From Pedobacter sp. D749 (lineage in GTDB: Bacteria > Bacteroidota > Bacteroidia > Sphingobacteriales > Sphingobacteriaceae): DNA of 64,000 nucleotides. Positions within the stretch are counted from its first letter, which is position 1. Every line of letters begins with the position of its first letter. Below, piece by piece: positions 1 through 64,000 of the stretch. The translations under genes were made by a program, and so were the position numbers. The notes under the pieces are model-generated. The model did not search any database. It was not told where the DNA came from and saw nothing but the letters and a program-made list of their open reading frames with translations. Location: positions 496,001 through 560,000 of the forward strand of contig NZ_CP079218.1 of assembly GCF_019317285.1 (NCBI RefSeq). The letters run 5' to 3'.

Positions 1-1349
1 ACCTGCTGGAGACAGCATCTAAAGCAGGTATTACCGTTTTTGGCCATACACTTGCCTGGCACGCCAATCAAAATGCTACTTACCTAAAAGGACTGATTGC
101 CCCGGTGGTAACTGCATCAAGTAGTGGTCCTACCTGGGACCTGGTCATTGGAGCCGATTTTGAAACTGACAACGCTTCAGTTTATCAATCCAATACCAAT
201 GCCGTAGCCTCTTTTACTGCGACTGGCGGAGGCTTTAACGGTACAGGACGGGCTTTGAAAATTAGTAACTCGGCAGTGCGGGCCAATGATTATGATGCAC
301 AATTATTTCTTAAGTTTCCGGCGGTAGCAGTAGGAGAGAAATATGAGCTGAAAATGAATGTACGCTCTGATGTAGCGGCATCTTACCCTACACAGGCTCA
401 CACTACGCCCGGTGCCTACAAATTCTATGATTTTTTTGGCGCAATTTCTTCAACACCTATCTGGACAACCTATACCAAAGAAATTACCGTTACCACAGAT
501 ATTGCAGCAAGTGGTGCTTTGGCTTTTAATCTGGGTAAAACCGCGACAAATTTTTATTTTGATAATATCACGCTTAAAAAATACAATGCCCTTGGCGGCA
601 CTACAATTGTAGAAAAAACTGCCGAGCAGAAAAAGGCCATTTTAACCACCGCATTAGAGACCTGGATTAAAGGGATAGTTACCGCTTCAAAAGATTATGT
701 TAAAGCCTGGGATGTGGTAAACGAGCCGATGGATGATACAAAGCCAACTGAGCTTAAAACTGCTGCAGGTAGGGCTTCCATTGCGGCTGATGAATTCTTT
801 TGGCAAGATTACCTGGGTAAGGATTATGCGCTAAAGGCATTTCAATTGGCCAGGCAGTATGGTAACGCAAATGATATCCATTTTATAAATGATTATAATC
901 TCGAATACAGCATCGAAAAATGCAAAGGATTACTTGATTACATAAAATATTTAGAAGGCAAAGGCGCAAAAATAGATGGTATTGGTACACAAATGCACAT
1001 TGTAGCTACTTCCGATAAAGCTAAGATTGAAGAAATGTTCAAATTATTGGCCGCAACAGGCAAACTGATCAAAATATCAGAATTAGATATGGGTTTTACA
1101 GGAAATGTAAAAACGGCACAGGCAACGGCCGAGCAATATGCCGCTCAATCAGAGATGTATAAATATGTAATCAAGAAATATTTTGAGCTTATTCCAGCCG
1201 CTCAGCGATATGGAATTACCATCTGGTCGCCTCAGGATAGTCCAGCCAGCTCAAGTTGGAGAGCAGGGGAGCCAATTGGCTTGTGGACAGAAGGCTTTGT
1301 ACGGAAACCGGCCTATGCAGGCACAGCTGAAGGCTTAAAGAATAAATAA
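1..1349 (+). CDS. Endo-1,4-beta-xylanase, GH10, with internal carbohydrate-binding module (5' end outside window)
   Basis: Reading frame is open from base 3, so the true start lies before the window. The first residues contain VFGHTLAWH, the conserved GH10 strand-3 motif. A beta-sandwich-like stretch rich in Thr/Asn/Ala follows (about bases 130-595) and looks like a CBM4/9-type module inserted into the TIM barrel, as known in Bacteroidota xylanases. The barrel then resumes with WDVVNEP, whose Glu (codon 723-725) is the expected acid/base, and ISELDMGF, whose Glu (codon 1080-1082) is the expected nucleophile. It cleaves internal beta-1,4-xylosidic bonds and is probably exported, but the signal peptide is not in view. 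It lies upstream of a hybrid two-component regulator and a GH43 enzyme, suggesting a xylan-utilisation locus. The family call is firm; the exact CBM family is inferred. Confidence 0.93.
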   Translation, partial: LLETASKAGITVFGHTLAWHANQNATYLKGLIAPVVTASSSGPTWDLVIGADFETDNASVYQSNTNAVASFTATGGGFNGTGRALKISNSAVRANDYDAQLFLKFPAVAVGEKYELKMNVRSDVAASYPTQAHTTPGAYKFYDFFGAISSTPIWTTYTKEITVTTDIAASGALAFNLGKTATNFYFDNITLKKYNALGGTTIVEKTAEQKKAILTTALETWIKGIVTASKDYVKAWDVVNEPMDDTKPTELKTAAGRASIAADEFFWQDYLGKDYALKAFQLARQYGNANDIHFINDYNLEYSIEKCKGLLDYIKYLEGKGAKIDGIGTQMHIVATSDKAKIEEMFKLLAATGKLIKISELDMGFTGNVKTAQATAEQYAAQSEMYKYVIKKYFELIPAAQRYGITIWSPQDSPASSSWRAGEPIGLWTEGFVRKPAYAGTAEGLKNK

Positions 1350-1363
1350 AAAATTACGCTCTT

Positions 1364-1404
1364 AAAGCCAGAAACTTCGTTTAACGTTGTTTCTGGCTTT
1401 TTTT
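1364..1404 (+). terminator. Intrinsic terminator of the xylanase gene
   Basis: A 12-bp perfect stem (AAAGCCAGAAAC with GTTTCTGGCTTT) and 13-base loop are followed by a T run, 14 bases after the xylanase stop codon. Confidence 0.9.
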
Positions 1405-1804
1405 ATTGGATTAGGTCATCACTCCCGTTACCATAATATCACCTCATTTTTCCATGCTTTTTTAATACTCCTGATTAAAAAATACAACATAGTAATGCAA
1501 TCGATTGTTTTTTTCAAAAGTAAGTGATATATTCGGTTAGAAATTATTCAGGTATTGCTTTACATGAGTATCACTTCTAAAATAAGGTAACCAAATATAA
1601 TGCTTTAATGATGTATTGCTGTAGTGAACCAAACGGAGGCGTGTAAGCACCCATATTTTGTCGGAAATTATATATTGCTACATTTCCCGGATTTCAAAAG
1701 CGTGATCGTAAAACTTATCTTCCGCTTTAGCATATCAACGTCAATTAAGCAGTCCTGCACAAACACAATCACAATCCAGATCGCTAAAGCGTGAATCTAT
1801 TATT
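1405..1804. other. AT-rich intergenic region before the hybrid regulator
   Basis: About 400 bases with no convincing open frame. It probably holds the promoter of the regulator gene. I could not find a full TTTG-N19-TANNTTTG match. Confidence 0.4.
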
Positions 1805-4800
1805 ATGATGTTAAAACGAGTATTGATTACAGGTGCAATGTCAATTTTAGTGATATTGTTATTGAGCTCCACTATTGCAAGGGGACAAAATAATCCCAAT
1901 TTCATTACCCTTAATACTAAAAACGGTCTTTCTTCAAATACTGTAAATACGATACTTCAAGATCATAATGGCCTTGTGTGGTTTGGCACCAGCGATGGAC
2001 TAAATAAGTTCGATGGTACCAATTTTACTGTTTATACCACCAAAAGCGGCGATAGCTCAAGCATTCCGTCTAATAATATCTCAGCACTTTTAGAAGATCG
2101 GAGGGGAAGGCTTTGGGTGGGTACAAACGGGGGTGGCCTGGCCTATTACGATGCCAAGCAAAATACATTTAAATCATTTGTTGGGGAGGGGATCCCGAAT
2201 CGTAACACCCCCTTCAATGTATTAACACTTTACGAAGATAAAAGCGGAAATATATGGGTAGGCACCTTTGGTGGATATCGGGTGATCAATTCGAAAACGT
2301 TAAAGGTAAAAAACGTCGGAATAAATGCCTTAATGGGCAATGGCTCCAGTGTGCTTTCTTTTCTTCAGGCTAACGATAACAAGCTATGGATTGGTACCAA
2401 TGTTGGGCTTTTGGCGCTCAATTTAACCAGCGGTGCCACCGAGAAATTTATCCATCACCCCAATGACCTTTCAAGCCTCACTGATAATTTCATCAGAACT
2501 ATTGTGAAGGATGAAAAGGGGCGGATATTTTTTTGTACCAATAATGGCCTCAATATGTTGCTCGATGATGAGAAGCATTTCAAATCCTTTTTGCAATCGG
2601 GTGATATGCTATTTTCTGACGACATTATTTATGCTGCCAGATTAGAAAAAGGAGGTAAATTGTGGCTAGGAACCGAAGACGGGGTAACTATTTTCAATAC
2701 CGCCACTGAGGTTTTTTCAAATATTCGTCCCAACAAACGCGAATCCTTTGGCCTTAGCCATAAGTCGGTTAGAAGCATTTGTATGGCTGATAATGGTATT
2801 ATCTGGCTGGGTACCTATCAAGGTGGCGTTAATAAGTTCGATCCAAATTTAGCACTGTTTAACCTGAAGCATAGCAGCCCGTTTGATCCCAAAGGACTTT
2901 CATCACCCATTGTTACCTCCTTTGCCGAATTCTCAAAACGAAAAATATTTGTAGGTACGGATGGGGGAGGGTTACACTTTTTCGATCGTGATCAAGGCGT
3001 GTTCGAGCATGTTGACATGAAGAGCAAAATTGATTTTTCCAGAAATCCATTGGCTATACTTAACTTAATGCTTGATTCGAGGGGCACGCTTTGGGTAGGA
3101 ACGTACCAACATGGCTTATTTGCCTATAATTCCAAAACCAAAACCTACAAACAATACCTGGCAGGGCCATCAGCAACTGATCTTAGCCAGAATGAAATTT
3201 TCGCTATTAAAGAAGATAGTAAGGGTTTAATATGGATTGGTACAAACGGAACTGGTGTTAATGTATTTGATTATAAGACGAATTCATTTACGCAATATGG
3301 CACTCAATCCCTGCCACCTATGCTGCTCCCTAGCAATGGTTTTATACGGGCCATTGTAGAAGATCATTATGGCGATATGTGGATATCATCCAGCGGAACT
3401 GGAATAGCTGTATTTCAGCGTAGTAACGGTAAATATAAAGTATATCGAAAAGCAAATAGCGGACTTTCCAACGATGTGGTATTAAGCTTGTTATGCGATA
3501 CTAAAGGGAATATATGGGCAGGAACTGATGGTGCCGGGCTCGATCTTTTCAATCGCCGTACTGGGAAATTTACCAATTTTAACGAAACAAACGGATTGTC
3601 TAATGCTATCGTTTACAAGATATTAGAGGGTAAAGACGGATTGATTTGGCTCAGCACCGATAACGGCATCAGTTGCCTTAATCCTGAAACAAAAAAAATA
3701 AAAAACTTCGGGCATCCCAATGGCGTGCAAGACAGTCCTTTCATATTGGGTTCCGGAATCAGCACTTCAGATGGCGAACTTTATTTTGGCGGGCAAGACG
3801 GTTTCAACTATTTTAATCCGCTCCAGTTGCCTACCAATACTGTGGTTCCAAACGTGCTGCTTACCGAACTAAAGGTTTCTAATACCGTTGTACTCCCTGG
3901 CGAAAAGTCACCGATTCAGGAGCAAATAGGTTTCGCAAAAGACATTAAATTAAGTTATGGACAAAATTTTTCAATTAGTTATGTAGCACTTAATTACACA
4001 GCGCCGCAGCAAAACCACTATTCCTATCGACTGGTTGGCCTGGATGATGGCTGGAACGAGGTTGGTAAAGAGAAGACCGCCTATTACACGAATCTGGATC
4101 CCGGAGATTATGTTTTTCAAGTAAGGGCAAGTAACAACGACGGCGTTTGGAGTAATAAAATTACTTCAATTTCTGTTCATATACAGCCACCCATATGGAG
4201 GACAACTTACGCTTATATTTTTTATGTAGTTTTAACTGGTACAATTCTATTTGCCATTCGCAGAAGAGGAATTCAGCGCATCAAAAAACAGCTCGCCATA
4301 GAGCAAGCTCAAATAAATGCAGAAGAAAGAATACTGCAGCAACGAAAAGATGCCGAACGTGCACATGCGTTGGATACACAAAAGATCAAATTCCTTACCA
4401 ACCTAAGTCATGAGTTTAGAACACCAATTTCGTTGATTTTAGCACCTGTTGATAAGTTGCTTGCCGTTAAACAAGAGTCTTCAGTAGCCGGTCAGGTAAA
4501 GATGATCCGTAGAAATGCCCGAAGACTGTTAAATCTGGTCAATCAACTGCTCGATTTTAGAAAGATGGAAGAACAGGAACTGAAATTAAACCTGAATGAG
4601 GCCGATCTCATTACTTTTATCAGTGAAGCCGCAGAATCATTCCAGGATCTTTCCGAACGCAAGAAAATTTCACTTCGCATTAACAGCGATATCAAAAGCC
4701 TGAAAACGCAATTTGATCAGGATAAAATGGAAAGGATTATATTTAACCTGCTTTCTAACGCATTTAAATTCACAAAAGAAGGTGGTGAAGTATGCCTTAA

Positions 4801-5947
4801 CATGTTCATCAGGGCCACCGGCGATCAGGTAAAACCTGTATTTTGCATTGCAGTTTCAGATACCGGGATAGGTATTGCACATCAAAGTAAAGACAGGGTA
4901 TTTGATCGTTTTTTTATGGATAATAATGAAACCGCTATTTTAAATCAGGGAAGTGGAATTGGATTATCGATTGTAAAAGAATTTGTAGAACTGCACGGCG
5001 GACAGATTACTGTAGAAAGCGAACCTGGAAAAGGCACTACATTTTTGGTTTCGCTGCCGGTTGACGTGGTGAAAGAAGATCATAATCAAGAAACTGACCT
5101 TGCAGTTGACAGTCTAACAGAAGAAGAAACAGATGAAACTTTTGGAGAATCGGTAACTGCCGAGAGTAAGATGGCTACGATCCTGCTGGTAGAAGATAAT
5201 GAGGAATTTAGATTTTACCTGAAAGATAGCTTACAGCCTTTTTATCAGATTATAGAGGCGGCAAACGGAAAAGAGGGTTGGCAAAAAACACTTTCCGGGC
5301 ATCCTCAGTTGGTGGTTACTGATGTTAGCATGCCCGAAATGAATGGCATTGAGCTTAGTCAGAAAATAAAAGCAGATAAAAGAACAAGCCATATTCCGGT
5401 TATTTTGCTTACCGCAATTAGTGGAGAGGAAGATCAGATTAAAGGCTTAAAGTCAGGTGCCAACGATTACCTTACAAAGCCTTTTAATTTTGATATTCTT
5501 CATGCAAAGATTGACAATTTATTGTTGTTTAACCGCTCCGTTAAAAATGCATATTCTAAACAAGTGCAGGTACAGGCTAAAGAAATCGAAATTGAGTCTG
5601 GCGAAGTTAAATTGTTGAATAAAATTGTTCAATACATTGATGAAAAACTTAATAATCCGGAACTTTCAGTAGAGGAACTGAGCAGGCATGTGGGAATGAG
5701 CAGGGGCTCTCTTTATCATAAGCTACTTGAAATTACGGGTTTAACACCAATAGAATACATCAGATCTGTAAAACTGGAAAGAGCCGTGGAGCTGCTGGAG
5801 AAAAGTGATTATAACGTTGCACAAATTGCATACATGGCTGGTTTTGGTACACCAAGCTATTTTTCTAAGCTTTTTAAAGCCCAGTTTAATATGCTTCCAT
5901 CTGAATATATTAATGCAAAACGAAAAGATAAACGAGAGAAGGTTTAA
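1805..5947 (+). CDS. Hybrid two-component system protein (sensor kinase, receiver and AraC output in one chain)
   Basis: The 1380-residue protein has the standard order of Bacteroidota hybrid regulators. A signal peptide is followed by many Reg_prop propeller blades (repeats such as GLVWFGTSDGLNKFDG, residues about 30-690), a Y_Y_Y domain (about 720-795), one membrane segment (about 802-820), a HisKA box with SHEFRTP (phospho-acceptor H869), and an HATPase with N box NAFKFT and G boxes DTGIGI and GSGIGLS. A receiver with VVTDVSMP (D1173) and a C-terminal AraC-type helix-turn-helix (about 1275-1375) complete it. Such proteins bind oligosaccharides in the periplasm and activate polysaccharide-utilisation genes. 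With GH10 before it and GH43 after it, the ligand is probably a xylan oligosaccharide (inference). Two adjacent ATGs (1805, 1808) are possible starts. Confidence 0.95.
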   Translation: MMLKRVLITGAMSILVILLLSSTIARGQNNPNFITLNTKNGLSSNTVNTILQDHNGLVWFGTSDGLNKFDGTNFTVYTTKSGDSSSIPSNNISALLEDRRGRLWVGTNGGGLAYYDAKQNTFKSFVGEGIPNRNTPFNVLTLYEDKSGNIWVGTFGGYRVINSKTLKVKNVGINALMGNGSSVLSFLQANDNKLWIGTNVGLLALNLTSGATEKFIHHPNDLSSLTDNFIRTIVKDEKGRIFFCTNNGLNMLLDDEKHFKSFLQSGDMLFSDDIIYAARLEKGGKLWLGTEDGVTIFNTATEVFSNIRPNKRESFGLSHKSVRSICMADNGIIWLGTYQGGVNKFDPNLALFNLKHSSPFDPKGLSSPIVTSFAEFSKRKIFVGTDGGGLHFFDRDQGVFEHVDMKSKIDFSRNPLAILNLMLDSRGTLWVGTYQHGLFAYNSKTKTYKQYLAGPSATDLSQNEIFAIKEDSKGLIWIGTNGTGVNVFDYKTNSFTQYGTQSLPPMLLPSNGFIRAIVEDHYGDMWISSSGTGIAVFQRSNGKYKVYRKANSGLSNDVVLSLLCDTKGNIWAGTDGAGLDLFNRRTGKFTNFNETNGLSNAIVYKILEGKDGLIWLSTDNGISCLNPETKKIKNFGHPNGVQDSPFILGSGISTSDGELYFGGQDGFNYFNPLQLPTNTVVPNVLLTELKVSNTVVLPGEKSPIQEQIGFAKDIKLSYGQNFSISYVALNYTAPQQNHYSYRLVGLDDGWNEVGKEKTAYYTNLDPGDYVFQVRASNNDGVWSNKITSISVHIQPPIWRTTYAYIFYVVLTGTILFAIRRRGIQRIKKQLAIEQAQINAEERILQQRKDAERAHALDTQKIKFLTNLSHEFRTPISLILAPVDKLLAVKQESSVAGQVKMIRRNARRLLNLVNQLLDFRKMEEQELKLNLNEADLITFISEAAESFQDLSERKKISLRINSDIKSLKTQFDQDKMERIIFNLLSNAFKFTKEGGEVCLNMFIRATGDQVKPVFCIAVSDTGIGIAHQSKDRVFDRFFMDNNETAILNQGSGIGLSIVKEFVELHGGQITVESEPGKGTTFLVSLPVDVVKEDHNQETDLAVDSLTEEETDETFGESVTAESKMATILLVEDNEEFRFYLKDSLQPFYQIIEAANGKEGWQKTLSGHPQLVVTDVSMPEMNGIELSQKIKADKRTSHIPVILLTAISGEEDQIKGLKSGANDYLTKPFNFDILHAKIDNLLLFNRSVKNAYSKQVQVQAKEIEIESGEVKLLNKIVQYIDEKLNNPELSVEELSRHVGMSRGSLYHKLLEITGLTPIEYIRSVKLERAVELLEKSDYNVAQIAYMAGFGTPSYFSKLFKAQFNMLPSEYINAKRKDKREKV

Positions 5948-6019
5948 AATATATATGGGCTTAAATAAATGGCTCAAAGAGGTAAGAGCTTGTTTAAAAA
6001 TTAGTAGGCTGCGTGAGGT

Positions 6020-6137
6020 CGTCATTCCCAACTCGATTGGGAACCACGGAGTGCTCATGAATGCCTTTGAAACAAGGGAAACTTATGAATAATCGTAATG
6101 CAAGCGCTTTAAGATTCCCGCATGCGCGGGAATGACG
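6020..6137. repeat. Paired-hairpin intergenic repeat, TTCCCAA type, copy 1
   Basis: The element starts CGTCATTCCC and ends GGGAATGACG. Inside each end is a short palindrome: TTCCCAA/TTGGGAA at 6025-6043 and ATTCCCGC/GCGGGAAT at 6114-6133. The same two hairpins occur at 42180-42264 and 45723-45792 with different spacers. Small open frames here are chance. Confidence 0.85.
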
Positions 6138-6212
6138 TCCATTCTATTGGAGTCTGTCAATGGTAGCGTAGTCGAAGGCCATATCAACGCATTAATAGAT
6201 TTAAAAAATCGC

Positions 6213-6306
6213 CGTCATTTCGATCCGATGGCTATCGGATTTATTTCAGCATCTTTTTTGCTAAACCGCCTTGCTATACAGACCCTGAAACAAGTTCAGG
6301 GTGACG
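6213..6306. repeat. Paired-hairpin intergenic repeat, divergent type
   Basis: The element starts CGTCATTTCGATCCG and ends GGGTGACG. Internal palindromes are ATCCGAT/ATCGGAT and CCCTGAA/TTCAGGG. It has the same GTCA...TGAC boundary as the other repeats of this window but a different interior. Confidence 0.65.
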
Positions 6307-6530
6307 ACCATTCATGCAAGGCGCTAAATAACCCAAATTAAAACACATTATTAATCGAACTGAAGTTACTACATTTGGTTAGCTTGATTGTTTTCTGTAA
6401 CCGGGATTGATTCAATTCAAAACATTCGTCACACACATTTGAACAAAGCCGTCCATTGATCTGTATATTTTTGAATAGCTTTGAATACCGAATATAAACG
6501 CAGTGCAAATTGAAATGCTGACTAACCTGT

Positions 6531-8087
6531 ATGAAGAATCTTAAATTATTTACATTATCGCTCTTTTTTGTGCTAATTGCTACAGTTAGTGTTAATGCGC
6601 AAAAAGCTACAAATCCGATCATTTTTGCCGATGTACCCGATCTTTCGATGATCAGAGTGGGCAAAGTGTATTACATGAGTAGCACCACGATGCACATGAA
6701 TCCAGGTGTACCGATCATGAAATCAACCGATCTGGTAAACTGGAAAATTTTAAGTTACGCTTACGATACCCTCGGAAATGCTGATGAATTAACTTTATCT
6801 AATGGAAAGTGGGATTACGGGCGGGGATCCTGGGCAAGTAGTCTTCGTTTTCATAAAGGCATTTATTATGTAAGCACTTTTTCTGGCACTACTGGCAAAA
6901 CGTACATCTACAGTACAAAAGATATCGAAAAAGGCCCATGGAAGCTAACATCGTTTAAACCTTCACTGCACGACCATTCCCTGTTTTTTGAGGATGATGG
7001 AAAACCTTATATGGTATATGGGACTGGAAAAATTACCCTGGTGGAGTTAAAGGAAGATTTATCTGGAATAAAACCCAATACGCAACCTGTAACGATCATC
7101 GAAAACGCAAGCCTTCCGGCAGGTACGGGTGCCGGATTACCAGCAGAGGGTTCCCAACTGTTTAAAATTAATGGAAAATATTATCTTTTTAACATCACCT
7201 GGCCACGAAATGGAATGCGTACGGTTGTTGTACACCGTTCCGACAAACTTACAGGGCCATATGAAGGGCAGGTAGCGCTTAAAGATCAGGGTGTTGCACA
7301 AGGCGGTTTAATTAGTACACCAGAGGGGAAATGGTTTTCTTATCTTTTTAGAGATTTCGGATCCGTTGGACGCATTCCGTATTTAGTTCCGGTTAACTGG
7401 CAAGATGGATGGCCGATACTTGGCATAAACGGTAAAGTTCCGGAAACACTGGAACTTCCGGTTAGCAAAGGCTTAATTCCCGGAATTGTAGCATCAGATG
7501 AATTTAACCGCAAAAAGGGCGACCCCTTGCTTCCGCTGGTATGGCAATGGAACCACAATCCAGACCATGCATTTTGGTCAGTAACTAAACGCCCGGGATT
7601 TTTACGGATTACCACTTCAAGATTAGATACTAATATTCTTTTGGCTCGCAATACATTAACCCAGCGTACCATCGGACCGGTATCAACCGGAACCACTTTA
7701 ATTGATATCTCCGGTATGAAGGCTGGAGACCAGGCCGGACTGATGCTGCTTCAGCGCAAATTTGGTTGGGTTGGTGTAAAACACACTGGATCAAAGAAAA
7801 CGGTGGTTGCCGTAAGCGCCCAAAATGGTATTGTAATTGGTGAAGATGTTCCGGCCGGACAGCAAACCATTTATCTCAAAGCAAGATGTGATTTTGAGAA
7901 CCGAACAGATAAAGGTTATTTTTCTTACAGCTTTGATGGCAAAACCTGGAAACCTATAGGGGAGCCGCTGCAAATGTCGTATACGCTTCCCCATTTTATA
8001 GGGTACCGTTTTGGATTGTTTAATTACGCAACCGAAAATGCTGGTGGATATGTTGACTTTGATTATTTTAGAATTGAAGCAAAATAG
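6531..8087 (+). CDS. Glycoside hydrolase family 43 (beta-xylosidase / alpha-L-arabinofuranosidase-like)
   Basis: A 518-residue exported protein with a signal peptide ending near VNAQ (residue 24). A five-bladed propeller domain spans about residues 28-310 and a C-terminal beta-sandwich about 320-518, as in GH43 enzymes with a DUF1349-like end. The expected catalytic residues are visible: base D37 in DVPDLS, pKa-modulating D148 in HDHSLFF, and general acid E206 in PAEGSQLF. The STTMHM segment after the base resembles subfamily 12-type sequences, but the subfamily is not certain. It would remove xylose or arabinose side units in the periplasm. It follows the hybrid regulator and repeats and is probably part of the same xylan locus. 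The ATG at 6531 is directly followed by a clear signal peptide. Confidence 0.92.
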   Translation: MKNLKLFTLSLFFVLIATVSVNAQKATNPIIFADVPDLSMIRVGKVYYMSSTTMHMNPGVPIMKSTDLVNWKILSYAYDTLGNADELTLSNGKWDYGRGSWASSLRFHKGIYYVSTFSGTTGKTYIYSTKDIEKGPWKLTSFKPSLHDHSLFFEDDGKPYMVYGTGKITLVELKEDLSGIKPNTQPVTIIENASLPAGTGAGLPAEGSQLFKINGKYYLFNITWPRNGMRTVVVHRSDKLTGPYEGQVALKDQGVAQGGLISTPEGKWFSYLFRDFGSVGRIPYLVPVNWQDGWPILGINGKVPETLELPVSKGLIPGIVASDEFNRKKGDPLLPLVWQWNHNPDHAFWSVTKRPGFLRITTSRLDTNILLARNTLTQRTIGPVSTGTTLIDISGMKAGDQAGLMLLQRKFGWVGVKHTGSKKTVVAVSAQNGIVIGEDVPAGQQTIYLKARCDFENRTDKGYFSYSFDGKTWKPIGEPLQMSYTLPHFIGYRFGLFNYATENAGGYVDFDYFRIEAK

Positions 8088-8372
8088 AAGAGTTTCACAC
8101 CTGATCTTATCCTTTTAGTTTAATTAAATCATCAACATTTTGGATGACCTGCTCCGCATTAATTCATCTAAATGAAATGTGGGTAATTCAATTGTGAATG
8201 GCTTCATAATTGCCTTCGTAAACAAATATCCATAAAGGATGTGGCCATTGCGTAAGCTAATACGCGCGTCTAATCTAAAATCTTATTTATTTCTGAACAT
8301 CGTATTAAGCGGCTTGGTCACTACTACTGCAACCGCTTAATCCTTTCCTGGTAATTTTCTTTATCATTCTAA

Positions 8373-8434
8373 TGCAATTATGTTGCAAATGAAGCGTTAA
8401 TTATTTTAGTGCAACTAAATTGCTTTTATATTTG
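8373..8434 (+). promoter_or_regulatory. Promoter with two TGCAA-N5-TTGCA operators (candidate Zur sites)
   Basis: There is one perfect inverted repeat TGCAATTATGTTGCA (8373-8387) and one near-perfect TGCAACTAAATTGCT (8410-8424), 37 bp apart centre to centre. A -7 box TATATTTG lies at 8427-8434, with TTTT 19 bp upstream at 8404-8407, so the second repeat sits between the promoter boxes. The start codon of the first operon gene is at 8454. The operon ends with a Fur/Zur-type regulator, so these are likely its binding sites (inference). Confidence 0.65.
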
Positions 8435-8453
8435 TGCGCTAAATTTATTTTTA

Positions 8454-8846
8454 ATGAAACAACGGAGTTCCAAAATCAATCTCGACAGGATAGGCATTAC
8501 GGCCTCAACACTTTGTGCCATACATTGCGCTGCATTGCCATTTTTAATTACCGTTTTACCGATGTGGGGACTGGGTTTCCTGGCCAATGAGGAGGTTGAA
8601 ATAACCATGATTGCCATTTCATTGCTTGTTGGTATCTGGAGTTTAAGTTCGGCGTACCGCAAACAACATCGCCGTATGATGCCAATTCTGATACTTATTG
8701 CCGGCTTTGCCTGTATTGCATTGGGGCATTTTTCGGGCATTGAACCATTAGAGCCAATCTTGATTCCTGTAGGCGGCCTTATCATTGCTGCTGCACATTA
8801 TATTAATTTACGAATGCTTAAATCCTGCCCATTGGGTCATCAATAG
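8454..8846 (+). CDS. MerC-domain membrane protein
   Basis: About 130 residues with four hydrophobic segments. The first carries TLCAIHCAALP, the Cys-x3-His-Cys pattern of the MerC family of inner-membrane metal proteins, and the C-terminus has a further Cys and His (SCPLGHQ). I chose the ATG at 8454. An in-frame ATG at 8409 lies upstream of the promoter -7 box and inside the second operator, so it is unlikely to be used. It is the first gene of the metal-related operon. In mercury operons MerC carries Hg(II); outside them the role is unknown. With a Zur-like regulator in the same operon, zinc handling is the more likely role here (inference). Confidence 0.85.
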   Translation: MKQRSSKINLDRIGITASTLCAIHCAALPFLITVLPMWGLGFLANEEVEITMIAISLLVGIWSLSSAYRKQHRRMMPILILIAGFACIALGHFSGIEPLEPILIPVGGLIIAAAHYINLRMLKSCPLGHQ

Positions 8847-8852
8847 TCAATT

Positions 8853-9017
8853 ATGTCAATGAATTACAAAATATTATTTATCACAGCTTTATCGTTTATA
8901 GCCATGTTAAATCCGGCCTGTAAACATGGTACAAACGATGGAATAGAACTTTACAGGCGTTACGCCATAAAAAACCTGGTTATTAAAAAAGTACAAACAG
9001 CAGCACATCATGATTGA
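8853..9017 (+). CDS. Small secreted or lipoprotein-like peptide (54 aa)
   Basis: The open frame starts with ATG at 8853 (a second Met at codon 3) and ends with TGA at 9015-9017. An N-terminal hydrophobic segment (FITALSFIAM) is followed by NPACKHG, a poor lipobox match, and a Lys-rich end with HH. The stop overlaps the ATG of the ABC ATPase gene by eight bases, and MerC ends six bases upstream, so it is tightly coupled in the operon. No family is recognised. Its position and a Cys/His-containing tail hint at a metal-related role, but this is weak. Confidence 0.6.
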   Translation: MSMNYKILFITALSFIAMLNPACKHGTNDGIELYRRYAIKNLVIKKVQTAAHHD

Positions 9018-9636
9018 GGTAAACGCTTTGGCACATGTTTATGATAAGGGGAGACGCTTAAAATTTCCATCTTGGGAAATTGCCGATATGGAACAATGGC
9101 TTCTACTGGGTGCATCAGGAAGTGGCAAAAGCACACTTCTTAATATTATTTCAGGTCTTTTAAAGCCAAGCCAGGGTGGAGTTTTAATTAACGGAACCGA
9201 TTTGTATACTTTGCCTGCACGGGAACAGGATAGATTTAGGGGAAGGCATATTGGCATCGTTTTTCAAAGGCCGCATCTTATTCGTTCTCTTAATGTGCTC
9301 GATAACCTGGAACTTGCTGCGGTAATGGCTGGTTTGCCAATAGATTATGAACGAAACCTTTCGCTTTTAGCTGATCTGGATATTGCTGAGCTGGCTAAAA
9401 ATTATCCTGATGAATTAAGTCAGGGTCAGTTGCAAAGGGTTTCGGTGGCACGTGCATTGGTAAACAGGCCCGATCTGTTGATTGCAGATGAACCTACCTC
9501 TAGCTTAGATGATGAAAACGCCAGTCAGGTAATTCAGATGCTGACTACCCAGGCCAAAGATAACGGTGCTGCACTGATTATTGCCACGCATGACGGGAGG
9601 GTTAAAAACCATATTACTAAAACCTATCTACTCTAA
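9010..9636 (+). CDS. ABC transporter ATP-binding protein (LolD/MacB type)
   Basis: A 208-residue ATPase with Walker A GASGSGKST, signature LSQGQLQRVS, Walker B LLIADEP and a switch His in ATHDG. Its size fits the LolD/MacB group, whose members drive mechanotransmission rather than classic import. Its stop codon overlaps the start of the permease gene by one base, so the two surely work as a pair. The context (MerC, DUF3299-like proteins, Zur-like regulator) points to a metal-linked envelope function rather than lipoprotein sorting. Confidence 0.93.
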   Translation: MIEVNALAHVYDKGRRLKFPSWEIADMEQWLLLGASGSGKSTLLNIISGLLKPSQGGVLINGTDLYTLPAREQDRFRGRHIGIVFQRPHLIRSLNVLDNLELAAVMAGLPIDYERNLSLLADLDIAELAKNYPDELSQGQLQRVSVARALVNRPDLLIADEPTSSLDDENASQVIQMLTTQAKDNGAALIIATHDGRVKNHITKTYLL

Positions 9637-10850
9637 TGAATATTTTTAAAATCAGTAGCAAGAACCTCATCAGGAATAAACTCACAACAGTTTTGAATAT
9701 TATTTTAGTTGCCTTTGGTGTGGGTATTCTGTCTATTCTCTTTTTGGCTTCAACACAGATTAACAATAAACTGGAGAAAAATGCGAAAGATATAGACCTG
9801 GTTGTAGGAGCAAAAGGAAGTCCGTTACAATTGATATTAAGCAGTGTTTACCATATTGATTATCCAACAGGAAATATCCCGGCCAAAGATGCCTACAAAC
9901 TGATGCATAACCCGATGGTTAAAAGGGCAGTTCCATTGGCGTTGGGAGATAATTATAATGGTTACCGGATTGTTGGTACAGATAGTACTTTCTCCAATCT
10001 TTATGGTTTATCTATCCAAAAGGGCAGTTTTTGGCAAAAAGATTTAGAAGTAACCCTGGGTAGCACTGTTGCCATAACATCGGGGCTTAAAATTGGTGAT
10101 TCTTTTTTCGGTGCACATGGTTTAACCGGTAACGGAGATATTCATAAACAACACGCTTACCAGGTAAAGGGGATTTTAAAACCGCAGGGGAATATAACCG
10201 ATAACCTGATCCTCACTAATATTGGCAGTGTGTATAAAATGCATGAAGAGAAGCATGCTGAAGGCCATAGGCATACCGCCGCAGAAGAAGCCAAAGAAAT
10301 TAATGATAAGCAGATTACAGCCTTGCTGATTCAGTATAAATCGCCAATGTCGGTTATCCTTTTTCCGCGGATGGTTAACCAAAGCACCAATATGCAGGCC
10401 GCCTCTCCGGCGATGGAAAGTGCAAGACTATTTTCGCTCATTGGCGTTGGCATTGATACCCTGCAATGGTTTGCCATATTTATTATGGGAATCGCAGCGC
10501 TGAGTATTTTTATTAGCCTTTATAATGCGATGAAAGAACGGAAATACGATCTGGCTATTATGCGTTGCCTGGGTGCATCAAAATCGAAACTATTTTTCCT
10601 GGTTATGTTTGAAGGCGTTTTGGTTACGTTTATCGGTGCCTGTTTGGGATTACTGATCGGGCATGCTGCCCTCGAGTTAATCGGGAGCTACCAGGAATCT
10701 TCGCAGGCAAAATTAACGGGGCTTACTGCAGTTCCGCAAGAGATCTATTTAATCTTGATCGGGCTGGTTATAGGTACTTTGGCTTCGCTTATTCCTGCTA
10801 TGCAGATTTACAAAGTTGATATTGCTCAAACCTTAACCAAAGACAGATAA
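9636..10850 (+). CDS. FtsX/MacB-type ABC permease with His-rich periplasmic loop
   Basis: The 404-residue protein has one N-terminal membrane helix (about residues 19-40), a periplasmic domain, and three C-terminal helices (about 278-300, 325-350, 370-393) ending in an FtsX-like fold. This is the MacB/LolC topology. The periplasmic domain contains H203, H207, H211 and H213 in HEEKHAEGHRH, a likely metal-binding or sensing patch. Translation is coupled to the ATPase. Permease/ATPase pairs of this kind occur next to DUF3299 proteins in zinc-regulated loci of other bacteria (recalled family knowledge). The substrate is unknown. Confidence 0.9.
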   Translation: MNIFKISSKNLIRNKLTTVLNIILVAFGVGILSILFLASTQINNKLEKNAKDIDLVVGAKGSPLQLILSSVYHIDYPTGNIPAKDAYKLMHNPMVKRAVPLALGDNYNGYRIVGTDSTFSNLYGLSIQKGSFWQKDLEVTLGSTVAITSGLKIGDSFFGAHGLTGNGDIHKQHAYQVKGILKPQGNITDNLILTNIGSVYKMHEEKHAEGHRHTAAEEAKEINDKQITALLIQYKSPMSVILFPRMVNQSTNMQAASPAMESARLFSLIGVGIDTLQWFAIFIMGIAALSIFISLYNAMKERKYDLAIMRCLGASKSKLFFLVMFEGVLVTFIGACLGLLIGHAALELIGSYQESSQAKLTGLTAVPQEIYLILIGLVIGTLASLIPAMQIYKVDIAQTLTKDR

Positions 10851-10867
10851 ACTCAAATGTTTATGCA

Positions 10868-11305
10868 ATGAAGAAATTGATTTTATTGGTTGTTTCTTGT
10901 TTAGTTATCCACGTAGTAGCGGCGCAGGTTAAGGTACATACCGACATGCGCACGCCTACCTGGAACCTGATCGGTTTAAGGTACGATGCCGAAATTGCGC
11001 CAAAGAAATGGGGAAGCGTTTTTCCACCGGCATTAAAGGCATTACACAATAAGGTTATTGAGCTGCCCGGTTACATCATTCCCACCAAAGTAGGATCGAA
11101 ATTTAGCGAATTTATGTTCTCCATTGTGCCCATTGCCTCCTGTCCGTATTGCGGCTCGGGCGATATTCCATCAATGGTGCAGGTAAAAATGACGACGGCT
11201 ATTCCCATTACCGAAAAACCAATCAAACTTAAAGGGGTATTTATCATTAACGATTCGGGCGATGACCGGAGCGAATTTTTTCTTTTAAATGCAAAACAGT
11301 TATGA
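10868..11305 (+). CDS. DUF3299-like secreted protein, paralogue 1
   Basis: A 145-residue protein with a signal peptide ending VVAAQ. The body has the DUF3299 pattern: TPTWNLIGL, then IELPGYIIP, then a Cys pair in SCPYCGSGDIP, and a C-terminal strand LKGVFIINDSGDD. The CxxC pair suggests metal binding. It is about 60% similar by eye to the next gene and less so to the third, which implies tandem duplication. It starts 17 bases after the permease and overlaps the next gene by four bases. DUF3299 proteins are uncharacterised but are often found with zinc-regulated genes. Confidence 0.82.
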   Translation: MKKLILLVVSCLVIHVVAAQVKVHTDMRTPTWNLIGLRYDAEIAPKKWGSVFPPALKALHNKVIELPGYIIPTKVGSKFSEFMFSIVPIASCPYCGSGDIPSMVQVKMTTAIPITEKPIKLKGVFIINDSGDDRSEFFLLNAKQL

Positions 11306-11739
11306 TGAAAAAATATATAACGGTTTTATTGATATTGATCTCTTTTACGGCTGTTGCGCAGGTAAATGTACATACCGATATGCGCACGCCCACCTGGAAC
11401 CTTATCGGTTTAAAATATGATAAACAGGTAAAGCCCCTGGTTTGGCAGGCTGTTTTTCCTCCCGCTTTAAAGGCCATCCATAATAAAGTAATTGAACTTC
11501 CTGGCTTTATTATTCCCATAAAAGTTGGCAATAGCTTCAGCGAGTTTATGTTTTCTATCGTACCTGTTGCCTCCTGCCCGTATTGTGGTACAGGCGATAT
11601 CCCTTCAATGATAGAAGTGAAGACTTTAAAACCCATTAACTGGACAGAAGAGCCCATTACCCTTCGGGGGAAATTTATAATTAACGATTCTGGCGACAGC
11701 CGGTCTACCTTTTTTCTACTAGATGCTGTAAAACAATGA
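11302..11739 (+). CDS. DUF3299-like secreted protein, paralogue 2
   Basis: A 145-residue near twin of the preceding protein. It has a signal peptide ending AVAQ, DMRTPTWNLIGLKYD, IELPGFIIP, and the Cys pair in SCPYCGTGDIP. Two consecutive ATGs (11302, 11305) are possible starts, and both overlap or abut the stop of paralogue 1. The C-terminus ends FLLDAVKQ, and four bases overlap the third paralogue, so all three are translationally coupled. Function is unknown; a periplasmic metal-handling role is inferred from the Cys pair and operon. Confidence 0.82.
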   Translation: MMKKYITVLLILISFTAVAQVNVHTDMRTPTWNLIGLKYDKQVKPLVWQAVFPPALKAIHNKVIELPGFIIPIKVGNSFSEFMFSIVPVASCPYCGTGDIPSMIEVKTLKPINWTEEPITLRGKFIINDSGDSRSTFFLLDAVKQ

Positions 11740-12185
11740 GACATTTATATGCCATTTTTATTCTGTTTTCGGTATGTACAGCCAATGCGCAAATGCAAAA
11801 ACATAGTCCAAAAGATCAGTTACGCTCTTTAAACTGGGATGTAATCGGCTCTGTGAAATTTGAACTTACCGAAAAGAACGAACTTTTGCCCCTGTTTACA
11901 GAATCAATCAGGCGTTTTGAAAATAGGGAATTTGATTTAACAGGTTACCTGATTCCTATAAAAAGCGGACAGAAACAGCAGACATTTCTTTTGGCCACTT
12001 TGCCTATTAATCAATGTTATTTTTGTGGACAAAACGGCATTCCGGTAATGATTATGATAGAGATGGCAACTGCGGTACCTTATAGTGAAAAACCCATTCA
12101 CGTACAGGGAATTTTAAGATTAGAAGAAAAAGATGCGAGTTACAAGCCACCAATAACTATCAAAAATGCCAAACTCATTAATTAA
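11736..12185 (+). CDS. DUF3299-like secreted protein, paralogue 3 (divergent)
   Basis: A 149-residue protein with a signal peptide ending TANAQ. It keeps the family frame (LRSLNWDVIG, FDLTGYLIPIKSG, QCYFCGQNGIPVM, then VQGILRLEE) but is clearly more diverged than the first two. The Cys pair is retained as CYFC. It precedes the Fur-family gene by 20 bases. It is the oldest branch of the local triplication or was recruited separately. Confidence 0.78.
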   Translation: MRHLYAIFILFSVCTANAQMQKHSPKDQLRSLNWDVIGSVKFELTEKNELLPLFTESIRRFENREFDLTGYLIPIKSGQKQQTFLLATLPINQCYFCGQNGIPVMIMIEMATAVPYSEKPIHVQGILRLEEKDASYKPPITIKNAKLIN

Positions 12186-12205
12186 TTGCTTATTTTTGTA
12201 TTGCT

Positions 12206-12643
12206 ATGGAAGATAATACTTCGCGTTTTGAAAAACTTTTGGTAAAGAATGGACTAAAAAGAACAGCCCCGCGTTTACAGGTGCTGGAAATTTTGAGTGG
12301 GAGAGATTCTGCAACATCACAGCCTTATTTAGAGCAGGTGATGGGAAAAGATGCAGACCGTGTTACCTTATACCGCGTTTTGCAGGCTTTTGAAGAAAAA
12401 GGGATTATCCACAAAGTTTTAGATCAACAGGGAACCGCCAATTATGCCATCTGTTCTGATGGCTGCAGTGCGCACGAGCATCATGATGAACATGTGCATT
12501 TTAACTGCGATAACTGCCACAAAATTTACTGTTTGGATACGGTTAAAATTCCGGCATTAAAAGTTCCGGCAGGGTTTAAAGTAGATCGCCTTAATCTAAT
12601 TGCTACGGGTTTATGCGCCAGTTGTTCGGATAAGGTAAATTAA
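12206..12643 (+). CDS. Fur-family transcriptional regulator, Zur-like
   Basis: A 145-residue protein. The N-terminal winged helix has RVTLYRVLQAFEEKGII (recognition helix about residues 52-68). The C-terminal part is rich in metal ligands: C83, C87, then HEHHDEHVHF (H90-H98), CDNC (C101/C104), C109 and CASC (C137/C140). The two CxxC pairs form the structural zinc site of Fur proteins, and the dense His/Cys region fits a zinc sensor. It is the last gene of the operon that starts with MerC, so it probably represses the operon through the TGCAA-N5-TTGCA sites (inference). It ends three bases from the convergent LuxE-like gene. Confidence 0.88.
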   Translation: MEDNTSRFEKLLVKNGLKRTAPRLQVLEILSGRDSATSQPYLEQVMGKDADRVTLYRVLQAFEEKGIIHKVLDQQGTANYAICSDGCSAHEHHDEHVHFNCDNCHKIYCLDTVKIPALKVPAGFKVDRLNLIATGLCASCSDKVN

Positions 12644-12646
12644 GAA

Positions 12647-13645
12647 TTACTGTACTAAAAGATTACATCCCCTGATATCGGCATTGTCAAACCGGCCCAG
12701 TACTTCAAAACTTTGATCAGGATTGATCCTGCCCAGATCCTGTGTGGCAATAAATGAGCAAGAATTGAGATTAGCCAGATCGATTACATTAATGCCACCA
12801 GTTCTGCCATTTTTAATTAAACTCAAAGGATCATTGGTATCGCGAATCAAAACCTGCATCCAGTCAGGACAGTTGAAAATACCTTCGCCCAAAGAATAAG
12901 CCTGAGAAAGGAGCTCGGTCATTCCATATTCGCTATGGATAGCTTTTACGCCAAATCCTTTAGTTAACTGTTCATGAAGCTCCTCGCGCACCATTTCTTT
13001 ACGTTTCCCTTTCATTCCTCCGGTTTCCATTACAATAAGTTCAGGAAAATCGATATCGAAATTTTCAATAAAATCAAGCAAGGCATAAGTAACACCAATT
13101 AAAACGGTTTTCTGTTTTTTTGATTTAAGATCCATGAGGGTTTTTAGCAATTCATCATGGTTGTATAAAAAGTAATCACTTTGTGGATGTCTGCTTTTTT
13201 CAATCAGATCGTTCACCATGTAGATCAAAGATGAACCAGAACGTTGTTGGTAGGATGGGAGAAGCGCTAAAAAGCAATATTCGGTAACATCTCCATAAAA
13301 CTCCGTAAAAGCCTGCAGATAGCTTTGTTCGTATAGTTTTACATTGGTTACGTGGTGGCTGCTTTGCACCATACCCGTTGTACCAGAACTGCTAAAGGTA
13401 ATTTCTACAGGGTCATTACTACTCAGGATAGAATGGCTTTTAAAAAAACTGATGGGTAAAAATGGGATCTGTGCAATTTCGGTTACCGCATCGGCATCTA
13501 TACCCAGGTGAAAGATATATTCGCGGTAAACATTGCAATTTTGCGCCTGTAGCTTAAAAATGTTTAAGGCAAGGGCGTTAAATGTATCTTTATCTTTTAC
13601 AGAAAATATGTCGTTAGCTGTTAAATTCACAACGCAAAAGTACAA
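12647..13645 (-). CDS. LuxE-like acyl-protein synthetase
   Basis: About 330 residues with an adenylate-forming motif FSSSGTTG (about residues 87-94) and the aromatic HSEYGMTELLSQAY motif of LuxE. A Cys lies six residues from the C-terminus (C327 in RGCN); in LuxE a near-terminal Cys carries the acyl group. It should activate a carboxylic acid as an acyl-AMP and transfer it to that Cys. No LuxC/LuxD partner is nearby. It is the last gene of an operon with a small membrane protein and a penicillin-acylase-type hydrolase. Two starts are possible, TTG at 13645 and GTG at 13630; no early ATG exists. Confidence 0.82.
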   Translation of the reverse strand: MYFCVVNLTANDIFSVKDKDTFNALALNIFKLQAQNCNVYREYIFHLGIDADAVTEIAQIPFLPISFFKSHSILSSNDPVEITFSSSGTTGMVQSSHHVTNVKLYEQSYLQAFTEFYGDVTEYCFLALLPSYQQRSGSSLIYMVNDLIEKSRHPQSDYFLYNHDELLKTLMDLKSKKQKTVLIGVTYALLDFIENFDIDFPELIVMETGGMKGKRKEMVREELHEQLTKGFGVKAIHSEYGMTELLSQAYSLGEGIFNCPDWMQVLIRDTNDPLSLIKNGRTGGINVIDLANLNSCSFIATQDLGRINPDQSFEVLGRFDNADIRGCNLLVQ

Positions 13646-13649
13646 AGCA

Positions 13650-14009
13650 TTATGCTATTTTCTCGTCAGTTTTTTTAGCCAGCATAGCCATTCGAAACTG
13701 ATAGCCACAATAACCGCTAATTCCGGCTACTAAACCACTTAATATGCCGGTAACCAATAATAATGCCCACCACAATTTAATACCCGTCATTACCGCTACA
13801 CGGCCAGCGAGTACATTATCGTTAGGCAGGCTTTTGAATAAGGCATAACCGATCCAAAGTAAGAAAATAGCAAAGAAGGACTGCCAGAAGGCTATTTTTC
13901 CTGTTTTGCCGATAATGCCACAAGTGGCAAAAGATATGACGATGATAATCCACCAGGGGGCAATCATTTGTAGAAGGAAACAGATTATTAATATAACAAT
14001 GAAAACCAT
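13650..14009 (-). CDS. Small integral membrane protein, unknown
   Basis: 119 residues with about four hydrophobic segments (residues 1-30 in two parts, 40-60, 76-100) and a short charged C-terminus KKTDEKIA. No domain is recognised. The gene lies six bases after the penicillin-acylase gene and four bases before the TTG of the LuxE-like gene, so it belongs to that operon. It may anchor or assist the other two products, but nothing in the sequence shows how. Confidence 0.7.
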   Translation of the reverse strand: MVFIVILIICFLLQMIAPWWIIIVISFATCGIIGKTGKIAFWQSFFAIFLLWIGYALFKSLPNDNVLAGRVAVMTGIKLWWALLLVTGILSGLVAGISGYCGYQFRMAMLAKKTDEKIA

Positions 14010-14015
14010 TTTAGC

Positions 14016-16445
14016 CTATTTAGAAATTTTTAAACGAGAAATAACCGTGCCCGATTGATCATCAGGACTTTGCATATAAAACAGATCGTACAATTTACCA
14101 TTTGCCCAGGTATCGATCATATTATCATAAAATTTGCTTCCAGGATTACCCGATTGTCCGCCTGGATAAACACCATGCCCTTTTGGCGTTTTACCCAGTT
14201 CAATTACCATCCGCCATGAAGGCCCATTGGTTTCGTTCAAAGCATTAATAGTGCCTTTGTTGCCACCAATCTGTAAAACCTTCGAGCCGAACCCAGGTAT
14301 TTTGGCCAGGTGTGGTACATTGGTCTGTTTTACATTTGCCCAATCCCAATCTTTATTTATTGGCCCAAAGCGCCTCTCCAAACTGTCGCAGCTATATTTA
14401 AAAGCTTCGTTAACCAGATCAGATAATGTTTCTTTTTTGCTGGTATTGATATTATCATACCAGGTTGCATTGGGTTCTTTCAAAATCATCTCTACCGTAC
14501 GGTCTCTTGAGGGGTAACGCATCGGAATGCCTTTCACTTCAAATTCATCTGCCCAGATATCATACGATAAGCGTTTGGTCCATATTTCGAATACACTGGC
14601 TGCAATTTCGTGTGCATCATAACGTTTGTTCCATTTTTTCAGGTAAGCCAATGCTTCTTTTTGTGTGGCATTTAACTGTTCATTGTTCAGTAAAGGCAAT
14701 AATGCAGGCACCAGGTTTTGCGCCACAATACTATAGTTGTCGGTCTGCATCAGGCGGATACTGTCTAAAGTAGCTTTATTCATCGCTGATAAACGGTCGT
14801 TGATGCGCTTGCCCCGCTCGTATGGTGCAAATTCCCAGTTAATGTAATATGGATAAGTGGGATCGGTAGAAGACTGGTTGGCTGAACTCACAAAACCGCG
14901 TGGCGGATTTTTAACCGTTGGATTCTGTGCATTTGGGATCCATCCCTGCCAATCGTACGCAGGGTCTGTTCCATCCAGTATAAATTTGCCCTGATCTTTC
15001 CATTTTAAAGGAAATTTTCCATTTGGCGTAATGGCAATATCATTATCTATACTGGCAAAAACGAAGTTCTGAGCTGGTGCCGTATAAAAAGTTAAAGCCT
15101 TGCAGTAGTCGTTATAGTTTTTGCCGCGGTTGAGGTAATAAAAAGTCATGAGTTCATTCGATTCATCATGCGCTATCCACCTCAATGCATCGCCAACAGG
15201 TACGTTATCGGCCCTACCGTATTTTGGTTTCTGGAAATATACCACTGGCCCATGATGGGTGTAGTAAACAGTATCGATTTCATCTTTCCCGCCGCGGATT
15301 TTAATGGTCTCCAGTCTTTTGGTTGTGGCTTTCCATTTATTGTTATACCAATACTCATTGTGGCTCGAATCCTTAAACTTGATCTGATAGAAATCAAGCA
15401 CATCAGCAGCAACATTGGTTACACCCCAGGCTATTTTCTGGTTAAAGCCAATAATTACGCCAGGGGCACCAGGTAAAGAAACACCATAAGTATTTACGCC
15501 AGGTGCATGTAGCTGAATCTGGTACCAGATTGATGGAAGTGTTAAATCTAAATGGGGATCGTTGGCTAAGATGGGATATCCTGATGCAGTTTTAGTGCCA
15601 GATAATGCCCAGTTATTACTGCCAATACCTTCTACTTTTTCAGTTGTTTTAACCTCACCGGTTTGAGCCTGAGTGAAGCTTTCAGGCGTTTTAGGGATTG
15701 GTAATGGAGAGAAATTCCATTTTGTGCCCACAGGTATAATCGGGTCTTCGCGGAAAGGGTAATCCGGAAAAAGATTTTTCGTCACTTCCGGGCCGAATTT
15801 TTTCAAGATATTGGTCATGTAAAATTCATCAGAACCCATGGCTAACACTGCCGACATCTGTTTTAACAGTAAAGCACATTTTACAGGAGTCCAGTTTTCG
15901 GGTTTAAAATCGAGTATCTTATATTCTAAGGGATAATTGGCTTTAGAGAGTGTTTTGATGTAAGCATTAATCCCTTCGGTATAAGCCAGGATCATTTCTT
16001 TTGCTTTGGGATCCGCCATCATACCTTTTAACGAGTTTTCTGCGCCATAAACCATGCCCATCCGGCGTTGATACCGGTCTACCTCTATCGCTTTGTCGCC
16101 CACAACTTCACTAATTCTCCCCGCGGCAAAACGGGTCTGGAAATCCATTTGCCAAAGGCGGTGCATGGCGGTTACATAACCTTGTGCCAGATACAGATCG
16201 TGATCATTCTGCGCAAAAATATGTGGAATCATGCGGTCGTCAAAAACGATTTCGATTTTATCTATGGCACCTTTAATCTTCGCTTTATGGTTAAACATAA
16301 AATGATTATTCTCTGCATTTTGCCAGAAACCCATAAAAGGATTTAGAAATTTTAACAATGGAGGCGTACTGCCTAATTTGGTATTAAATAAAAAACCTAA
16401 TGCTATCGGAATGACGATGCAGAAAATGGCTTTAATTTTATTCAT
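14016..16445 (-). CDS. Penicillin acylase family protein (Ntn hydrolase)
   Basis: An 809-residue precursor. An N-terminal hydrophobic segment fits export to the periplasm. The alpha-chain-like region (about residues 55-240) is followed by a linker and the conserved GSNNW, where autocatalytic cleavage before Ser276 would free the nucleophile of the beta chain. ANDPHLDLTLPS and GVIIGFNQKIAWGVTN are further family motifs. Such enzymes hydrolyse amides of hydrophobic acyl groups, including penicillins, N-acyl homoserine lactones and acyl amino acids. The substrate here is unknown. It heads an operon with a small membrane protein and a LuxE-like acyl-activating enzyme, which suggests acyl-amide turnover (inference). 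Confidence 0.92.
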   Translation of the reverse strand: MNKIKAIFCIVIPIALGFLFNTKLGSTPPLLKFLNPFMGFWQNAENNHFMFNHKAKIKGAIDKIEIVFDDRMIPHIFAQNDHDLYLAQGYVTAMHRLWQMDFQTRFAAGRISEVVGDKAIEVDRYQRRMGMVYGAENSLKGMMADPKAKEMILAYTEGINAYIKTLSKANYPLEYKILDFKPENWTPVKCALLLKQMSAVLAMGSDEFYMTNILKKFGPEVTKNLFPDYPFREDPIIPVGTKWNFSPLPIPKTPESFTQAQTGEVKTTEKVEGIGSNNWALSGTKTASGYPILANDPHLDLTLPSIWYQIQLHAPGVNTYGVSLPGAPGVIIGFNQKIAWGVTNVAADVLDFYQIKFKDSSHNEYWYNNKWKATTKRLETIKIRGGKDEIDTVYYTHHGPVVYFQKPKYGRADNVPVGDALRWIAHDESNELMTFYYLNRGKNYNDYCKALTFYTAPAQNFVFASIDNDIAITPNGKFPLKWKDQGKFILDGTDPAYDWQGWIPNAQNPTVKNPPRGFVSSANQSSTDPTYPYYINWEFAPYERGKRINDRLSAMNKATLDSIRLMQTDNYSIVAQNLVPALLPLLNNEQLNATQKEALAYLKKWNKRYDAHEIAASVFEIWTKRLSYDIWADEFEVKGIPMRYPSRDRTVEMILKEPNATWYDNINTSKKETLSDLVNEAFKYSCDSLERRFGPINKDWDWANVKQTNVPHLAKIPGFGSKVLQIGGNKGTINALNETNGPSWRMVIELGKTPKGHGVYPGGQSGNPGSKFYDNMIDTWANGKLYDLFYMQSPDDQSGTVISRLKISK

Positions 16446-16638
16446 AATGGCTAGCTAACAAGTCTTTTGCTAAGATAGGGCAAAATGACGGTTTATGTTT
16501 ACTGCAAAATACAACAAACTGTATATCAATCAAAATTATAATTGAATTGAGATTATTATGCTAACATAATTTGTTTAATTCAAAAAAAGAATTTAAGTTT
16601 ATATAACTAATAATACAAATAACCAAATTAAATCGCGT

Positions 16639-19509
16639 ATGAGCAGAATTTTTACACAGATCTTCTATGTGTTAATATTTGTGTTTGCTGGTAATATGGC
16701 AGCACAGGCACAGAGTATTACGGTAAGCGGAACCGTAAAGGATAAGCAATCTAAAGAAGGACTAGCAGGAGTTAGTTTAACCATTAAAGGCCAATCGGGT
16801 GGTACCGCATCAACAGCCAATGGAAGTTTCAGCTTTAGTACAACGGCAAAAGTGCCCTTTACTTTAGTCGCATCCTATGTAGGATATGGTACAGTAGAAC
16901 AGCAGATTACCGGAAGCACTTCAGGTATTAATCTGGAAATAGAAACTGCAGTTGTATTAGGAGGAGATGTAGTTGTTTCTGCTTCGCGTACACCAGAGCG
17001 TATTTTAGAATCGCCTGTTTCCATCGAGCGGATGAGTGCTGCCACCATCAGGGAAATCGCTGCGCCATCGTTTTACGATGCTTTGAACAATATGAAAGGT
17101 GTAGAAAGCAGTGCGCAGAGTTTAACTTTCAAGTCGATTAACACGCGTGGTTTTAATTCTAATGGTAATACCCGCTTTAATCAATATATCGATGGAATGG
17201 ATAACCAGGCGCCGGGATTAAATTTCTCGGTAGGAAATATAGTAGGTATTACGGAACTCGATATAGATAATGTAGAGCTCTTACCAGGCGCTTCATCTGC
17301 CCTGTATGGTGCGGGTGGTATTAATGGAACTTTGTTAATGACTTCAAAAGATCCTTTTAAATATCCGGGAGCTAGTTTTCAATATAAAACAGGTGTAAAT
17401 CACGTTAATGACGATAATAGCAGTGTACAGCCATTTAATCAGCTGGATGTACGCATGGCAAAATCATGGAACAATAAATTCGGGGTAAAGGCTGCCTTTT
17501 CATTTTTGCAGGCCAAAGATTGGTACGGAAACAACTTCTCAAACTTTGACAGGGTATCAAGAACGGTAAAAAGTGGGGATCGGAGCGATCCGAATTATGA
17601 CGGGATCAATACTTATGGAGATGAGTTAAGCCAAAATATGAGAAATGTGGCGCAAAGTGTGCTGGCTTCAGGAACAGCAACTTTCGTTAAGAATTATGGA
17701 TTAGCAACCGGAGGAATGGTTCCAAGTCAAACCCAGATTAATTCATTTCTTTCTACAAATGCCCAAACCAGACCATTTTATGCAGGATTGAATACTCCGG
17801 GTTTAATACCGAATCAAAATATTACCAGAAATGGGTATCAGGAGGCTGATCTTGTAGATTATAACACCAAGTCATTGAAAGCATCCGGTGCATTATATTA
17901 CAATATCAGTAGCACCGTTCAGGCAACTTTACAGGCTAATTGGGGAACAGGGACTTCGGTTTACACTGGATCTGACCGTTATTCATTACGTAACTTCAAT
18001 ATTGGCCAGTACAAATTGGAGCTAAAGGGAGAGGATTTCATGTTACGTGGTTATACCACACAAGAACGTTCTGGCGATTCTTATATTTCTTCTATTTTGG
18101 GAAGTTATATTAACGAAAAATCTAAAATTTCTCAGGCTTGGTTCCCTGAATACGTAGGTAATTATGTTGGTGCAAGATCGCTCGGACAAACTGATGCACA
18201 AGCACAAATTACCGCAAGAACGGCTGCCAACTCTGCTTCAAGTGGCGGTAGTGCGTATTTTGCTCCTGGCTCACCACAATTTTTGCAGGCAAAAGATGAG
18301 ATTATGAATACGACGATCAGTGCATCCGATCCGAGTAAAGGTATTTACGGTGCTAAATTCGACGATAAATCTAACTTATATCATTATGAAGGATTATATA
18401 ATTTTACCAACCTTTTCAACAAAGTGGTAGAGTTTCAGGTAGGTGCATCTTATCGTTTATATGATTTAAATTCAGCCGGAACAATTTTTAACGATTTAAA
18501 TGAATCTATCGATATTAAGGAATACGGTGCATTTGGACAAATAGGTAAAAAGTTCTTTAACGATAAAGTGAAATTTACCTTTGCCGGTCGTTATGATAAA
18601 AGCCAGAATTTTGAAGGCCGGTTTACCCCAAGGGTAACCGGAGTGTTTACAGTTGCCAAAAACAACAACATCAGGGTTTCTTACCAAACAGGTTACCGTA
18701 ACCCAACTACACAGAACCAGTACATCGATCTGTCTGTTGGAGGTGGTTCGCAGAGATTAATTGGTGGCTTGCCAGAAATTATATTCAGCAAATACCATTT
18801 AGATACCAACAAACCCTATACTGATGTGAGTTACCGCGCATTCCTGGCTTCGGCAGCAACCACCGGAGCACCAAATCCGGCATTATTAAAGCAATATAAT
18901 TTTGATGCAAAAGGTGTTCGTCCAGAAAGTGTTCAGTCTTACGAGTTGGGTTACAAAGGTTTACTCTTACCTAATTTGTTGCTTGATGCATATGGTTATT
19001 ACAATATTTACAAAGATTTTATTACCGCAGTTGATGTATACCAGAATGTTGGAGGAAGTTTTGTGAAATTCGGCGTTCCGGTTAATGCAGAAGGTAAAGT
19101 AACTTCTTATGGTGCAGCTTTAGGTCTTGATTACCTTGTGGGTAAATGGAATGTAAGCGGTAACGTTTCTTACAACCAGATCGGAGATTTGCCGGTTAAC
19201 TACATTAACGATTTTAATACGCCTAAAATCCGTTATAACCTGGGATTGGGTAATAAAGAAATTATTAAAAACTTTGGTTTCAATGTTTCTTACCGTTGGC
19301 AAGATCAATTCTACTGGAATTCTTCTTTTGCCTCAGGTCAGGTGCCTGCATACAGCTCGCTTGATGCGCAGGTAAGTTTAAGAATCCCTTCAGTACAATC
19401 GGTAATTAAACTTGGTGGTTCTAACGTATTGAACAAATATTATTTTACTTCTTATGGTAACCCATCGGCAGGAGCAATCTACTACGTGGCCATTAGTTTT
19501 AATCCATAG
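16639..19509 (+). CDS. TonB-dependent receptor with carboxypeptidase-like regulatory domain
   Basis: A 956-residue outer-membrane protein with a signal peptide ending AQAQ (residue 25). A CarboxypepD_reg-like domain starts at ITVSGTVKD (about residues 26-110), followed by a plug with SINTRGFNSNGN and GASSALYGAGGINGTLLM, and then a barrel of about 22 strands. It ends in the aromatic-rich AISFNP, typical of outer-membrane barrels. No SusD partner follows, so it is not a classic SusCD pair. The TlpA-like gene downstream is on the other strand. The ligand is unknown. Confidence 0.93.
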   Translation: MSRIFTQIFYVLIFVFAGNMAAQAQSITVSGTVKDKQSKEGLAGVSLTIKGQSGGTASTANGSFSFSTTAKVPFTLVASYVGYGTVEQQITGSTSGINLEIETAVVLGGDVVVSASRTPERILESPVSIERMSAATIREIAAPSFYDALNNMKGVESSAQSLTFKSINTRGFNSNGNTRFNQYIDGMDNQAPGLNFSVGNIVGITELDIDNVELLPGASSALYGAGGINGTLLMTSKDPFKYPGASFQYKTGVNHVNDDNSSVQPFNQLDVRMAKSWNNKFGVKAAFSFLQAKDWYGNNFSNFDRVSRTVKSGDRSDPNYDGINTYGDELSQNMRNVAQSVLASGTATFVKNYGLATGGMVPSQTQINSFLSTNAQTRPFYAGLNTPGLIPNQNITRNGYQEADLVDYNTKSLKASGALYYNISSTVQATLQANWGTGTSVYTGSDRYSLRNFNIGQYKLELKGEDFMLRGYTTQERSGDSYISSILGSYINEKSKISQAWFPEYVGNYVGARSLGQTDAQAQITARTAANSASSGGSAYFAPGSPQFLQAKDEIMNTTISASDPSKGIYGAKFDDKSNLYHYEGLYNFTNLFNKVVEFQVGASYRLYDLNSAGTIFNDLNESIDIKEYGAFGQIGKKFFNDKVKFTFAGRYDKSQNFEGRFTPRVTGVFTVAKNNNIRVSYQTGYRNPTTQNQYIDLSVGGGSQRLIGGLPEIIFSKYHLDTNKPYTDVSYRAFLASAATTGAPNPALLKQYNFDAKGVRPESVQSYELGYKGLLLPNLLLDAYGYYNIYKDFITAVDVYQNVGGSFVKFGVPVNAEGKVTSYGAALGLDYLVGKWNVSGNVSYNQIGDLPVNYINDFNTPKIRYNLGLGNKEIIKNFGFNVSYRWQDQFYWNSSFASGQVPAYSSLDAQVSLRIPSVQSVIKLGGSNVLNKYYFTSYGNPSAGAIYYVAISFNP

Positions 19510-19527
19510 CCAGTTAATTGAGTTTTT

Positions 19528-19565
19528 AAAAGCCTTCTATGCTAAAAAGTATAGAGGGCTTTTTT
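19528..19565 (+). terminator. Terminator of the TonB receptor gene
   Basis: A 13-bp stem with one G-T pair (19528-19540 with 19551-19563) is followed by T's, 18 bases after the stop. It may work in both directions. Confidence 0.88.
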
Positions 19566-19592
19566 GTGAACTTCTAGTCGTTCGACTTAGTA

Positions 19593-20720
19593 CTAAAGAT
19601 TATTTTTCAAAAAATCCTTCAACTCCACAGTAGAAAGTCCTGTAGCTACAATTTTACCTTGCTGGTTAACCAGCAAGCTCGTAGGGAAAATGTGGATACC
19701 ATATTTGCTGGTTTCAATTCCGTTTAAATCTAAATACTGGGGCCATGTCAGTTTATATTTGTCGATGGCAAGTTTCCAATCTTCTACATATTTGGTTTTA
19801 TCTGTTGATATTCCAATGATTTCGAATCCCTTATCTTGGAATGCGTTTCTGATTGCTTTTAAGTCTTCAAATTGTGCGATACAGGGCATGCAATGACTAT
19901 ACCACATATCTACAAGTGTTAATTTGTTGGAATTGTATGGGTTGTCTGCAATTTTTCCCCCTTTTAAGTTAAAAACGTTGAAGTTTGGGAGTGTTTCTCC
20001 AATAGCGATCTGTTTCAAAGATAAAATCCGTTGCAGAGTAGCCTGGCCAAGTCTTGATGTTTTCAGCAGTGTTGAAAAATGTTCAAAGGTGTTTCCCAAA
20101 GTGGTATTGTAGCCAAAATTCAAAAGAGCGTATAATTTGTAAAGTGCATAATAAGAATTTGGATTTTCCTTAACAAACGATAACAGTGTAGCATCGTGAG
20201 CAATATAGGTTGCTTTCAGCTCCTTCATTGATTTCAGCTCAAGTTCTTCCGGGAATTTTCTGCCATAAATATTAAACAAACTATCGTAATGTAATTTATA
20301 TTGCTTGCGTTGGTTCTCTACGATCATAAATGCCTTGTCATAACTCTTGGCATCTTTCATAACCAAATTATCATTTATTGGATCTCCGTAATTTGATGCA
20401 GTATCAATAGAAATACGCTGCTCTCCTGTGTTTATAGCTGTGCCTGCAGATTGATATTTATCTCCAATTTTAAAGTACATCCACACGGGTCCATCTATCT
20501 GCCCGTTAAATTTGAATTTTCCTTTATTTATTTTCGCTATTATTGATTTAAAACCAGTTGGATAAAGCGCTTTGTTTAATTCATTCGGGATAAGTTGAAC
20601 AGTTCCTGTATCAACATTTACCTCTCCTGAAATGGTAAAGTTTTTTAAATTTTTTGTTTGCCCGAGAGTAAAGAGTGGAAGTGACGAGATAAAGATTAAG
20701 GCTACGGCAATTTTTTTCAT
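19593..20720 (-). CDS. TlpA-like periplasmic thioredoxin with DUF4369-like N-domain
   Basis: 375 residues from the chosen ATG at 20720, where a clean signal peptide begins (MKKIAVALIF) and ends near LGQ. The N-terminal part (about residues 28-115) resembles DUF4369, and a helical stretch follows. The C-terminal AhpC/TSA-type domain has the redox pair C277/C280 in DMWYSHCMPC and ends with a cis-Pro segment FPTSLLV. An ATG 33 bases upstream would add 11 polar residues before the signal and is less likely. It probably reduces disulfides of exported proteins. It is convergent with the TonB receptor. Confidence 0.87.
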   Translation of the reverse strand: MKKIAVALIFISSLPLFTLGQTKNLKNFTISGEVNVDTGTVQLIPNELNKALYPTGFKSIIAKINKGKFKFNGQIDGPVWMYFKIGDKYQSAGTAINTGEQRISIDTASNYGDPINDNLVMKDAKSYDKAFMIVENQRKQYKLHYDSLFNIYGRKFPEELELKSMKELKATYIAHDATLLSFVKENPNSYYALYKLYALLNFGYNTTLGNTFEHFSTLLKTSRLGQATLQRILSLKQIAIGETLPNFNVFNLKGGKIADNPYNSNKLTLVDMWYSHCMPCIAQFEDLKAIRNAFQDKGFEIIGISTDKTKYVEDWKLAIDKYKLTWPQYLDLNGIETSKYGIHIFPTSLLVNQQGKIVATGLSTVELKDFLKNNL

Positions 20721-20846
20721 GTTAGGGCTGTTGATAAAGCTATTAATGAACATTGTTAAAAATGCAATATAGGCTTTAATGAAAAGTTTTTTGCCTCAAC
20801 ATATGTTATCTTATGTTAAATTTGGCTTGATTTTTAATCCTATTTT

Positions 20847-21206
20847 TTAGGTGATTCTGTTTAGGGCATTATCGTCCTTTTCTACCTCATCTACTTTTTG
20901 CTTTCCGTAATATCGGATTAGCTCATTTTTTTCATCACGATTTCCACGCTCCCATACTCTTTGAATGACAGATTTATATTGGCTTTTCCAGTTTATTTTA
21001 TCAAAGTCTGTATCCCAAAAGAGAATTTTTCTGAGTATTGATAAATTGGGTTTATCGGATGCGTTCAGTTTATCTTTTTCTTTCTGTATCTCATAGTAAG
21101 CCTGAAGTATCAGTATAGTACCTTCTTCCAAACCTAAAAATTGATCTAACTTAATAGAAAGTGAGGCTGTAACTCCTCTTTTGCCTTTTGTAATATCGTT
21201 TAAGGT
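20847..21206 (-). pseudogene. Remnant of a HigA-type antitoxin with DUF6922-like tail
   Basis: The frame is open from a TAA at 21207-21209 to the stop at 20847. Its first codons read TLNDITKGKRGVTASLSIKL and then GLEEGTILILQAYYEIQKEK, which match the C-terminal half of the HigA/XRE helix-turn-helix domain. The rest (NLSILRKILFWDTDFDKINW and IRYYG) resembles DUF6922. The N-terminal part of the DNA-binding domain is absent and no ATG is in frame. The upstream 240 bases are AT-rich with no continuation. No toxin gene is adjacent. I read it as a 5'-truncated gene; initiation at a TTG (21131) could still make a 94-residue fragment. Confidence 0.6.
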
Positions 21207-21209
21207 TTA

Positions 21210-21447
21210 AATGTTTATTTATTTATGTTTAAATATATTTTGTGATTTACAATTTATCAAGTCCAGAATAATGATGCAAAAAAGCATGTCTGGATTGTAT
21301 AATGGAATAGCTTAGTGTGAAATTCACACTATTAAAACATCTTTTCAAAAAAAGCTACATCCCTTTTGTAAAATATTTGTATTATAGTACTTTCTTAAGC
21401 ACATCCCGGTTTAAGAGGTTATGAATTTAAAATTTGAATAAATAAGG
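21210..21447. other. AT-rich intergenic region before the GH31 gene
   Basis: No open frame is supported. TTTG at 21365-21368 with TACTTTCT 19 bases later is a two-mismatch match to the Bacteroidota promoter and could serve the GH31 gene. Confidence 0.3.
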
Positions 21448-23910
21448 ATGGAAGCGCAAAACGACAAACCTAACGAGGCAAGTGATCTGATCGAAAAGGA
21501 ACAGGAAGTACAGCATTTAAACAATCCAGTTGATATATCGGTAAAACCAATCGTTAAACAATACCTTGGTTCAGTTAAAAAGGTAAAAAAAGAGGGCAAC
21601 CGCTTTTATTTTTCTGATGGGGATGCGAGAGTAGAAATTCGGGTAGTAAGTGATGATATGATCAGGGTTCGCCTGGCACCACATGGCGTTTTTCTTGATG
21701 ATTTTTCTTATGCGGTACCTGAGGTAGACCAGAAAGTTTCTGTTTTTAAGATGCAGGAACATGATGATCATTATACCGTTTCTACCCATTCGGTAACCTG
21801 TAAAATAGAAAAGGCAAATTTCCATATTTCTTTCCACGATAATATTACCAATGTGATGATGGTTGATGAAGCCAACTCTATGCACTGGGAAGAAAATGTA
21901 GATTTTGGTGGTTATTATATCTACGCAACCAAAAAATGCCACCCTGAAGAGAATTTCTTTGGTTTGGGAGATAAATCCGGTAATTTTAACCTGCGCGGCA
22001 GGCGTTTCGAAAACTGGAATACCGATGCCTATTCTTTTGGATGGAACCAGGATCCACTTTACCGTACAATACCTTTTTATATTGGTTTGCATAATCAGGC
22101 AGCCTACGGTATCTTCTTCGATAATACCTTTAAATCGTATTTCGATTTCGGTTCGGAAGATGTAAATAAAACAAGTTTCTGGGCTGATGGAGGAGAACTT
22201 CAATACTATTATATCCACGGGCCACATATTATGGACGTGGTTAAACGTTACGCAACTTTAACCGGTACGCACCCAATGCCGCCAAAATGGACTTTGGGCT
22301 ATCAGCAGTGTCGTTGGAGTTATTATCCTGAAACAAAAGTTAAAGAAATAGCCAGGCAGTTCAGGGAGCGTAAAATTCCTTGCGACGCCATTTATCTGGA
22401 TATCGATTACATGGATGGCTACCGCTGTTTTACCTGGAATAAAAAGTACTTTCCGGATCCGCGGAGAATGATTAAAGAACTTTCTGATGATGGCTTTAAA
22501 ACTGTGGTCATGATTGATCCAGGAATTAAGGTGGATGATGATTACTGGGTTTTTAAAGAAGGAAAAGAGAAAAGATTTTTCTGTCGCCGCAGCGACGATT
22601 ATTATATGGAAGGGCATGTTTGGCCGGGCCGTTGTCAGTTTCCCGATTTTACCAATCCAAAAGTACGGAGCTGGTGGGGTAATTTATACAAAGAGTTGGT
22701 AGACATGGGTGTTGCAGGTTTCTGGAACGATATGAATGAACCAGCTGTGTTTGGCTCAGGAACTTTCCCTAACGATGTTCGTCATAATTATGATGGTTAC
22801 CGCGGCTCGCACCGTAAGGCACATAATGTTTATGGTATGCAGATGGTACGTTCTACTTACGAGGGATTAAAAAAACTGATGCGCAATAAACGCCCGTTTA
22901 CTATTACAAGAGCTGGTTATTCAGGCATGCAGCGTTATGCCAGTGTATGGACGGGTGATAATATTGCAACCTGGGAACATTTAAAGATTGGAAATATTCA
23001 GTGCCAGCGTTTATCGGTTTCTGGTGTGCCTTTCTGTGGAACAGATATTGGTGGGTTTAGCGGCGAACCGGATGGTGAATTATTTACCCGTTGGATTCAG
23101 TTGGGTACATTTTCTCCTTTTATGCGTGCACACTCTGCCGGCGACACCGCTGAACGGGAACCCTGGAGCTTTGGTCAGTTTTTCGAAGATATTAACCGTA
23201 AGTTTATCGAATTAAGGTACCGTTTAATGCCTTACCTGTATTCGGTATTTTGGGAGCATCACCGTTATGGTTTTCCTATTTTAAGACCGCTGGTAATGCT
23301 TGAACAGGAAAATATTAGTAACAGTTTCCGTCAGGATGAGTTCTGTTATGGTGATAAATTGTTAATCTGCCCGGTTTTAGAACAGGGTGCAATCTCCAGA
23401 AAAGTTTATCTTCCAAAAGGAACCTGGTATAACTTCTGGACGAATGAGGTATTGGATGGTGGTAACGAATATACCGTTGATGCCAAAATAGACAGTATGC
23501 CGATGTTTGTGCGTGCAGGTACAGTTTTACCAGAATATCCGGTAATGCAATATGTAGACGAAAAATCGATTACTGAAGTAATATTGAATATCTACCATAG
23601 CGATTATGAAGTAAATTCGTACATGTATGAAGATCATGGCGATACATTTGCCTATGAGCAAGATATTTATCTCGAAAAGAAATTTACGGTAAAAGGCGAT
23701 ACACAGGCCATTAAGGTTAGCCAACGTAATGAAGGTTTGTACACGCCTAATTATGAATTTTACGTTTGTAATGTTATTGGTGTAAAATTCCAGGTTAAAA
23801 AGATCATTATCGATAATAAAGAGGTGAAAGATTTTTATACCGATGATCAGAATATACTGCACTTTCAGTGCAATAAAAACTTTACCGATATACAGATTTT
23901 AAGTCTGTAA
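21448..23910 (+). CDS. Glycoside hydrolase family 31, alpha-glucosidase
   Basis: 820 residues without a signal peptide, so cytoplasmic. The N-terminal beta-sandwich covers about residues 35-260, the TIM barrel about 270-620, and C-terminal beta domains follow. The nucleophile D428 lies in GFWNDMNEPAVFG and the acid/base D504 in WTGDNIATWEHL; DIDYMDGYRCFTW and FMRAHSAGD are further GH31 signatures. It should release glucose from alpha-1,4-linked glucans. It lies directly upstream of the glycogen branching enzyme, which fits a role in glycogen or maltodextrin turnover. Confidence 0.94.
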   Translation: MEAQNDKPNEASDLIEKEQEVQHLNNPVDISVKPIVKQYLGSVKKVKKEGNRFYFSDGDARVEIRVVSDDMIRVRLAPHGVFLDDFSYAVPEVDQKVSVFKMQEHDDHYTVSTHSVTCKIEKANFHISFHDNITNVMMVDEANSMHWEENVDFGGYYIYATKKCHPEENFFGLGDKSGNFNLRGRRFENWNTDAYSFGWNQDPLYRTIPFYIGLHNQAAYGIFFDNTFKSYFDFGSEDVNKTSFWADGGELQYYYIHGPHIMDVVKRYATLTGTHPMPPKWTLGYQQCRWSYYPETKVKEIARQFRERKIPCDAIYLDIDYMDGYRCFTWNKKYFPDPRRMIKELSDDGFKTVVMIDPGIKVDDDYWVFKEGKEKRFFCRRSDDYYMEGHVWPGRCQFPDFTNPKVRSWWGNLYKELVDMGVAGFWNDMNEPAVFGSGTFPNDVRHNYDGYRGSHRKAHNVYGMQMVRSTYEGLKKLMRNKRPFTITRAGYSGMQRYASVWTGDNIATWEHLKIGNIQCQRLSVSGVPFCGTDIGGFSGEPDGELFTRWIQLGTFSPFMRAHSAGDTAEREPWSFGQFFEDINRKFIELRYRLMPYLYSVFWEHHRYGFPILRPLVMLEQENISNSFRQDEFCYGDKLLICPVLEQGAISRKVYLPKGTWYNFWTNEVLDGGNEYTVDAKIDSMPMFVRAGTVLPEYPVMQYVDEKSITEVILNIYHSDYEVNSYMYEDHGDTFAYEQDIYLEKKFTVKGDTQAIKVSQRNEGLYTPNYEFYVCNVIGVKFQVKKIIIDNKEVKDFYTDDQNILHFQCNKNFTDIQILSL

Positions 23911-23917
23911 ATCTTTT

Positions 23918-23947
23918 AGCCCCAAATACTGTTTAGTACTTGGGGCT
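23918..23947 (+). terminator. Hairpin between GH31 and branching-enzyme genes
   Basis: A 13-bp stem with one mismatch (AGCCCCAAATACT with AGTACTTGGGGCT), four-base loop and a short T-rich tail. It may terminate or attenuate transcription between the two genes. Confidence 0.65.
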
Positions 23948-23970
23948 TCATTTATCTAGCCAGAATACCT

Positions 23971-25935
23971 ATGCCAGCAGCAAAAAAAGTTCCTGTAAAA
24001 AAAACATCTCAACCAATAATTGATAAACAGAAATCCGTTTGGATCCACAGTTTATTTACCGATTATGATATTGATCTTTTTCTTGTAGGAAAGCATTTCA
24101 GGCTTTACGAGAAAATGGGTTCGCATTTAACTACTGTTGATGGGACGGCCGGAACTTATTTTTCAGTTTGGGCTCCAAATGCCATTCGTGTCAGTGTAGT
24201 AGGTGATTTTAATAGTTGGAATAACAGTTCGCATCCGCTGAATGTGAGGTGGGATAAATCGGGTATTTGGGAAGGTTTTATTCCTGGTATTGCAAAGGGC
24301 GAAGTTTATAAATATTTTGTCAAAGGCTTTGATGAATCCGAGCATTTAAAGGGCGATCCTTATGCTAGAAGGTGGGAACTTCCTCCACAAACAGCTTGCA
24401 TCGTTTGGGACACCGATTACACCTGGAAAGATAAAGCCTGGCTCAAAAAAAGGGCAAAATTAAATGCTTTGAACCAACCCATCTCGGTATATGAAATACA
24501 TCTTGGCTCTTGGGAACGAGATCCGGCCGATCCGGAACGTATTTTAACCGCCAGGGAAGTAGCCGGCAGATTAGTACCTTATGTTAAGGAAATGGGTTTT
24601 ACACATGTAGAACTAATGCCGGTAATGGAGTTCCCGTATTTACCGAGCTGGGGATATCAGATTACAGGATATTTTGGAGCGAGTTCTCGTTATGGTTCTC
24701 CGCAGGATTTAATGTATCTGATTGATGAGCTCCATAAAGCAGATATTGCAGTGATATTGGATTGGGTTCCTTCTCATTTTCCAGGTGACAGGCATGGTTT
24801 GTATGAGTTTGATGGAACACATTTGTACGAACACGCCGATATGCGGAAAGGTTTTCATCCCGATTGGAAATCGTACATATTCAATTACGACAGAAATGAG
24901 GTGCGTTCTTTCCTCATCAGTAATGCTTTATTTTGGTTGGATCAATACCATGCTGATGGATTGAGGGTAGATGCCGTGGCATCGATGTTGTATTTCAACT
25001 TCTCCCGGGAAGATGGAGATGCGGCAACAAACGAATATGGAGGAAGTGAAAACCTTGGGGCTATACAATTTTTGCAGGACCTGAATGTTGCCGTTTATGG
25101 AAATTTTGAGGGTGTACAAACTATTGCAGAGGAAAGCAGCACTTATCCTGGTGTAACCCATCCGGTACATGCCGGTGGATTGGGGTTTGGAATGAAATGG
25201 ATGATGGGTTGGATGAATGACACGTTAAAGTATTTTAAAGTTGAAACACTCGGACGGAAACATCACCACCATCAGTTGAGTTTTAGCATGACTTATGCTT
25301 TCACCGAAAATTTCATGTTACCTTTCTCTCATGATGAAGTAGTGCATGGTAAATCGCCAATGCTTTATAAAATGCCTGGCGATGATTGGCAGAAATTCGC
25401 TAACCTGAGGGCACTTTATGGTTACATGTTTACTCATCCGGGCGCAAAACTGCTGTTTATGGGCAATGAATTTGGCGAAACCAATGAGTGGAACTTTACA
25501 CAATCATTAGATTGGCATTTATTACAATATGCGCCACATAAAGGCATGCAGGAAACAGTTAAGGCTTTGAACTTTCTGTATCGCAAAGAACCTGCATTGT
25601 ATCATTTCAATTTTAGTTATGAAGGTTTTCAATGGATTGATGCCGATAACACAAGCGAATCTGTGTTTGTGTATATGCGAAAAGGACCAAAGCCTAAAGA
25701 TACTTTGGTTATTGCTATAAACTTAACTCCAGTGGTTCGGGAGAATTATAAAATCGGGGTACCGTTTAAAACCAAATGGACAGAGATTTTTAATACCGAC
25801 GATCTTGTTTATTATGGAGGCGGCATAAACAACAGAGGCGATATTGTTCCAGATCTCAAAGAATATAATGAACAGGAATATTCAATAATTGTCGATTTGC
25901 CACCTTTGGCTGTAGTGATTTTTAAGAGCAAGTAA
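23971..25935 (+). CDS. glgB: 1,4-alpha-glucan branching enzyme
   Basis: 654 residues, GH13. A CBM48-like domain (about residues 45-135) contains YFSVWAPNAIRVSVVGDFN. The catalytic barrel has D334 (nucleophile) in DGLRVDAVASML and E387 (acid) in IAEESSTYPGV; the 53-residue spacing equals that of D405/E458 in E. coli GlgB. FSHDEVVHGK carries the transition-state Asp. It makes alpha-1,6 branches in glycogen. The Lys-rich N-terminus (about 40 residues) is shorter than the extra N-domain of some branching enzymes. It follows the GH31 gene by 60 bases. Confidence 0.96.
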   Translation: MPAAKKVPVKKTSQPIIDKQKSVWIHSLFTDYDIDLFLVGKHFRLYEKMGSHLTTVDGTAGTYFSVWAPNAIRVSVVGDFNSWNNSSHPLNVRWDKSGIWEGFIPGIAKGEVYKYFVKGFDESEHLKGDPYARRWELPPQTACIVWDTDYTWKDKAWLKKRAKLNALNQPISVYEIHLGSWERDPADPERILTAREVAGRLVPYVKEMGFTHVELMPVMEFPYLPSWGYQITGYFGASSRYGSPQDLMYLIDELHKADIAVILDWVPSHFPGDRHGLYEFDGTHLYEHADMRKGFHPDWKSYIFNYDRNEVRSFLISNALFWLDQYHADGLRVDAVASMLYFNFSREDGDAATNEYGGSENLGAIQFLQDLNVAVYGNFEGVQTIAEESSTYPGVTHPVHAGGLGFGMKWMMGWMNDTLKYFKVETLGRKHHHHQLSFSMTYAFTENFMLPFSHDEVVHGKSPMLYKMPGDDWQKFANLRALYGYMFTHPGAKLLFMGNEFGETNEWNFTQSLDWHLLQYAPHKGMQETVKALNFLYRKEPALYHFNFSYEGFQWIDADNTSESVFVYMRKGPKPKDTLVIAINLTPVVRENYKIGVPFKTKWTEIFNTDDLVYYGGGINNRGDIVPDLKEYNEQEYSIIVDLPPLAVVIFKSK

Positions 25936-25957
25936 AAATATTATTGGTTCCTATATC

Positions 25958-26033
25958 ACGCCAAAAACGCATATATAAGCATAATTTTGGCGTAGTATAG
26001 TTTTTATATTACGCCAAAACTTAATTTTTGGCG
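25958..26033. repeat. Four alternating copies of ACGCCAAAA and its reverse complement
   Basis: ACGCCAAAA (25958), ATTTTGGCGT (25984), ACGCCAAAA (26011), TTTTTGGCG (26025). Any neighbouring pair can form a hairpin, giving mutually exclusive folds just after the glgB stop codon. It may act as a 3' end structure. Confidence 0.7.
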
Positions 26034-26254
26034 ATCTCTGATGCTGTAAATTAAATATTTATAGAACAGGTTATAGGGAGGCCTGAAGAAAAATTGCTGC
26101 TCAAGAAATTGAAAAATCTGACGGGAGCGAATTAAGTACTATTCTTAACGATAATTACAACATATCAAGTCACAAATAATAAATGTTATCCGGATTTTGT
26201 ACAAAAAGAGATTATGGATGTGCTATTGGTGATTATTCAGAAAACCAGTTATCA

Positions 26255-26323
26255 ATTTTAAATAAGAAAAGCTTCCCATTGCTGGAAAGCTTTCTTAAAC
26301 CCTGGAGTGGAAGCTTCCAGAGA
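26255..26323 (-). ncRNA. Candidate small RNA A with two hairpins and own terminator
   Basis: Reading leftward from a perfect promoter, the predicted RNA of about 65-70 nt starts near 26323. The first hairpin pairs ACCCT...TGGA with TCCAGGGT around a palindromic GGAAGCTTCC. The second pairs AAGAAAGCTTTCC (26284-26296) with GGGAAGCTTTTCTT (26264-26277) and runs into a T-rich tail, so it looks like an intrinsic terminator. The two hairpins can also pair with each other. No coding gene lies downstream on this strand, so it is not a leader. It shares a 15-base tail and a similar 5' hairpin with candidate RNA B at 34027-34187. The small open frame on the other strand here is rejected. Confidence 0.55.
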
Positions 26324-26328
26324 GGGTG

Positions 26329-26359
26329 CAAAGATACAATAACCATTTTATCTTGCAAA
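26329..26359 (-). promoter_or_regulatory. Perfect Bacteroidota promoter for small RNA A
   Basis: On the minus strand TTTG (26356-26359), exactly 19 bases, then TATCTTTG (26329-26336). This matches the primary sigma consensus TTTG-N19-TANNTTTG in every fixed position. Confidence 0.7.
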
Positions 26360-26360
26360 T

Positions 26361-27124
26361 ATTATTTTTAGAATAATATTTATGCTAATAACAGTTGTAT
26401 GAAATTTTGTTGTAAAGTTTTGATAGTTAGTGTTTAATATTTTTTTACGTTAAAATTTATTCTTTCGGTATGGGCCGAATATCATCGAATTTGGATTAAG
26501 GTTCGCTCCGTTAACCATAATCTACCTGTTCTGACAGGGATCAGTAAGTTTTGCATCGATAAACTAACAATCTTTAACAAATCATGGTTACTTTAATCTG
26601 GAATTGACGCAAGCGGTTTTTCAATGTCCTTAAGTTAAGGATAAATCTCAAAAAGATGTCGCGCTGAGGGGTAATTTATTGTATAAAATCAATGTAAATG
26701 ACAGAAAGTTTTAATGCTAAGTTTTGGCGAGGAATCGTCATTGCGAGGAGGCCTTTTCAGCCGACAAAGCAATCTTACAACTATCGCAAGTAGCGAGCGC
26801 TTTAAGATTGCTTCGTGCCTCGCAATGACGATCTTTCTATTGGAGCTGTCATTGATAGCTTATTCGAAGGGGATTTATTCGCGATTTATCAATATCAAGA
26901 AGTCTTCGGCTACGCTCATACTGACGACCGCGGTGCTTAACTTAATGACATTGATCGTTCCACAGGGTGCGAAGGTGTAATAGTTGGCTAAAATTTCCAT
27001 CCCGAAAGTAGACCCAATACCTCTAAGTGATTTAGTTTGGTTGATAAATATTTATAAAACAGGTCTTTATGTCTTGATTGAAAGGCTTTAATGAATAAAG
27101 TGAACGGATAATGTAGCGTTGGTT
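26361..27124. other. Intergenic DNA between small RNA A and the surface-protein operon
   Basis: Apart from the palindromic repeat at 26736-26830 I see no supported gene. A stretch near 26895-26930 (CTTCGGCTACGC...CTGACGACC) may be another decayed repeat. Confidence 0.4.
26736..26830. repeat. Long imperfect palindrome, GTCATTGCGAGG type
   Basis: CGTCATTGCGAGG (26736-26748) is repeated inverted at 26818-26830, and AAGCAATCTT (26767-26776) is inverted at 26804-26813. It is bounded by the same GTCATT as the other repeats. The open frame across it (26714-26980) is not a gene. Confidence 0.85.
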
Positions 27125-27144
27125 CGCAATACTTTTGTATTGCG
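27125..27144 (+). promoter_or_regulatory. Hairpin holding a -7-like box upstream of the surface-protein operon
   Basis: CGCAATAC TTTT GTATTGCG is a perfect 8-bp hairpin. TACTTTTG (27130-27137) inside it fits the TANNTTTG box, but no TTTG lies 19 bases before it. Start codon of the operon is at 27187. Confidence 0.35.
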
Positions 27145-27186
27145 AGTAAACAAACAAACTTAATTTTACGTTATCCCAAATCTACA

Positions 27187-29400
27187 TTGAAAAGGCGCTC
27201 CGGTCAATTTTTATTGGTATTTGTGTTATTTTTTATACCTGCGTATTTATATGCACAGTGTGAAAATACAAAGCGTACTTACGCAGATTTTCAGGGATCA
27301 TTCCAATACGGATTTAAGGTATTGGGTGGGTCTTTAATTATGGGTACCATTTCAGATGCAGGAAACGCTGTTAATGGAAAGGTTAAAGATGCATCAACAT
27401 TAGGCGTTGGACTTGGCCTGGCAGGATTGGCATCTTCGACCCAATTCTTACAGTTTAGCGCTGCTGGTGGTTCACCCAGATCAATTCTTGCCAATACTCC
27501 CGTTACCATAAAAATTTCACTCCCTACTGAAGTCTTAAGTGTTCTAAGCGGTGTAGAGATAGGAACATTTACAGGTTTGCATACTGTTGATGCTGATTGG
27601 CCACTATTGGGATTGCTTGGTCCAGGTCATGATGCGGGATATGCGGCAACTACTGTCCCAATTTATAACTCAACCAATATAGCAGGTGTAATTAGCGGCT
27701 CTGGAGAGGTTGAGATTACACTCACGCCCAACCAGATATACAATGGGATTTACGTAAAAGTATCGGGCAATTTACTCTCGGTAGCATTGTCTACAAAGCT
27801 GTTTCATGCCTATATTATGGAAACGACTACTGATAAGATTGATTGTGATGAAGTAATTGATGTTTTATCAGGAGTACAGCCTACTGTTATTGGCGGGGTG
27901 TTAAATGCAACCGGAAAGGTAACTGATCCTTTCAATTCGATAGATAACGATAAAGATAGCTATGCGCTGATGGATGTTGGGGCGTCGGTATTAAACAAAA
28001 TATACCTTACGGCAATATTTAATAAACCTTCTCAGCCGAAAGATTCTGTGAGCATTATAATAGGTAAGCCAGGGGGCGGATTACTTAATCTAAATTTACT
28101 TACGGGATTTATCATTCAGCCTTATTTAAATGGGGTCAAAGCGGGCGATGCCTTCGATAATACAGGGACTTTTCTAAATCTTAGGCTTTTTCCGGGGTCA
28201 ACAGATAAATATGTACTCACCTTTCCGATTACTGAGGTTTACGACCGTTTAGAAATCACTACCGGTGGATTGGCCGGTGTGCTGGGCTCACTTCAGATTT
28301 ATGATATTAAAAGGAAATTAGCTAAACCACGCACATTGATTGATCCTATCGCTGAGGATACCAGAGCCATCTGTCAGGGAGAAACCACCACCTTTTCCGT
28401 TAACAATCCACAGGCCTGTACAGAATATAAATGGTATGATGCTGAAACAGGAGGTAATTTGTTGCATACCGGAGAAAATTATACTCCTCCATCCTCGCTA
28501 CTTGCCGGAGATTATAGTTATTATGTACAAGGCAGCAGAACGTATTGCGTAACCGGAGTTTCTGAAAGACTCCGTGTAAAATTAAAGGTTAATCCATTAC
28601 CTCCTCTTGATGTTCCGGGTACAATAATTTGCAGTGGAGCTACGGCTACGTTAGCGGTCAGTAATTCAGATATCGCCCAATATACATACAATTGGTATGC
28701 TACTTCCAATGGCGTTGCACCATTTAATACAGGAGCAACCTATACAACGCCCGCCCTTACTGCAAACATTACATACTACGTAGAAGCCATTAATACATTA
28801 ACAGGCTGTAAGAATGTCGGGGGGCGCAAAGCAGTATTGGTAAATGTTAAGCCTATTGCTGTCGTAAATCCGATTATTGGCGTAAATACCATCTGTGCAG
28901 GAACTACCACAACTTTAACCAATAGTAATCCTTTGGGTGTTTGGACCAGTAGCGATGTGGCCATTGCAACAATAGATGCGACAGGAAATGTCACAGCAAT
29001 TGCAGCAGGAAGCGCTGTCATCAGTTACACCGTTGCCGATGATGTTACTTATTGTGGGAAGAAAGTGGATTTTAATTTAACCGTAAATCCACAGCCAAAT
29101 TTGACTTTAGGGTCAGATCCGGGAATTTGCGAAGGACTTACTACAACTAAGATTGCTTATACCAATCCTGTTTTTAACCCAATAACCTATAGTATTTCCT
29201 GGACGGGGAATTTACTGCCCGCTGTTCTTAATCAGGCTTTGCCAGCAAATGAAATCACCATTATTATACCTTCAACAACTCCTGTAGCAGTTTACCAGGG
29301 AGTTTTGGCTATTAAAAATGCAAATGGCTGCGTACGGGCTATCCCATTTAGTCTTAGGGTAAAGCTTGTGCCACATAAACCAACAGTATCTATTAATTAA
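27187..29400 (+). CDS. Large secreted surface protein with Ig-like domains
   Basis: 737 residues. The start is TTG at 27187, chosen because the signal peptide begins at once (MKRRSGQF) and ends YLYAQ. The first 380 residues form a beta-rich domain beginning CENTKRTYADFQGSF, of unrecognised family. The C-terminal half has three or four Ig/PKD-like modules with Cys-containing motifs such as RAICQGETTTFSV and TICSGATATLAV, and a BIG2-like stretch IATIDATGNVTAIAAGSAVISY. There is no sorting domain of its own. It is first of four co-oriented genes that end with PorP/SprF, so it is probably part of a type IX-linked surface structure, perhaps an adhesin. Confidence 0.8.
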   Translation: MKRRSGQFLLVFVLFFIPAYLYAQCENTKRTYADFQGSFQYGFKVLGGSLIMGTISDAGNAVNGKVKDASTLGVGLGLAGLASSTQFLQFSAAGGSPRSILANTPVTIKISLPTEVLSVLSGVEIGTFTGLHTVDADWPLLGLLGPGHDAGYAATTVPIYNSTNIAGVISGSGEVEITLTPNQIYNGIYVKVSGNLLSVALSTKLFHAYIMETTTDKIDCDEVIDVLSGVQPTVIGGVLNATGKVTDPFNSIDNDKDSYALMDVGASVLNKIYLTAIFNKPSQPKDSVSIIIGKPGGGLLNLNLLTGFIIQPYLNGVKAGDAFDNTGTFLNLRLFPGSTDKYVLTFPITEVYDRLEITTGGLAGVLGSLQIYDIKRKLAKPRTLIDPIAEDTRAICQGETTTFSVNNPQACTEYKWYDAETGGNLLHTGENYTPPSSLLAGDYSYYVQGSRTYCVTGVSERLRVKLKVNPLPPLDVPGTIICSGATATLAVSNSDIAQYTYNWYATSNGVAPFNTGATYTTPALTANITYYVEAINTLTGCKNVGGRKAVLVNVKPIAVVNPIIGVNTICAGTTTTLTNSNPLGVWTSSDVAIATIDATGNVTAIAAGSAVISYTVADDVTYCGKKVDFNLTVNPQPNLTLGSDPGICEGLTTTKIAYTNPVFNPITYSISWTGNLLPAVLNQALPANEITIIIPSTTPVAVYQGVLAIKNANGCVRAIPFSLRVKLVPHKPTVSIN

Positions 29401-29439
29401 AAAAGAAAATAAATTATTCATCCCTAACAAATTAACATC

Positions 29440-30144
29440 ATGACAAAAAAATCTACAAAACTAAATCTAAGAATCTTTGCATTCTTAATGTTCTTATTGC
29501 CGCTGGGTGCCTTTGCGCAGACTACAACGTACGTTTGTGGAGCAAATTCTGCTACTTTGACACCTGATTTTCAGGGATATGTGCCTGTTGCAGGAGATAA
29601 GGTTATTTGGAAAGATGGAGCAACAACCGTAGAAACAATTACTTTTCCAAATGCAGATGGTGGTAAGTACGTTACTCCGACAACCTTACCTGAGGGTGCT
29701 CACGAATACACTGTACAGGTAATAACAGCTGACGCAAATTTATGTCCTGGTGATGTATCTGATAAAATTAATATTTATAAACTTCCAGCGCCTGTCGTTA
29801 CAGCATCATCATCTGTTCCTTCAGCCTGTGTTGATTTGACCACCAGACCGGTAGTGACTGTTGCTCTGTCGTCCATTGCTCCACCAAGCGGTGTTACCAT
29901 TACCTATAATTGGACTGTTACATTAGATGGTGTTACGAAAACACTTTCTGATATAGCAGATCAAACCGGTAATTCCCTTACAATGAAGTCGGGTATTGCC
30001 ACAGGTACTTATGTTTTTTCTGTAGAAGCAAGTTACAACGGCAACGGTGCGCCGATTCTACTAGCTGCTAACTGTAAGGATATCAAAACTGTTACCGTTA
30101 TCCTAACGCCTAAACCAGGAAAACCTACAATAACAGTTGGCTAG
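29440..30144 (+). CDS. Secreted hypothetical protein, surface module
   Basis: 234 residues with a signal peptide ending AFAQ (about residue 28). The mature part is Thr/Val-rich with PKD/Ig-like strands and four Cys (YVCGAN, NLCPGD, SACVDL, ANCKD) that could pair. No named family is recognised. It lies 39 bases after the large surface protein and 15 bases before the CHU_C protein. I infer it is a secreted component of the same assembly. Confidence 0.72.
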   Translation: MTKKSTKLNLRIFAFLMFLLPLGAFAQTTTYVCGANSATLTPDFQGYVPVAGDKVIWKDGATTVETITFPNADGGKYVTPTTLPEGAHEYTVQVITADANLCPGDVSDKINIYKLPAPVVTASSSVPSACVDLTTRPVVTVALSSIAPPSGVTITYNWTVTLDGVTKTLSDIADQTGNSLTMKSGIATGTYVFSVEASYNGNGAPILLAANCKDIKTVTVILTPKPGKPTITVG

Positions 30145-30159
30145 TAGGTTAATCGATTC

Positions 30160-31098
30160 ATGATGTTTAACAGGTTAGGGATAATTGTGTTCGGTGTGCT
30201 GCTGCTTTCTGCAGCAGCATGCTTTGCGCAATCTAGCAATCCGAACACGCTGAACCTTAAACCAGGCGTAACTGTTAAACTGAGGGCCAATGGTACAGGT
30301 GCTACCTCTTATCAATGGTTCAAAAATGGAAACGCCTTATTAGGCGCTACCGAGCAAGATTATGTGGTAAATGCTGCCGGAAAATATACGGTTATTACTT
30401 TTAGTTTAGGTGGCTGTAGTTCAGACCTCTCCGAAGAGATGGAAGTGATTATGGAATCACAGATCTCAGCAGATGTTTCCATCGTTAAAAGATCTGAAAG
30501 CAGACAGGTAATCAATACCGAGGTATTTAAATACAATTTATTGGTGCGTAATAACGGACTCGGTGAAGCTACCAACATACAGGTAAAGGATGACCTTCCA
30601 GAAAATTTAACCTTTGTAAGTGTTGATCCTGCTGTTGTTGGTACTGCAAGTTATAACGATCAAACCAAGACGGTTTCCTGGGCTATACCATCACTTGCTA
30701 ATGGCAGTTTTGTTGAACTGATCATTAATGTAAGGTCGATGAAACCTGGTAATGTGGTTAATCGTGCTACTGTTACGATTGATGAACCAGATCCCGATCT
30801 ATCAAATAACATTTCTGTGGATACCAAGGAAATTACCGGACTTAAAATCCCAAATGTGTTTACCCCAAATGGTGATGGAAAAAATGAAACCTTTTTTATT
30901 GAGCGGTTGGACCTTTACAGCGAAAATCAGCTTACCATTATTAATCGCTGGGGAAGTACGGTCTATGAAAAGAAAGGCTATTTAAATGACTGGACAGCGA
31001 ACGGTCTGGTAGACGGAACTTATTTCTATGTGATTAAGGTAAAAACGGCAAGTGCTCAATGGCAGGAATTTAAAGGCTACGTAACCGTAATGAGATAG
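30160..31098 (+). CDS. DUF11-type protein with gliding-motility C-terminal (type IX) sorting domain
   Basis: 312 residues. After the signal peptide (ending CFAQ) comes an Ig-like domain (about residues 30-95). A DUF11 repeat follows (ADVSIVKRSESRQVINTEVF to VKDDLPENLTFVS), and then the CHU_C/gliding-motility C-terminal domain from IPNVFTPNGDGKNETFFIE to GYVTVMR. That domain directs secretion by the type IX system. Two adjacent ATGs are possible starts. With PorP/SprF next in line, it is the likely exported substrate. Confidence 0.88.
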   Translation: MMFNRLGIIVFGVLLLSAAACFAQSSNPNTLNLKPGVTVKLRANGTGATSYQWFKNGNALLGATEQDYVVNAAGKYTVITFSLGGCSSDLSEEMEVIMESQISADVSIVKRSESRQVINTEVFKYNLLVRNNGLGEATNIQVKDDLPENLTFVSVDPAVVGTASYNDQTKTVSWAIPSLANGSFVELIINVRSMKPGNVVNRATVTIDEPDPDLSNNISVDTKEITGLKIPNVFTPNGDGKNETFFIERLDLYSENQLTIINRWGSTVYEKKGYLNDWTANGLVDGTYFYVIKVKTASAQWQEFKGYVTVMR

Positions 31099-31120
31099 AT
31101 GAAAGTTAAAATGTGAGGAT

Positions 31121-32092
31121 ATGAAAAAGATAGTTTTAACGACATTGTTTAATTTATTCTGCCTTTGTCTGTTTGCTCAGCAGAATGCACAGTTTGGACA
31201 ATATATGTTTAACGGTTTGTATATCAATCCGGCTTATGCCGGCTACAAGGAAGAACTCTATATGCAGGCTTTCGTCCGGGCTCAATGGACAGGTATTCAG
31301 GGTGCTCCCCAAACGCTTTCCATATCAGTAGATGAAGCAGTTAAAGAAGAAACTCTGGGTTTGGGTTTATTGGTATCTAAAGATAAAATTGGCGCGCAGA
31401 ACTCGTTAAACTTATCAGGGAATTTTGCTTATCGCATTAAATTAGACCGTACTGAAACCAATGTGCTTGCATTTGGCGTTGGAATTGGTGTAATGCAGAT
31501 GGGACTGAATGGGAGTTTACTAGATCCGACCGAAACTGGCGACAACAGGATTCCGACCGGATATGAGAGTAGGACTGTGCCGGATGTCAGGGCAGGCGTG
31601 CACTATTCGAATGAGAAATTCTTTATCGGTTTCTCTGCCAATAACTTGCTTACGCAGTATCTTCCGGTTTTTAGGGATAATAATCTCCTCAATATTGCTT
31701 CCAAGCCGCATTTTTATTTAACCGCTGGTATGGTATTCCCAATGAATGATGATTTTATGTTCAAGCCTACTTTTTTGATTAAAGATGATTTGAATGGGCC
31801 AAGCTCATTAGATCTTAACGCTTTTTTAATGATCAGGGAAAAGCTTTGGTTAGGTGCAGCGTATAGAACCTCTGTAAAACTTTATCCTAAGCCAGCACTG
31901 CAAAACAATTTAAGGGCAAGAAGTGCCGTCGGACTCGTTACTGAGTTCTTTGTTCGCGAAAACCTGCGGATTGGCTATGGTTACGACTACAGTTTAAATA
32001 AATTGGGTAACTATGATTATGGCTCACACGAAGTTTCCATTGGTTATTACCTGCAAACTGCAAAAAGCAGAAGACCAAAGTGTTACTTCTGA
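31121..32092 (+). CDS. PorP/SprF-family type IX secretion membrane protein
   Basis: 323 residues with a signal peptide ending FAQQ. It has the family hallmark FGQYMFNGLYINPAYAGY followed by AFVRAQWTGIQGAPQ. Strands of a small outer-membrane barrel follow. Members are encoded next to their secreted partner and help attach it to the cell surface, as SprF does for SprB. Here the partner is probably the CHU_C protein just upstream (23-base gap). Confidence 0.93.
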   Translation: MKKIVLTTLFNLFCLCLFAQQNAQFGQYMFNGLYINPAYAGYKEELYMQAFVRAQWTGIQGAPQTLSISVDEAVKEETLGLGLLVSKDKIGAQNSLNLSGNFAYRIKLDRTETNVLAFGVGIGVMQMGLNGSLLDPTETGDNRIPTGYESRTVPDVRAGVHYSNEKFFIGFSANNLLTQYLPVFRDNNLLNIASKPHFYLTAGMVFPMNDDFMFKPTFLIKDDLNGPSSLDLNAFLMIREKLWLGAAYRTSVKLYPKPALQNNLRARSAVGLVTEFFVRENLRIGYGYDYSLNKLGNYDYGSHEVSIGYYLQTAKSRRPKCYF

Positions 32093-32357
32093 TAGTCAAG
32101 CTCCTGTAAGTCTAACTCCCTGTTTTTTAGGCTAAACTAAATTTCTTTGAAAATATACTGCCTTGTTATTCGCTTTCTCTGTAAAAAATGAATGGAACAA
32201 ATGTTATGAGATGCTTCACCTCGATTTCGTGTTTTATTGGTCAAGCTATGCTGCTTATACTCCCATTCGGTTGTTTGTTTTTTGGTTGTGATATAACAAA
32301 CAAATATTCAGTATGTTAAACAATAATGTCAAATCATTCAGGCAATCTTTGTTTTAA
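32093..32357. other. Intergenic region after the surface operon
   Basis: No gene or clear terminator seen; AT-rich. Confidence 0.35.
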
Positions 32358-32666
32358 AGAGTTACCCCTTCCAAACGTGTTGGTTGTAAGAATGGTTTAT
32401 CTGGCGATAAGCTCTTTTTTACTACGGCAAAAGCGAATGATCGTGATACATTTAAGGCACTCTACAAGAAGTATTCGGCAGCAATTTATGGTAATATCGT
32501 AAAGTGTGTAGGTGACGAAGAAAAAGCTAAATTAATTTTAGAACAAACATTCCGTGAAGCTTGGTATTATTTTCCACAATTTGATGAGACTAAATTCAGA
32601 ATTTTTACCTGGATAAATCAGTATGCGCTTCAAAACATTAAAGAATATACATTACAAAGCTTGTAG
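32358..32666 (+). pseudogene. Sigma-70 region 2 remnant
   Basis: The frame between TAA (32355) and TAG (32664) encodes FKALYKKYSAAIYGNIVK, then DEEKAKLILEQTFREAWYY and FRIFTWINQYALQNIKEY. These match region 2 of ECF-type sigma factors. The frame has no ATG, GTG or TTG before the conserved part and stops before region 4, so it is probably a decayed gene. A frame-shifted ATG at 32392 gives no match. It precedes the Crp/Fnr regulator gene. Some Sphingobacteriaceae have short region-2-only proteins, so an unusual start codon remains possible. Confidence 0.6.
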
Positions 32667-32756
32667 ACAGCATAACGGGTACATTATTCTACTTTATTTT
32701 GATATATCATTTAAAATTGCTATAATTAAGGGTCTAAAGTCTATCTCTGTTTGTTT

Positions 32757-33362
32757 ATGCTCGAATCCCGTAAGGTATTTTTGGTGAGCGCTGTATTAAA
32801 TTATTTCAGCAGTTTATGTCCAATAACATCTGGATTTATCCAGGAAATAAAAAAAAATGTAGAGCCTCTTCTAATCAAGAAGAATAAATACATTTTATCG
32901 CCTCTTGATAATAATGATTATGTTTTTTTTGTAGTATCTGGTGTGGTAAGAGGTTTTATTAAGGATGGTAATAAAGAGATTACCACCTGGATTAGTCTAG
33001 GAGATGAATTGATTGGGGCAATTCAACATCCTGATGAACACCACAAGCCTTCTATTGAATATTTGCAGGCATTGGAAAATTCAGAATTAGTTGCCATTCC
33101 GCGCTTATTGATTGATAAGCTTTATGCCAATTACCAGGAAACGAATGTTATTGTCAGAAAGATTTTAGCGCTTCAGTATCATGTCGCTTCTGAGCGGGCT
33201 ATAATCGCTCGAATACCTTCAGCAGAAAGGCGTTATGAAAAATTCCTGGAACTAAATTCCATTGATATATCTAGAGTACCTTTAAGGTGTTTAGCCAGTT
33301 ATTTAGGCATGCGCTTAGAAACACTTAGCCGTATACGCAGTAAGTTGGTAAGGCAGCGCTGA
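32757..33362 (+). CDS. Crp/Fnr-family transcriptional regulator
   Basis: 201 residues from the ATG at 32757; a TTG at 32751 is in frame. The N-terminal cyclic-nucleotide-like beta roll has YVFFVVSGVVRGFIKDGNKE and GDELIGAIQ. A long dimer helix follows, and the C-terminal helix-turn-helix is LRCLASYLGMRLETLSRIRS. No Fe-S cysteine cluster is seen. The target genes are unknown. It lies 90 bases after the sigma remnant. Confidence 0.85.
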   Translation: MLESRKVFLVSAVLNYFSSLCPITSGFIQEIKKNVEPLLIKKNKYILSPLDNNDYVFFVVSGVVRGFIKDGNKEITTWISLGDELIGAIQHPDEHHKPSIEYLQALENSELVAIPRLLIDKLYANYQETNVIVRKILALQYHVASERAIIARIPSAERRYEKFLELNSIDISRVPLRCLASYLGMRLETLSRIRSKLVRQR

Positions 33363-33741
33363 TGTAATGGGTAAAAATGTCTCTCAGTTGATCTCAATTA
33401 TAACAGGTTAGTCGATCCGTGAGGGAAATATACATATGCTCACATATTACTATGTATTTTTTTACCGATTAATATGCAACATGGATCTGCGCATGCTAAA
33501 TACTGTATTTGTGGACGTTTAGGTTGCACTTATAAGCCACTCTGCTAAGGAAATTTTATTTGTTTATGTTTAGGGTACACGCTTCCCTAAAACCAAAACA
33601 GATTTATTGAAGAATTTTTCGTTTTTTTTCATTTAAATTCAAATCTTCATCAAATCTTAATCTTTCTGTCGTAATATTGTAGGCATAAGGGGTGAGAGCC
33701 TTATACCAACTTCATAAGTTGAGAGCGTTAATTTAGATAGG

Positions 33742-33769
33742 GGATGTAGCCAGTGGCTACATCCTTTTT
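33742..33769 (+). terminator. Strong hairpin with T tail and no coding gene before it
   Basis: A 10-bp perfect stem (GGATGTAGCC with GGCTACATCC), three-base loop, then five T's. Smaller hairpins precede it (CAACTT/AAGTTG at 33707-33721; AAGG/CCTT at 33687-33702). It could end a short noncoding RNA, but no clear promoter was found. Confidence 0.6.
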
Positions 33770-34023
33770 GCGTTATTAATTTTAGTAATCCAGATGGGAG
33801 GTAGCTTGGTGTTGACCCAACAAATGCTTCTGCTGAATCTTTCAATGCAAAGATTAAAGCTTTTAGATCCCAATTCCGAGGGGTGAAATGCATAAAGTTT
33901 TTCCTATATAGGCTAACTCAACTATATGCTTAAAAATAATTAGGGATTAAGTTTTGGTGTTGACCCTGTTTGATGAAATAAGAATTATGAATGGTTAAAA
34001 AAGAAATATTAATTCAACTCTCC
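33770..34023. other. Intergenic DNA with a 13-base direct repeat
   Basis: TTGGTGTTGACCC occurs at 33806-33818 and again at 33954-33966. A minus-strand open frame (33657-33893) crosses the hairpin and has no recognised family. It may be a mobile-element scar. Confidence 0.35.
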
Positions 34024-34026
34024 TTT

Positions 34027-34187
34027 AAATAAGAAAAGGGACAACTTATCCAAGCTTGTCCCTTTTTTCTAACCAAATATAAACCTGTTATGAGCCAGGC
34101 TTTGTCTTTAACTTTCTTTCTAAACCGGGGCTTATCCAGGAAGTGATTTATCTTTTTTATTGTTAACAAACATCGTTCCGTTTATTA
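34027..34187 (-). ncRNA. Candidate small RNA B, under a GTGTA-N5-TACAC operator
   Basis: The predicted leftward RNA of about 160 nt starts near 34187 after a TATATTTG box and ends at a strong hairpin: GGGACAA/TTGTCCC (34038-34044 with 34056-34062) followed by TTTTCTTATTT. No coding gene follows on that strand. A 13-codon open frame (ATG at 34173, MFVNNKKDKSLPG) lies near its 5' end. The 5' hairpin (CTGGATAAGCCCCGG and following GTTTAGAAAG) and the 15-base tail resemble candidate RNA A. Its promoter shares an operator with the glycolysis genes, so it may tune carbon metabolism (inference). A very short peptide gene is the alternative. Confidence 0.55.
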
Positions 34188-34192
34188 CTCTA

Positions 34193-34232
34193 CAAATATA
34201 GTAAAAAAAATGATAGTGTAAAAAATACACTA
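34193..34232 (-). promoter_or_regulatory. Promoter and operator of small RNA B
   Basis: A minus-strand -7 box TATATTTG lies at 34193-34200, with TTTT 19 bases upstream (34220-34223). A perfect palindrome TAGTGTA-AAAAA-TACACTA (34214-34232) covers the -33 region. The core GTGTA-N5-TACAC recurs at the pfkA/regulator gap and upstream of the second BadF kinase. Confidence 0.65.
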
Positions 34233-34546
34233 AGAAAATTTTAAGTATTTTTTTTGTCATTTTTTATTTCCTGTTCTTTTTTCATGAGCTTTTGGGATTT
34301 AAAATGATCGTATTGCAAATATAAGGTTAAAATATGTTAACGAATTGTTAAATATTATCAATTTATAGTATTATTTAGTCAAATGTTACTTGGTTATGGA
34401 TGTAAAGTTGATTTAGCCTGACTTTTTTGAAATTATTTTAGTTTTTCTGCTTTGTAAGTGAATTTTGCAGATTAAAATTTTATATAATTAATTTTTTGAG
34501 TGATTTTGAAATGTAATTTTACAGGTGAAAATCTTGTTTAAAACAA
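34233..34546. other. AT-rich intergenic region after gapA
   Basis: Very AT-rich, no gene seen. It separates the gapA terminator from the promoter of candidate RNA B. Confidence 0.4.
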
Positions 34547-34580
34547 AAAAGGCAACATTAATTGAATAATGTTGCCTTTT
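34547..34580 (-). terminator. Terminator of the pfkA-kinase-gapA operon
   Basis: A 14-bp perfect stem (AAAAGGCAACATTA with its complement) and six-base loop; read leftward it runs into TTTTTTGTTTT. It lies 35 bases after the gapA stop. Confidence 0.92.
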
Positions 34581-34614
34581 ATATGGTTTTAAAATCGCTT
34601 AAAGCGTTTTTTCG

Positions 34615-36463
<1,849 letters not shown>

Positions 36464-36464
36464 A

Positions 36465-37451
36465 TTATATTGAAAGTACCTCTGTCATTTCCATTAAATC
36501 GGGCTCGAGTTTAAAAGAATGAGCAGTTAAAGCCTCTCTTATGCTGGTTAATTTTATTTCATTTCCTTTTAAACCGACCATTTGCTCCGTTTCGCCCGCA
36601 ATTAACGCATTTACTGCGGCAAAACCTAAACGACTGCCCAAAATTCTGTCAAAACTGCTTGGGCTACCACCACGTTGAAGGTGGCCAAGTATGGTTACTT
36701 TGGTGTCGTAATGATCAAAAGTTTCTTTTACCTTTTTAGCAATATCGTAAGCACCGCCTTGTTTATGGCCTTCTGCCACAATAACGATACTTGATGATTT
36801 TTTTGTTGCTGCACCTAAGGCCAGTTTATTAATCAATTCATTTACGCTGGTTTCCTTTTCAGGCAACAGAACAGCTTCGGCACCACTTGCAATTGAACTC
36901 CTGAGTGCAATACATCCAGAATCGCGTCCCATTACCTCTATAAAGAATAAACGGTCGTGCGCATCTGCTGTATCCCTGATTTTGTCAATTGCTTCGATTA
37001 CAGTGTTAATCGCTGTATCGTAACCTAAAGTAAAGTCAGATCCTACTAAATCGTTATCAATAGTTCCTGGTATACCGATCACTTTAACCCCAAAAGTTTC
37101 CGAAAAACGTTTAGCTCCGGTAAATGTTCCATCGCCACCGATGACCACTAATCCATCGATATCGTTTTTCTTTAAGTTATTGTATGCAATCTGCTGACCT
37201 TCGTCTGTTTTAAATTCTAAACAGCGTGCAGTTTTTAATATGGTGCCGCCCAGGTGTAAAATATTACTTACAGAACGGGCGTCCATTGGTTTTATGTTGT
37301 CGGTTATTAAACCCTGGTAACCTTGCATTACACCAAACATGTTAATGCCATGGTAAATTCCGGTACGAACAACAGCTCTGATTGCTGCATTCATTCCAGG
37401 GGCATCGCCTCCAGAAGTTAATACAGCTATATTTTTTATATTTGGCTCCAT
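36465..37451 (-). CDS. pfkA: ATP-dependent 6-phosphofructokinase
   Basis: 328 residues. TSGGDAPGMNAAIRAVVR binds ATP; GGDGTFTGA has Gly at the position that is Asp in PPi-dependent enzymes, which supports ATP use. PGTIDNDLVGSDFTLGYDTA holds the catalytic TIDND, and GHLQRGGSPSSFDR binds fructose-6-phosphate. It commits sugar to glycolysis. It is first in the operon with the BadF-like gene and gapA, and divergent from the Nudix-type regulator, with a shared operator between them. Confidence 0.97.
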   Translation of the reverse strand: MEPNIKNIAVLTSGGDAPGMNAAIRAVVRTGIYHGINMFGVMQGYQGLITDNIKPMDARSVSNILHLGGTILKTARCLEFKTDEGQQIAYNNLKKNDIDGLVVIGGDGTFTGAKRFSETFGVKVIGIPGTIDNDLVGSDFTLGYDTAINTVIEAIDKIRDTADAHDRLFFIEVMGRDSGCIALRSSIASGAEAVLLPEKETSVNELINKLALGAATKKSSSIVIVAEGHKQGGAYDIAKKVKETFDHYDTKVTILGHLQRGGSPSSFDRILGSRLGFAAVNALIAGETEQMVGLKGNEIKLTSIREALTAHSFKLEPDLMEMTEVLSI

Positions 37452-37461
37452 CTTTATAATA

Positions 37462-37488
37462 CGAATATAGTGTGTATTTTTTACACTA
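37462..37488 (-). promoter_or_regulatory. pfkA promoter with GTGTA-N5-TACAC operator
   Basis: The core GTGTA-TTTTT-TACAC lies at 37472-37486, two bases behind a -7-like box TATATTCG (37462-37469, minus strand, one mismatch). It lies in the 111-base gap between pfkA and the divergent regulator gene, so it could control both. Confidence 0.68.
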
Positions 37489-37562
37489 AGTAATTTATTT
37501 TATTTTTTTTACTTAATATTGAAAGTCATACCTTTATCTGCTTAAAATAACTAAATTTTACT

Positions 37563-38252
37563 TTGGAACAAATTTTACCTCACTTAGATTCTGTATTCTC
37601 AATAGATTGCGTTTTGTTTGGATTTGATGGTAAGGAATTAAAAATCCTGCTAATTGAAAGGAATGAAGAGCCATTTAAAGATTGGTGGGCACTGCCCGGT
37701 AATATTGTTGGCCCTGATGAAAGTTTAGATCAATCAGCCTCCCGGATTTTGTACGAGCTTACCGGTTTGCGCGGTATTTACATGGAGCAGTACTATGCTT
37801 TTGGCGATCCGCACAGGCACCCACAAGGTAGGGTAATTACTTTGGCATACTATGCTTTGATTCGTTTGGGTGGAGATAAAGAATTACGCCCGATCAGTAC
37901 TTATGCCAAACGGGCAAATTGGCTGCCAATAACCGATCTGCCTAAACTGGCTTTCGATCACCAGAAAATTTACGATAAAGGATTGGAAAAAATAAAACGA
38001 CGGATTAAACACCAGCCTATTGCTTTCGAACTCTTGCCAGAGAAATTTACCTTAACACAATTGCAGCATGTGTATGAGCTGGTTTTGGGTAAAAAACTCG
38101 ATAAAAGAAACTTTAGAAAGAAGATTGTAAGTTTTGGGGTATTGAAAGAACTCGACGAAAAACAAAAAGGTGTGTCGTACCGTGCAGCTACTTTGTACCG
38201 CTTTGATAAGCGTAAATACGCGAAACTTTTTGGTAAGGAGATTTCTTTCTAG
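37563..38252 (+). CDS. Nudix-related transcriptional regulator (NrtR/AraR-like)
   Basis: 229 residues from a TTG start; no early ATG exists. The N-terminal Nudix fold (about residues 10-140) has FKDWWALPGNIVGPDESLDQ and ASRILYELTGL. The Nudix box is degenerate: the REUxEE positions read RILYEL, so hydrolase activity is unlikely. The C-terminal winged helix (about 155-220) has FTLTQLQHVYELVLGK and NFRKKIVSFGVL. This design is known from NrtR and Bacteroides AraR. It is divergent from pfkA, and the GTGTA-N5-TACAC palindrome between them is its likely operator. Its effector is probably a sugar phosphate or nucleotide sugar (inference). Confidence 0.9.
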   Translation: MEQILPHLDSVFSIDCVLFGFDGKELKILLIERNEEPFKDWWALPGNIVGPDESLDQSASRILYELTGLRGIYMEQYYAFGDPHRHPQGRVITLAYYALIRLGGDKELRPISTYAKRANWLPITDLPKLAFDHQKIYDKGLEKIKRRIKHQPIAFELLPEKFTLTQLQHVYELVLGKKLDKRNFRKKIVSFGVLKELDEKQKGVSYRAATLYRFDKRKYAKLFGKEISF

Positions 38253-38330
38253 CGGAGAGGGTTGAGCGGAGGGCGTTAAGCGTGGAGCGGAGAGTTGAAA
38301 GAAAGAAATAATTAAACCTGTTGTATAAAA

Positions 38331-38369
38331 AAAAAATCCCGGTTTGAAATTTCAAACCGGGATTTTTTT
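38331..38369. terminator. Bidirectional terminator between convergent genes
   Basis: A 15-bp or longer near-perfect stem (AATCCCGGTTTGAAA with TTTCAAACCGGGATT), flanked by A's on one side and T's on the other. It serves the regulator gene and the convergent kinase gene. The purine-rich stretch before it (38255-38310, repeats of GCGGAG) is low-complexity DNA. Confidence 0.93.
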
Positions 38370-38431
38370 GCTTGTATATATTATATTTTATAACGACTCT
38401 GGACTAAAGACTCCAGACTTAGGACTGAATA

Positions 38432-39292
38432 CTAAGCCTTAGGCGCTAACTCCAGGTGGTAATGAACCAGGTCATCTATAGGAGAGCGGATAATTTTACC
38501 CACACCCATTTCGTAACGGTCAGCTACAATACTTAAAATATCACGGAAACTATAACCAACAGAACCCACACAGTTTAATTTGTGGTCTTTGTAGTTAGGA
38601 TAGTGGATGACCAAAGCTTCGAAAAATGCAGTAAAAGCATAATCAATGGTAGCAAAGGCATAATCCTCATAGTTATCTTTAAAATCGTATAAGAATTTAC
38701 TAAAACTTGCGCAGAAACGGTTTGGCAATGGCTTATTGTAAATGTTATCGAAAATATCTTCGTTGGTTAAGGCATAGTTATCGTAAAAAGCTTCACGTAA
38801 GCCTTTCGGCATGTAACCTTTCATGTAATCGCTCAAAATGCGTTTACCGATGTACGAACCACTACCTTCATCACCCAGGAAATAACCTAATGAATCAATG
38901 TTCATGGTAATTTCAGATCCATCGTAAAGACATGAGTTGGTACCTGTACCTAAGATAGCAGCAAATCCTGGCTCGTTTCCAAGAAGTGCCCTGGAAGAGG
39001 CAAGTAAATCATGACCTACAAAAATTGTTGCATTGATAAAGATTTGTTGCATGGCATCGGCCACAATCTTAACATTTGCAGGTGTAGAACAGCCGGCGCC
39101 GTAGTAATAAACTGCTGTTAATTTCTCTCTTTCCAAGTGGTCTGGAAGAGTCTCATTCAAAGACTTTACAATGTACTCTCCTTTGGAAAAATATGGATTG
39201 TAACCTTCGGTGTTAAAGTAAATTTTTCTGCCGGCCTCGTTAATCAAACACCAATTTGTTTTGGTAGATCCGCCGTCTGCAATTACTATCAT
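38432..39292 (-). CDS. BadF/BadG-type kinase (N-acetylglucosamine-kinase-like)
   Basis: 286 residues from the ATG at 39292; an upstream in-frame GTG (39316) is less likely because the phosphate loop ADGGSTKTNWCLI starts the family at once. The further motifs VYYYGAGCSTPANV, ILGTGTNSCLYDG and LGDEGSGSYIGKR are complete. It probably phosphorylates an amino sugar or a similar hexose. It is a paralogue of the degenerate protein encoded between pfkA and gapA. A GTGTA-N5-TACAC site lies about 105 bases upstream. Confidence 0.9.
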   Translation of the reverse strand: MIVIADGGSTKTNWCLINEAGRKIYFNTEGYNPYFSKGEYIVKSLNETLPDHLEREKLTAVYYYGAGCSTPANVKIVADAMQQIFINATIFVGHDLLASSRALLGNEPGFAAILGTGTNSCLYDGSEITMNIDSLGYFLGDEGSGSYIGKRILSDYMKGYMPKGLREAFYDNYALTNEDIFDNIYNKPLPNRFCASFSKFLYDFKDNYEDYAFATIDYAFTAFFEALVIHYPNYKDHKLNCVGSVGYSFRDILSIVADRYEMGVGKIIRSPIDDLVHYHLELAPKA

Positions 39293-39397
39293 TTTATTTA
39301 TTTTTGGTTTTAGCACGATAAAAGTATAAAAAGTCTTATATTTTGTATCCTTTTTTTTAATAATTTTTTAACAATTTGTTATTGTCGGAAATTAAGT

Positions 39398-39412
39398 GTG
39401 TAAAAAATACAC
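39398..39412. promoter_or_regulatory. Third GTGTA-N5-TACAC operator
   Basis: GTGTA-AAAAA-TACAC lies in the gap between the divergent BadF kinase (start 39292, minus) and threonine aldolase (start 39512, plus). It is the same core as at 34216-34230 and 37472-37486. Which of the two genes it controls is not clear; the kinase fits the sugar theme. Confidence 0.6.
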
Positions 39413-39511
39413 TATATAGGTTCTTTAATCACCGAAAAACCTTAAAATTATACCAGAAAAGGCATTGGTCTTTTTTTTAACGTCAAAAATATTTTACAAC
39501 AAAATAGCAAA

Positions 39512-40537
39512 ATGAATAATAGATTTTTAGATTTCAGGAGCGATACGGTAACCAGGCCAACGGCAGGAATGTTGGATGCGATGATGAATGCAAAAGTGGG
39601 CGATGACGTTTTTGGCGAAGATGAAACGGTGCATACATTGGAGACAAAACTGGCCTCGACCTTTAATATGGAAGCCGGATTATTTTGCCCGTCGGGAACG
39701 ATGACCAACCAGATTGCAATCAAGTGTTTTACCCAGCCTATGGACGAGGTAATCTGCGATCAGACTGCACATGTTTACCGTTACGAAATTGGGGGCATTG
39801 CCTTCCACTCCGGCGCATCGGTAAGGCTGTTGCATGGCGAACGTGGGATTTTGACGCCAGAGCTGATAGAACCTGAAATCAATGAAGATAATATTCACTA
39901 TCCCAACTCCAGTTTGGTTGTTTTGGAAAATACAGTGAATAAAGGTGGCGGAAGCTGTTATACCTTATCACAGATTGCGCCTATTCATCACCTTTGTAAC
40001 ATAAAAGGACTAAAGTTGCATTTAGATGGTGCGCGTATTTTTAATGCACTAACGGCCACAGGCGATAAGGCAGGGGAATACGGTAAATATTTTGATGGCA
40101 TTTCGGTTTGTTTATCTAAAGGACTCGGTGCACCAGTGGGTTCGGTATTATTAGGGGGCAAACAAATGATCCATAAAGCACGTAAAATCAGGAAAGCTTT
40201 TGGTGGGGGCATGCGCCAGGCCGGATTTTTAGCCGCTGCCGGTATTTATGCGCTTGATAACCATGTAGAACGTCTAAAAGAAGATCATGCCCATGCGCAA
40301 GCTTTGGCTAATGCTTTAGCTACCGCAAAATATGTAAAATCAGTAATGCCTGTTGAAACCAATATTGTTATTTTCGAGGTAGAAAAAGGATCGGCAGAGA
40401 AAATTGTTAACCAGTTAAAGGAAAAAGGGCTGTACTGTAATACCACCAGTGCGAGTACTATTCGTTTGGTAACACACCTGGATTTAAGCCCTGAAATGAT
40501 CGATCAGGCAATTGAAATAATATTACATTTGTATTAG
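39512..40537 (+). CDS. ltaE: Low-specificity L-threonine aldolase
   Basis: 341 residues, fold-type I PLP enzyme. The start has FRSDTVTRPTAGMLDAM and GDDVFGEDETVHTLE. The cofactor Lys is K203 in SVCLSKGLGAPVGSVL, and LHLDGARIFNA supplies the PLP-binding Asp. It splits L-threonine or allo-threonine into glycine and acetaldehyde. It is transcribed alone, with the biotin carboxylase gene following after a short repeat-like gap. Confidence 0.94.
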   Translation: MNNRFLDFRSDTVTRPTAGMLDAMMNAKVGDDVFGEDETVHTLETKLASTFNMEAGLFCPSGTMTNQIAIKCFTQPMDEVICDQTAHVYRYEIGGIAFHSGASVRLLHGERGILTPELIEPEINEDNIHYPNSSLVVLENTVNKGGGSCYTLSQIAPIHHLCNIKGLKLHLDGARIFNALTATGDKAGEYGKYFDGISVCLSKGLGAPVGSVLLGGKQMIHKARKIRKAFGGGMRQAGFLAAAGIYALDNHVERLKEDHAHAQALANALATAKYVKSVMPVETNIVIFEVEKGSAEKIVNQLKEKGLYCNTTSASTIRLVTHLDLSPEMIDQAIEIILHLY

Positions 40538-40640
40538 TCGGAGGTCCGAAGTCGGGAGCCCGAAGTCAATAGTTTTATAGTTCATGATCAATAGTCAGAT
40601 AGTTCATTTACAATCTGCATATACACAAAGCCTAACCAAA

Positions 40641-42152
40641 ATGCCCGAAAACTCCAAACTCCAAACCCCAATCTCCAAACTCTTAATCGCTAACCGTGGC
40701 GAAATTGCTTTGCGTATTATGCGTTCGGCAAAGGAAATGGGGATTAAAACGGTTGCTGTTTTTTCTGAAGCAGACCGGAATGCACTGCATGTACGTTACG
40801 CCGATGAGGCGGTTTGTATTGGTCCGGCTCCCTCTAACCAGAGTTATTTAGTCGGTGAGAAAATTATCGATGCCTGTAAACTAACGGGTGCTGAAGCCAT
40901 TCATCCGGGATATGGCTTTTTATCAGAAAATGCAAATTTTGCACAAATGGTTGCTGATGCCGGACTCATTCTGGTTGGTCCTTCGCCGCAGGCTATGGAA
41001 ACCATGGGTAACAAATTATCAGCAAAGGCAGCAGCGCTAAAATATAACATCCCGATGGTTCCCGGAACAGAAGAAGCCATTCAGGATGTAAACGAGGCAA
41101 AACAGCGTGCAATCGAAGTTGGTTTCCCGATATTAATCAAAGCTGCTGCAGGTGGTGGAGGTAAAGGAATGCGCATTGTAGAGCGGGCTGAAGATTTTGA
41201 AGAACAGATGCAGCTTGCCGTAAGCGAGGCTACCTCAGCCTTTGGCGATGGAGCTGTTTTTATCGAACGTTATGTTACCTCTCCAAGGCACATCGAAATA
41301 CAGGTTCTGGGAGATACTCATGGCAATATTGTGCATCTTTTTGAACGTGAGTGTTCTGTGCAGCGGCGTCATCAGAAAGTGGTAGAAGAAGCCCCGTCAG
41401 CTGTTTTAACTGAAGAAATCAGGCAGCAAATGGGAAAATGTGCGGTAGATGTAGCCCGTTCCGTAAATTATACCGGAGCGGGTACGGTTGAGTTTATTTT
41501 AGATGAGAACCTCGATTTCTTTTTCCTGGAAATGAATACCCGCTTGCAGGTAGAGCATCCGGTAACTGAGCTGATTACAGGTATAGATCTGGTAAAAGAA
41601 CAGCTAAAAATTGCATCTGGCGAAAAATTGAGCTTTAGTCAGGAGGACTTAAAAATCAGTGGACATGCCATAGAACTTAGGGTATATGCCGAAGATCCGG
41701 CAAATAATTTCCTGCCTGATATTGGTGTTTTGCAGACTTACAGCACACCTAAAGGCAATGGAGTAAGGGTTGATGATGGTTTTGAGCAGGGCATGGAAAT
41801 CCCGATTTATTATGATCCGATGATTGCAAAATTGATCACTTACGGAAAAGATAGGGAAGAAGCCATAGAGCGAATGGTGAGGGCTATCGAAGAATATGAT
41901 ATTACGGGGATAGAAACTACTTTGGGTTTTGGTAAGTTTGTAATGCAGCACGAAGCTTTTAAAACGGGTAATTTTGATACGCATTTTGTAGGCAAATACT
42001 TTAAGCCTGAAAGTTTAAAGGTACAGGATGAAACCGAAGCCTTAATTGCTGCGGTAATTGCTGCAAAGCTGTTTGAAAAAAAAGAGGGGAAGTTGGGTGA
42101 TGCAGTTGTTAAAAGTACTTCTGATTGGAGAAAAAATAGATTGAAATACTAG
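40641..42152 (+). CDS. accC: Biotin carboxylase subunit of an acyl-CoA carboxylase
   Basis: 503 residues from the ATG at 40641. ISKLLIANRGEIALRIMRSA begins the carboxylase N-domain. The ATP-grasp motif AAGGGGKGMR and the motif FLEMNTRLQVEHPVTEL follow, with VYAEDP in the C-domain. It carboxylates biotin using ATP and bicarbonate for acetyl- or propionyl-CoA carboxylase. No biotin carrier or carboxyltransferase gene is adjacent. The C-terminus is about 50 residues longer than in E. coli AccC. The first 11 or so residues come from CT/CA-rich repeat-like DNA and are probably not conserved; an ATG at 40584 would add more of the same. Confidence 0.93.
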   Translation: MPENSKLQTPISKLLIANRGEIALRIMRSAKEMGIKTVAVFSEADRNALHVRYADEAVCIGPAPSNQSYLVGEKIIDACKLTGAEAIHPGYGFLSENANFAQMVADAGLILVGPSPQAMETMGNKLSAKAAALKYNIPMVPGTEEAIQDVNEAKQRAIEVGFPILIKAAAGGGGKGMRIVERAEDFEEQMQLAVSEATSAFGDGAVFIERYVTSPRHIEIQVLGDTHGNIVHLFERECSVQRRHQKVVEEAPSAVLTEEIRQQMGKCAVDVARSVNYTGAGTVEFILDENLDFFFLEMNTRLQVEHPVTELITGIDLVKEQLKIASGEKLSFSQEDLKISGHAIELRVYAEDPANNFLPDIGVLQTYSTPKGNGVRVDDGFEQGMEIPIYYDPMIAKLITYGKDREEAIERMVRAIEEYDITGIETTLGFGKFVMQHEAFKTGNFDTHFVGKYFKPESLKVQDETEALIAAVIAAKLFEKKEGKLGDAVVKSTSDWRKNRLKY

Positions 42153-42179
42153 AATAAAAAGAATCATCACCTGATAGAT

Positions 42180-42264
42180 CGTCATTCCCAACTTGATTAG
42201 GAATTGTAATGCCTTAGTCGAGTTTGTATGTAGCATTATGGTTCCCGCCTGCGCGGGAATGACG
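42180..42264. repeat. Paired-hairpin intergenic repeat, TTCCCAA type, copy 2
   Basis: It has the same ends (CGTCATTCCC...GGGAATGACG) and the same second hairpin (TTCCCGCCTGCGCGGGAA) as the copies at 6020 and 45723, with a 37-base unrelated spacer. The first hairpin has a mismatch (GGAATT). Confidence 0.85.
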
Positions 42265-42287
42265 TGTAGAAAAAAAAGAAGTATAAA

Positions 42288-42872
42288 ATGTTCACAGGAA
42301 TTATAGAAACACTTGGCGAGGTTACTGCCATTAAAAACGACCATACCAATATTCACTTTACCATTTCTTCCGCAATCAGCCATGAGCTTAAAATAGACCA
42401 AAGTGTAGCCCATAACGGCGTATGTTTAACGGTAGTGGCGCTGAATGATGGAACACACACGGTTACCGCAATTGATGAAACCCTCAACAAAACCAATTTA
42501 GGGGATTTAAAAGTGGGCAGTAAAATTAACCTGGAACGCTGCATGCAGATGAATGCCCGTTTAGATGGACATATTGTACAGGGCCATGTAGACCAGACTG
42601 CTGTTTGTGTTAAACGCGAAGAACTGGATGGTAGCTGGGAATACCGCTTTAAATATGATGCCGGTGCCGGAAATGTAACCGTAGAAAAAGGCTCGGCCTG
42701 TGTAAACGGTATCAGTTTGACGGTGGTAAATTCCGAGGCCGACGAATTTTCGGTATTTATCATCCCATACACTTTTGAACATACCAATTTACAAGAGGTT
42801 GAGGTTGGTGATACCGTAAATCTAGAATTCGATATTATCGGCAAGTATGTTGCCAGATTAATGAATAGATAA
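42288..42872 (+). CDS. ribE: Riboflavin synthase alpha chain
   Basis: 194 residues. It starts with the family signature MFTGIIETLGEV and has two tandem lumazine-binding repeats (about 1-95 and 96-190), each with a GVSLT-like strand (NGVCLTVV and NGISLTVV). It converts two 6,7-dimethyl-8-ribityllumazine molecules to riboflavin. It stands alone behind a repeat element, and no FMN riboswitch is seen in the 135-base gap. Confidence 0.96.
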   Translation: MFTGIIETLGEVTAIKNDHTNIHFTISSAISHELKIDQSVAHNGVCLTVVALNDGTHTVTAIDETLNKTNLGDLKVGSKINLERCMQMNARLDGHIVQGHVDQTAVCVKREELDGSWEYRFKYDAGAGNVTVEKGSACVNGISLTVVNSEADEFSVFIIPYTFEHTNLQEVEVGDTVNLEFDIIGKYVARLMNR

Positions 42873-42999
42873 TTTTTATCACCTTTTTTAGGTTAATGGT
42901 CTGTTTTGTAGTTGATTGATTGGTGATTGGCGTTATTTTAACGTTTAATTTTTCATGACAGTGCAGGATGGTTGGTTGAATTATATTGCTGAATATAGT

Positions 43000-43026
43000 A
43001 GTGTTAAAATTAAAAAATTTAACACT
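43000..43026 (+). promoter_or_regulatory. Perfect palindrome just before the rhamnosidase start
   Basis: AGTGTTAAA (43000-43008), nine bases, TTTAACACT (43018-43026), ending eight bases before the ATG at 43035. It could be an operator or an mRNA hairpin over the ribosome site. Confidence 0.6.
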
Positions 43027-43034
43027 AACCATTT

Positions 43035-45683
43035 ATGAACAGAATTTCCCGCATGTTAAGCGCAATGTTTACCATTGCCTTATTATTTTTATTTACAGAG
43101 AATGCTTCAGCTCAAAAAATCTCCTTAAAAGATTTAACTGTTGAGCATTTGGTAAATCCTTTTAGTGTTGATAACCCAAAGCCCAGATTTAGCTGGAAAA
43201 TTATTTCAACAGCAAAAAATACCAGGCAGAAAAACTACGAAATCAGGCTGGGTACCTCGCCAAAAATTGACAAAGTTTTATGGAAAACAACTATAAATAA
43301 TGATCAGTCGGTTCTGGTGGCTTACGATGGTCCCCAATTATCATCCAAAACCAAATATTACTGGCAGGTTAGGGTAAAAGATAATCATGGAAATACTTCC
43401 TCTTGGTCACCGGTGCAATATTTTCAAACGGGTTTAAAGCCTGAAGATTGGAATGCGAAATGGATCACAGTAGAAGGTAAAGATACTTCACTCGCTAGTC
43501 CACTGTTTAGAAAAGAATTTAACCTCAAAAAAGAAGTAAAATCTGCCATGGCTTACATTACTGCTAAAGGTTTGTATGAGGCCAATATTAACGGCGGGCG
43601 TGTTAGTGATGCTTATTTTGCTCCAGGATGGACAAGTTATAAAGATCATATTCAGTACCAGGTTTACGATGTTAAGCAATCGCTAAAGAAAGGCGCCAAT
43701 GTAATTGGCGTTTCACTAGGCGATGGCTGGTACAAGGGGCGTATCGGATTTAGTAATCAAAAACAATTTTATGGCGATACCAGGGCATTGTTAATGCAAT
43801 TGGAAGTGGAATATACCGACGGAAGCAAAGAAACCATTGTAACGGATAATAGCTGGAAAACAGGTTATGGGCCGATAGTGGCTTCCAATATTTATGATGG
43901 AGAAACCTACGATGCCCGGTTAGAACTCAATGGCTGGAATAATATTGGTTTTAAAGAAAATACTACCTGGAAACCAGTGCAAGAACTGGCTATGGGGGCT
44001 GAGAAATTGATTGGAATGAGCGGGCCGCCGGTAACCAAACATGAAGAATTTAAAGCTTTAAAAATATTTAAAACGCCTTTAGGCGAAACGGTAGTCGATT
44101 TCGGACAGAACCTGGTAGGCTGGGTAATGTTAAAAGCCAAAGGTGCAGCAGGTACAAAAATTACCATTAGCCATGCTGAAGTATTAACCAGAGAAGGGAA
44201 TTTTTATACCACCAACCTCCGTACAGCGAAGCAACAGAACAACTATATATTAAAAGAGGAAACCGAGCAGGTATTCGAACCACATTTTTCTTTTCAGGGC
44301 TTTAGGTACGTCAAAATAGATGGCTACCATGGTGAGCTGAAGTTGGAAAACCTTACCGCTGTAGCTGTTTATTCGGACATGAAAACCAGTGGGAAATTCA
44401 GCACTTCCAATCCTTTACTAAATCAATTGCAGCATAATATTAGCTGGGGACAGAAAGGGAATTTTGTTGATGTGCCAACAGATTGTCCTCAAAGAGATGA
44501 ACGTTTAGGCTGGACAGGGGATGCGCAGGCATTTGCCTCAACTGCGGCATATAATATGGATGTATCGGGCTTTTTTACTAAATGGCTAAAAGATGTTGCT
44601 GCAGATCAGCTTCCAAATGGTAGTGTTCCATTTGTAATTCCAAATGTGCTGAACCAAAATGATGCAGGTTCTGCAGGCTGGGCTGATGTGGCTACCATTG
44701 TTCCCTGGGATATATATGTATCATATGGAGATAAAGGGATTTTGGAAAAGCAATATGAAAGCATGAAAAAGTGGGTTGATTATATCTCATCAGTAGCAAA
44801 AAACAACCTTTGGAATACGGGTTTCCACTTTGGCGATTGGTTGTTTTACCGGCCAAATGATGATAATGATGGGCGTGCCGCAGTGACGGATAAATATATG
44901 ATTGCGCAAACATTTTACGCACACTCAACCCAGTTGCTGATAAATGCGGCAAAGGTATTGGGTAAAACAGACGACGTAACGAAATACAATGCGCTGTTAG
45001 AACAGATTAAAACAGCTTACATCAAAGAGAATATGACACCTAGTGGCAAATTGATCTCTAATACGCAAACGGCATACGTACTGGCTTTACAGTTTGATAT
45101 GCTACCTGAAAACTTACGTCCACAGGCCGCACAAAGACTGGTAGATAATGTGAGGGATTACGGGAACCACCTGACTACGGGTTTTTTGGGTACACCATAC
45201 CTTTGTCATGTATTAAGCCGTTTTGGGCACGAAGATGTTGCTTACGATCTGTTGTTGCAGGAAAGTTACCCTTCATGGTTATATCCTGTTAAAATGGGAG
45301 CAACCACCATTTGGGAGCGCTGGGATGGCATTAAACAGGATGGCTCTTTTCAAACAGCAGATATGAATTCTTTTAACCACTACGCTTATGGCGCCATTGG
45401 CGATTGGATGTATAAAAATATTGCCGGTATTAATCCTGTATCAGCGCAACCTGGTTACAAAAACATTTTAATTGCACCAAGACCAGGTGGGAAATTAACC
45501 AATGCCTCGGCAGAACTGGAAACGGTTTATGGTACGGTTAAATCAGCATGGACCATTGCAGATGGCATTTTTAAGCTGGATGTAACTGTGCCAGCCAATG
45601 CAAGTGCTACCGTAGTATTGCCAAAAAACGATAAAAAAGAAGAAATAGGATCAGGTAGCTATCATTTTGAATGCAAATATTAA
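43035..45683 (+). CDS. Alpha-L-rhamnosidase, GH78
   Basis: 882 residues with a signal peptide ending ASAQ (residue 27). A fibronectin-like N-domain (about residues 30-135, ENPFSV-like start PFSVDNPKPRFSW) is followed by the Bac_rhamnosid_N lectin-like domain. The (alpha/alpha)6 barrel contains DCPQRDERLGWTGDAQ, where E489 is the expected general acid, and ATTIWERWDG, with the expected base. It would release terminal L-rhamnose from plant polysaccharides or glycosides in the periplasm. It stands alone with a strong palindrome before its start. Confidence 0.95.
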   Translation: MNRISRMLSAMFTIALLFLFTENASAQKISLKDLTVEHLVNPFSVDNPKPRFSWKIISTAKNTRQKNYEIRLGTSPKIDKVLWKTTINNDQSVLVAYDGPQLSSKTKYYWQVRVKDNHGNTSSWSPVQYFQTGLKPEDWNAKWITVEGKDTSLASPLFRKEFNLKKEVKSAMAYITAKGLYEANINGGRVSDAYFAPGWTSYKDHIQYQVYDVKQSLKKGANVIGVSLGDGWYKGRIGFSNQKQFYGDTRALLMQLEVEYTDGSKETIVTDNSWKTGYGPIVASNIYDGETYDARLELNGWNNIGFKENTTWKPVQELAMGAEKLIGMSGPPVTKHEEFKALKIFKTPLGETVVDFGQNLVGWVMLKAKGAAGTKITISHAEVLTREGNFYTTNLRTAKQQNNYILKEETEQVFEPHFSFQGFRYVKIDGYHGELKLENLTAVAVYSDMKTSGKFSTSNPLLNQLQHNISWGQKGNFVDVPTDCPQRDERLGWTGDAQAFASTAAYNMDVSGFFTKWLKDVAADQLPNGSVPFVIPNVLNQNDAGSAGWADVATIVPWDIYVSYGDKGILEKQYESMKKWVDYISSVAKNNLWNTGFHFGDWLFYRPNDDNDGRAAVTDKYMIAQTFYAHSTQLLINAAKVLGKTDDVTKYNALLEQIKTAYIKENMTPSGKLISNTQTAYVLALQFDMLPENLRPQAAQRLVDNVRDYGNHLTTGFLGTPYLCHVLSRFGHEDVAYDLLLQESYPSWLYPVKMGATTIWERWDGIKQDGSFQTADMNSFNHYAYGAIGDWMYKNIAGINPVSAQPGYKNILIAPRPGGKLTNASAELETVYGTVKSAWTIADGIFKLDVTVPANASATVVLPKNDKKEEIGSGSYHFECKY

Positions 45684-45722
45684 TCGCTAATATTGCAGCA
45701 TTGTAAAAAGAACACAAAAGAT

Positions 45723-45792
45723 CGTCATTCCCAACTCGATTGGGAATCTTAATGCGCTGAGTAGTAAGATTCCCGCCTGCGCGGGAATGACG
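45723..45792. repeat. Paired-hairpin intergenic repeat, TTCCCAA type, copy 3
   Basis: The shortest copy (70 bases). Both hairpins are intact and the spacer is 21 bases. The ends are identical to copies 1 and 2. Confidence 0.88.
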
Positions 45793-45839
45793 ATTTAGAT
45801 TAATGATGATAAGGCCTCTATTATATGCGGCAAAAATAA

Positions 45840-46301
45840 ATGTACAGTAAAGAAGAAGCAGCCCGTTTGCGCCAACAGTTTTGGATCAGTTTTGGGCAAT
45901 ATATGAAACCTGTCCCTTCAGCAAGCGGTTCGACCGTAAACTGGACGAACTACAAGACTGGTGTGAAAAACATCTTCTTTAAAATGGATGTTGATGGTAA
46001 GAAGGCATTTATCAGCATTCAACTCTCGCATCCTGATTCTGAAATCAGGCACCTCATCTTCGAACAGTTTGAAGAGTTTAAGCTGATGTTTAGCAATACG
46101 GTAAATGAAGAATGGGGCTGGATTAAAGATGCAACCGATGATTTCGGAAAAACGGTATCTCAGATTTCAATCAGCATTACCGGAGTAAGCATTTTTAATC
46201 AACAGCACTGGCCTACGTTAATCTCCTTTTTTAAACCCAGAATAATTGCCTTAGATGAATTTTGGGATAATGTAAAACCTGTTTTCGAAGATTTGGTTTA
46301 A
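45840..46301 (+). CDS. DUF4268-family protein
   Basis: 153 residues beginning YSKEEAARLRQQFWISFGQY, with FFKMDVDGKKAFISIQLSH and EWGWIKDATDD in the middle. These match DUF4268, a domain seen alone or fused to restriction-like proteins. No catalytic motif is visible. It overlaps the convergent TPR gene by four bases. Confidence 0.8.
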   Translation: MYSKEEAARLRQQFWISFGQYMKPVPSASGSTVNWTNYKTGVKNIFFKMDVDGKKAFISIQLSHPDSEIRHLIFEQFEEFKLMFSNTVNEEWGWIKDATDDFGKTVSQISISITGVSIFNQQHWPTLISFFKPRIIALDEFWDNVKPVFEDLV

Positions 46302-47449
46302 TCAGCCAGATTTAGCTGTGCAATCCTATCCTTTGAAAATTTAATTTCTTCTTTATCATCAGTCAAGTTGGGCTTACTTTTTAAGTAGAGGTTATAATAT
46401 TTAAGTGCATTTTTCCCTTGTTTTAATCTGGTATCGTAAAATACCGCTAAACGATAATATAGGGTGGGCGTTGCTTTAAACTGCAGTCCTTTCTTGTAGG
46501 CGGCGTTCGCAAATGTTAACTGGTTGTTTTCTTCGTAAACCAAACCCAATAAAGAGTAATAGCTGGAAGTATTGGGTGAAATGGCTTCATCTATGGTTTT
46601 CTTAGTATAAATAGCCGCCTGTGGATAATTCTTTAGTGCGCGGTAACTAAGTGAGGTATAATATAAAGTCGCTTCATTCTCCATCGCGGCTGCCTCCAAT
46701 TGTTTAAAAAGATCGATTGCTTTCTGGTGCTTTTTGGTGTAATAATAGGCCTTTGCCACATCTTTTATCACCCCTGCATCGGAACCATCTTTCAATAGTT
46801 TCTCTCCCGATGCAATCACTTCGCTGTACTTTTTAAGCTGGTTGGCAATAGGAAGTTTCGCCCTTTGCAGTACCAGGTTATCACTATCTCCTTTAATGGC
46901 AACATTAAGTACCTCGTAAGCCTTTTCGTATTGCTGATAAGCAGAATGTTCTTCAGCAAGATCGGTAGCAACATCGCCCTCTAGTGGGTTAATCTGATTA
47001 GCTTTTAACAAATATATAAGCTTTAACGAATCCTTTGGAGAATTGTATAAATTGGCTAGCAGTTTATACACACTAAAATTATTGCTGTCTATTTTTACAA
47101 TTTTACTGTAATACAGTTTGGCCTTTTCGGTATTACCTCTTTTTGTATTAATACTACCAAGGCTGAAGAGAATAGGCAGGCTCTGCGGTTGCAGTGTATA
47201 AGCCTTACTATAAAATTTTTCAGCTTCTGCATTATTGCCGGCCATTAAAAAACAATAACCAATCTGGCTGAGGGTTTTAAAATCGTTCACCTCTTCTCCA
47301 TAAATACTTTTGAGGTATTGAGCAGCATCAGCATAACGCTGGGTCTGATAGAAGTCGAAAAGTTTTTCTTTATCGATCATGGTTGCGTTTTGTGCGTAAA
47401 TACCTATACTTAAACAAAGCAATGCCAGTAATGTGAGCAGTTTTTTCAT
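46298..47449 (-). CDS. Tetratricopeptide-repeat periplasmic protein
   Basis: 383 residues with a signal peptide ending YAQ (about residue 20). At least eight TPR units follow, for example GYCFLMAGNNAEAEKFYSKA and LGSINTKRGNTEKAKLYYSK. Such proteins act as scaffolds in the envelope. No partner is evident from the neighbours. Confidence 0.85.
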   Translation of the reverse strand: MKKLLTLLALLCLSIGIYAQNATMIDKEKLFDFYQTQRYADAAQYLKSIYGEEVNDFKTLSQIGYCFLMAGNNAEAEKFYSKAYTLQPQSLPILFSLGSINTKRGNTEKAKLYYSKIVKIDSNNFSVYKLLANLYNSPKDSLKLIYLLKANQINPLEGDVATDLAEEHSAYQQYEKAYEVLNVAIKGDSDNLVLQRAKLPIANQLKKYSEVIASGEKLLKDGSDAGVIKDVAKAYYYTKKHQKAIDLFKQLEAAAMENEATLYYTSLSYRALKNYPQAAIYTKKTIDEAISPNTSSYYSLLGLVYEENNQLTFANAAYKKGLQFKATPTLYYRLAVFYDTRLKQGKNALKYYNLYLKSKPNLTDDKEEIKFSKDRIAQLNLAD

Positions 47450-47579
47450 AATGGTTAATATTTAACTAAAATATTAGTTGTTTTTGATAATTCCAAATCC
47501 GTTTTAAAAAATTAGGGAAACAAAACAAAATAGGGGGTAAGGGGTTTATACAGAATAGTTGAACTAAAAAATAAGACCT

Positions 47580-47876
47580 ATGAATACTTTAAAGAAGTTT
47601 GAATTAATGGAAAAGATTGTGCGTGAACTGGAAGATTTACAAAATTCTCAGCAGGCACTTATTCAAAAAATTGGTAAAATTGAAGTAGATAATATTGAAT
47701 TGGGTGATAGCCGCCTGGAAAAAGATTTACCAGATATTCATCAAAATTTAGCAGATAACTTAGATACTATCTCAGGAATTTTAGATTACTTTGCGGGTAA
47801 AACACAAAACTTTGGTGATAAAAACAATGTTGATGCTTTAAAAGAACAAGAAGCCATTAACAATGCCACCAGCTAA
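47580..47876 (+). CDS. Small hypothetical coiled-coil protein
   Basis: 98 residues, acidic and helical throughout, without a signal. A coiled coil is likely around residues 10-45 (EKIVRELEDLQNSQQALIQK). No family is recognised. It precedes the outer-membrane protein gene by 12 bases and is probably cotranscribed with it. Confidence 0.65.
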   Translation: MNTLKKFELMEKIVRELEDLQNSQQALIQKIGKIEVDNIELGDSRLEKDLPDIHQNLADNLDTISGILDYFAGKTQNFGDKNNVDALKEQEAINNATS

Positions 47877-47888
47877 ATTTAATCGCAT

Positions 47889-48479
47889 ATGAAATTTTTA
47901 TCTTTAACCGTTGCCTTTTTGCTTGTTGGCTTATTTGCCAGCGCACAGGTATTACCGTCTTTCCAGCTGGGCATTAAAGCTGGTGCAAATTTTTCGAAAT
48001 TTGATAGTGAAAACACTTTTAACAGCAATAACCGCACTGGTTTTTACGGTGGCCTTTGGGCTAGGGTAGGTGCAGCAGGCGTTTATTTTCAACCAGAGCT
48101 TTATGTATCAGGAAAAAAAGCGGATTTAGTGAGCGATGCAACGGGAGAGGTAAATAAAGTACGCTTTACAAGTCTTGATGTGCCGCTATTGGTGGGTACA
48201 AAATTCGGCGCTGCCGGTATCGGACTCCGTTTAAACACGGGGCCAATGTTCTCCTTGATATTAGATGAAAACCAAAGTTTTGGTCAGGCAGCAGGAAGTG
48301 TATTCAAAGCCGACTTTAAAAATCAAGCTATGGCTTGGCAGTTTGGTGCAGGTTTAGACCTGAAAAAACTAAGCTTTGATGCACGTTACGAACTTGGCCT
48401 GTCAAAAATAAACAAAGCAGGTTATCCTGGTACTAAGCTAAATTTATTTACGGTTGGTTTAGGTTATAGGATTCTGTAA
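47889..48479 (+). CDS. Outer-membrane beta-barrel protein (PorT-like)
   Basis: 196 residues with a signal peptide ending ASAQ. The mature protein starts VLPSFQLGIKAGANFSKFDS, typical of the PorT/OmpW-like group in Bacteroidota, and ends in FTVGLGYRIL with aromatic strands. It probably forms an eight-stranded barrel. Function is unknown. A strong terminator follows. Confidence 0.88.
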   Translation: MKFLSLTVAFLLVGLFASAQVLPSFQLGIKAGANFSKFDSENTFNSNNRTGFYGGLWARVGAAGVYFQPELYVSGKKADLVSDATGEVNKVRFTSLDVPLLVGTKFGAAGIGLRLNTGPMFSLILDENQSFGQAAGSVFKADFKNQAMAWQFGAGLDLKKLSFDARYELGLSKINKAGYPGTKLNLFTVGLGYRIL

Positions 48480-48493
48480 TAAAAATTATTAAG

Positions 48494-48528
48494 AAAAAAA
48501 GGTGTTCATTAAAAATGAACACCTTTTT
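48494..48528. terminator. Terminator after the barrel gene
   Basis: A stem of about 17 bp including A/T flanks (GGTGTTCATT with AATGAACACC), short loop and a T7 tail. Confidence 0.95.
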
Positions 48529-48602
48529 TTATGCCTTAAATTTTATATATGTATTGTTTCTACCTATCTGAAAGGCTTTATCAGGATTTTTAAAAGATAA
48601 AA

Positions 48603-48666
48603 TTTGCTTTTGTAAAATTGTTGATTACATTTGTATCGTAAACGATATAATCGTTTACGATACAAA
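48603..48666 (+). promoter_or_regulatory. ohr promoter and 37-base palindromic OhrR operator
   Basis: TTTG (48603-48606), 19 bases, TACATTTG (48626-48633) is a perfect promoter match. It runs straight into a perfect inverted repeat with 17-bp arms (48630-48646 and 48650-48666). Each arm contains its own palindrome (ATCGTAAACGAT and ATCGTTTACGAT), so two repressor dimers may bind over the start site. Confidence 0.85.
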
Positions 48667-48681
48667 TAAAAAAAATATAAT

Positions 48682-49101
48682 ATGAAAACGTTGTATGAAA
48701 CAAGCGCTACCGTAACTGGCGGACGTAATGGAAAAATAACAAGTGAAAATGGTGTTTTAGAACTGGAAGTGAGAATGCCGAAGGAACTAGGTGGTACTGG
48801 TGAGGGATATACTAATCCTGAACAGCTTTTTGCTGCGGGTTATGCGGCCTGCTTTGATAGTGCGTTAAACTTAGTGATGCATCAGGATAAAGTGAAACCT
48901 GAAGGACCTTCTACTGTTAAAGCAAATGTTTCGCTCCATCCGGATGAAAAAGGAGGCTTCAGGTTAGGCGTTTCATTACAGGTGCACATCCCGGGAATGG
49001 ATGCTACACAGGCGAAACAATTTGTAGAGAAAGCACATGCGGTATGTCCATACTCAAATGCGACACGTGGCAATATTGATGTTAAATTGGAAGTAATTTA
49101 A
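48682..49101 (+). CDS. ohr: Organic hydroperoxide resistance protein (Ohr/OsmC family)
   Basis: 139 residues. The redox cysteines are C57 (GYAACFDSAL) and C122 (HAVCPYSNATRGN), and R15 is the expected active-site Arg. TVTGGRNGKI and NPEQLFAAGYAACF are Ohr signatures, rather than OsmC ones. It reduces organic peroxides with lipoyl or thiol donors. It is controlled by the palindromic operator upstream and followed by its likely repressor OhrR. Confidence 0.95.
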   Translation: MKTLYETSATVTGGRNGKITSENGVLELEVRMPKELGGTGEGYTNPEQLFAAGYAACFDSALNLVMHQDKVKPEGPSTVKANVSLHPDEKGGFRLGVSLQVHIPGMDATQAKQFVEKAHAVCPYSNATRGNIDVKLEVI

Positions 49102-49138
49102 TTATTGAATTAAGTAGAGTCGTGATAATAGATGAAGC

Positions 49139-49197
49139 GTTATTTCGACCGTAGTAGAGAAATCTTTTAAAATAGCTTAAAGATTTCTCTGCTCTGT
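49139..49197. repeat. Small imperfect palindrome, TTTCGACCG type
   Basis: AGAGAAATCTTT (49156-49167) is inverted at 49179-49190. The flank CGTTATTTCGACCG resembles the start of the repeats at 62215-62400. Confidence 0.6.
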
Positions 49198-49293
49198 TCT
49201 AGCTAAATTAACAACCGATTTTTGTGTTCACCGCAGATTTCGGAGAAAATGATTTACTTAGCTGAATATTTTATTGTTAAAGAAAAACTTGCG

Positions 49294-49728
49294 ATGGAAA
49301 TAGATGAGTCTTTAAAATTGGAAAATCAATTGTGTTTTCCACTTTATGCTGCTTCGAGGTTAGTAACAAAATGTTATCAGCCTGGGCTTGATGCCCTGGG
49401 CATAACCTATCCGCAATATCTGGTATTAATGGTGTTATGGGAAAACGATTCGGTTAACCTAAGCCTGCTTTCACAGAAATTGATGTTGCAATCGAACACT
49501 TTAACCCCTTTGCTTAAACGCATGCAGGAAACCGGACTTGTGGAGCGTGTGAGATCATTAAAAGATGAAAGAAGCATCGTGATATCGCTTACAGAAAAGG
49601 GATTGGCATTGAAAGAAAAAGCACCGGTTTTACGGGCTCAGCTTGGCGATCATCTGGGTATAAACCTTGAAGAAATTATCCAATTAAAAACCCTGCTTGA
49701 TAAACTGATCAAAAACCTGGCGGTATAA
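49294..49728 (+). CDS. ohrR: OhrR, MarR-family organic peroxide sensor
   Basis: 144 residues from the ATG at 49294; an upstream TTG at 49222 would add 24 unrelated residues. LKLENQLCFPLYAASR carries the peroxide-sensing Cys (C14), equal to C15 of the Bacillus protein. The winged helix has SLLSQKLMLQSNTLTPLLKRM and SLKDERSIVISLT. Oxidation of C14 releases it from DNA. It is the neighbour of ohr and probably binds the palindrome at 48630-48666. Confidence 0.94.
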   Translation: MEIDESLKLENQLCFPLYAASRLVTKCYQPGLDALGITYPQYLVLMVLWENDSVNLSLLSQKLMLQSNTLTPLLKRMQETGLVERVRSLKDERSIVISLTEKGLALKEKAPVLRAQLGDHLGINLEEIIQLKTLLDKLIKNLAV

Positions 49729-49763
49729 ATTAGGTTTACCAATTAAAAAGGTTTCATCTAGCC

Positions 49764-50681
49764 TTATTTTTCTGGTTCAACTTCGGTCAGCTCATAAGCA
49801 AACGACCCATTTTTAGGGATAATTGGCGTAGCCCTTCCAACGCTCAATGCTTTTATAAATGAAGCACCGAAATAGAATATCAATGAAGAATAGAATACAA
49901 AAAGCATAATTACGATAATGGATCCGGCTGATCCATAAATATTGCTGATGTTACTCAGTGGCAATAAAATCCTTAAAATATATTTTCCTACTGTAAAAAG
50001 GCAGCCGGTTAACAAGCCTCCGGAAATTGCTGCCCTCCACGTTGGACGTCCGTTTGTTAAATATCTGAAAAGTATTGTAAACCAGGTGGTTACGATGACT
50101 ACAAAAACCAATTGGTTGATGATCGAAGTTAAGACTAATCCGAAAGAAGGAGCACCGTCTTTTAGATAGGCGCCAATAAATGCCTGCACACTATCGGCAA
50201 GTAAACCGATGAAAAATAATATGCCGGCAAATAAGATAATGGTAACAGATATTGCCCTTGATTTAAGTGTATTAACAATCCCTTTTTTATCTTTCTGGCC
50301 TATATTCCAAATCTGTTCTAAAGAATTTTTAATCACATTGAATAGCGTAGTAGCTACAAAAAGGAAAAATATAAAACTGAACAAAGTAACATACCAGGCC
50401 TGATCGATTCCCCGGATGTTTCTTAATGTAGTTCTGATCTGTAAAATACTTTCATTATCAAGAATACTAGCCAAACGTTCGAACAGGTGTGTAGCCAATA
50501 GCCGTCTATCAGTAAACATCCCGAATAGTCTGATGAGGATAATTAATATTGGAGGTAAAGCGAAATTGGTAAAAAAAGCAGTAGCACCGGCCAGACGTAA
50601 GGGATCATTCTGCTGAAATAAATTAAATGCTTTTCTTACGGTCGAGAAAAAAAACTTCAGATCTTGTATTATCGATGGCAT
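49764..50681 (-). CDS. YihY/BrkB-family inner-membrane protein
   Basis: 305 residues with six predicted membrane segments. Family motifs are NDPLRLAGATAFFTNFALPP near the N-terminus and NIYGSAGSIIVIMLFVFYSS near the end. It is sometimes annotated as ribonuclease BN by historical error. Function is unknown. The gene is transcribed alone. Confidence 0.9.
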   Translation of the reverse strand: MPSIIQDLKFFFSTVRKAFNLFQQNDPLRLAGATAFFTNFALPPILIILIRLFGMFTDRRLLATHLFERLASILDNESILQIRTTLRNIRGIDQAWYVTLFSFIFFLFVATTLFNVIKNSLEQIWNIGQKDKKGIVNTLKSRAISVTIILFAGILFFIGLLADSVQAFIGAYLKDGAPSFGLVLTSIINQLVFVVIVTTWFTILFRYLTNGRPTWRAAISGGLLTGCLFTVGKYILRILLPLSNISNIYGSAGSIIVIMLFVFYSSLIFYFGASFIKALSVGRATPIIPKNGSFAYELTEVEPEK

Positions 50682-50756
50682 TACTCCTGCGTTAAACTCA
50701 AAAGGCCGAAAATAGTAAAAATACTTTGTTCAGCCTTTTTTATAAATGTAAAGATT

Positions 50757-51155
50757 CTAATGTGTTTTACTGAAAACCATTAAGGTTTTATCGCCGTTCA
50801 ACAGATATAGTTTATTATCAGCTATTTTAGCACTATTAACCTGATTAAGGGCATGTAAGTATGCGCGTTCAGCAGCATCAGTTTCCTGACAGAACATTTT
50901 TGTGCTAAAAACATTTTTAACGGTTATTTTATGATCAGCAATTTCTCCCTGTCCACCGTAACTGTTGCAGAACGATTTTCCGCTGAATTTAAGGCTGTCA
51001 GCAAAGTTTAACGTTGCTTTTGCTGTTGAGGGTAAAGTTAATCCTGGCAGCTCCGCTAATTCCCATTTGGTATTGGTAAAACTTGCCGGATCTAATTTTT
51101 CTTTACAGGAACTCAATAATAAGATCAACATTCCACAGTAAATAAGGTGTTTCAT
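50757..51155 (-). CDS. META-domain lipoprotein
   Basis: 132 residues. The signal peptide ends in lipobox LLSSC (Cys17). A META/HslJ-like domain follows with TNTKWELAELPGL, FSGKSFCNSYGGQGEI and TKMFCQETDAAERAYLHAL. Two further Cys may pair. It is an envelope protein of unknown role, possibly stress-linked. Confidence 0.85.
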   Translation of the reverse strand: MKHLIYCGMLILLLSSCKEKLDPASFTNTKWELAELPGLTLPSTAKATLNFADSLKFSGKSFCNSYGGQGEIADHKITVKNVFSTKMFCQETDAAERAYLHALNQVNSAKIADNKLYLLNGDKTLMVFSKTH

Positions 51156-51237
51156 AACAAAGGTTTATATTATTTCCTTTTTAACATCAAAAACTAAACC
51201 ATAAAAAGATAAAATTGACTTTTGATTAAAACCGTGC

Positions 51238-51756
51238 TTATTTTTCAATCTTCATCCAATGGTGTTTTATGCCATCGTAATCGAAAATAGAGATACGTTT
51301 TAAACCCACTTTTTCCAACACATGGATAGACCCCAGATTATTGATATCTGCAATACCAATAATCTCATTCAACTTTAGTTCATTAAAACCATAGTCCCGC
51401 GCTGCCAGTGCAGTTTCTGTAGCATAACCCTTTCCCCAAAACCGTTTGCTGAACCGATAACCCAGATCGTAATAATTAATATGGTTATTTGTAGCTTCTT
51501 TAATGAATTTTAATCCTGACCAGCCCACAAAGTTACCTGTTGCTTTTTCGATAACAGCCCATCTCCCGATACCATTTTCGTTATACTGTTTTCTTATAAA
51601 TTCGATTTCTGCGAAACTTTGTTCGATTGATTTTACAGGTTTGTTGCCAAGATAAAGATGAACATCAGGGTCACTGTCCATTTCAAACATACCCTCAGCA
51701 TCGGCAGGCATTAGTTCGCGTAAAATTAAGCGTTCGGTTTCAGCAAAAATCTTCAT
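51238..51756 (-). CDS. GNAT-family N-acetyltransferase (RimJ-like)
   Basis: 172 residues. ETERLILRELMPADAEGMFEM and DLGYRFSKRFWGKGYATETA are typical of the RimJ/RimL-like acetyltransferase group; the RFWGKGYA stretch binds acetyl-CoA. The substrate is unknown. Confidence 0.88.
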   Translation of the reverse strand: MKIFAETERLILRELMPADAEGMFEMDSDPDVHLYLGNKPVKSIEQSFAEIEFIRKQYNENGIGRWAVIEKATGNFVGWSGLKFIKEATNNHINYYDLGYRFSKRFWGKGYATETALAARDYGFNELKLNEIIGIADINNLGSIHVLEKVGLKRISIFDYDGIKHHWMKIEK

Positions 51757-51823
51757 TTCTATGATCTTTTTTGATTAAAATTAGCATAAAATATGTAATA
51801 TATGATGAAATGGGCTTTGCCTT

Positions 51824-52050
51824 GATCTGTGAAATCAGCGTGAAGCGATTAGCGTTTTGTTCCCGCAGATTTAAGAAGATTTGCGCATAGGATAAAGATG
51901 TAAAATGTAAGACGGATGATGGAATTGGATTCTACGGTGATCTGCGAAATCAGCATGAAGCGATTAGCGTTTTGTTCCCACAGATTTAAGAAGATTTGCG
52001 CAGATGGTTAAGAATGGATGGTGTAAGACGAATGATGGAATTTATTTAAA
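51824..52050. repeat. Two tandem copies of a 115-base intergenic unit
   Basis: Copy 1 begins at 51824 (GATCTGTGAAATCAGCGTGA) and copy 2 at 51939 (GATCTGCGAAATCAGCATGA). Both carry GCGATTAGCGTTTTGTTCCC and AGATTTAAGAAGATTTGCGC. No gene is seen in the whole gap 51757-52255. Confidence 0.85.
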
Positions 52051-52255
52051 TTTAACGCTGTGCGCTCTGTGCTTTTCTTTGTGATAAAAAATAATGGTTT
52101 AGCATATAGCACTAATATCTGATTTTCGGTTGAAAAATACGTCCAGTATCCCGCAAATCAAATTTTAAACGAAAGCCATAATTTTTTGCTGATTTTAATA
52201 ACAGAAAAATAATTAAAGATTTTAAATTAGCGAAAATATATAAATAGCTATACTC

Positions 52256-53047
52256 ATGAAAATTACGCTTTATGCACTATTACTTTCAGTTGTTTTATTC
52301 GGCTGCGGAGGCAATTCTGAAAAAACTTTTAAAGCACGCGCATTTGCGGCGAGTGATGATTTTAATGTATTTCCAAAATCAACAAAAGACATATTAAGCA
52401 TTGTAAAAACCGATTCAGGAAAATTAGCGGCTGCCGATCGCTTTGCCATTAAATATAAGGATACTGTCATTACGATTGATGATGCGCCAAATGCTGAAAC
52501 AAAGAAATTTAAGGTTGCTTCTTTTATCAATACGCAAAAAACAGCCGTATTGGTGCAGAGTGCAAATGAAAAAGACAAGATGGATCCTTTCTATATTGTT
52601 TATGTAAATGGCGGAAAAACAGAAGTGGTGAGTTTGAATAAGCCATCAAAAGGTGCTGAAGATAAAAAATATACAAATGGATTAGAGGAATTAACCAGGA
52701 GCAATCTATTGGTAAACAACGATTTCTTTATCACAACAATCAACTCAAGGGTTTACCCGATCAAGCGTCAAAAAGAAGATGAGCGCATCCAGGGGAAATT
52801 CTTTATGTATTCTAGCGATAAAACTACATTGGCATTTTTAACAGCCAATGCTTTATACCAGGTAAATACCAAAACCGGAGAAACTTTTAATCTACCTTTG
52901 CCTGCATCATTAACCAGTCAGCCTGAAACCTTGGTAGCAAATATTCAAAGAGACTATACTTGGGTGCCAAATGAGCACGGAACTTCATTCTTAAAGAAAA
53001 ATGCTGATGATGACCGCATTGTAGATATTAAAGAGTTTAAGCACTAA
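52256..53047 (+). CDS. Lipoprotein of unknown function
   Basis: 263 residues with a lipobox VLFGC (Cys17). The mature part is beta-rich and Lys-rich with repeating strands (KDTVITIDDAP, DPFYIVYVNGGKTEVVSL), perhaps a partial propeller. No family is recognised. It lies 30 bases before the next gene and may be cotranscribed. Confidence 0.72.
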   Translation: MKITLYALLLSVVLFGCGGNSEKTFKARAFAASDDFNVFPKSTKDILSIVKTDSGKLAAADRFAIKYKDTVITIDDAPNAETKKFKVASFINTQKTAVLVQSANEKDKMDPFYIVYVNGGKTEVVSLNKPSKGAEDKKYTNGLEELTRSNLLVNNDFFITTINSRVYPIKRQKEDERIQGKFFMYSSDKTTLAFLTANALYQVNTKTGETFNLPLPASLTSQPETLVANIQRDYTWVPNEHGTSFLKKNADDDRIVDIKEFKH

Positions 53048-53077
53048 CTTGTCTTATTTTGCTTTTAATTACTCGCA

Positions 53078-53821
53078 ATGAGCTTTTACGATAGATATAT
53101 AAATGGTGAAACGCACAGTGTTTATACCGATATTGAAAAACTAGGAGAAGAGGCATTTTCTCCTGGTTACTATCCTGATGTTGAAAAGGTATTGACCGAG
53201 ACCTTCCAAAGGGTTAGATTCAATCTTGAGGTTATCTACAAAGAACTTAAGAATATCAATTACGTTTTCTGGAAAGATAAGATGGGAAATGACGAGGCAT
53301 TATCTGGTCCTTTCTCTGATAAGGATGATCGACTTCACATATTAATGCAGAGTGTTGAACCTGTGGGGAAATTACCTATATCGATGAAAATGTTTTACCA
53401 GATTGTTGGCTCCTGCAATTTTGCATGGAATTATCAAGATGCTCCAAAGATTCTGTGGGAGATGGCAGATCCGATTCAGATAGCACCTTTAACCGACTGT
53501 GTTTCGCAGGTTACTGACCCGTATTGGTTGAAAGAAATGGAAGAATACATACAAGATGACGATTTTGGCTTTGCTTTTTTGTATCTTTCTGCTGATAGCC
53601 TTCATAAAGATAATATTAGTGGGGGTGCTCCTTACGCTTTGCAGTTAAATAGGCAGAAAAGTATTGATGGTAAATTTTTAAACGAGCCTAATGACACTAC
53701 TTTTATAAATTACTTGAGAATCTGTTTCGAGAAATGTGGTTTTCCTGGCATGTCTTCTGCAGATAATAAGATATTTCAGGAATTCTTCGATAAAGTAAAA
53801 CCTCAATTACAGAAAATATAA
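53078..53821 (+). CDS. Hypothetical cytoplasmic protein
   Basis: 247 residues without a signal. It begins MSFYDRYINGETHSVYTDIE, has several aromatic motifs (FAWNYQDAPKILWEM, YWLKEMEEYIQDDDFGFAFL) and ends with an acidic-basic helix. The style resembles immunity-like proteins of polymorphic toxin systems, but no toxin gene is near, so this stays a guess. Confidence 0.7.
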   Translation: MSFYDRYINGETHSVYTDIEKLGEEAFSPGYYPDVEKVLTETFQRVRFNLEVIYKELKNINYVFWKDKMGNDEALSGPFSDKDDRLHILMQSVEPVGKLPISMKMFYQIVGSCNFAWNYQDAPKILWEMADPIQIAPLTDCVSQVTDPYWLKEMEEYIQDDDFGFAFLYLSADSLHKDNISGGAPYALQLNRQKSIDGKFLNEPNDTTFINYLRICFEKCGFPGMSSADNKIFQEFFDKVKPQLQKI

Positions 53822-53905
53822 ACCTGCAAAATGTTTTGGTTTGTGAAGATACAAACTAAGTCCTAAGGATGACAATATTTTTTCTTTAAGTAAATCACAT
53901 TTAAT

Positions 53906-54514
53906 TTACACCATCATCGTTCTAAAGGTGAGGTTTACCCTTGGCCGATTTACTTTTTTAGTAGGAGGAAGGCGGTGAAGCCAATTCGTTTGCGTTTCAT
54001 CTTTCATCACCAACAAACTGCCATGTTCTAAAAATAAAGTAACCGTTTCTTTGCTCTGCTTGTGTTTGAAAAGAAACCTCCTTTCGGCTCCAAAACTTAA
54101 AGATGCAATGGCAGAATTTTTCGCCAACGCTTTTTCATCATCACTGTGGTAAGCCATGCCTTCATCTCCGTTATGATATAAATTGAGCAGACAAGAGTTG
54201 TAAGTTTGGCCTGTTTGTTTTTCCGAAATTCTTTTGAGTTCAAGCAGTTCTTTTGTCCACGGTAAAGCTGTTTTAGATTTATTAGAATAGGTGTACGAAT
54301 AGGACTCATCCCCATACCAGGCCACTTTTCTTTTGGTAATAATGTGTTTGCCCATAATAAACGCTTCATCATTTTTCCACTCAATCGTATTCATTAATGC
54401 ATCGAAATAGTGATCAGCTTCTTTTTTTGAAAATAATTTTCCAAAATAATTAACCGTTCCACCGTGAGGAAGCAAGTTGTAGTTAATAGCTACCGTGCTG
54501 TTAAATAAATCCAT
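53906..54514 (-). CDS. alkB: AlkB-family 2-oxoglutarate/Fe(II) dioxygenase
   Basis: 202 residues. The iron ligands are H123 and D125 (YHSDDE) and H180 (WLHRLP); R192 and R198 (RPRVNLTFR) bind 2-oxoglutarate. NLYHNGDEGMAYHSDDE is the AlkB core. It removes alkyl groups from damaged bases by oxidation. Its start overlaps the Ada-domain gene by 25 bases, so the two are in one operon with the AraC-type methyltransferase. Confidence 0.93.
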   Translation of the reverse strand: MDLFNSTVAINYNLLPHGGTVNYFGKLFSKKEADHYFDALMNTIEWKNDEAFIMGKHIITKRKVAWYGDESYSYTYSNKSKTALPWTKELLELKRISEKQTGQTYNSCLLNLYHNGDEGMAYHSDDEKALAKNSAIASLSFGAERRFLFKHKQSKETVTLFLEHGSLLVMKDETQTNWLHRLPPTKKVNRPRVNLTFRTMMV

Positions 54515-54738
54515 TCTTTATATGCTGTTTTTAAGCAATGCCCACATGGACGATAGCCATGTTGAAGTGCTTCTTTTTCAGAACGAAAAAATATGCGGTT
54601 TTCTTTTTTCATCCGCTTTCCCGATCTACATTTAAGCAGTCCGTAAATTTTCAATCTGGCATTTCCGCCGAAGCAAATATCTTTGTTTTTAAAATGCTTT
54701 TTTAATTCTTCAGTTGAAATATCGACATGTTTAATCAT
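54490..54738 (-). CDS. Stand-alone Ada-type metal-binding domain protein
   Basis: 82 residues. LKIYGLLKCRSGKRMKKENR and FFRSEKEALQHGYRPCGHC align with the N-terminal zinc domain of Ada. C37, C64 and C67 match Ada C38, C69 and C72, but the position of C42 is Lys41. C22 may supply a fourth ligand. In Ada, C38 takes methyl from phosphotriesters and switches the regulator on. Here the domain is a separate gene between the methyltransferase and alkB (overlaps of 4 and 25 bases). Confidence 0.85.
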   Translation of the reverse strand: MIKHVDISTEELKKHFKNKDICFGGNARLKIYGLLKCRSGKRMKKENRIFFRSEKEALQHGYRPCGHCLKTAYKEWIYLTAR

Positions 54739-55583
54739 GCGGAACTAACATTGGTTTTAGCTGCTTCCCAACCAATCATGGCTGTTTTCCGGTTCACTCC
54801 CCAATGGTAGCCACCCAAAGCACCGCTTGATTGTATTACCCGGTGGCAGGGAATGAGGAAGGCTACCGGATTATCGCCAATGGCTGTACCCACCGCTCTG
54901 GATGCGTTTGGATTTTGTAATTGTTTGGCAATGTTGCCATAAGTGGCTAATTTGCCCATGGGGATTTTTAACAGTGCTTCCCAAACTTTTAACTGGAAAT
55001 CCGTTCCTTTTAAATGCAGTTTAATCTGCTGCAGTTTGCTCCAATCGTGACTGAAAATGTATAAAGCATTTTGCTGTTCTTTATCTAATAGCTGCTGATA
55101 TTGAGCCACTGGGAACTGGAATTGCAGATTTGCAAAAGCAGTATTTTCATCGTCGTAAAAAGCGATATGGCAGATTCCTTTTGAGGTGCTGGCTACAATA
55201 ACATTACCAAACGGACTTTCTGCAAAACTGTAATTGATACAAAGGTTTTCGCCACCGTTTTTATATTCGCCGGGTGTCATGCCTTCAATGTTTACAAAAA
55301 GATCGTGCAGTCTGCTGGTTCCCGATAAGCCTGTTTCTAATGCGGTATCGAATAAACTTTGGTTTTCTTTCAGCATTTCTTTCGCATAACCAATGCTAAT
55401 GTATTGCAAAAAACGTTTAGGGGTGGTGCCAGCCCACTCGCTAAATAATCTTTGGAAATGAAAGGGGCTTAGGTTTACTTTTTTTGCTATTTCTTCTAAA
55501 CCAGGCTGTATTTTGAAATTCTCTTTGATATAGCTTATGGCTTCAGCTATCCGGTTAAAATTGATTTCTTCTTGTGCTTTCAT
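54735..55583 (-). CDS. AraC-type regulator fused to O6-methylguanine-DNA methyltransferase (Ada without metal domain)
   Basis: 282 residues from the ATG at 55583; the longer frame to 55694 would overlap the MepB gene and lacks family similarity. The N-terminal AraC helix-turn-helix (about 8-105) has GLEEIAKKVNLSPFHFQRLF. The methyltransferase part (about 110-280) has the active site IPCHRVI (C246) and GTAIGDNP. It repairs O6-methylguanine and probably regulates its own operon. A -7-like TACTTTTG lies at 55604-55611 on the minus strand. Confidence 0.92.
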   Translation of the reverse strand: MKAQEEINFNRIAEAISYIKENFKIQPGLEEIAKKVNLSPFHFQRLFSEWAGTTPKRFLQYISIGYAKEMLKENQSLFDTALETGLSGTSRLHDLFVNIEGMTPGEYKNGGENLCINYSFAESPFGNVIVASTSKGICHIAFYDDENTAFANLQFQFPVAQYQQLLDKEQQNALYIFSHDWSKLQQIKLHLKGTDFQLKVWEALLKIPMGKLATYGNIAKQLQNPNASRAVGTAIGDNPVAFLIPCHRVIQSSGALGGYHWGVNRKTAMIGWEAAKTNVSSA

Positions 55584-55674
55584 GGTCTTGAATAATTTAT
55601 ATCCAAAAGTAGTTTGGAAAGAAACGGCAAACCACCCGAAACTTGCTAAGTTTAACCAGGTCTTAAAATGCTGT

Positions 55675-56211
55675 TTATTGAATTCCGTTGTCAATTAATT
55701 TCTTCGCCTTTACAAGATCGGTATTTCCATTGATGTCAATCTGAAGAAAATAAGGCGTTTGCCATTGTTGGGTTTTCTCTGCCTGTTTATTGGTTACTAT
55801 ATCCCAGGGTGGATAAACCCTAATCCCTCTTTTACCTTCTATTCCTTTTGCAGTAATAATTTTATGCTTTGCCAATATGGCTTTTGGAAAAATGAACTGT
55901 CCTGATTGGCCGGTACTATTAGCAGATATTATCAATAGGTCAAATTCATCCTGATCTGTAAACGGAGTAGTAAATCCAGCCTCATCCCGTTTCCATATGG
56001 TTACAAATTGCCCCGTCTTGGTTGGGGTGATTTTAGAAAGGCGGTGTTTGATTCTTAGTCCGTTTAACTCAAAAGTGCAAGCTGCATATTCCTGACTTTC
56101 ATTTTCAATTTGTAGATCGTTTATTTGATAATCAAGCGGGCTGTAAACTAAATCGGATGCGGTTAGCAATAGAGATGATAGCCGGTTTGTGAGATTTTCT
56201 TTTATAGGCAT
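55675..56211 (-). CDS. MepB-family protein
   Basis: 178 residues. CTFELNGLRIKHRLSKITPT and FVTIWKRDEAGFTTPF match MepB, a family named from a Staphylococcus multidrug-efflux operon and of unknown function. RGIRVYPPWDIVTNKQAEKT is also typical. No efflux gene is near. Confidence 0.85.
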   Translation of the reverse strand: MPIKENLTNRLSSLLLTASDLVYSPLDYQINDLQIENESQEYAACTFELNGLRIKHRLSKITPTKTGQFVTIWKRDEAGFTTPFTDQDEFDLLIISANSTGQSGQFIFPKAILAKHKIITAKGIEGKRGIRVYPPWDIVTNKQAEKTQQWQTPYFLQIDINGNTDLVKAKKLIDNGIQ

Positions 56212-56242
56212 ACCAATTCAAGAGATTTATCTGTAATTAAGT

Positions 56243-56581
56243 TTATTGCTCTTCAATGATAGATTGTCCTTTCGATTGATCTCCGGATGTCCACTGCCAG
56301 GTTTCATGGAGTCTGATTTTGCCATTGGCTAATTGCTCCGGCTTTGAATTGCAGATTCCAGTCATTAATTCTCCTTGTTTATTTACCTGATGGTAGCGCA
56401 TTTCGATATTGCCATTTTCATCTACCAAGCCAATCAAATGGCCAAAAATAATCTTTCCACCCTCATATTCTGCTGTCAGGATATTTCCTGCTTGTTTATA
56501 TCTAAAAATGGTTTCATTTGATGTTTCTCCATTTTCTGTATTATTTACCGGTTTAAAAAGCTTGTTATTATAGTTTATCAT
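56243..56581 (-). CDS. Conserved hypothetical beta-rich protein
   Basis: 112 residues. FRYKQAGNILTAEYEGGKII and GNIEMRYHQVNKQGELMTG form repeated beta hairpins and end LHETWQWTSGDQSKGQSIIE. Relatives are often labelled N-acetylglutamate synthase; I see no acetyltransferase motif and do not support that label. Confidence 0.75.
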   Translation of the reverse strand: MINYNNKLFKPVNNTENGETSNETIFRYKQAGNILTAEYEGGKIIFGHLIGLVDENGNIEMRYHQVNKQGELMTGICNSKPEQLANGKIRLHETWQWTSGDQSKGQSIIEEQ

Positions 56582-56687
56582 ATTTGATAAAACTAATCAT
56601 CTCCATTAGAATAAAAAAATCACAGGCCTGGCTTCCGCAAATTTTAGGTGTTTATAGAGTAAACCGAAGCATTTTAATGAGGCTAAC

Positions 56688-57047
56688 CTAACCTAAGCTT
56701 TCTTCTCTTTTTACCAGCAGATAGTTATCATCATTTAGCGTTAAATAACCGTATTCATAACAGAAAATATAGGTGTTCCCATTGTGGGTTTCATAACAAT
56801 AGGTGTGATATTCAAAATTAAAGCCTGCTGAAACCAGCTTTTTACCAGTAGTCTTTGTTTTTCCATTTGGATTAAGCGCAACAAGGATAGCACGATTCTT
56901 TTTTAGAATGTTATTTACCCTTTTAATCACGAGGTTATCCTCAATCTTTAAACGATTGTTGTAATTGCTGCGGCAAGAATCATCGCAGTATTTTTTATCG
57001 GCCCTTCCTCTAATCAGGGTTCCGCAGTCTAAACATAAACGTTCCAT
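56688..57047 (-). CDS. Hypothetical protein with N-terminal zinc ribbon
   Basis: 119 residues. The N-terminus LCLDCGTLIRGRADKKYCDD and following SCRSNY has four Cys in a CxxC...CxxxC ribbon. The C-terminal part (about 60-115) is rich in Tyr and probably a beta domain. Function is unknown. Confidence 0.78.
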   Translation of the reverse strand: MERLCLDCGTLIRGRADKKYCDDSCRSNYNNRLKIEDNLVIKRVNNILKKNRAILVALNPNGKTKTTGKKLVSAGFNFEYHTYCYETHNGNTYIFCYEYGYLTLNDDNYLLVKREESLG

Positions 57048-57154
57048 AATAATTTCTTTTTTATTATGGGATGATGTTCTAATTTATAAAATAAAAGTGG
57101 TGAATGAAAAAAAATAAAACATCGTATTGAAGGTTCGGGGGTATATTATCCGTG

Positions 57155-57182
57155 TATAAACGTTTATAAACGACTATAAATG
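57155..57182. repeat. Three TATAAACG-type iterons at exact 10-base spacing
   Basis: TATAAACG at 57155 and 57165 and TATAAATG at 57175. They lie about 105 bases before the SSB start. The spacing equals one helical turn. No -33/-7 match was found in the 57048-57285 gap. Confidence 0.6.
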
Positions 57183-57285
57183 TTTACAATCCGACTAATT
57201 TTTGGTGCAGTTTGCAATTTTGTCCTGTCGGTTATCGAGGTGATGACTGTTCGTTAAACATTTAGAAACTTAAAATTTAAAGATC

Positions 57286-57633
57286 ATGGAAAGTGCAACT
57301 AACAAAGTAGTATTGAGCGGATTTGCAGGAGCAGATGCAGAGATTAAAACTTTTGGAACTCAAAAATTGGCAAAGGTTAACCTGGCCATAAACGAAACCT
57401 ATAGAAATTCTGATGGTGAGGAAGTAAAAAGAGTACAATGGTTTAATTTAATTTTCTGGAATGCAAAAGCCGAGCTTGCCGAAGCTCAGGTTAAAAAGGG
57501 TACAGGCTTAACTGTAGAAGGCAGGTTACAAGCAAATGTTTATGATGGTACAGACGGGAAAAAGCGCTATGCAATAGAAATAGTAGTTAACGATGTGACC
57601 ATCAGGGAAAGAGAAAAACAAGAAGCTTTTTAG
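57286..57633 (+). CDS. ssb: Single-stranded DNA-binding protein
   Basis: 115 residues of the OB fold: NKVVLSGFAGADAEIKTFGT, VNLAINETYRNSDGEEV and VQWFNLIFWNAKAELA. It ends REKQEAF and lacks the acidic tail with DDDIPF found in most housekeeping SSBs, so it may be a secondary paralogue. It is transcribed alone. Confidence 0.94.
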   Translation: MESATNKVVLSGFAGADAEIKTFGTQKLAKVNLAINETYRNSDGEEVKRVQWFNLIFWNAKAELAEAQVKKGTGLTVEGRLQANVYDGTDGKKRYAIEIVVNDVTIREREKQEAF

Positions 57634-57644
57634 CTTATCGTATT

Positions 57645-57681
57645 ATCGCATCATATAGATGTTCAATTTATATGATGCGAT
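57645..57681. terminator. Bidirectional terminator between ssb and the TonB receptor gene
   Basis: A 13-bp perfect stem (ATCGCATCATATA with its complement) and 11-base loop, between the convergent stop codons. The T tails are short. Confidence 0.8.
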
Positions 57682-57688
57682 TTAAAGG

Positions 57689-59740
57689 TTACAATTGAAT
57701 AGAGAGGCCTGTATAAAAATTAATTCCCGGGGCTGAGTTAAAATACCTTCCATTGGCTGCGTTTAAGTCGTTGCCTAAGCTGTATTTCACGTTGAGCAGA
57801 TTGTTTACCCCCGCAAATAGATCCAGATGAATTTTGTTAACGCTTAAATTTCTGATGCCGAATTTGCTTTCAACCAAATGATATCTTTTCGCAAAAACGG
57901 TATTGTTATCGTTTAAAGGGATTGAAGAGGTATAATTGTGTTGCACAAAAAGGTAAAATGCTTTCGGAAAATTAAACTCCAAACTATTCACTAAAATGCT
58001 TTCCGGAACTCCGGTAAGTTTGTTGCCGCTAAAATTAACAGTGCCATTTACAAAATCTTCAAATCTAAAATGGCTAAACGTGTAATTACATCTCCATTGT
58101 AAACCTGTTAAAAAAGAGGAATTATTTCTGATCATCCAAAGGATAGTTTCCAGTTCAATTCCCTGTTGTTTGGTTCCCCCGGCATTGATAAAATACTCGC
58201 TGTCGTTTTGATTTAACCTTCTAACAATAGCATCCTTCAAGCGGTAAGTGAATAAGTTTCCGGCAGCATAAAAGCGTTTGTTTTTGGTTTTATAACGCAG
58301 ACCCAATTCATAATTCCAGCCGAGTTCTGCCTGCAGGTTATTATTGATATTGTTATCCGAAGACCTTACTTCTGCAATGGTTGGTGGCGAATAACCTTTA
58401 CTTATTGATGCCCTAGCCGAAAAATCAGAAGTGATGAGATAAGATACTGCTGCCTTTGGCATAAACTGGGCATCGAATTTTCTTTGTTTTGAGGCAATAA
58501 AGACTGGGAAATAACTCTCGTAATTATACTTGTAGAAATTTAGGCTCGAAGCGAGTTCAATCAGAAATTTATTGTTGATATCGAAGTTTAACCTCAAGTA
58601 AGCAAAATCCTGACCGGCTTTTAAGCGGTCTGAAGCCTGCATTTTAGTAGCTTCACCACCGTTGTTATCGAAATTTTTAATCTGGCTTTTTGTGGCTGAA
58701 TTTTCTAACCCGATCTGAGCGTTAAATTTGAAATCTTCTTTTGTCTGCGCGTATTCTAAAAATGTTCTTAAGCCGAATGTACTTTCATAACGCTGTTCGT
58801 AATTGGTAATAAAAGGGTTCTTGAAATCGGTATAAGAGGTGAATAAAGCAATCACGTGTTTTAACCGTTGGCTGATCTGATAGGAGTTAGCTATTCCCCC
58901 GAAAATGGTTTTATTGTAAATGGCAGCTTGCTGTGCAATGGCTCCGGGTAATGTTGGTGTTGCAGGGCGGGCCAGTTTAGGATCCTGATCTAATTGTGCA
59001 GTTGTTAAGCCACCAGGTGTTTCGTATTTTAAATCACTATAAAAAGCAAAAGCCTTTAAACTACCGGCATTACTATAATTCCATTGCTGCAAAGTTTGAA
59101 AATATTTTCTGCCCATTGAACTGTTTTGTCGATAGCCATCACTTCTCTGGTATCCTTCGCTGAAACTAAAACTGTAATTTTTATATTGCTGTTTGATCGA
59201 TGCTGTTTGATGGAAGAGGCCATACGAACCGCCAGTAGCTGAAACGCTAATTTCATTACGGTTTATGGTTGGGGGATTAATTAAAATGGCACCACCTGTA
59301 TTTGCGCCAAAAATATTGGCTTCCGGCCCCTTATAAATTTCCATCATACCTACTGCAGAAACATCTAATGCGTTTAGGTAGGTATTCCCACCCGCATCAG
59401 TTAAGGGGAAATCATCGATGTAAATTTTAATATTTCGTATGCCAAAAGGAGACCGGAGTAAACTGCCACGGAGCGATAAACGATAGCTACCAGGCGAACG
59501 TTCCTCCATCCGTACCCCAGGTACAGTGTTTAACATGCTCACTAATGAACTGCTGGGTTGGTTTTTTATTAAGCTACTATCTATAACATTTACAGCCGAT
59601 ACTGATCTTAATAAGGTTTGGTTATTATAATAACCCTTAACGGTAACTTCTTCGAGTTTTTTGATCGAATCAGGTTTAAGTGTCTGAGCTAAGCTCGTAA
59701 AAGAAAGTAGGATAAACAGTAAGGTAAAATTCGATTTCAA
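57689..59740 (-). CDS. TonB-dependent receptor (siderophore/cobalamin type)
   Basis: 683 residues from a TTG start that is directly followed by a signal peptide ending SLAQ. There is no carboxypeptidase-like extension. The plug starts KKLEEVTVKGYY and has NTVPGVRMEERSPGSYRLSL and MEIYKGPEANIFGANTGG. The barrel ends GINFYTGLSIQL. Its size and plug fit metal-chelate receptors. No TonB box partner or chelate-synthesis gene is near; the PQQ-type lipoprotein gene is upstream on the same strand. Confidence 0.92.
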   Translation of the reverse strand: MKSNFTLLFILLSFTSLAQTLKPDSIKKLEEVTVKGYYNNQTLLRSVSAVNVIDSSLIKNQPSSSLVSMLNTVPGVRMEERSPGSYRLSLRGSLLRSPFGIRNIKIYIDDFPLTDAGGNTYLNALDVSAVGMMEIYKGPEANIFGANTGGAILINPPTINRNEISVSATGGSYGLFHQTASIKQQYKNYSFSFSEGYQRSDGYRQNSSMGRKYFQTLQQWNYSNAGSLKAFAFYSDLKYETPGGLTTAQLDQDPKLARPATPTLPGAIAQQAAIYNKTIFGGIANSYQISQRLKHVIALFTSYTDFKNPFITNYEQRYESTFGLRTFLEYAQTKEDFKFNAQIGLENSATKSQIKNFDNNGGEATKMQASDRLKAGQDFAYLRLNFDINNKFLIELASSLNFYKYNYESYFPVFIASKQRKFDAQFMPKAAVSYLITSDFSARASISKGYSPPTIAEVRSSDNNINNNLQAELGWNYELGLRYKTKNKRFYAAGNLFTYRLKDAIVRRLNQNDSEYFINAGGTKQQGIELETILWMIRNNSSFLTGLQWRCNYTFSHFRFEDFVNGTVNFSGNKLTGVPESILVNSLEFNFPKAFYLFVQHNYTSSIPLNDNNTVFAKRYHLVESKFGIRNLSVNKIHLDLFAGVNNLLNVKYSLGNDLNAANGRYFNSAPGINFYTGLSIQL

Positions 59741-59821
59741 AATGGAAAGAGATTATTAGTTTAGCCACAAACCGGCAGATAAATTTACTACATATTCTGC
59801 TAGTCTGTGGCTGATGATAAA

Positions 59822-61141
59822 TTATTTTACAGCTACTTTCCATACTACACCGCTAACATCGTCCGCAACCAGTAAAGCACCATCAGGCGTTAGGGTAACT
59901 CCAACCGGACGACCATAAACTTCTGCCTTATCTGTATCTGCGATAAAACCGGTTAAAAAATCTTCAGGTTTTCCTGTCGGTTTGCCGTCTTTAAAGGGTA
60001 CGAATGCTACTTTATAGCCAGAAATTGCCGACCGGTTCCATGAGCCATGTTGACCAATAAATGCACCTCCCTGGTATTTTTTCGGAAACTTGTCACCTTT
60101 ATAAAAAGCCAATCCTAAAGAAGCCGTATGTGCACCAACCGCAACATCCGGAGCAATTGCTTTTTTAACCATTTCAGGGTTTTTGCCTTTCAAGCGAGGA
60201 TCTTCATTCTGGCCATAATAAGAGTACGGCCAACCATAAAAAGCACCTTGTTTAACACTCGTAATGTAATCTGGAACAAGATCATCGCCTAGTCCGTCCC
60301 GTTCGTTAACAGCTGTCCAAAGCATATTTGTTGATGGTGCCCAATCTATCCCAACAGGGTTTCGCAAACCACTGGCATAAATCTTTTCACCGGTTCCATC
60401 TGGATTAATTTCTAAAATATTGGCTCTTCTTACCTCATTTTCCATTCCGTTTTCACCTACATTACTGCCCGATCCTACAGTGATATAAATTTTGCTTTTA
60501 TCTGCATTGGTAATGAGGTTTCTTGTCCAGTGGTTGTTGTATCCACCTGCCGGAAGGCTCAGGATTTTTTTACCTGTTGCTGTTATTTTGGTGTCGCCTG
60601 TTTTATAAGGATATTGCCACAAGCCATCGGTATTGGCTACATAAAATGAATTGCCAATAATCAGCATGCCGAAGGGCTGGTTCAAACCATTTAAAAAGGT
60701 GGTAACCGTTTCAGGTTTACCATCTTTATTCTCATCGCGGTATAGTAGAATCGTATTTGCACTTTTTCCTGGCACTTCTGATTTTGCCTTGCCTGTTACA
60801 GTATTGGCTACGGTTTCTACAGCACTTCTTTCTGAGTTGGAAAGTGCTACCAATACATCACCATTGGGCGCGATATAGGTATTGCGCGGACTTTTAATGT
60901 TGGCCGCAAATTTGGTTACTACAAAACCTTCTGGTGCAACAGGTGTTTTTCCATCTGGCCAGCCAATTACTTTGCTGAATTTATTTTTAGCGGCATTGGT
61001 ATCTGGAGCTGGCAAATTTACTGCCCCGGTTCTGGTTGTTATGGTAGTATCTTCTCCCTGTTTTTGTGAATTGGAATTAGATTGACATCCAAAAAGGACG
61101 GCAATAGAAAGCATTGATACGTAAAAAATCTTGTTTTTCAT
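59822..61141 (-). CDS. PQQ-dependent sugar dehydrogenase-like lipoprotein
   Basis: 439 residues from the ATG at 61141, chosen because the lipoprotein signal starts there and ends in VLFGC. The six-bladed propeller matches the soluble glucose/sorbosone dehydrogenase family: FAANIKSPRNTYIAPNGDV, SGLRNPVGIDWAPSTNMLW and GAFIGQHGSWNRSAISGYKV, where Q/H/R side chains would bind cofactor. The substrate is unknown; many relatives lack proven activity. It lies 81 bases before the TonB receptor and may be cotranscribed. Confidence 0.9.
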   Translation of the reverse strand: MKNKIFYVSMLSIAVLFGCQSNSNSQKQGEDTTITTRTGAVNLPAPDTNAAKNKFSKVIGWPDGKTPVAPEGFVVTKFAANIKSPRNTYIAPNGDVLVALSNSERSAVETVANTVTGKAKSEVPGKSANTILLYRDENKDGKPETVTTFLNGLNQPFGMLIIGNSFYVANTDGLWQYPYKTGDTKITATGKKILSLPAGGYNNHWTRNLITNADKSKIYITVGSGSNVGENGMENEVRRANILEINPDGTGEKIYASGLRNPVGIDWAPSTNMLWTAVNERDGLGDDLVPDYITSVKQGAFYGWPYSYYGQNEDPRLKGKNPEMVKKAIAPDVAVGAHTASLGLAFYKGDKFPKKYQGGAFIGQHGSWNRSAISGYKVAFVPFKDGKPTGKPEDFLTGFIADTDKAEVYGRPVGVTLTPDGALLVADDVSGVVWKVAVK

Positions 61142-61165
61142 GTTACCCGGTTTTTTGATTAACAA

Positions 61166-61544
61166 TTTATCTCAAAAAATATAACATCGAAAACGGAGAG
61201 AAGTTTTTAGCGCTGGTATAATTGCTGCAAGACTGAATAATAAAAGGAAAGCACCCGAGAGCACCTTCCTGGAGAGCGCATATTATTTTCCCTATTTAAT
61301 GCTATAATGATAGCAGGGAAGTATTTTTTATTCCTTTAAATTAAGTTCTTGATTGATCTGGAAAAATCAGTTCATCAAAGGATGATATAATTTGAGCTTG
61401 TAGGAGTGGAGTAAAGGAATTTGATCATAAATTTTCCGGCGTTAATTTGACAGCGATTAATTATCACTAAATTACAGTATCACACCTGATTTTTTAGTTA
61501 ATTTTTGTTAAATCGTTTTTAACGCTACCCGATTTTTCTGGTAT
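61166..61544. other. Intergenic region with an imperfect hairpin
   Basis: TTCCCT...TGCTAT (61288-61305) pairs with ATAGCA...GGGAA (61310-61320), with a six-base bulge. No gene is seen. Confidence 0.45.
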
Positions 61545-62117
61545 TTATTTTACCAGGTTTTCCTGTAATTTTTTCTCGATGTCTTTAGCATTTAGTAACA
61601 GTGCAGAGAATTGTGGATCGGATTTCACCAATAAGAATTTTCCGTTAGGGAGCACAATAGCTGAAGTACCGCAGGTGGTTGCCTCGTTAAATAATAGCTT
61701 TTTTAAAAATCCCGGATCTGTTTCTATTTCCAATCCTTTTGATTTAACCGGGCTGAAACTTTTTCCTTCCTCCCGGTATTGATAAATGGCAACTTTTGGT
61801 CTGGACTCGGCTTTTTCCTGAATTTTTTTTTGAAAGGTCCATCTTACATTGTTCAGGAATTCTGCGTTCTGATAGCTAAGGTCTTTCCAGCAGTAGTCTT
61901 TATTGAAATCGTATTTAATAATGATGGTATCTTTTAAAGCAAGCCTTTCATTTTGTTTTAAGAAATTATGCAGCGAATCGATCTGTGCCTCTGTTAGTGT
62001 GCCCGCCTGATAACGTTTGTTTTCGTCTACATACAATTTTGGAGAACAGGCATATAGAAAAAGGGAAAGAAAGAGAGAAGTAAATAACTGGATTTTGATT
62101 TTAGGGATAAATTTCAT
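61545..62117 (-). CDS. Hypothetical lipoprotein
   Basis: 190 residues with a lipobox LYAC (Cys24). The mature part has DTIIIKYDFNKDYCWKDLSY and KVAIYQYREEGKSFSP and ends in a Lys-rich helix. A segment KLLFNEATTCGTSAIVLPNG recalls redox proteins, but no CxxC is present. No family is recognised. Confidence 0.72.
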   Translation of the reverse strand: MKFIPKIKIQLFTSLFLSLFLYACSPKLYVDENKRYQAGTLTEAQIDSLHNFLKQNERLALKDTIIIKYDFNKDYCWKDLSYQNAEFLNNVRWTFQKKIQEKAESRPKVAIYQYREEGKSFSPVKSKGLEIETDPGFLKKLLFNEATTCGTSAIVLPNGKFLLVKSDPQFSALLLNAKDIEKKLQENLVK

Positions 62118-62214
62118 TTATGTGAGCATTAATGTCGATTTCCTGATCAGGAGAATTCTTAAAAATAAATTTAGAACTAAAAATTTATTAGACAATATTT
62201 TTCAGTAGAAAATT

Positions 62215-62400
62215 CGTCATTTCGACTGAAGCGTAGCGAAATGGAGAAATCTACCTCTATAGATCTCTCGACTAAATTGCGCTGTACTCAGGATTTGCAG
62301 TTTACATTAAAGCGGTCGTCATCTCGACTGGAGCAACGCGGAGTGGAGAGATCTACCTCGATAGATCTCTCGACTACGTTGCACTCCGTTCGAGATGACG
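62215..62400. repeat. Pair of palindromic repeats, GTCATTTCGACTG type
   Basis: A first, broken copy starts at 62215 (CGTCATTTCGACTGAAGCG). A second, complete copy spans 62317-62400: CGTCATCTCGA at the start and TCGAGATGACG at the end, with GAGAGATCTA (62346-62355) inverted at 62362-62371. The gap 62118-62493 holds nothing else. Confidence 0.85.
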
Positions 62401-62493
62401 ACGTCTATGGGAAGTAATCTTTACAATTTTTCGGTTATCCATATTTTTTTTATGTAATAATTTTAAACTCGAAATGACGACCGCGGGATTAAC

Positions 62494-63846
62494 TCAACCT
62501 TTTAAAATCTTAGCTTTCTCCGCATCAAATTCTTCCTGCGATAAAATTCCGGCGTCCAATAGCTCTTTTAAATCCAATAAGGCCTGTTTTTTTGCAGCTA
62601 TATCATTTTTTGGAGCTTCAGTAGTATTTTCTGTTGATACTGTGCTTGTAGCCTGAACATTTGAGTTAGCCGCAGAACCGTATTTCAGCAAAAGTTCGGT
62701 AATTTCATTAAAGCCTTTAATATTTGAATAATCAATTGCCTTTTGCTCTTTCACATTCACAATGGAGGGATCTGCAGATTTTTCGAGTAAAAATTTAACC
62801 ACATCTTTTTTACCGTTTGCAGCGGCATAATGTAAAGCTGTGTTTCCGCTTTCATCCTGAATATTAACATTTGCTCCTTTTTCCAATAACAATTTCAGCA
62901 TGCTTAAGTGACCACTTTTAGCCGCAACATGTAACATGCTTTCCCCGCCGTAATTGTAATTGTTATCGAAAGAGAAACTGGCCGAAATGGAAATGTTATT
63001 GGCTGTTTCTACCCACTCAAGATAAGAATACATTGAATCATCATTACCTGAAAGTGGTTTGGCATAATTTACATCCACACCATTGGCTAAAAATAACTCT
63101 ACAATTTCTTTCTGGTTATTGGCGCAGGCATACCAGATTGGCGATAATCCATTTTTTGAAGAGACAAATACATCTGCTCCTTTTTCTACAAGGATTTTGG
63201 TGAGCATCCTGTTGGCATCATAACAGGCAAGCAGTAGTGCCGATTCGCCATCGTGGTTAACATGGTTGATGTTTGCACCTTTATCGAGGATCAATTCGAC
63301 CATTGGTGTATTTTTAGATTTAACTGCAAAAATTACAGGCGAATCTCCATGTTTATTTGTTGTATTGATGTTGGCGCCAAATTCCAGTAGTTTCTGAACC
63401 ACTTCTTTATTTCTCCAGGCAGATGCAATGAGTAGGGGAGTTTCTGCTTCGTTATTTTCACTGTCAACATCCAGGCCTTTATCAAGCAGCTTTTCCAAAA
63501 CCTCAATCTGCCCGTTTTGAGCAGTTAAATGCAGCAGACTATTACCTTTAAGGTCTTTGATATCGACCCTTGCACCTTTATCTAACAGATATAGCGCCGT
63601 TTGTTTCTGTTTTTGAAGGCAGGCAAAATAAAAGGGTGTTTCGCCATCATGGTCCTCATAGTCTAAATCTGCACCGCGGTCGATTAAAATTTTTACCAGG
63701 TCTAAATATCCATGATGTGCAGCGTAGTGCAGTGCTGTTCGGCCTTTTTCATCCGTATAACCTACTTCTACTTCATTATTGGCTAATAAAAGTTCAGCTA
63801 TTTTCCGTTTGCCGCTTTCGCAGGCAATTATAAATGACATCGACAT
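62494..63846 (-). CDS. Ankyrin-repeat protein with C-terminal SHOCT domain
   Basis: 450 residues, cytoplasmic. About ten ankyrin repeats follow the pattern GRTALHYAAHHGYLDLVKIL and GNTALHYAAANGKKDVVKFL. A Thr/Ser-rich linker leads to KQALLDLKELLDAGILSQEE and FDAEKAKILKG, a SHOCT oligomerisation domain. It probably mediates protein interaction; partners are unknown. A second ankyrin gene ends three bases upstream, so they form an operon. Confidence 0.92.
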   Translation of the reverse strand: MSMSFIIACESGKRKIAELLLANNEVEVGYTDEKGRTALHYAAHHGYLDLVKILIDRGADLDYEDHDGETPFYFACLQKQKQTALYLLDKGARVDIKDLKGNSLLHLTAQNGQIEVLEKLLDKGLDVDSENNEAETPLLIASAWRNKEVVQKLLEFGANINTTNKHGDSPVIFAVKSKNTPMVELILDKGANINHVNHDGESALLLACYDANRMLTKILVEKGADVFVSSKNGLSPIWYACANNQKEIVELFLANGVDVNYAKPLSGNDDSMYSYLEWVETANNISISASFSFDNNYNYGGESMLHVAAKSGHLSMLKLLLEKGANVNIQDESGNTALHYAAANGKKDVVKFLLEKSADPSIVNVKEQKAIDYSNIKGFNEITELLLKYGSAANSNVQATSTVSTENTTEAPKNDIAAKKQALLDLKELLDAGILSQEEFDAEKAKILKG

Positions 63847-63849
63847 ATA

Positions 63850-64000
63850 TTAAGATTGTTTCATGAGCAGTTCAACAGTTTTTATTTTCAGGTTATCATC
63901 CGAGGCCAGCATTAAAGCCGTTTGATCCTTATCGTTGCTTAAAGTAATATCTGCTCCGTTTTCGATCAGGAGTTTCACTTTACGATAAGTTTCTTTTGCC
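63850..64000 (-). CDS. Ankyrin-repeat protein, C-terminal end only (5' end outside window)
   Basis: The last 49 codons are present: AKETYRKVKLLIENGADITL, then NDKDQTALMLASDDNLKIKT and VELLMKQS, ending with TAA at 63850-63852. This is one full ankyrin repeat and a cap. It lies just upstream of the ankyrin-SHOCT gene on the same strand. Confidence 0.85.
   Translation of the reverse strand, partial: AKETYRKVKLLIENGADITLSNDKDQTALMLASDDNLKIKTVELLMKQS

Follow-up and report, generated by a model that had tools for sequence, protein, structure and literature searches.

A multi-copy small RNA of Pedobacter, preceded by a glycolysis-type operator and predicted to pair with start regions of SusC-type transporter and glycoside hydrolase genes

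The window analyzed here, a 64-kb stretch of the Pedobacter sp. D749 genome, carries a BadF/NagK-like sugar kinase gene, pfkA, a kinase-like gene and gap on its minus strand, followed by a transcription unit that an earlier note had proposed to be a regulatory RNA (Table 1). A perfect operator, a TATATTTG box, a predicted transcript of about 158 nt and a terminator, the elements described in that note, were found on the minus strand, the terminator being a strong stem-loop with a T-rich tail. The operator had also been said to overlap the box, which was not the case; it ends 13 nt upstream of the box and spans the -33 position. Neither the window nor the 5.84-Mb genome has a second perfect operator. 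When up to 3 mismatches were allowed, 7 operator-like sites were found in the window, where 2.6 were expected and 3 of 100 shuffles reached 7.

Table 1. Features of the small RNA locus, its neighborhood and predicted targets within the window.
Feature	Coordinates	Strand	Remarks
Predicted target, GH43 glycosidase	6531..8084	+	Duplex -15.5 kcal/mol; Pfam
Predicted target, SusC-type receptor (~956 aa)	16639..19506	+	TAACCAAATT at -19; duplex -11.9 kcal/mol; end computed from length
Small RNA, ~158 nt	34030..34188	-	5' end predicted from box, 3' end from terminator; sequence, fold, full-length conservation
Terminator stem with bulged G and GGAU loop, then T-rich tract	34036..34064	-	Covariation
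Predicted seed UUUAUAUUUGGUUAG, mostly single-stranded	34069..34083	-	Invariant in 22-sequence alignment
Hairpin 1, AAGCCUGGCUCAUAACAGGUUU	34081..34102	-	CC/GG pairs invariant
13-codon frame MFVNNKKDKSLPG	34132..34173	-	Judged a non-gene; length varies or frame missing across copies
TATATTTG box (TAnnTTTG), Bacteroidota-type -7 promoter box	34193..34200	-	
Operator TAGTGTA-TTTTT-TACACTA (TAGTGTATTTTTTACACTA)	34214..34232	-	Perfect palindrome; covers -33 position of small RNA promoter
Terminator-like hairpin between gap and small RNA	34547..34580	-	
gap (GAPDH)	34615..35613	-	Same strand as small RNA, upstream of it
Kinase-like gene between pfkA and gap	35621-36463	-	Start resembles the BadF/NagK-like kinase
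pfkA, 6-phosphofructokinase	36465..37451	-	
pfkA operator	37470..37488	-	2 mismatches
Nudix and winged-helix regulator, NrtR/AraR type	37563..38252	+	Divergent from pfkA; PF21906 9e-29, PF19368 8e-16, PF00293
BadF/NagK-like sugar kinase	38432..39316	-	Matches below curated cut-offs
Operator upstream of sugar kinase	39396..39414	-	2 mismatches
Predicted target, alpha-L-rhamnosidase	43035..45680	+	Duplex -17.8 kcal/mol at start region; Pfam

The operator core that had been reported at pfkA and the sugar kinase was confirmed at both genes. The protein encoded divergently from pfkA has the Nudix domain and NrtR-type winged helix of an NrtR/AraR regulator, and from its adjacency and the placement of the operators it presumably binds the TAGTGTA-N5-TACACTA sequence. 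BtAraR, an NrtR-family regulator of L-arabinose use with the same Nudix and winged-helix parts, has a semi-palindromic operator and exerts a repression that is released by ligand; its regulon consists of arabinose genes, whereas the Pedobacter operator-like sites mark central carbon genes and the sRNA (PMC4666351). A scan of the kinase-like gene between pfkA and gap against Pfam and NCBIfam gave no match. The products at the first 15 listed operator-like sites of the genome were assigned by reading the encoded proteins, and these sites included, besides pfkA and the sugar kinase, fbp, pyruvate kinase (pyk), pckA and glutamate synthase (gltB). The genome holds 41 sites with no more than 2 mismatches against 33 for a control pattern, a small excess that makes single weak sites uncertain. 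Since the operator family marks glycolytic (pfkA, pyk) and gluconeogenic (fbp, pckA) genes alike, the sign of control cannot be read from any one site. Another palindrome in the window, TAGTGTGAAATTCACACTA at 21313-21331, has 2 mismatches to the operator and lies 126 nt before a gene of 461+ aa.

Full-length orthologs of the unit, with 81-92% identity, were found in about 16 of 35 other genomes of the genus, and most of the remaining ones carry further copies of its last 90 nt. Because the full-length orthologs are conserved, a chance origin of the unit is excluded. An alignment of 22 copies showed a CC..GG hairpin, the invariant stretch UUUAUAUUUGGUUAG and the terminator. Within the terminator, two-sided changes occur in 10 of 12 pairs, 98.5% of cells are paired, and the covariation score is 0.619 compared with 0.251 after shuffling (0 of 500 shuffles). 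Folding of the single sequence is weak (z -1.75), so the structure rests on covariation. A covariance model matched 116 of 119 Pedobacter genomes, including 109 of 109 of good quality, with 1-5 copies each. Across 395 genomes of the class, the RNA was confined to Pedobacter apart from weak matches in a single sister genus of the same family, and when named genomes were scanned for the exact core, nearly all matches came from Pedobacter. The version in the sister genus is short and has the operator 33 nt before the core, a variant seed, UUUAUAAUUGGUUAG, and a different terminator. Searches of Rfam at gathering and permissive thresholds returned no credible match, the best weak hits (gltS, plastid psbA 3'UTR and STnc250) being far below gathering scores, and our literature search found no published work on Pedobacter sRNAs. 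As judged from these comparisons, the unit is a genuine small RNA gene of a new family.

We next consider the settings of the copies. When 162 distinct core copies were fetched and scored for the operator with at most 1 mismatch, 99 had the operator, 24 lay directly after the gap stop codon, 36 lay elsewhere and 3 were at contig edges. The gap gene is upstream on the same strand in 62 of the 99 operator copies, and nearly all stand-alone copies near gap, as well as many others, keep the operator in front. The distance from the operator end to TAnnTTTG is 12-14 nt in 83 of the 99, and in 17 copies the operator contains the canonical -33 element, TTTG, spaced exactly 19-20 nt ahead of the box. 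The position of TTTG within the operator and the near-constant spacing argue for a repressor arrangement. Other Pedobacter gap genes have the sRNA core 14 nt after their stop codon, and the 24 copies in this setting share their terminator with the upstream mRNA, as 3' UTR-derived sRNAs do. The D749 window differs, as gap there has its own terminator-like hairpin and the core is not the gap 3' end. Thus, by this census, the family is multi-copy and also present as the 3' end of gap mRNA, which extends the reading of the earlier note, and its regulation is not uniform, since about 36 of the 162 copies have neither operator nor gap. Some copies without the operator lie 3' of unrelated genes, giving the impression that a seed-plus-terminator module has moved to other transcripts. 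Two operator-type copies stand in tandem within 500 bp.

Target prediction had been named in the earlier note as a check of its proposal. The seed complement CTAACCAAATATAAA was listed genome-wide with up to 2 mismatches, and many of the matches precede a start codon by 10-37 nt. The TIGR04056 profile served to locate SusC genes, the best 56 matches per genome being kept, and only their coordinates were used in the comparison with the listed sites. The results showed that 11 of 96 sites in this genome occur on the sense strand and precede one of the best 56 SusC matches by no more than 650 nt, compared with 0.30 expected, as do 16 of 85 sites in a second Pedobacter genome (0.20 expected). The opposite strand, which served as a control of the same base content, gave 1 SusC-upstream site in each of the two genomes. 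A genome of another family that lacks the RNA had 8 seed-complement sites in total, fewer than its control pattern. For the variant seed of the sister genus, 1 of 41 sites lies at SusC with 0.07 expected, a small number.

With up to 1 mismatch, CTAACCAAATATA was found 10 times in 1435 leaders from fetched blocks versus 0.5 for shuffled seeds (0 of 500), a count biased by the choice of own-genome blocks A, B and C, which were picked because they contained matches. The blind blocks D and E alone gave 2 versus 0.12 (3 of 500 shuffles), in agreement with the full set but small. The same test gave 0 of 366 leaders in a genus without the RNA, and in a relative without the sRNA, TAACCAA was mildly but not significantly over-represented in leaders. 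Duplexes of -14 kcal/mol or lower were reached by 15 leaders versus 4.8 for shuffled seeds (0 of 60). Duplex energies of 25 SusC leaders averaged -10.78, versus -7.03 +/- 0.74 for 300 shuffled seeds (0 of 300), and the signal was still 0 of 300 after the six genes that built the profile had been dropped. It is mainly confined to -60..+15, neighboring 75-nt windows being much weaker or null. When the sRNA was scanned against the SusC leaders, the sole strong signal was a 20-nt window with the invariant core (z -4.2). Conservation and target complementarity both point to this core, and the same 15 nt were therefore picked independently. Scans of the top 20 predicted targets identified 6 SusC-type receptors and 8 polysaccharide-degrading enzymes (a rhamnosidase, GH10 twice, GH2, GH43, GH5, GH3 and a pectate-lyase-like protein), and 20 random genes scanned likewise included none of either type. 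The best predicted targets are mostly SusC receptors and glycoside hydrolases, paired at about -10 to -37 relative to the start codon. Two SusC-type genes, at genome positions 3869153 and 5687741, have an operator-like site upstream, and the former is also a predicted sRNA target (-12.6 kcal/mol), a possible feed-forward arrangement.

The unit has the features of a trans-acting sRNA, i.e., a promoter and a terminator of its own, no reading frame that is conserved across copies, and a conserved unpaired seed that is complementary to target start regions above chance. We consider it probable (roughly three chances in four) that it is such an sRNA, freed together with the glycolytic genes by the Nudix repressor, and that it lowers the translation of glycan-uptake genes. 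The gene, its conservation and structure, the operator, and the target complementarity together with its location can be read from the sequences and their comparison; for the remainder, we infer that the Nudix protein binds the operator and represses rather than activates, that it responds to a ligand and that pairing lowers translation. The Nudix/winged-helix repressor, bound to the operator over the -33 element, would block the sRNA along with glycolytic genes until a sugar-derived ligand binds the repressor and releases both. The released sRNA would expose UUUAUAUUUGGUUAG between the small hairpin and the terminator, and this stretch would pair with CUAACCAAAUAUAAA-like sites that precede the start codons of SusC-type transporter and glycoside hydrolase genes by about 10-37 nt, reducing the translation of these genes. 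The outcome would be carbon-catabolite repression of polysaccharide utilization. In part of the genus, the core at the 3' end of gap mRNA may provide a second route to the sRNA when glycolysis is expressed. With only moderate confidence, we extend this to a genus-wide multi-copy sRNA, also carried in the GAPDH mRNA 3' end, that would act for a Cra-like Nudix regulator at the post-transcriptional level and catabolite-repress many polysaccharide-utilization loci simultaneously.

Control might also run in the opposite direction, the Nudix protein activating the sRNA or freeing it when sugar is scarce, so that the RNA would act on the same targets during starvation. The presence of the operator family at the gluconeogenic fbp and pckA genes is consistent with this, as is the reported repression of SusC-like transporters by FopS when substrates are limited (PMC11697453). 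However, an operator that sits on the -33 element, with TTTG inside it in 17 copies, has a repressor layout, and an RNA that is also the tail of gap mRNA is expected to track glycolytic expression. We thus regard opposite control as rather unlikely.

It is improbable that the core is a mere terminator or an mRNA-stabilizing 3' module that has spread between transcripts, with a cis role for the stretch, e.g., in RNA-protein binding, and an incidental match to SusC. Such a module would fit the occurrence of the core after gap and several unrelated genes and the terminator being the best covarying part, but termination calls for no invariant unpaired stretch of 15 nt, the complement of this stretch clusters at the start regions of SusC genes in both species compared, with the signal peaking on the stretch itself, and stand-alone copies are equipped with a promoter and an operator. 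The sign of the effect does not follow from pairing by itself, and the RNA could instead activate or stabilize the mRNAs with whose leaders it pairs; this appears quite improbable for sites about 10-37 nt before the start codon, where pairing of FopS blocks susC translation (PMC11697453). The 13-codon frame noted earlier is present and has similar 12-13 codon counterparts in several close orthologs (MFITIKKDKSFS etc.), but as a conserved protein it did not hold up, ranging from 4 to 28 codons and missing in some orthologs and in paralogs while the RNA core is invariant, so that a unit encoding a small protein, from this frame or a longer one read from an upstream promoter and possibly with a dual function, is very improbable.

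An sRNA of the proposed kind has parallels elsewhere. In enterobacteria, Spot 42 and SgrS are sRNAs that respond to sugar status and limit the use of other carbon sources; Spot 42 is controlled by CRP and SgrS by SgrR, and both are Hfq-dependent. The Pedobacter RNA would share with them the tie to sugar status and the limiting of other carbon sources; no sequence relation was detected (no Rfam match). The conserved core, the kept operator and the complementarity to SusC and glycoside hydrolase start regions support, in outline, the earlier suggestion of a regulatory RNA in a sugar regulon in the manner of Spot 42, and do so more strongly than the bare sequence could. The accompanying remark that no such RNA was known from this group has to be corrected, as Bacteroides thetaiotaomicron has functional parallels in GibS (PMC7366714) and FopS (PMC11697453).

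FopS is a multi-copy family with a single-stranded seed upstream of a Rho-independent terminator, which pairs near the start codon of SusC-like genes and represses their translation; it has canonical promoters, for which no operator is named, and a link between its expression and bile stress is described (PMC11697453). The Pedobacter RNA is likewise multi-copy, with a single-stranded seed before the terminator and predicted targets in SusC-type start regions, and differs from FopS by the glycolysis operator over its promoter, a seed beside the terminator behind a conserved hairpin, and the gap 3' UTR copies. A search of 4227 Rfam models, which may or may not include the reportedly deposited FopS, gave no gathering-score match, and FopS was absent from the hits up to E = 5. 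GibS is a sugar-responsive sRNA of about 145 nt that pairs at the starts of carbohydrate-metabolism mRNAs and for which a link to catabolite repression was suggested; it differs in having two 5' seeds, other targets, a non-canonical promoter motif and no known regulator (PMC7366714). In the passages searched on FopS (PMC11697453) and GibS (PMC7366714), neither a glycolytic regulator over the sRNA promoter nor a gap 3' UTR copy was found. The Pedobacter RNA most likely plays a Spot 42-like role that is executed like FopS, and its sequence features place it in a new sRNA family of a known kind with unusual regulatory wiring.

How Bacteroidota prefer simple sugars over glycans is only partly understood, and this locus offers a testable sugar-to-glycan switch in a culturable soil genus, with a defined sRNA, a defined operator, a candidate regulator close by and a limited set of predicted targets. 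It suggests that silencing of SusC genes by sRNAs reaches beyond gut Bacteroides, and that one seed RNA may be encoded in two ways, behind a regulated promoter of its own and at the tail end of a glycolytic mRNA. If the proposed mechanism is true, Bacteroidota would possess a counterpart of Cra and Spot 42 in which the regulation is direct.

Finally, several minor features surround the unit. A second TATATTTG-type box at 34322-34315 (minus strand), upstream of the operator, is retained in most orthologs and is followed by a short frame, MKKEQEIKNDKKNT; a longer transcript through the operator could start there. A longer in-frame ORF, which would start at an ATG further upstream and cross the operator, was assessed by eye and rejected because orthologs differ by indels in the A-rich stretch. 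In orthologs and paralogs, ATGACAAAA or TGTCAT(A) elements recur about 15-45 nt upstream of the operator (about 34262-34250, minus strand, in the window) and are possibly the site of a second regulator. On the plus strand, a gene-free stretch at about 33640-33775 ends in a terminator-like repeat, GGATGTAGCCAGTGGCTACATCC, followed by T, and may represent a second small RNA.
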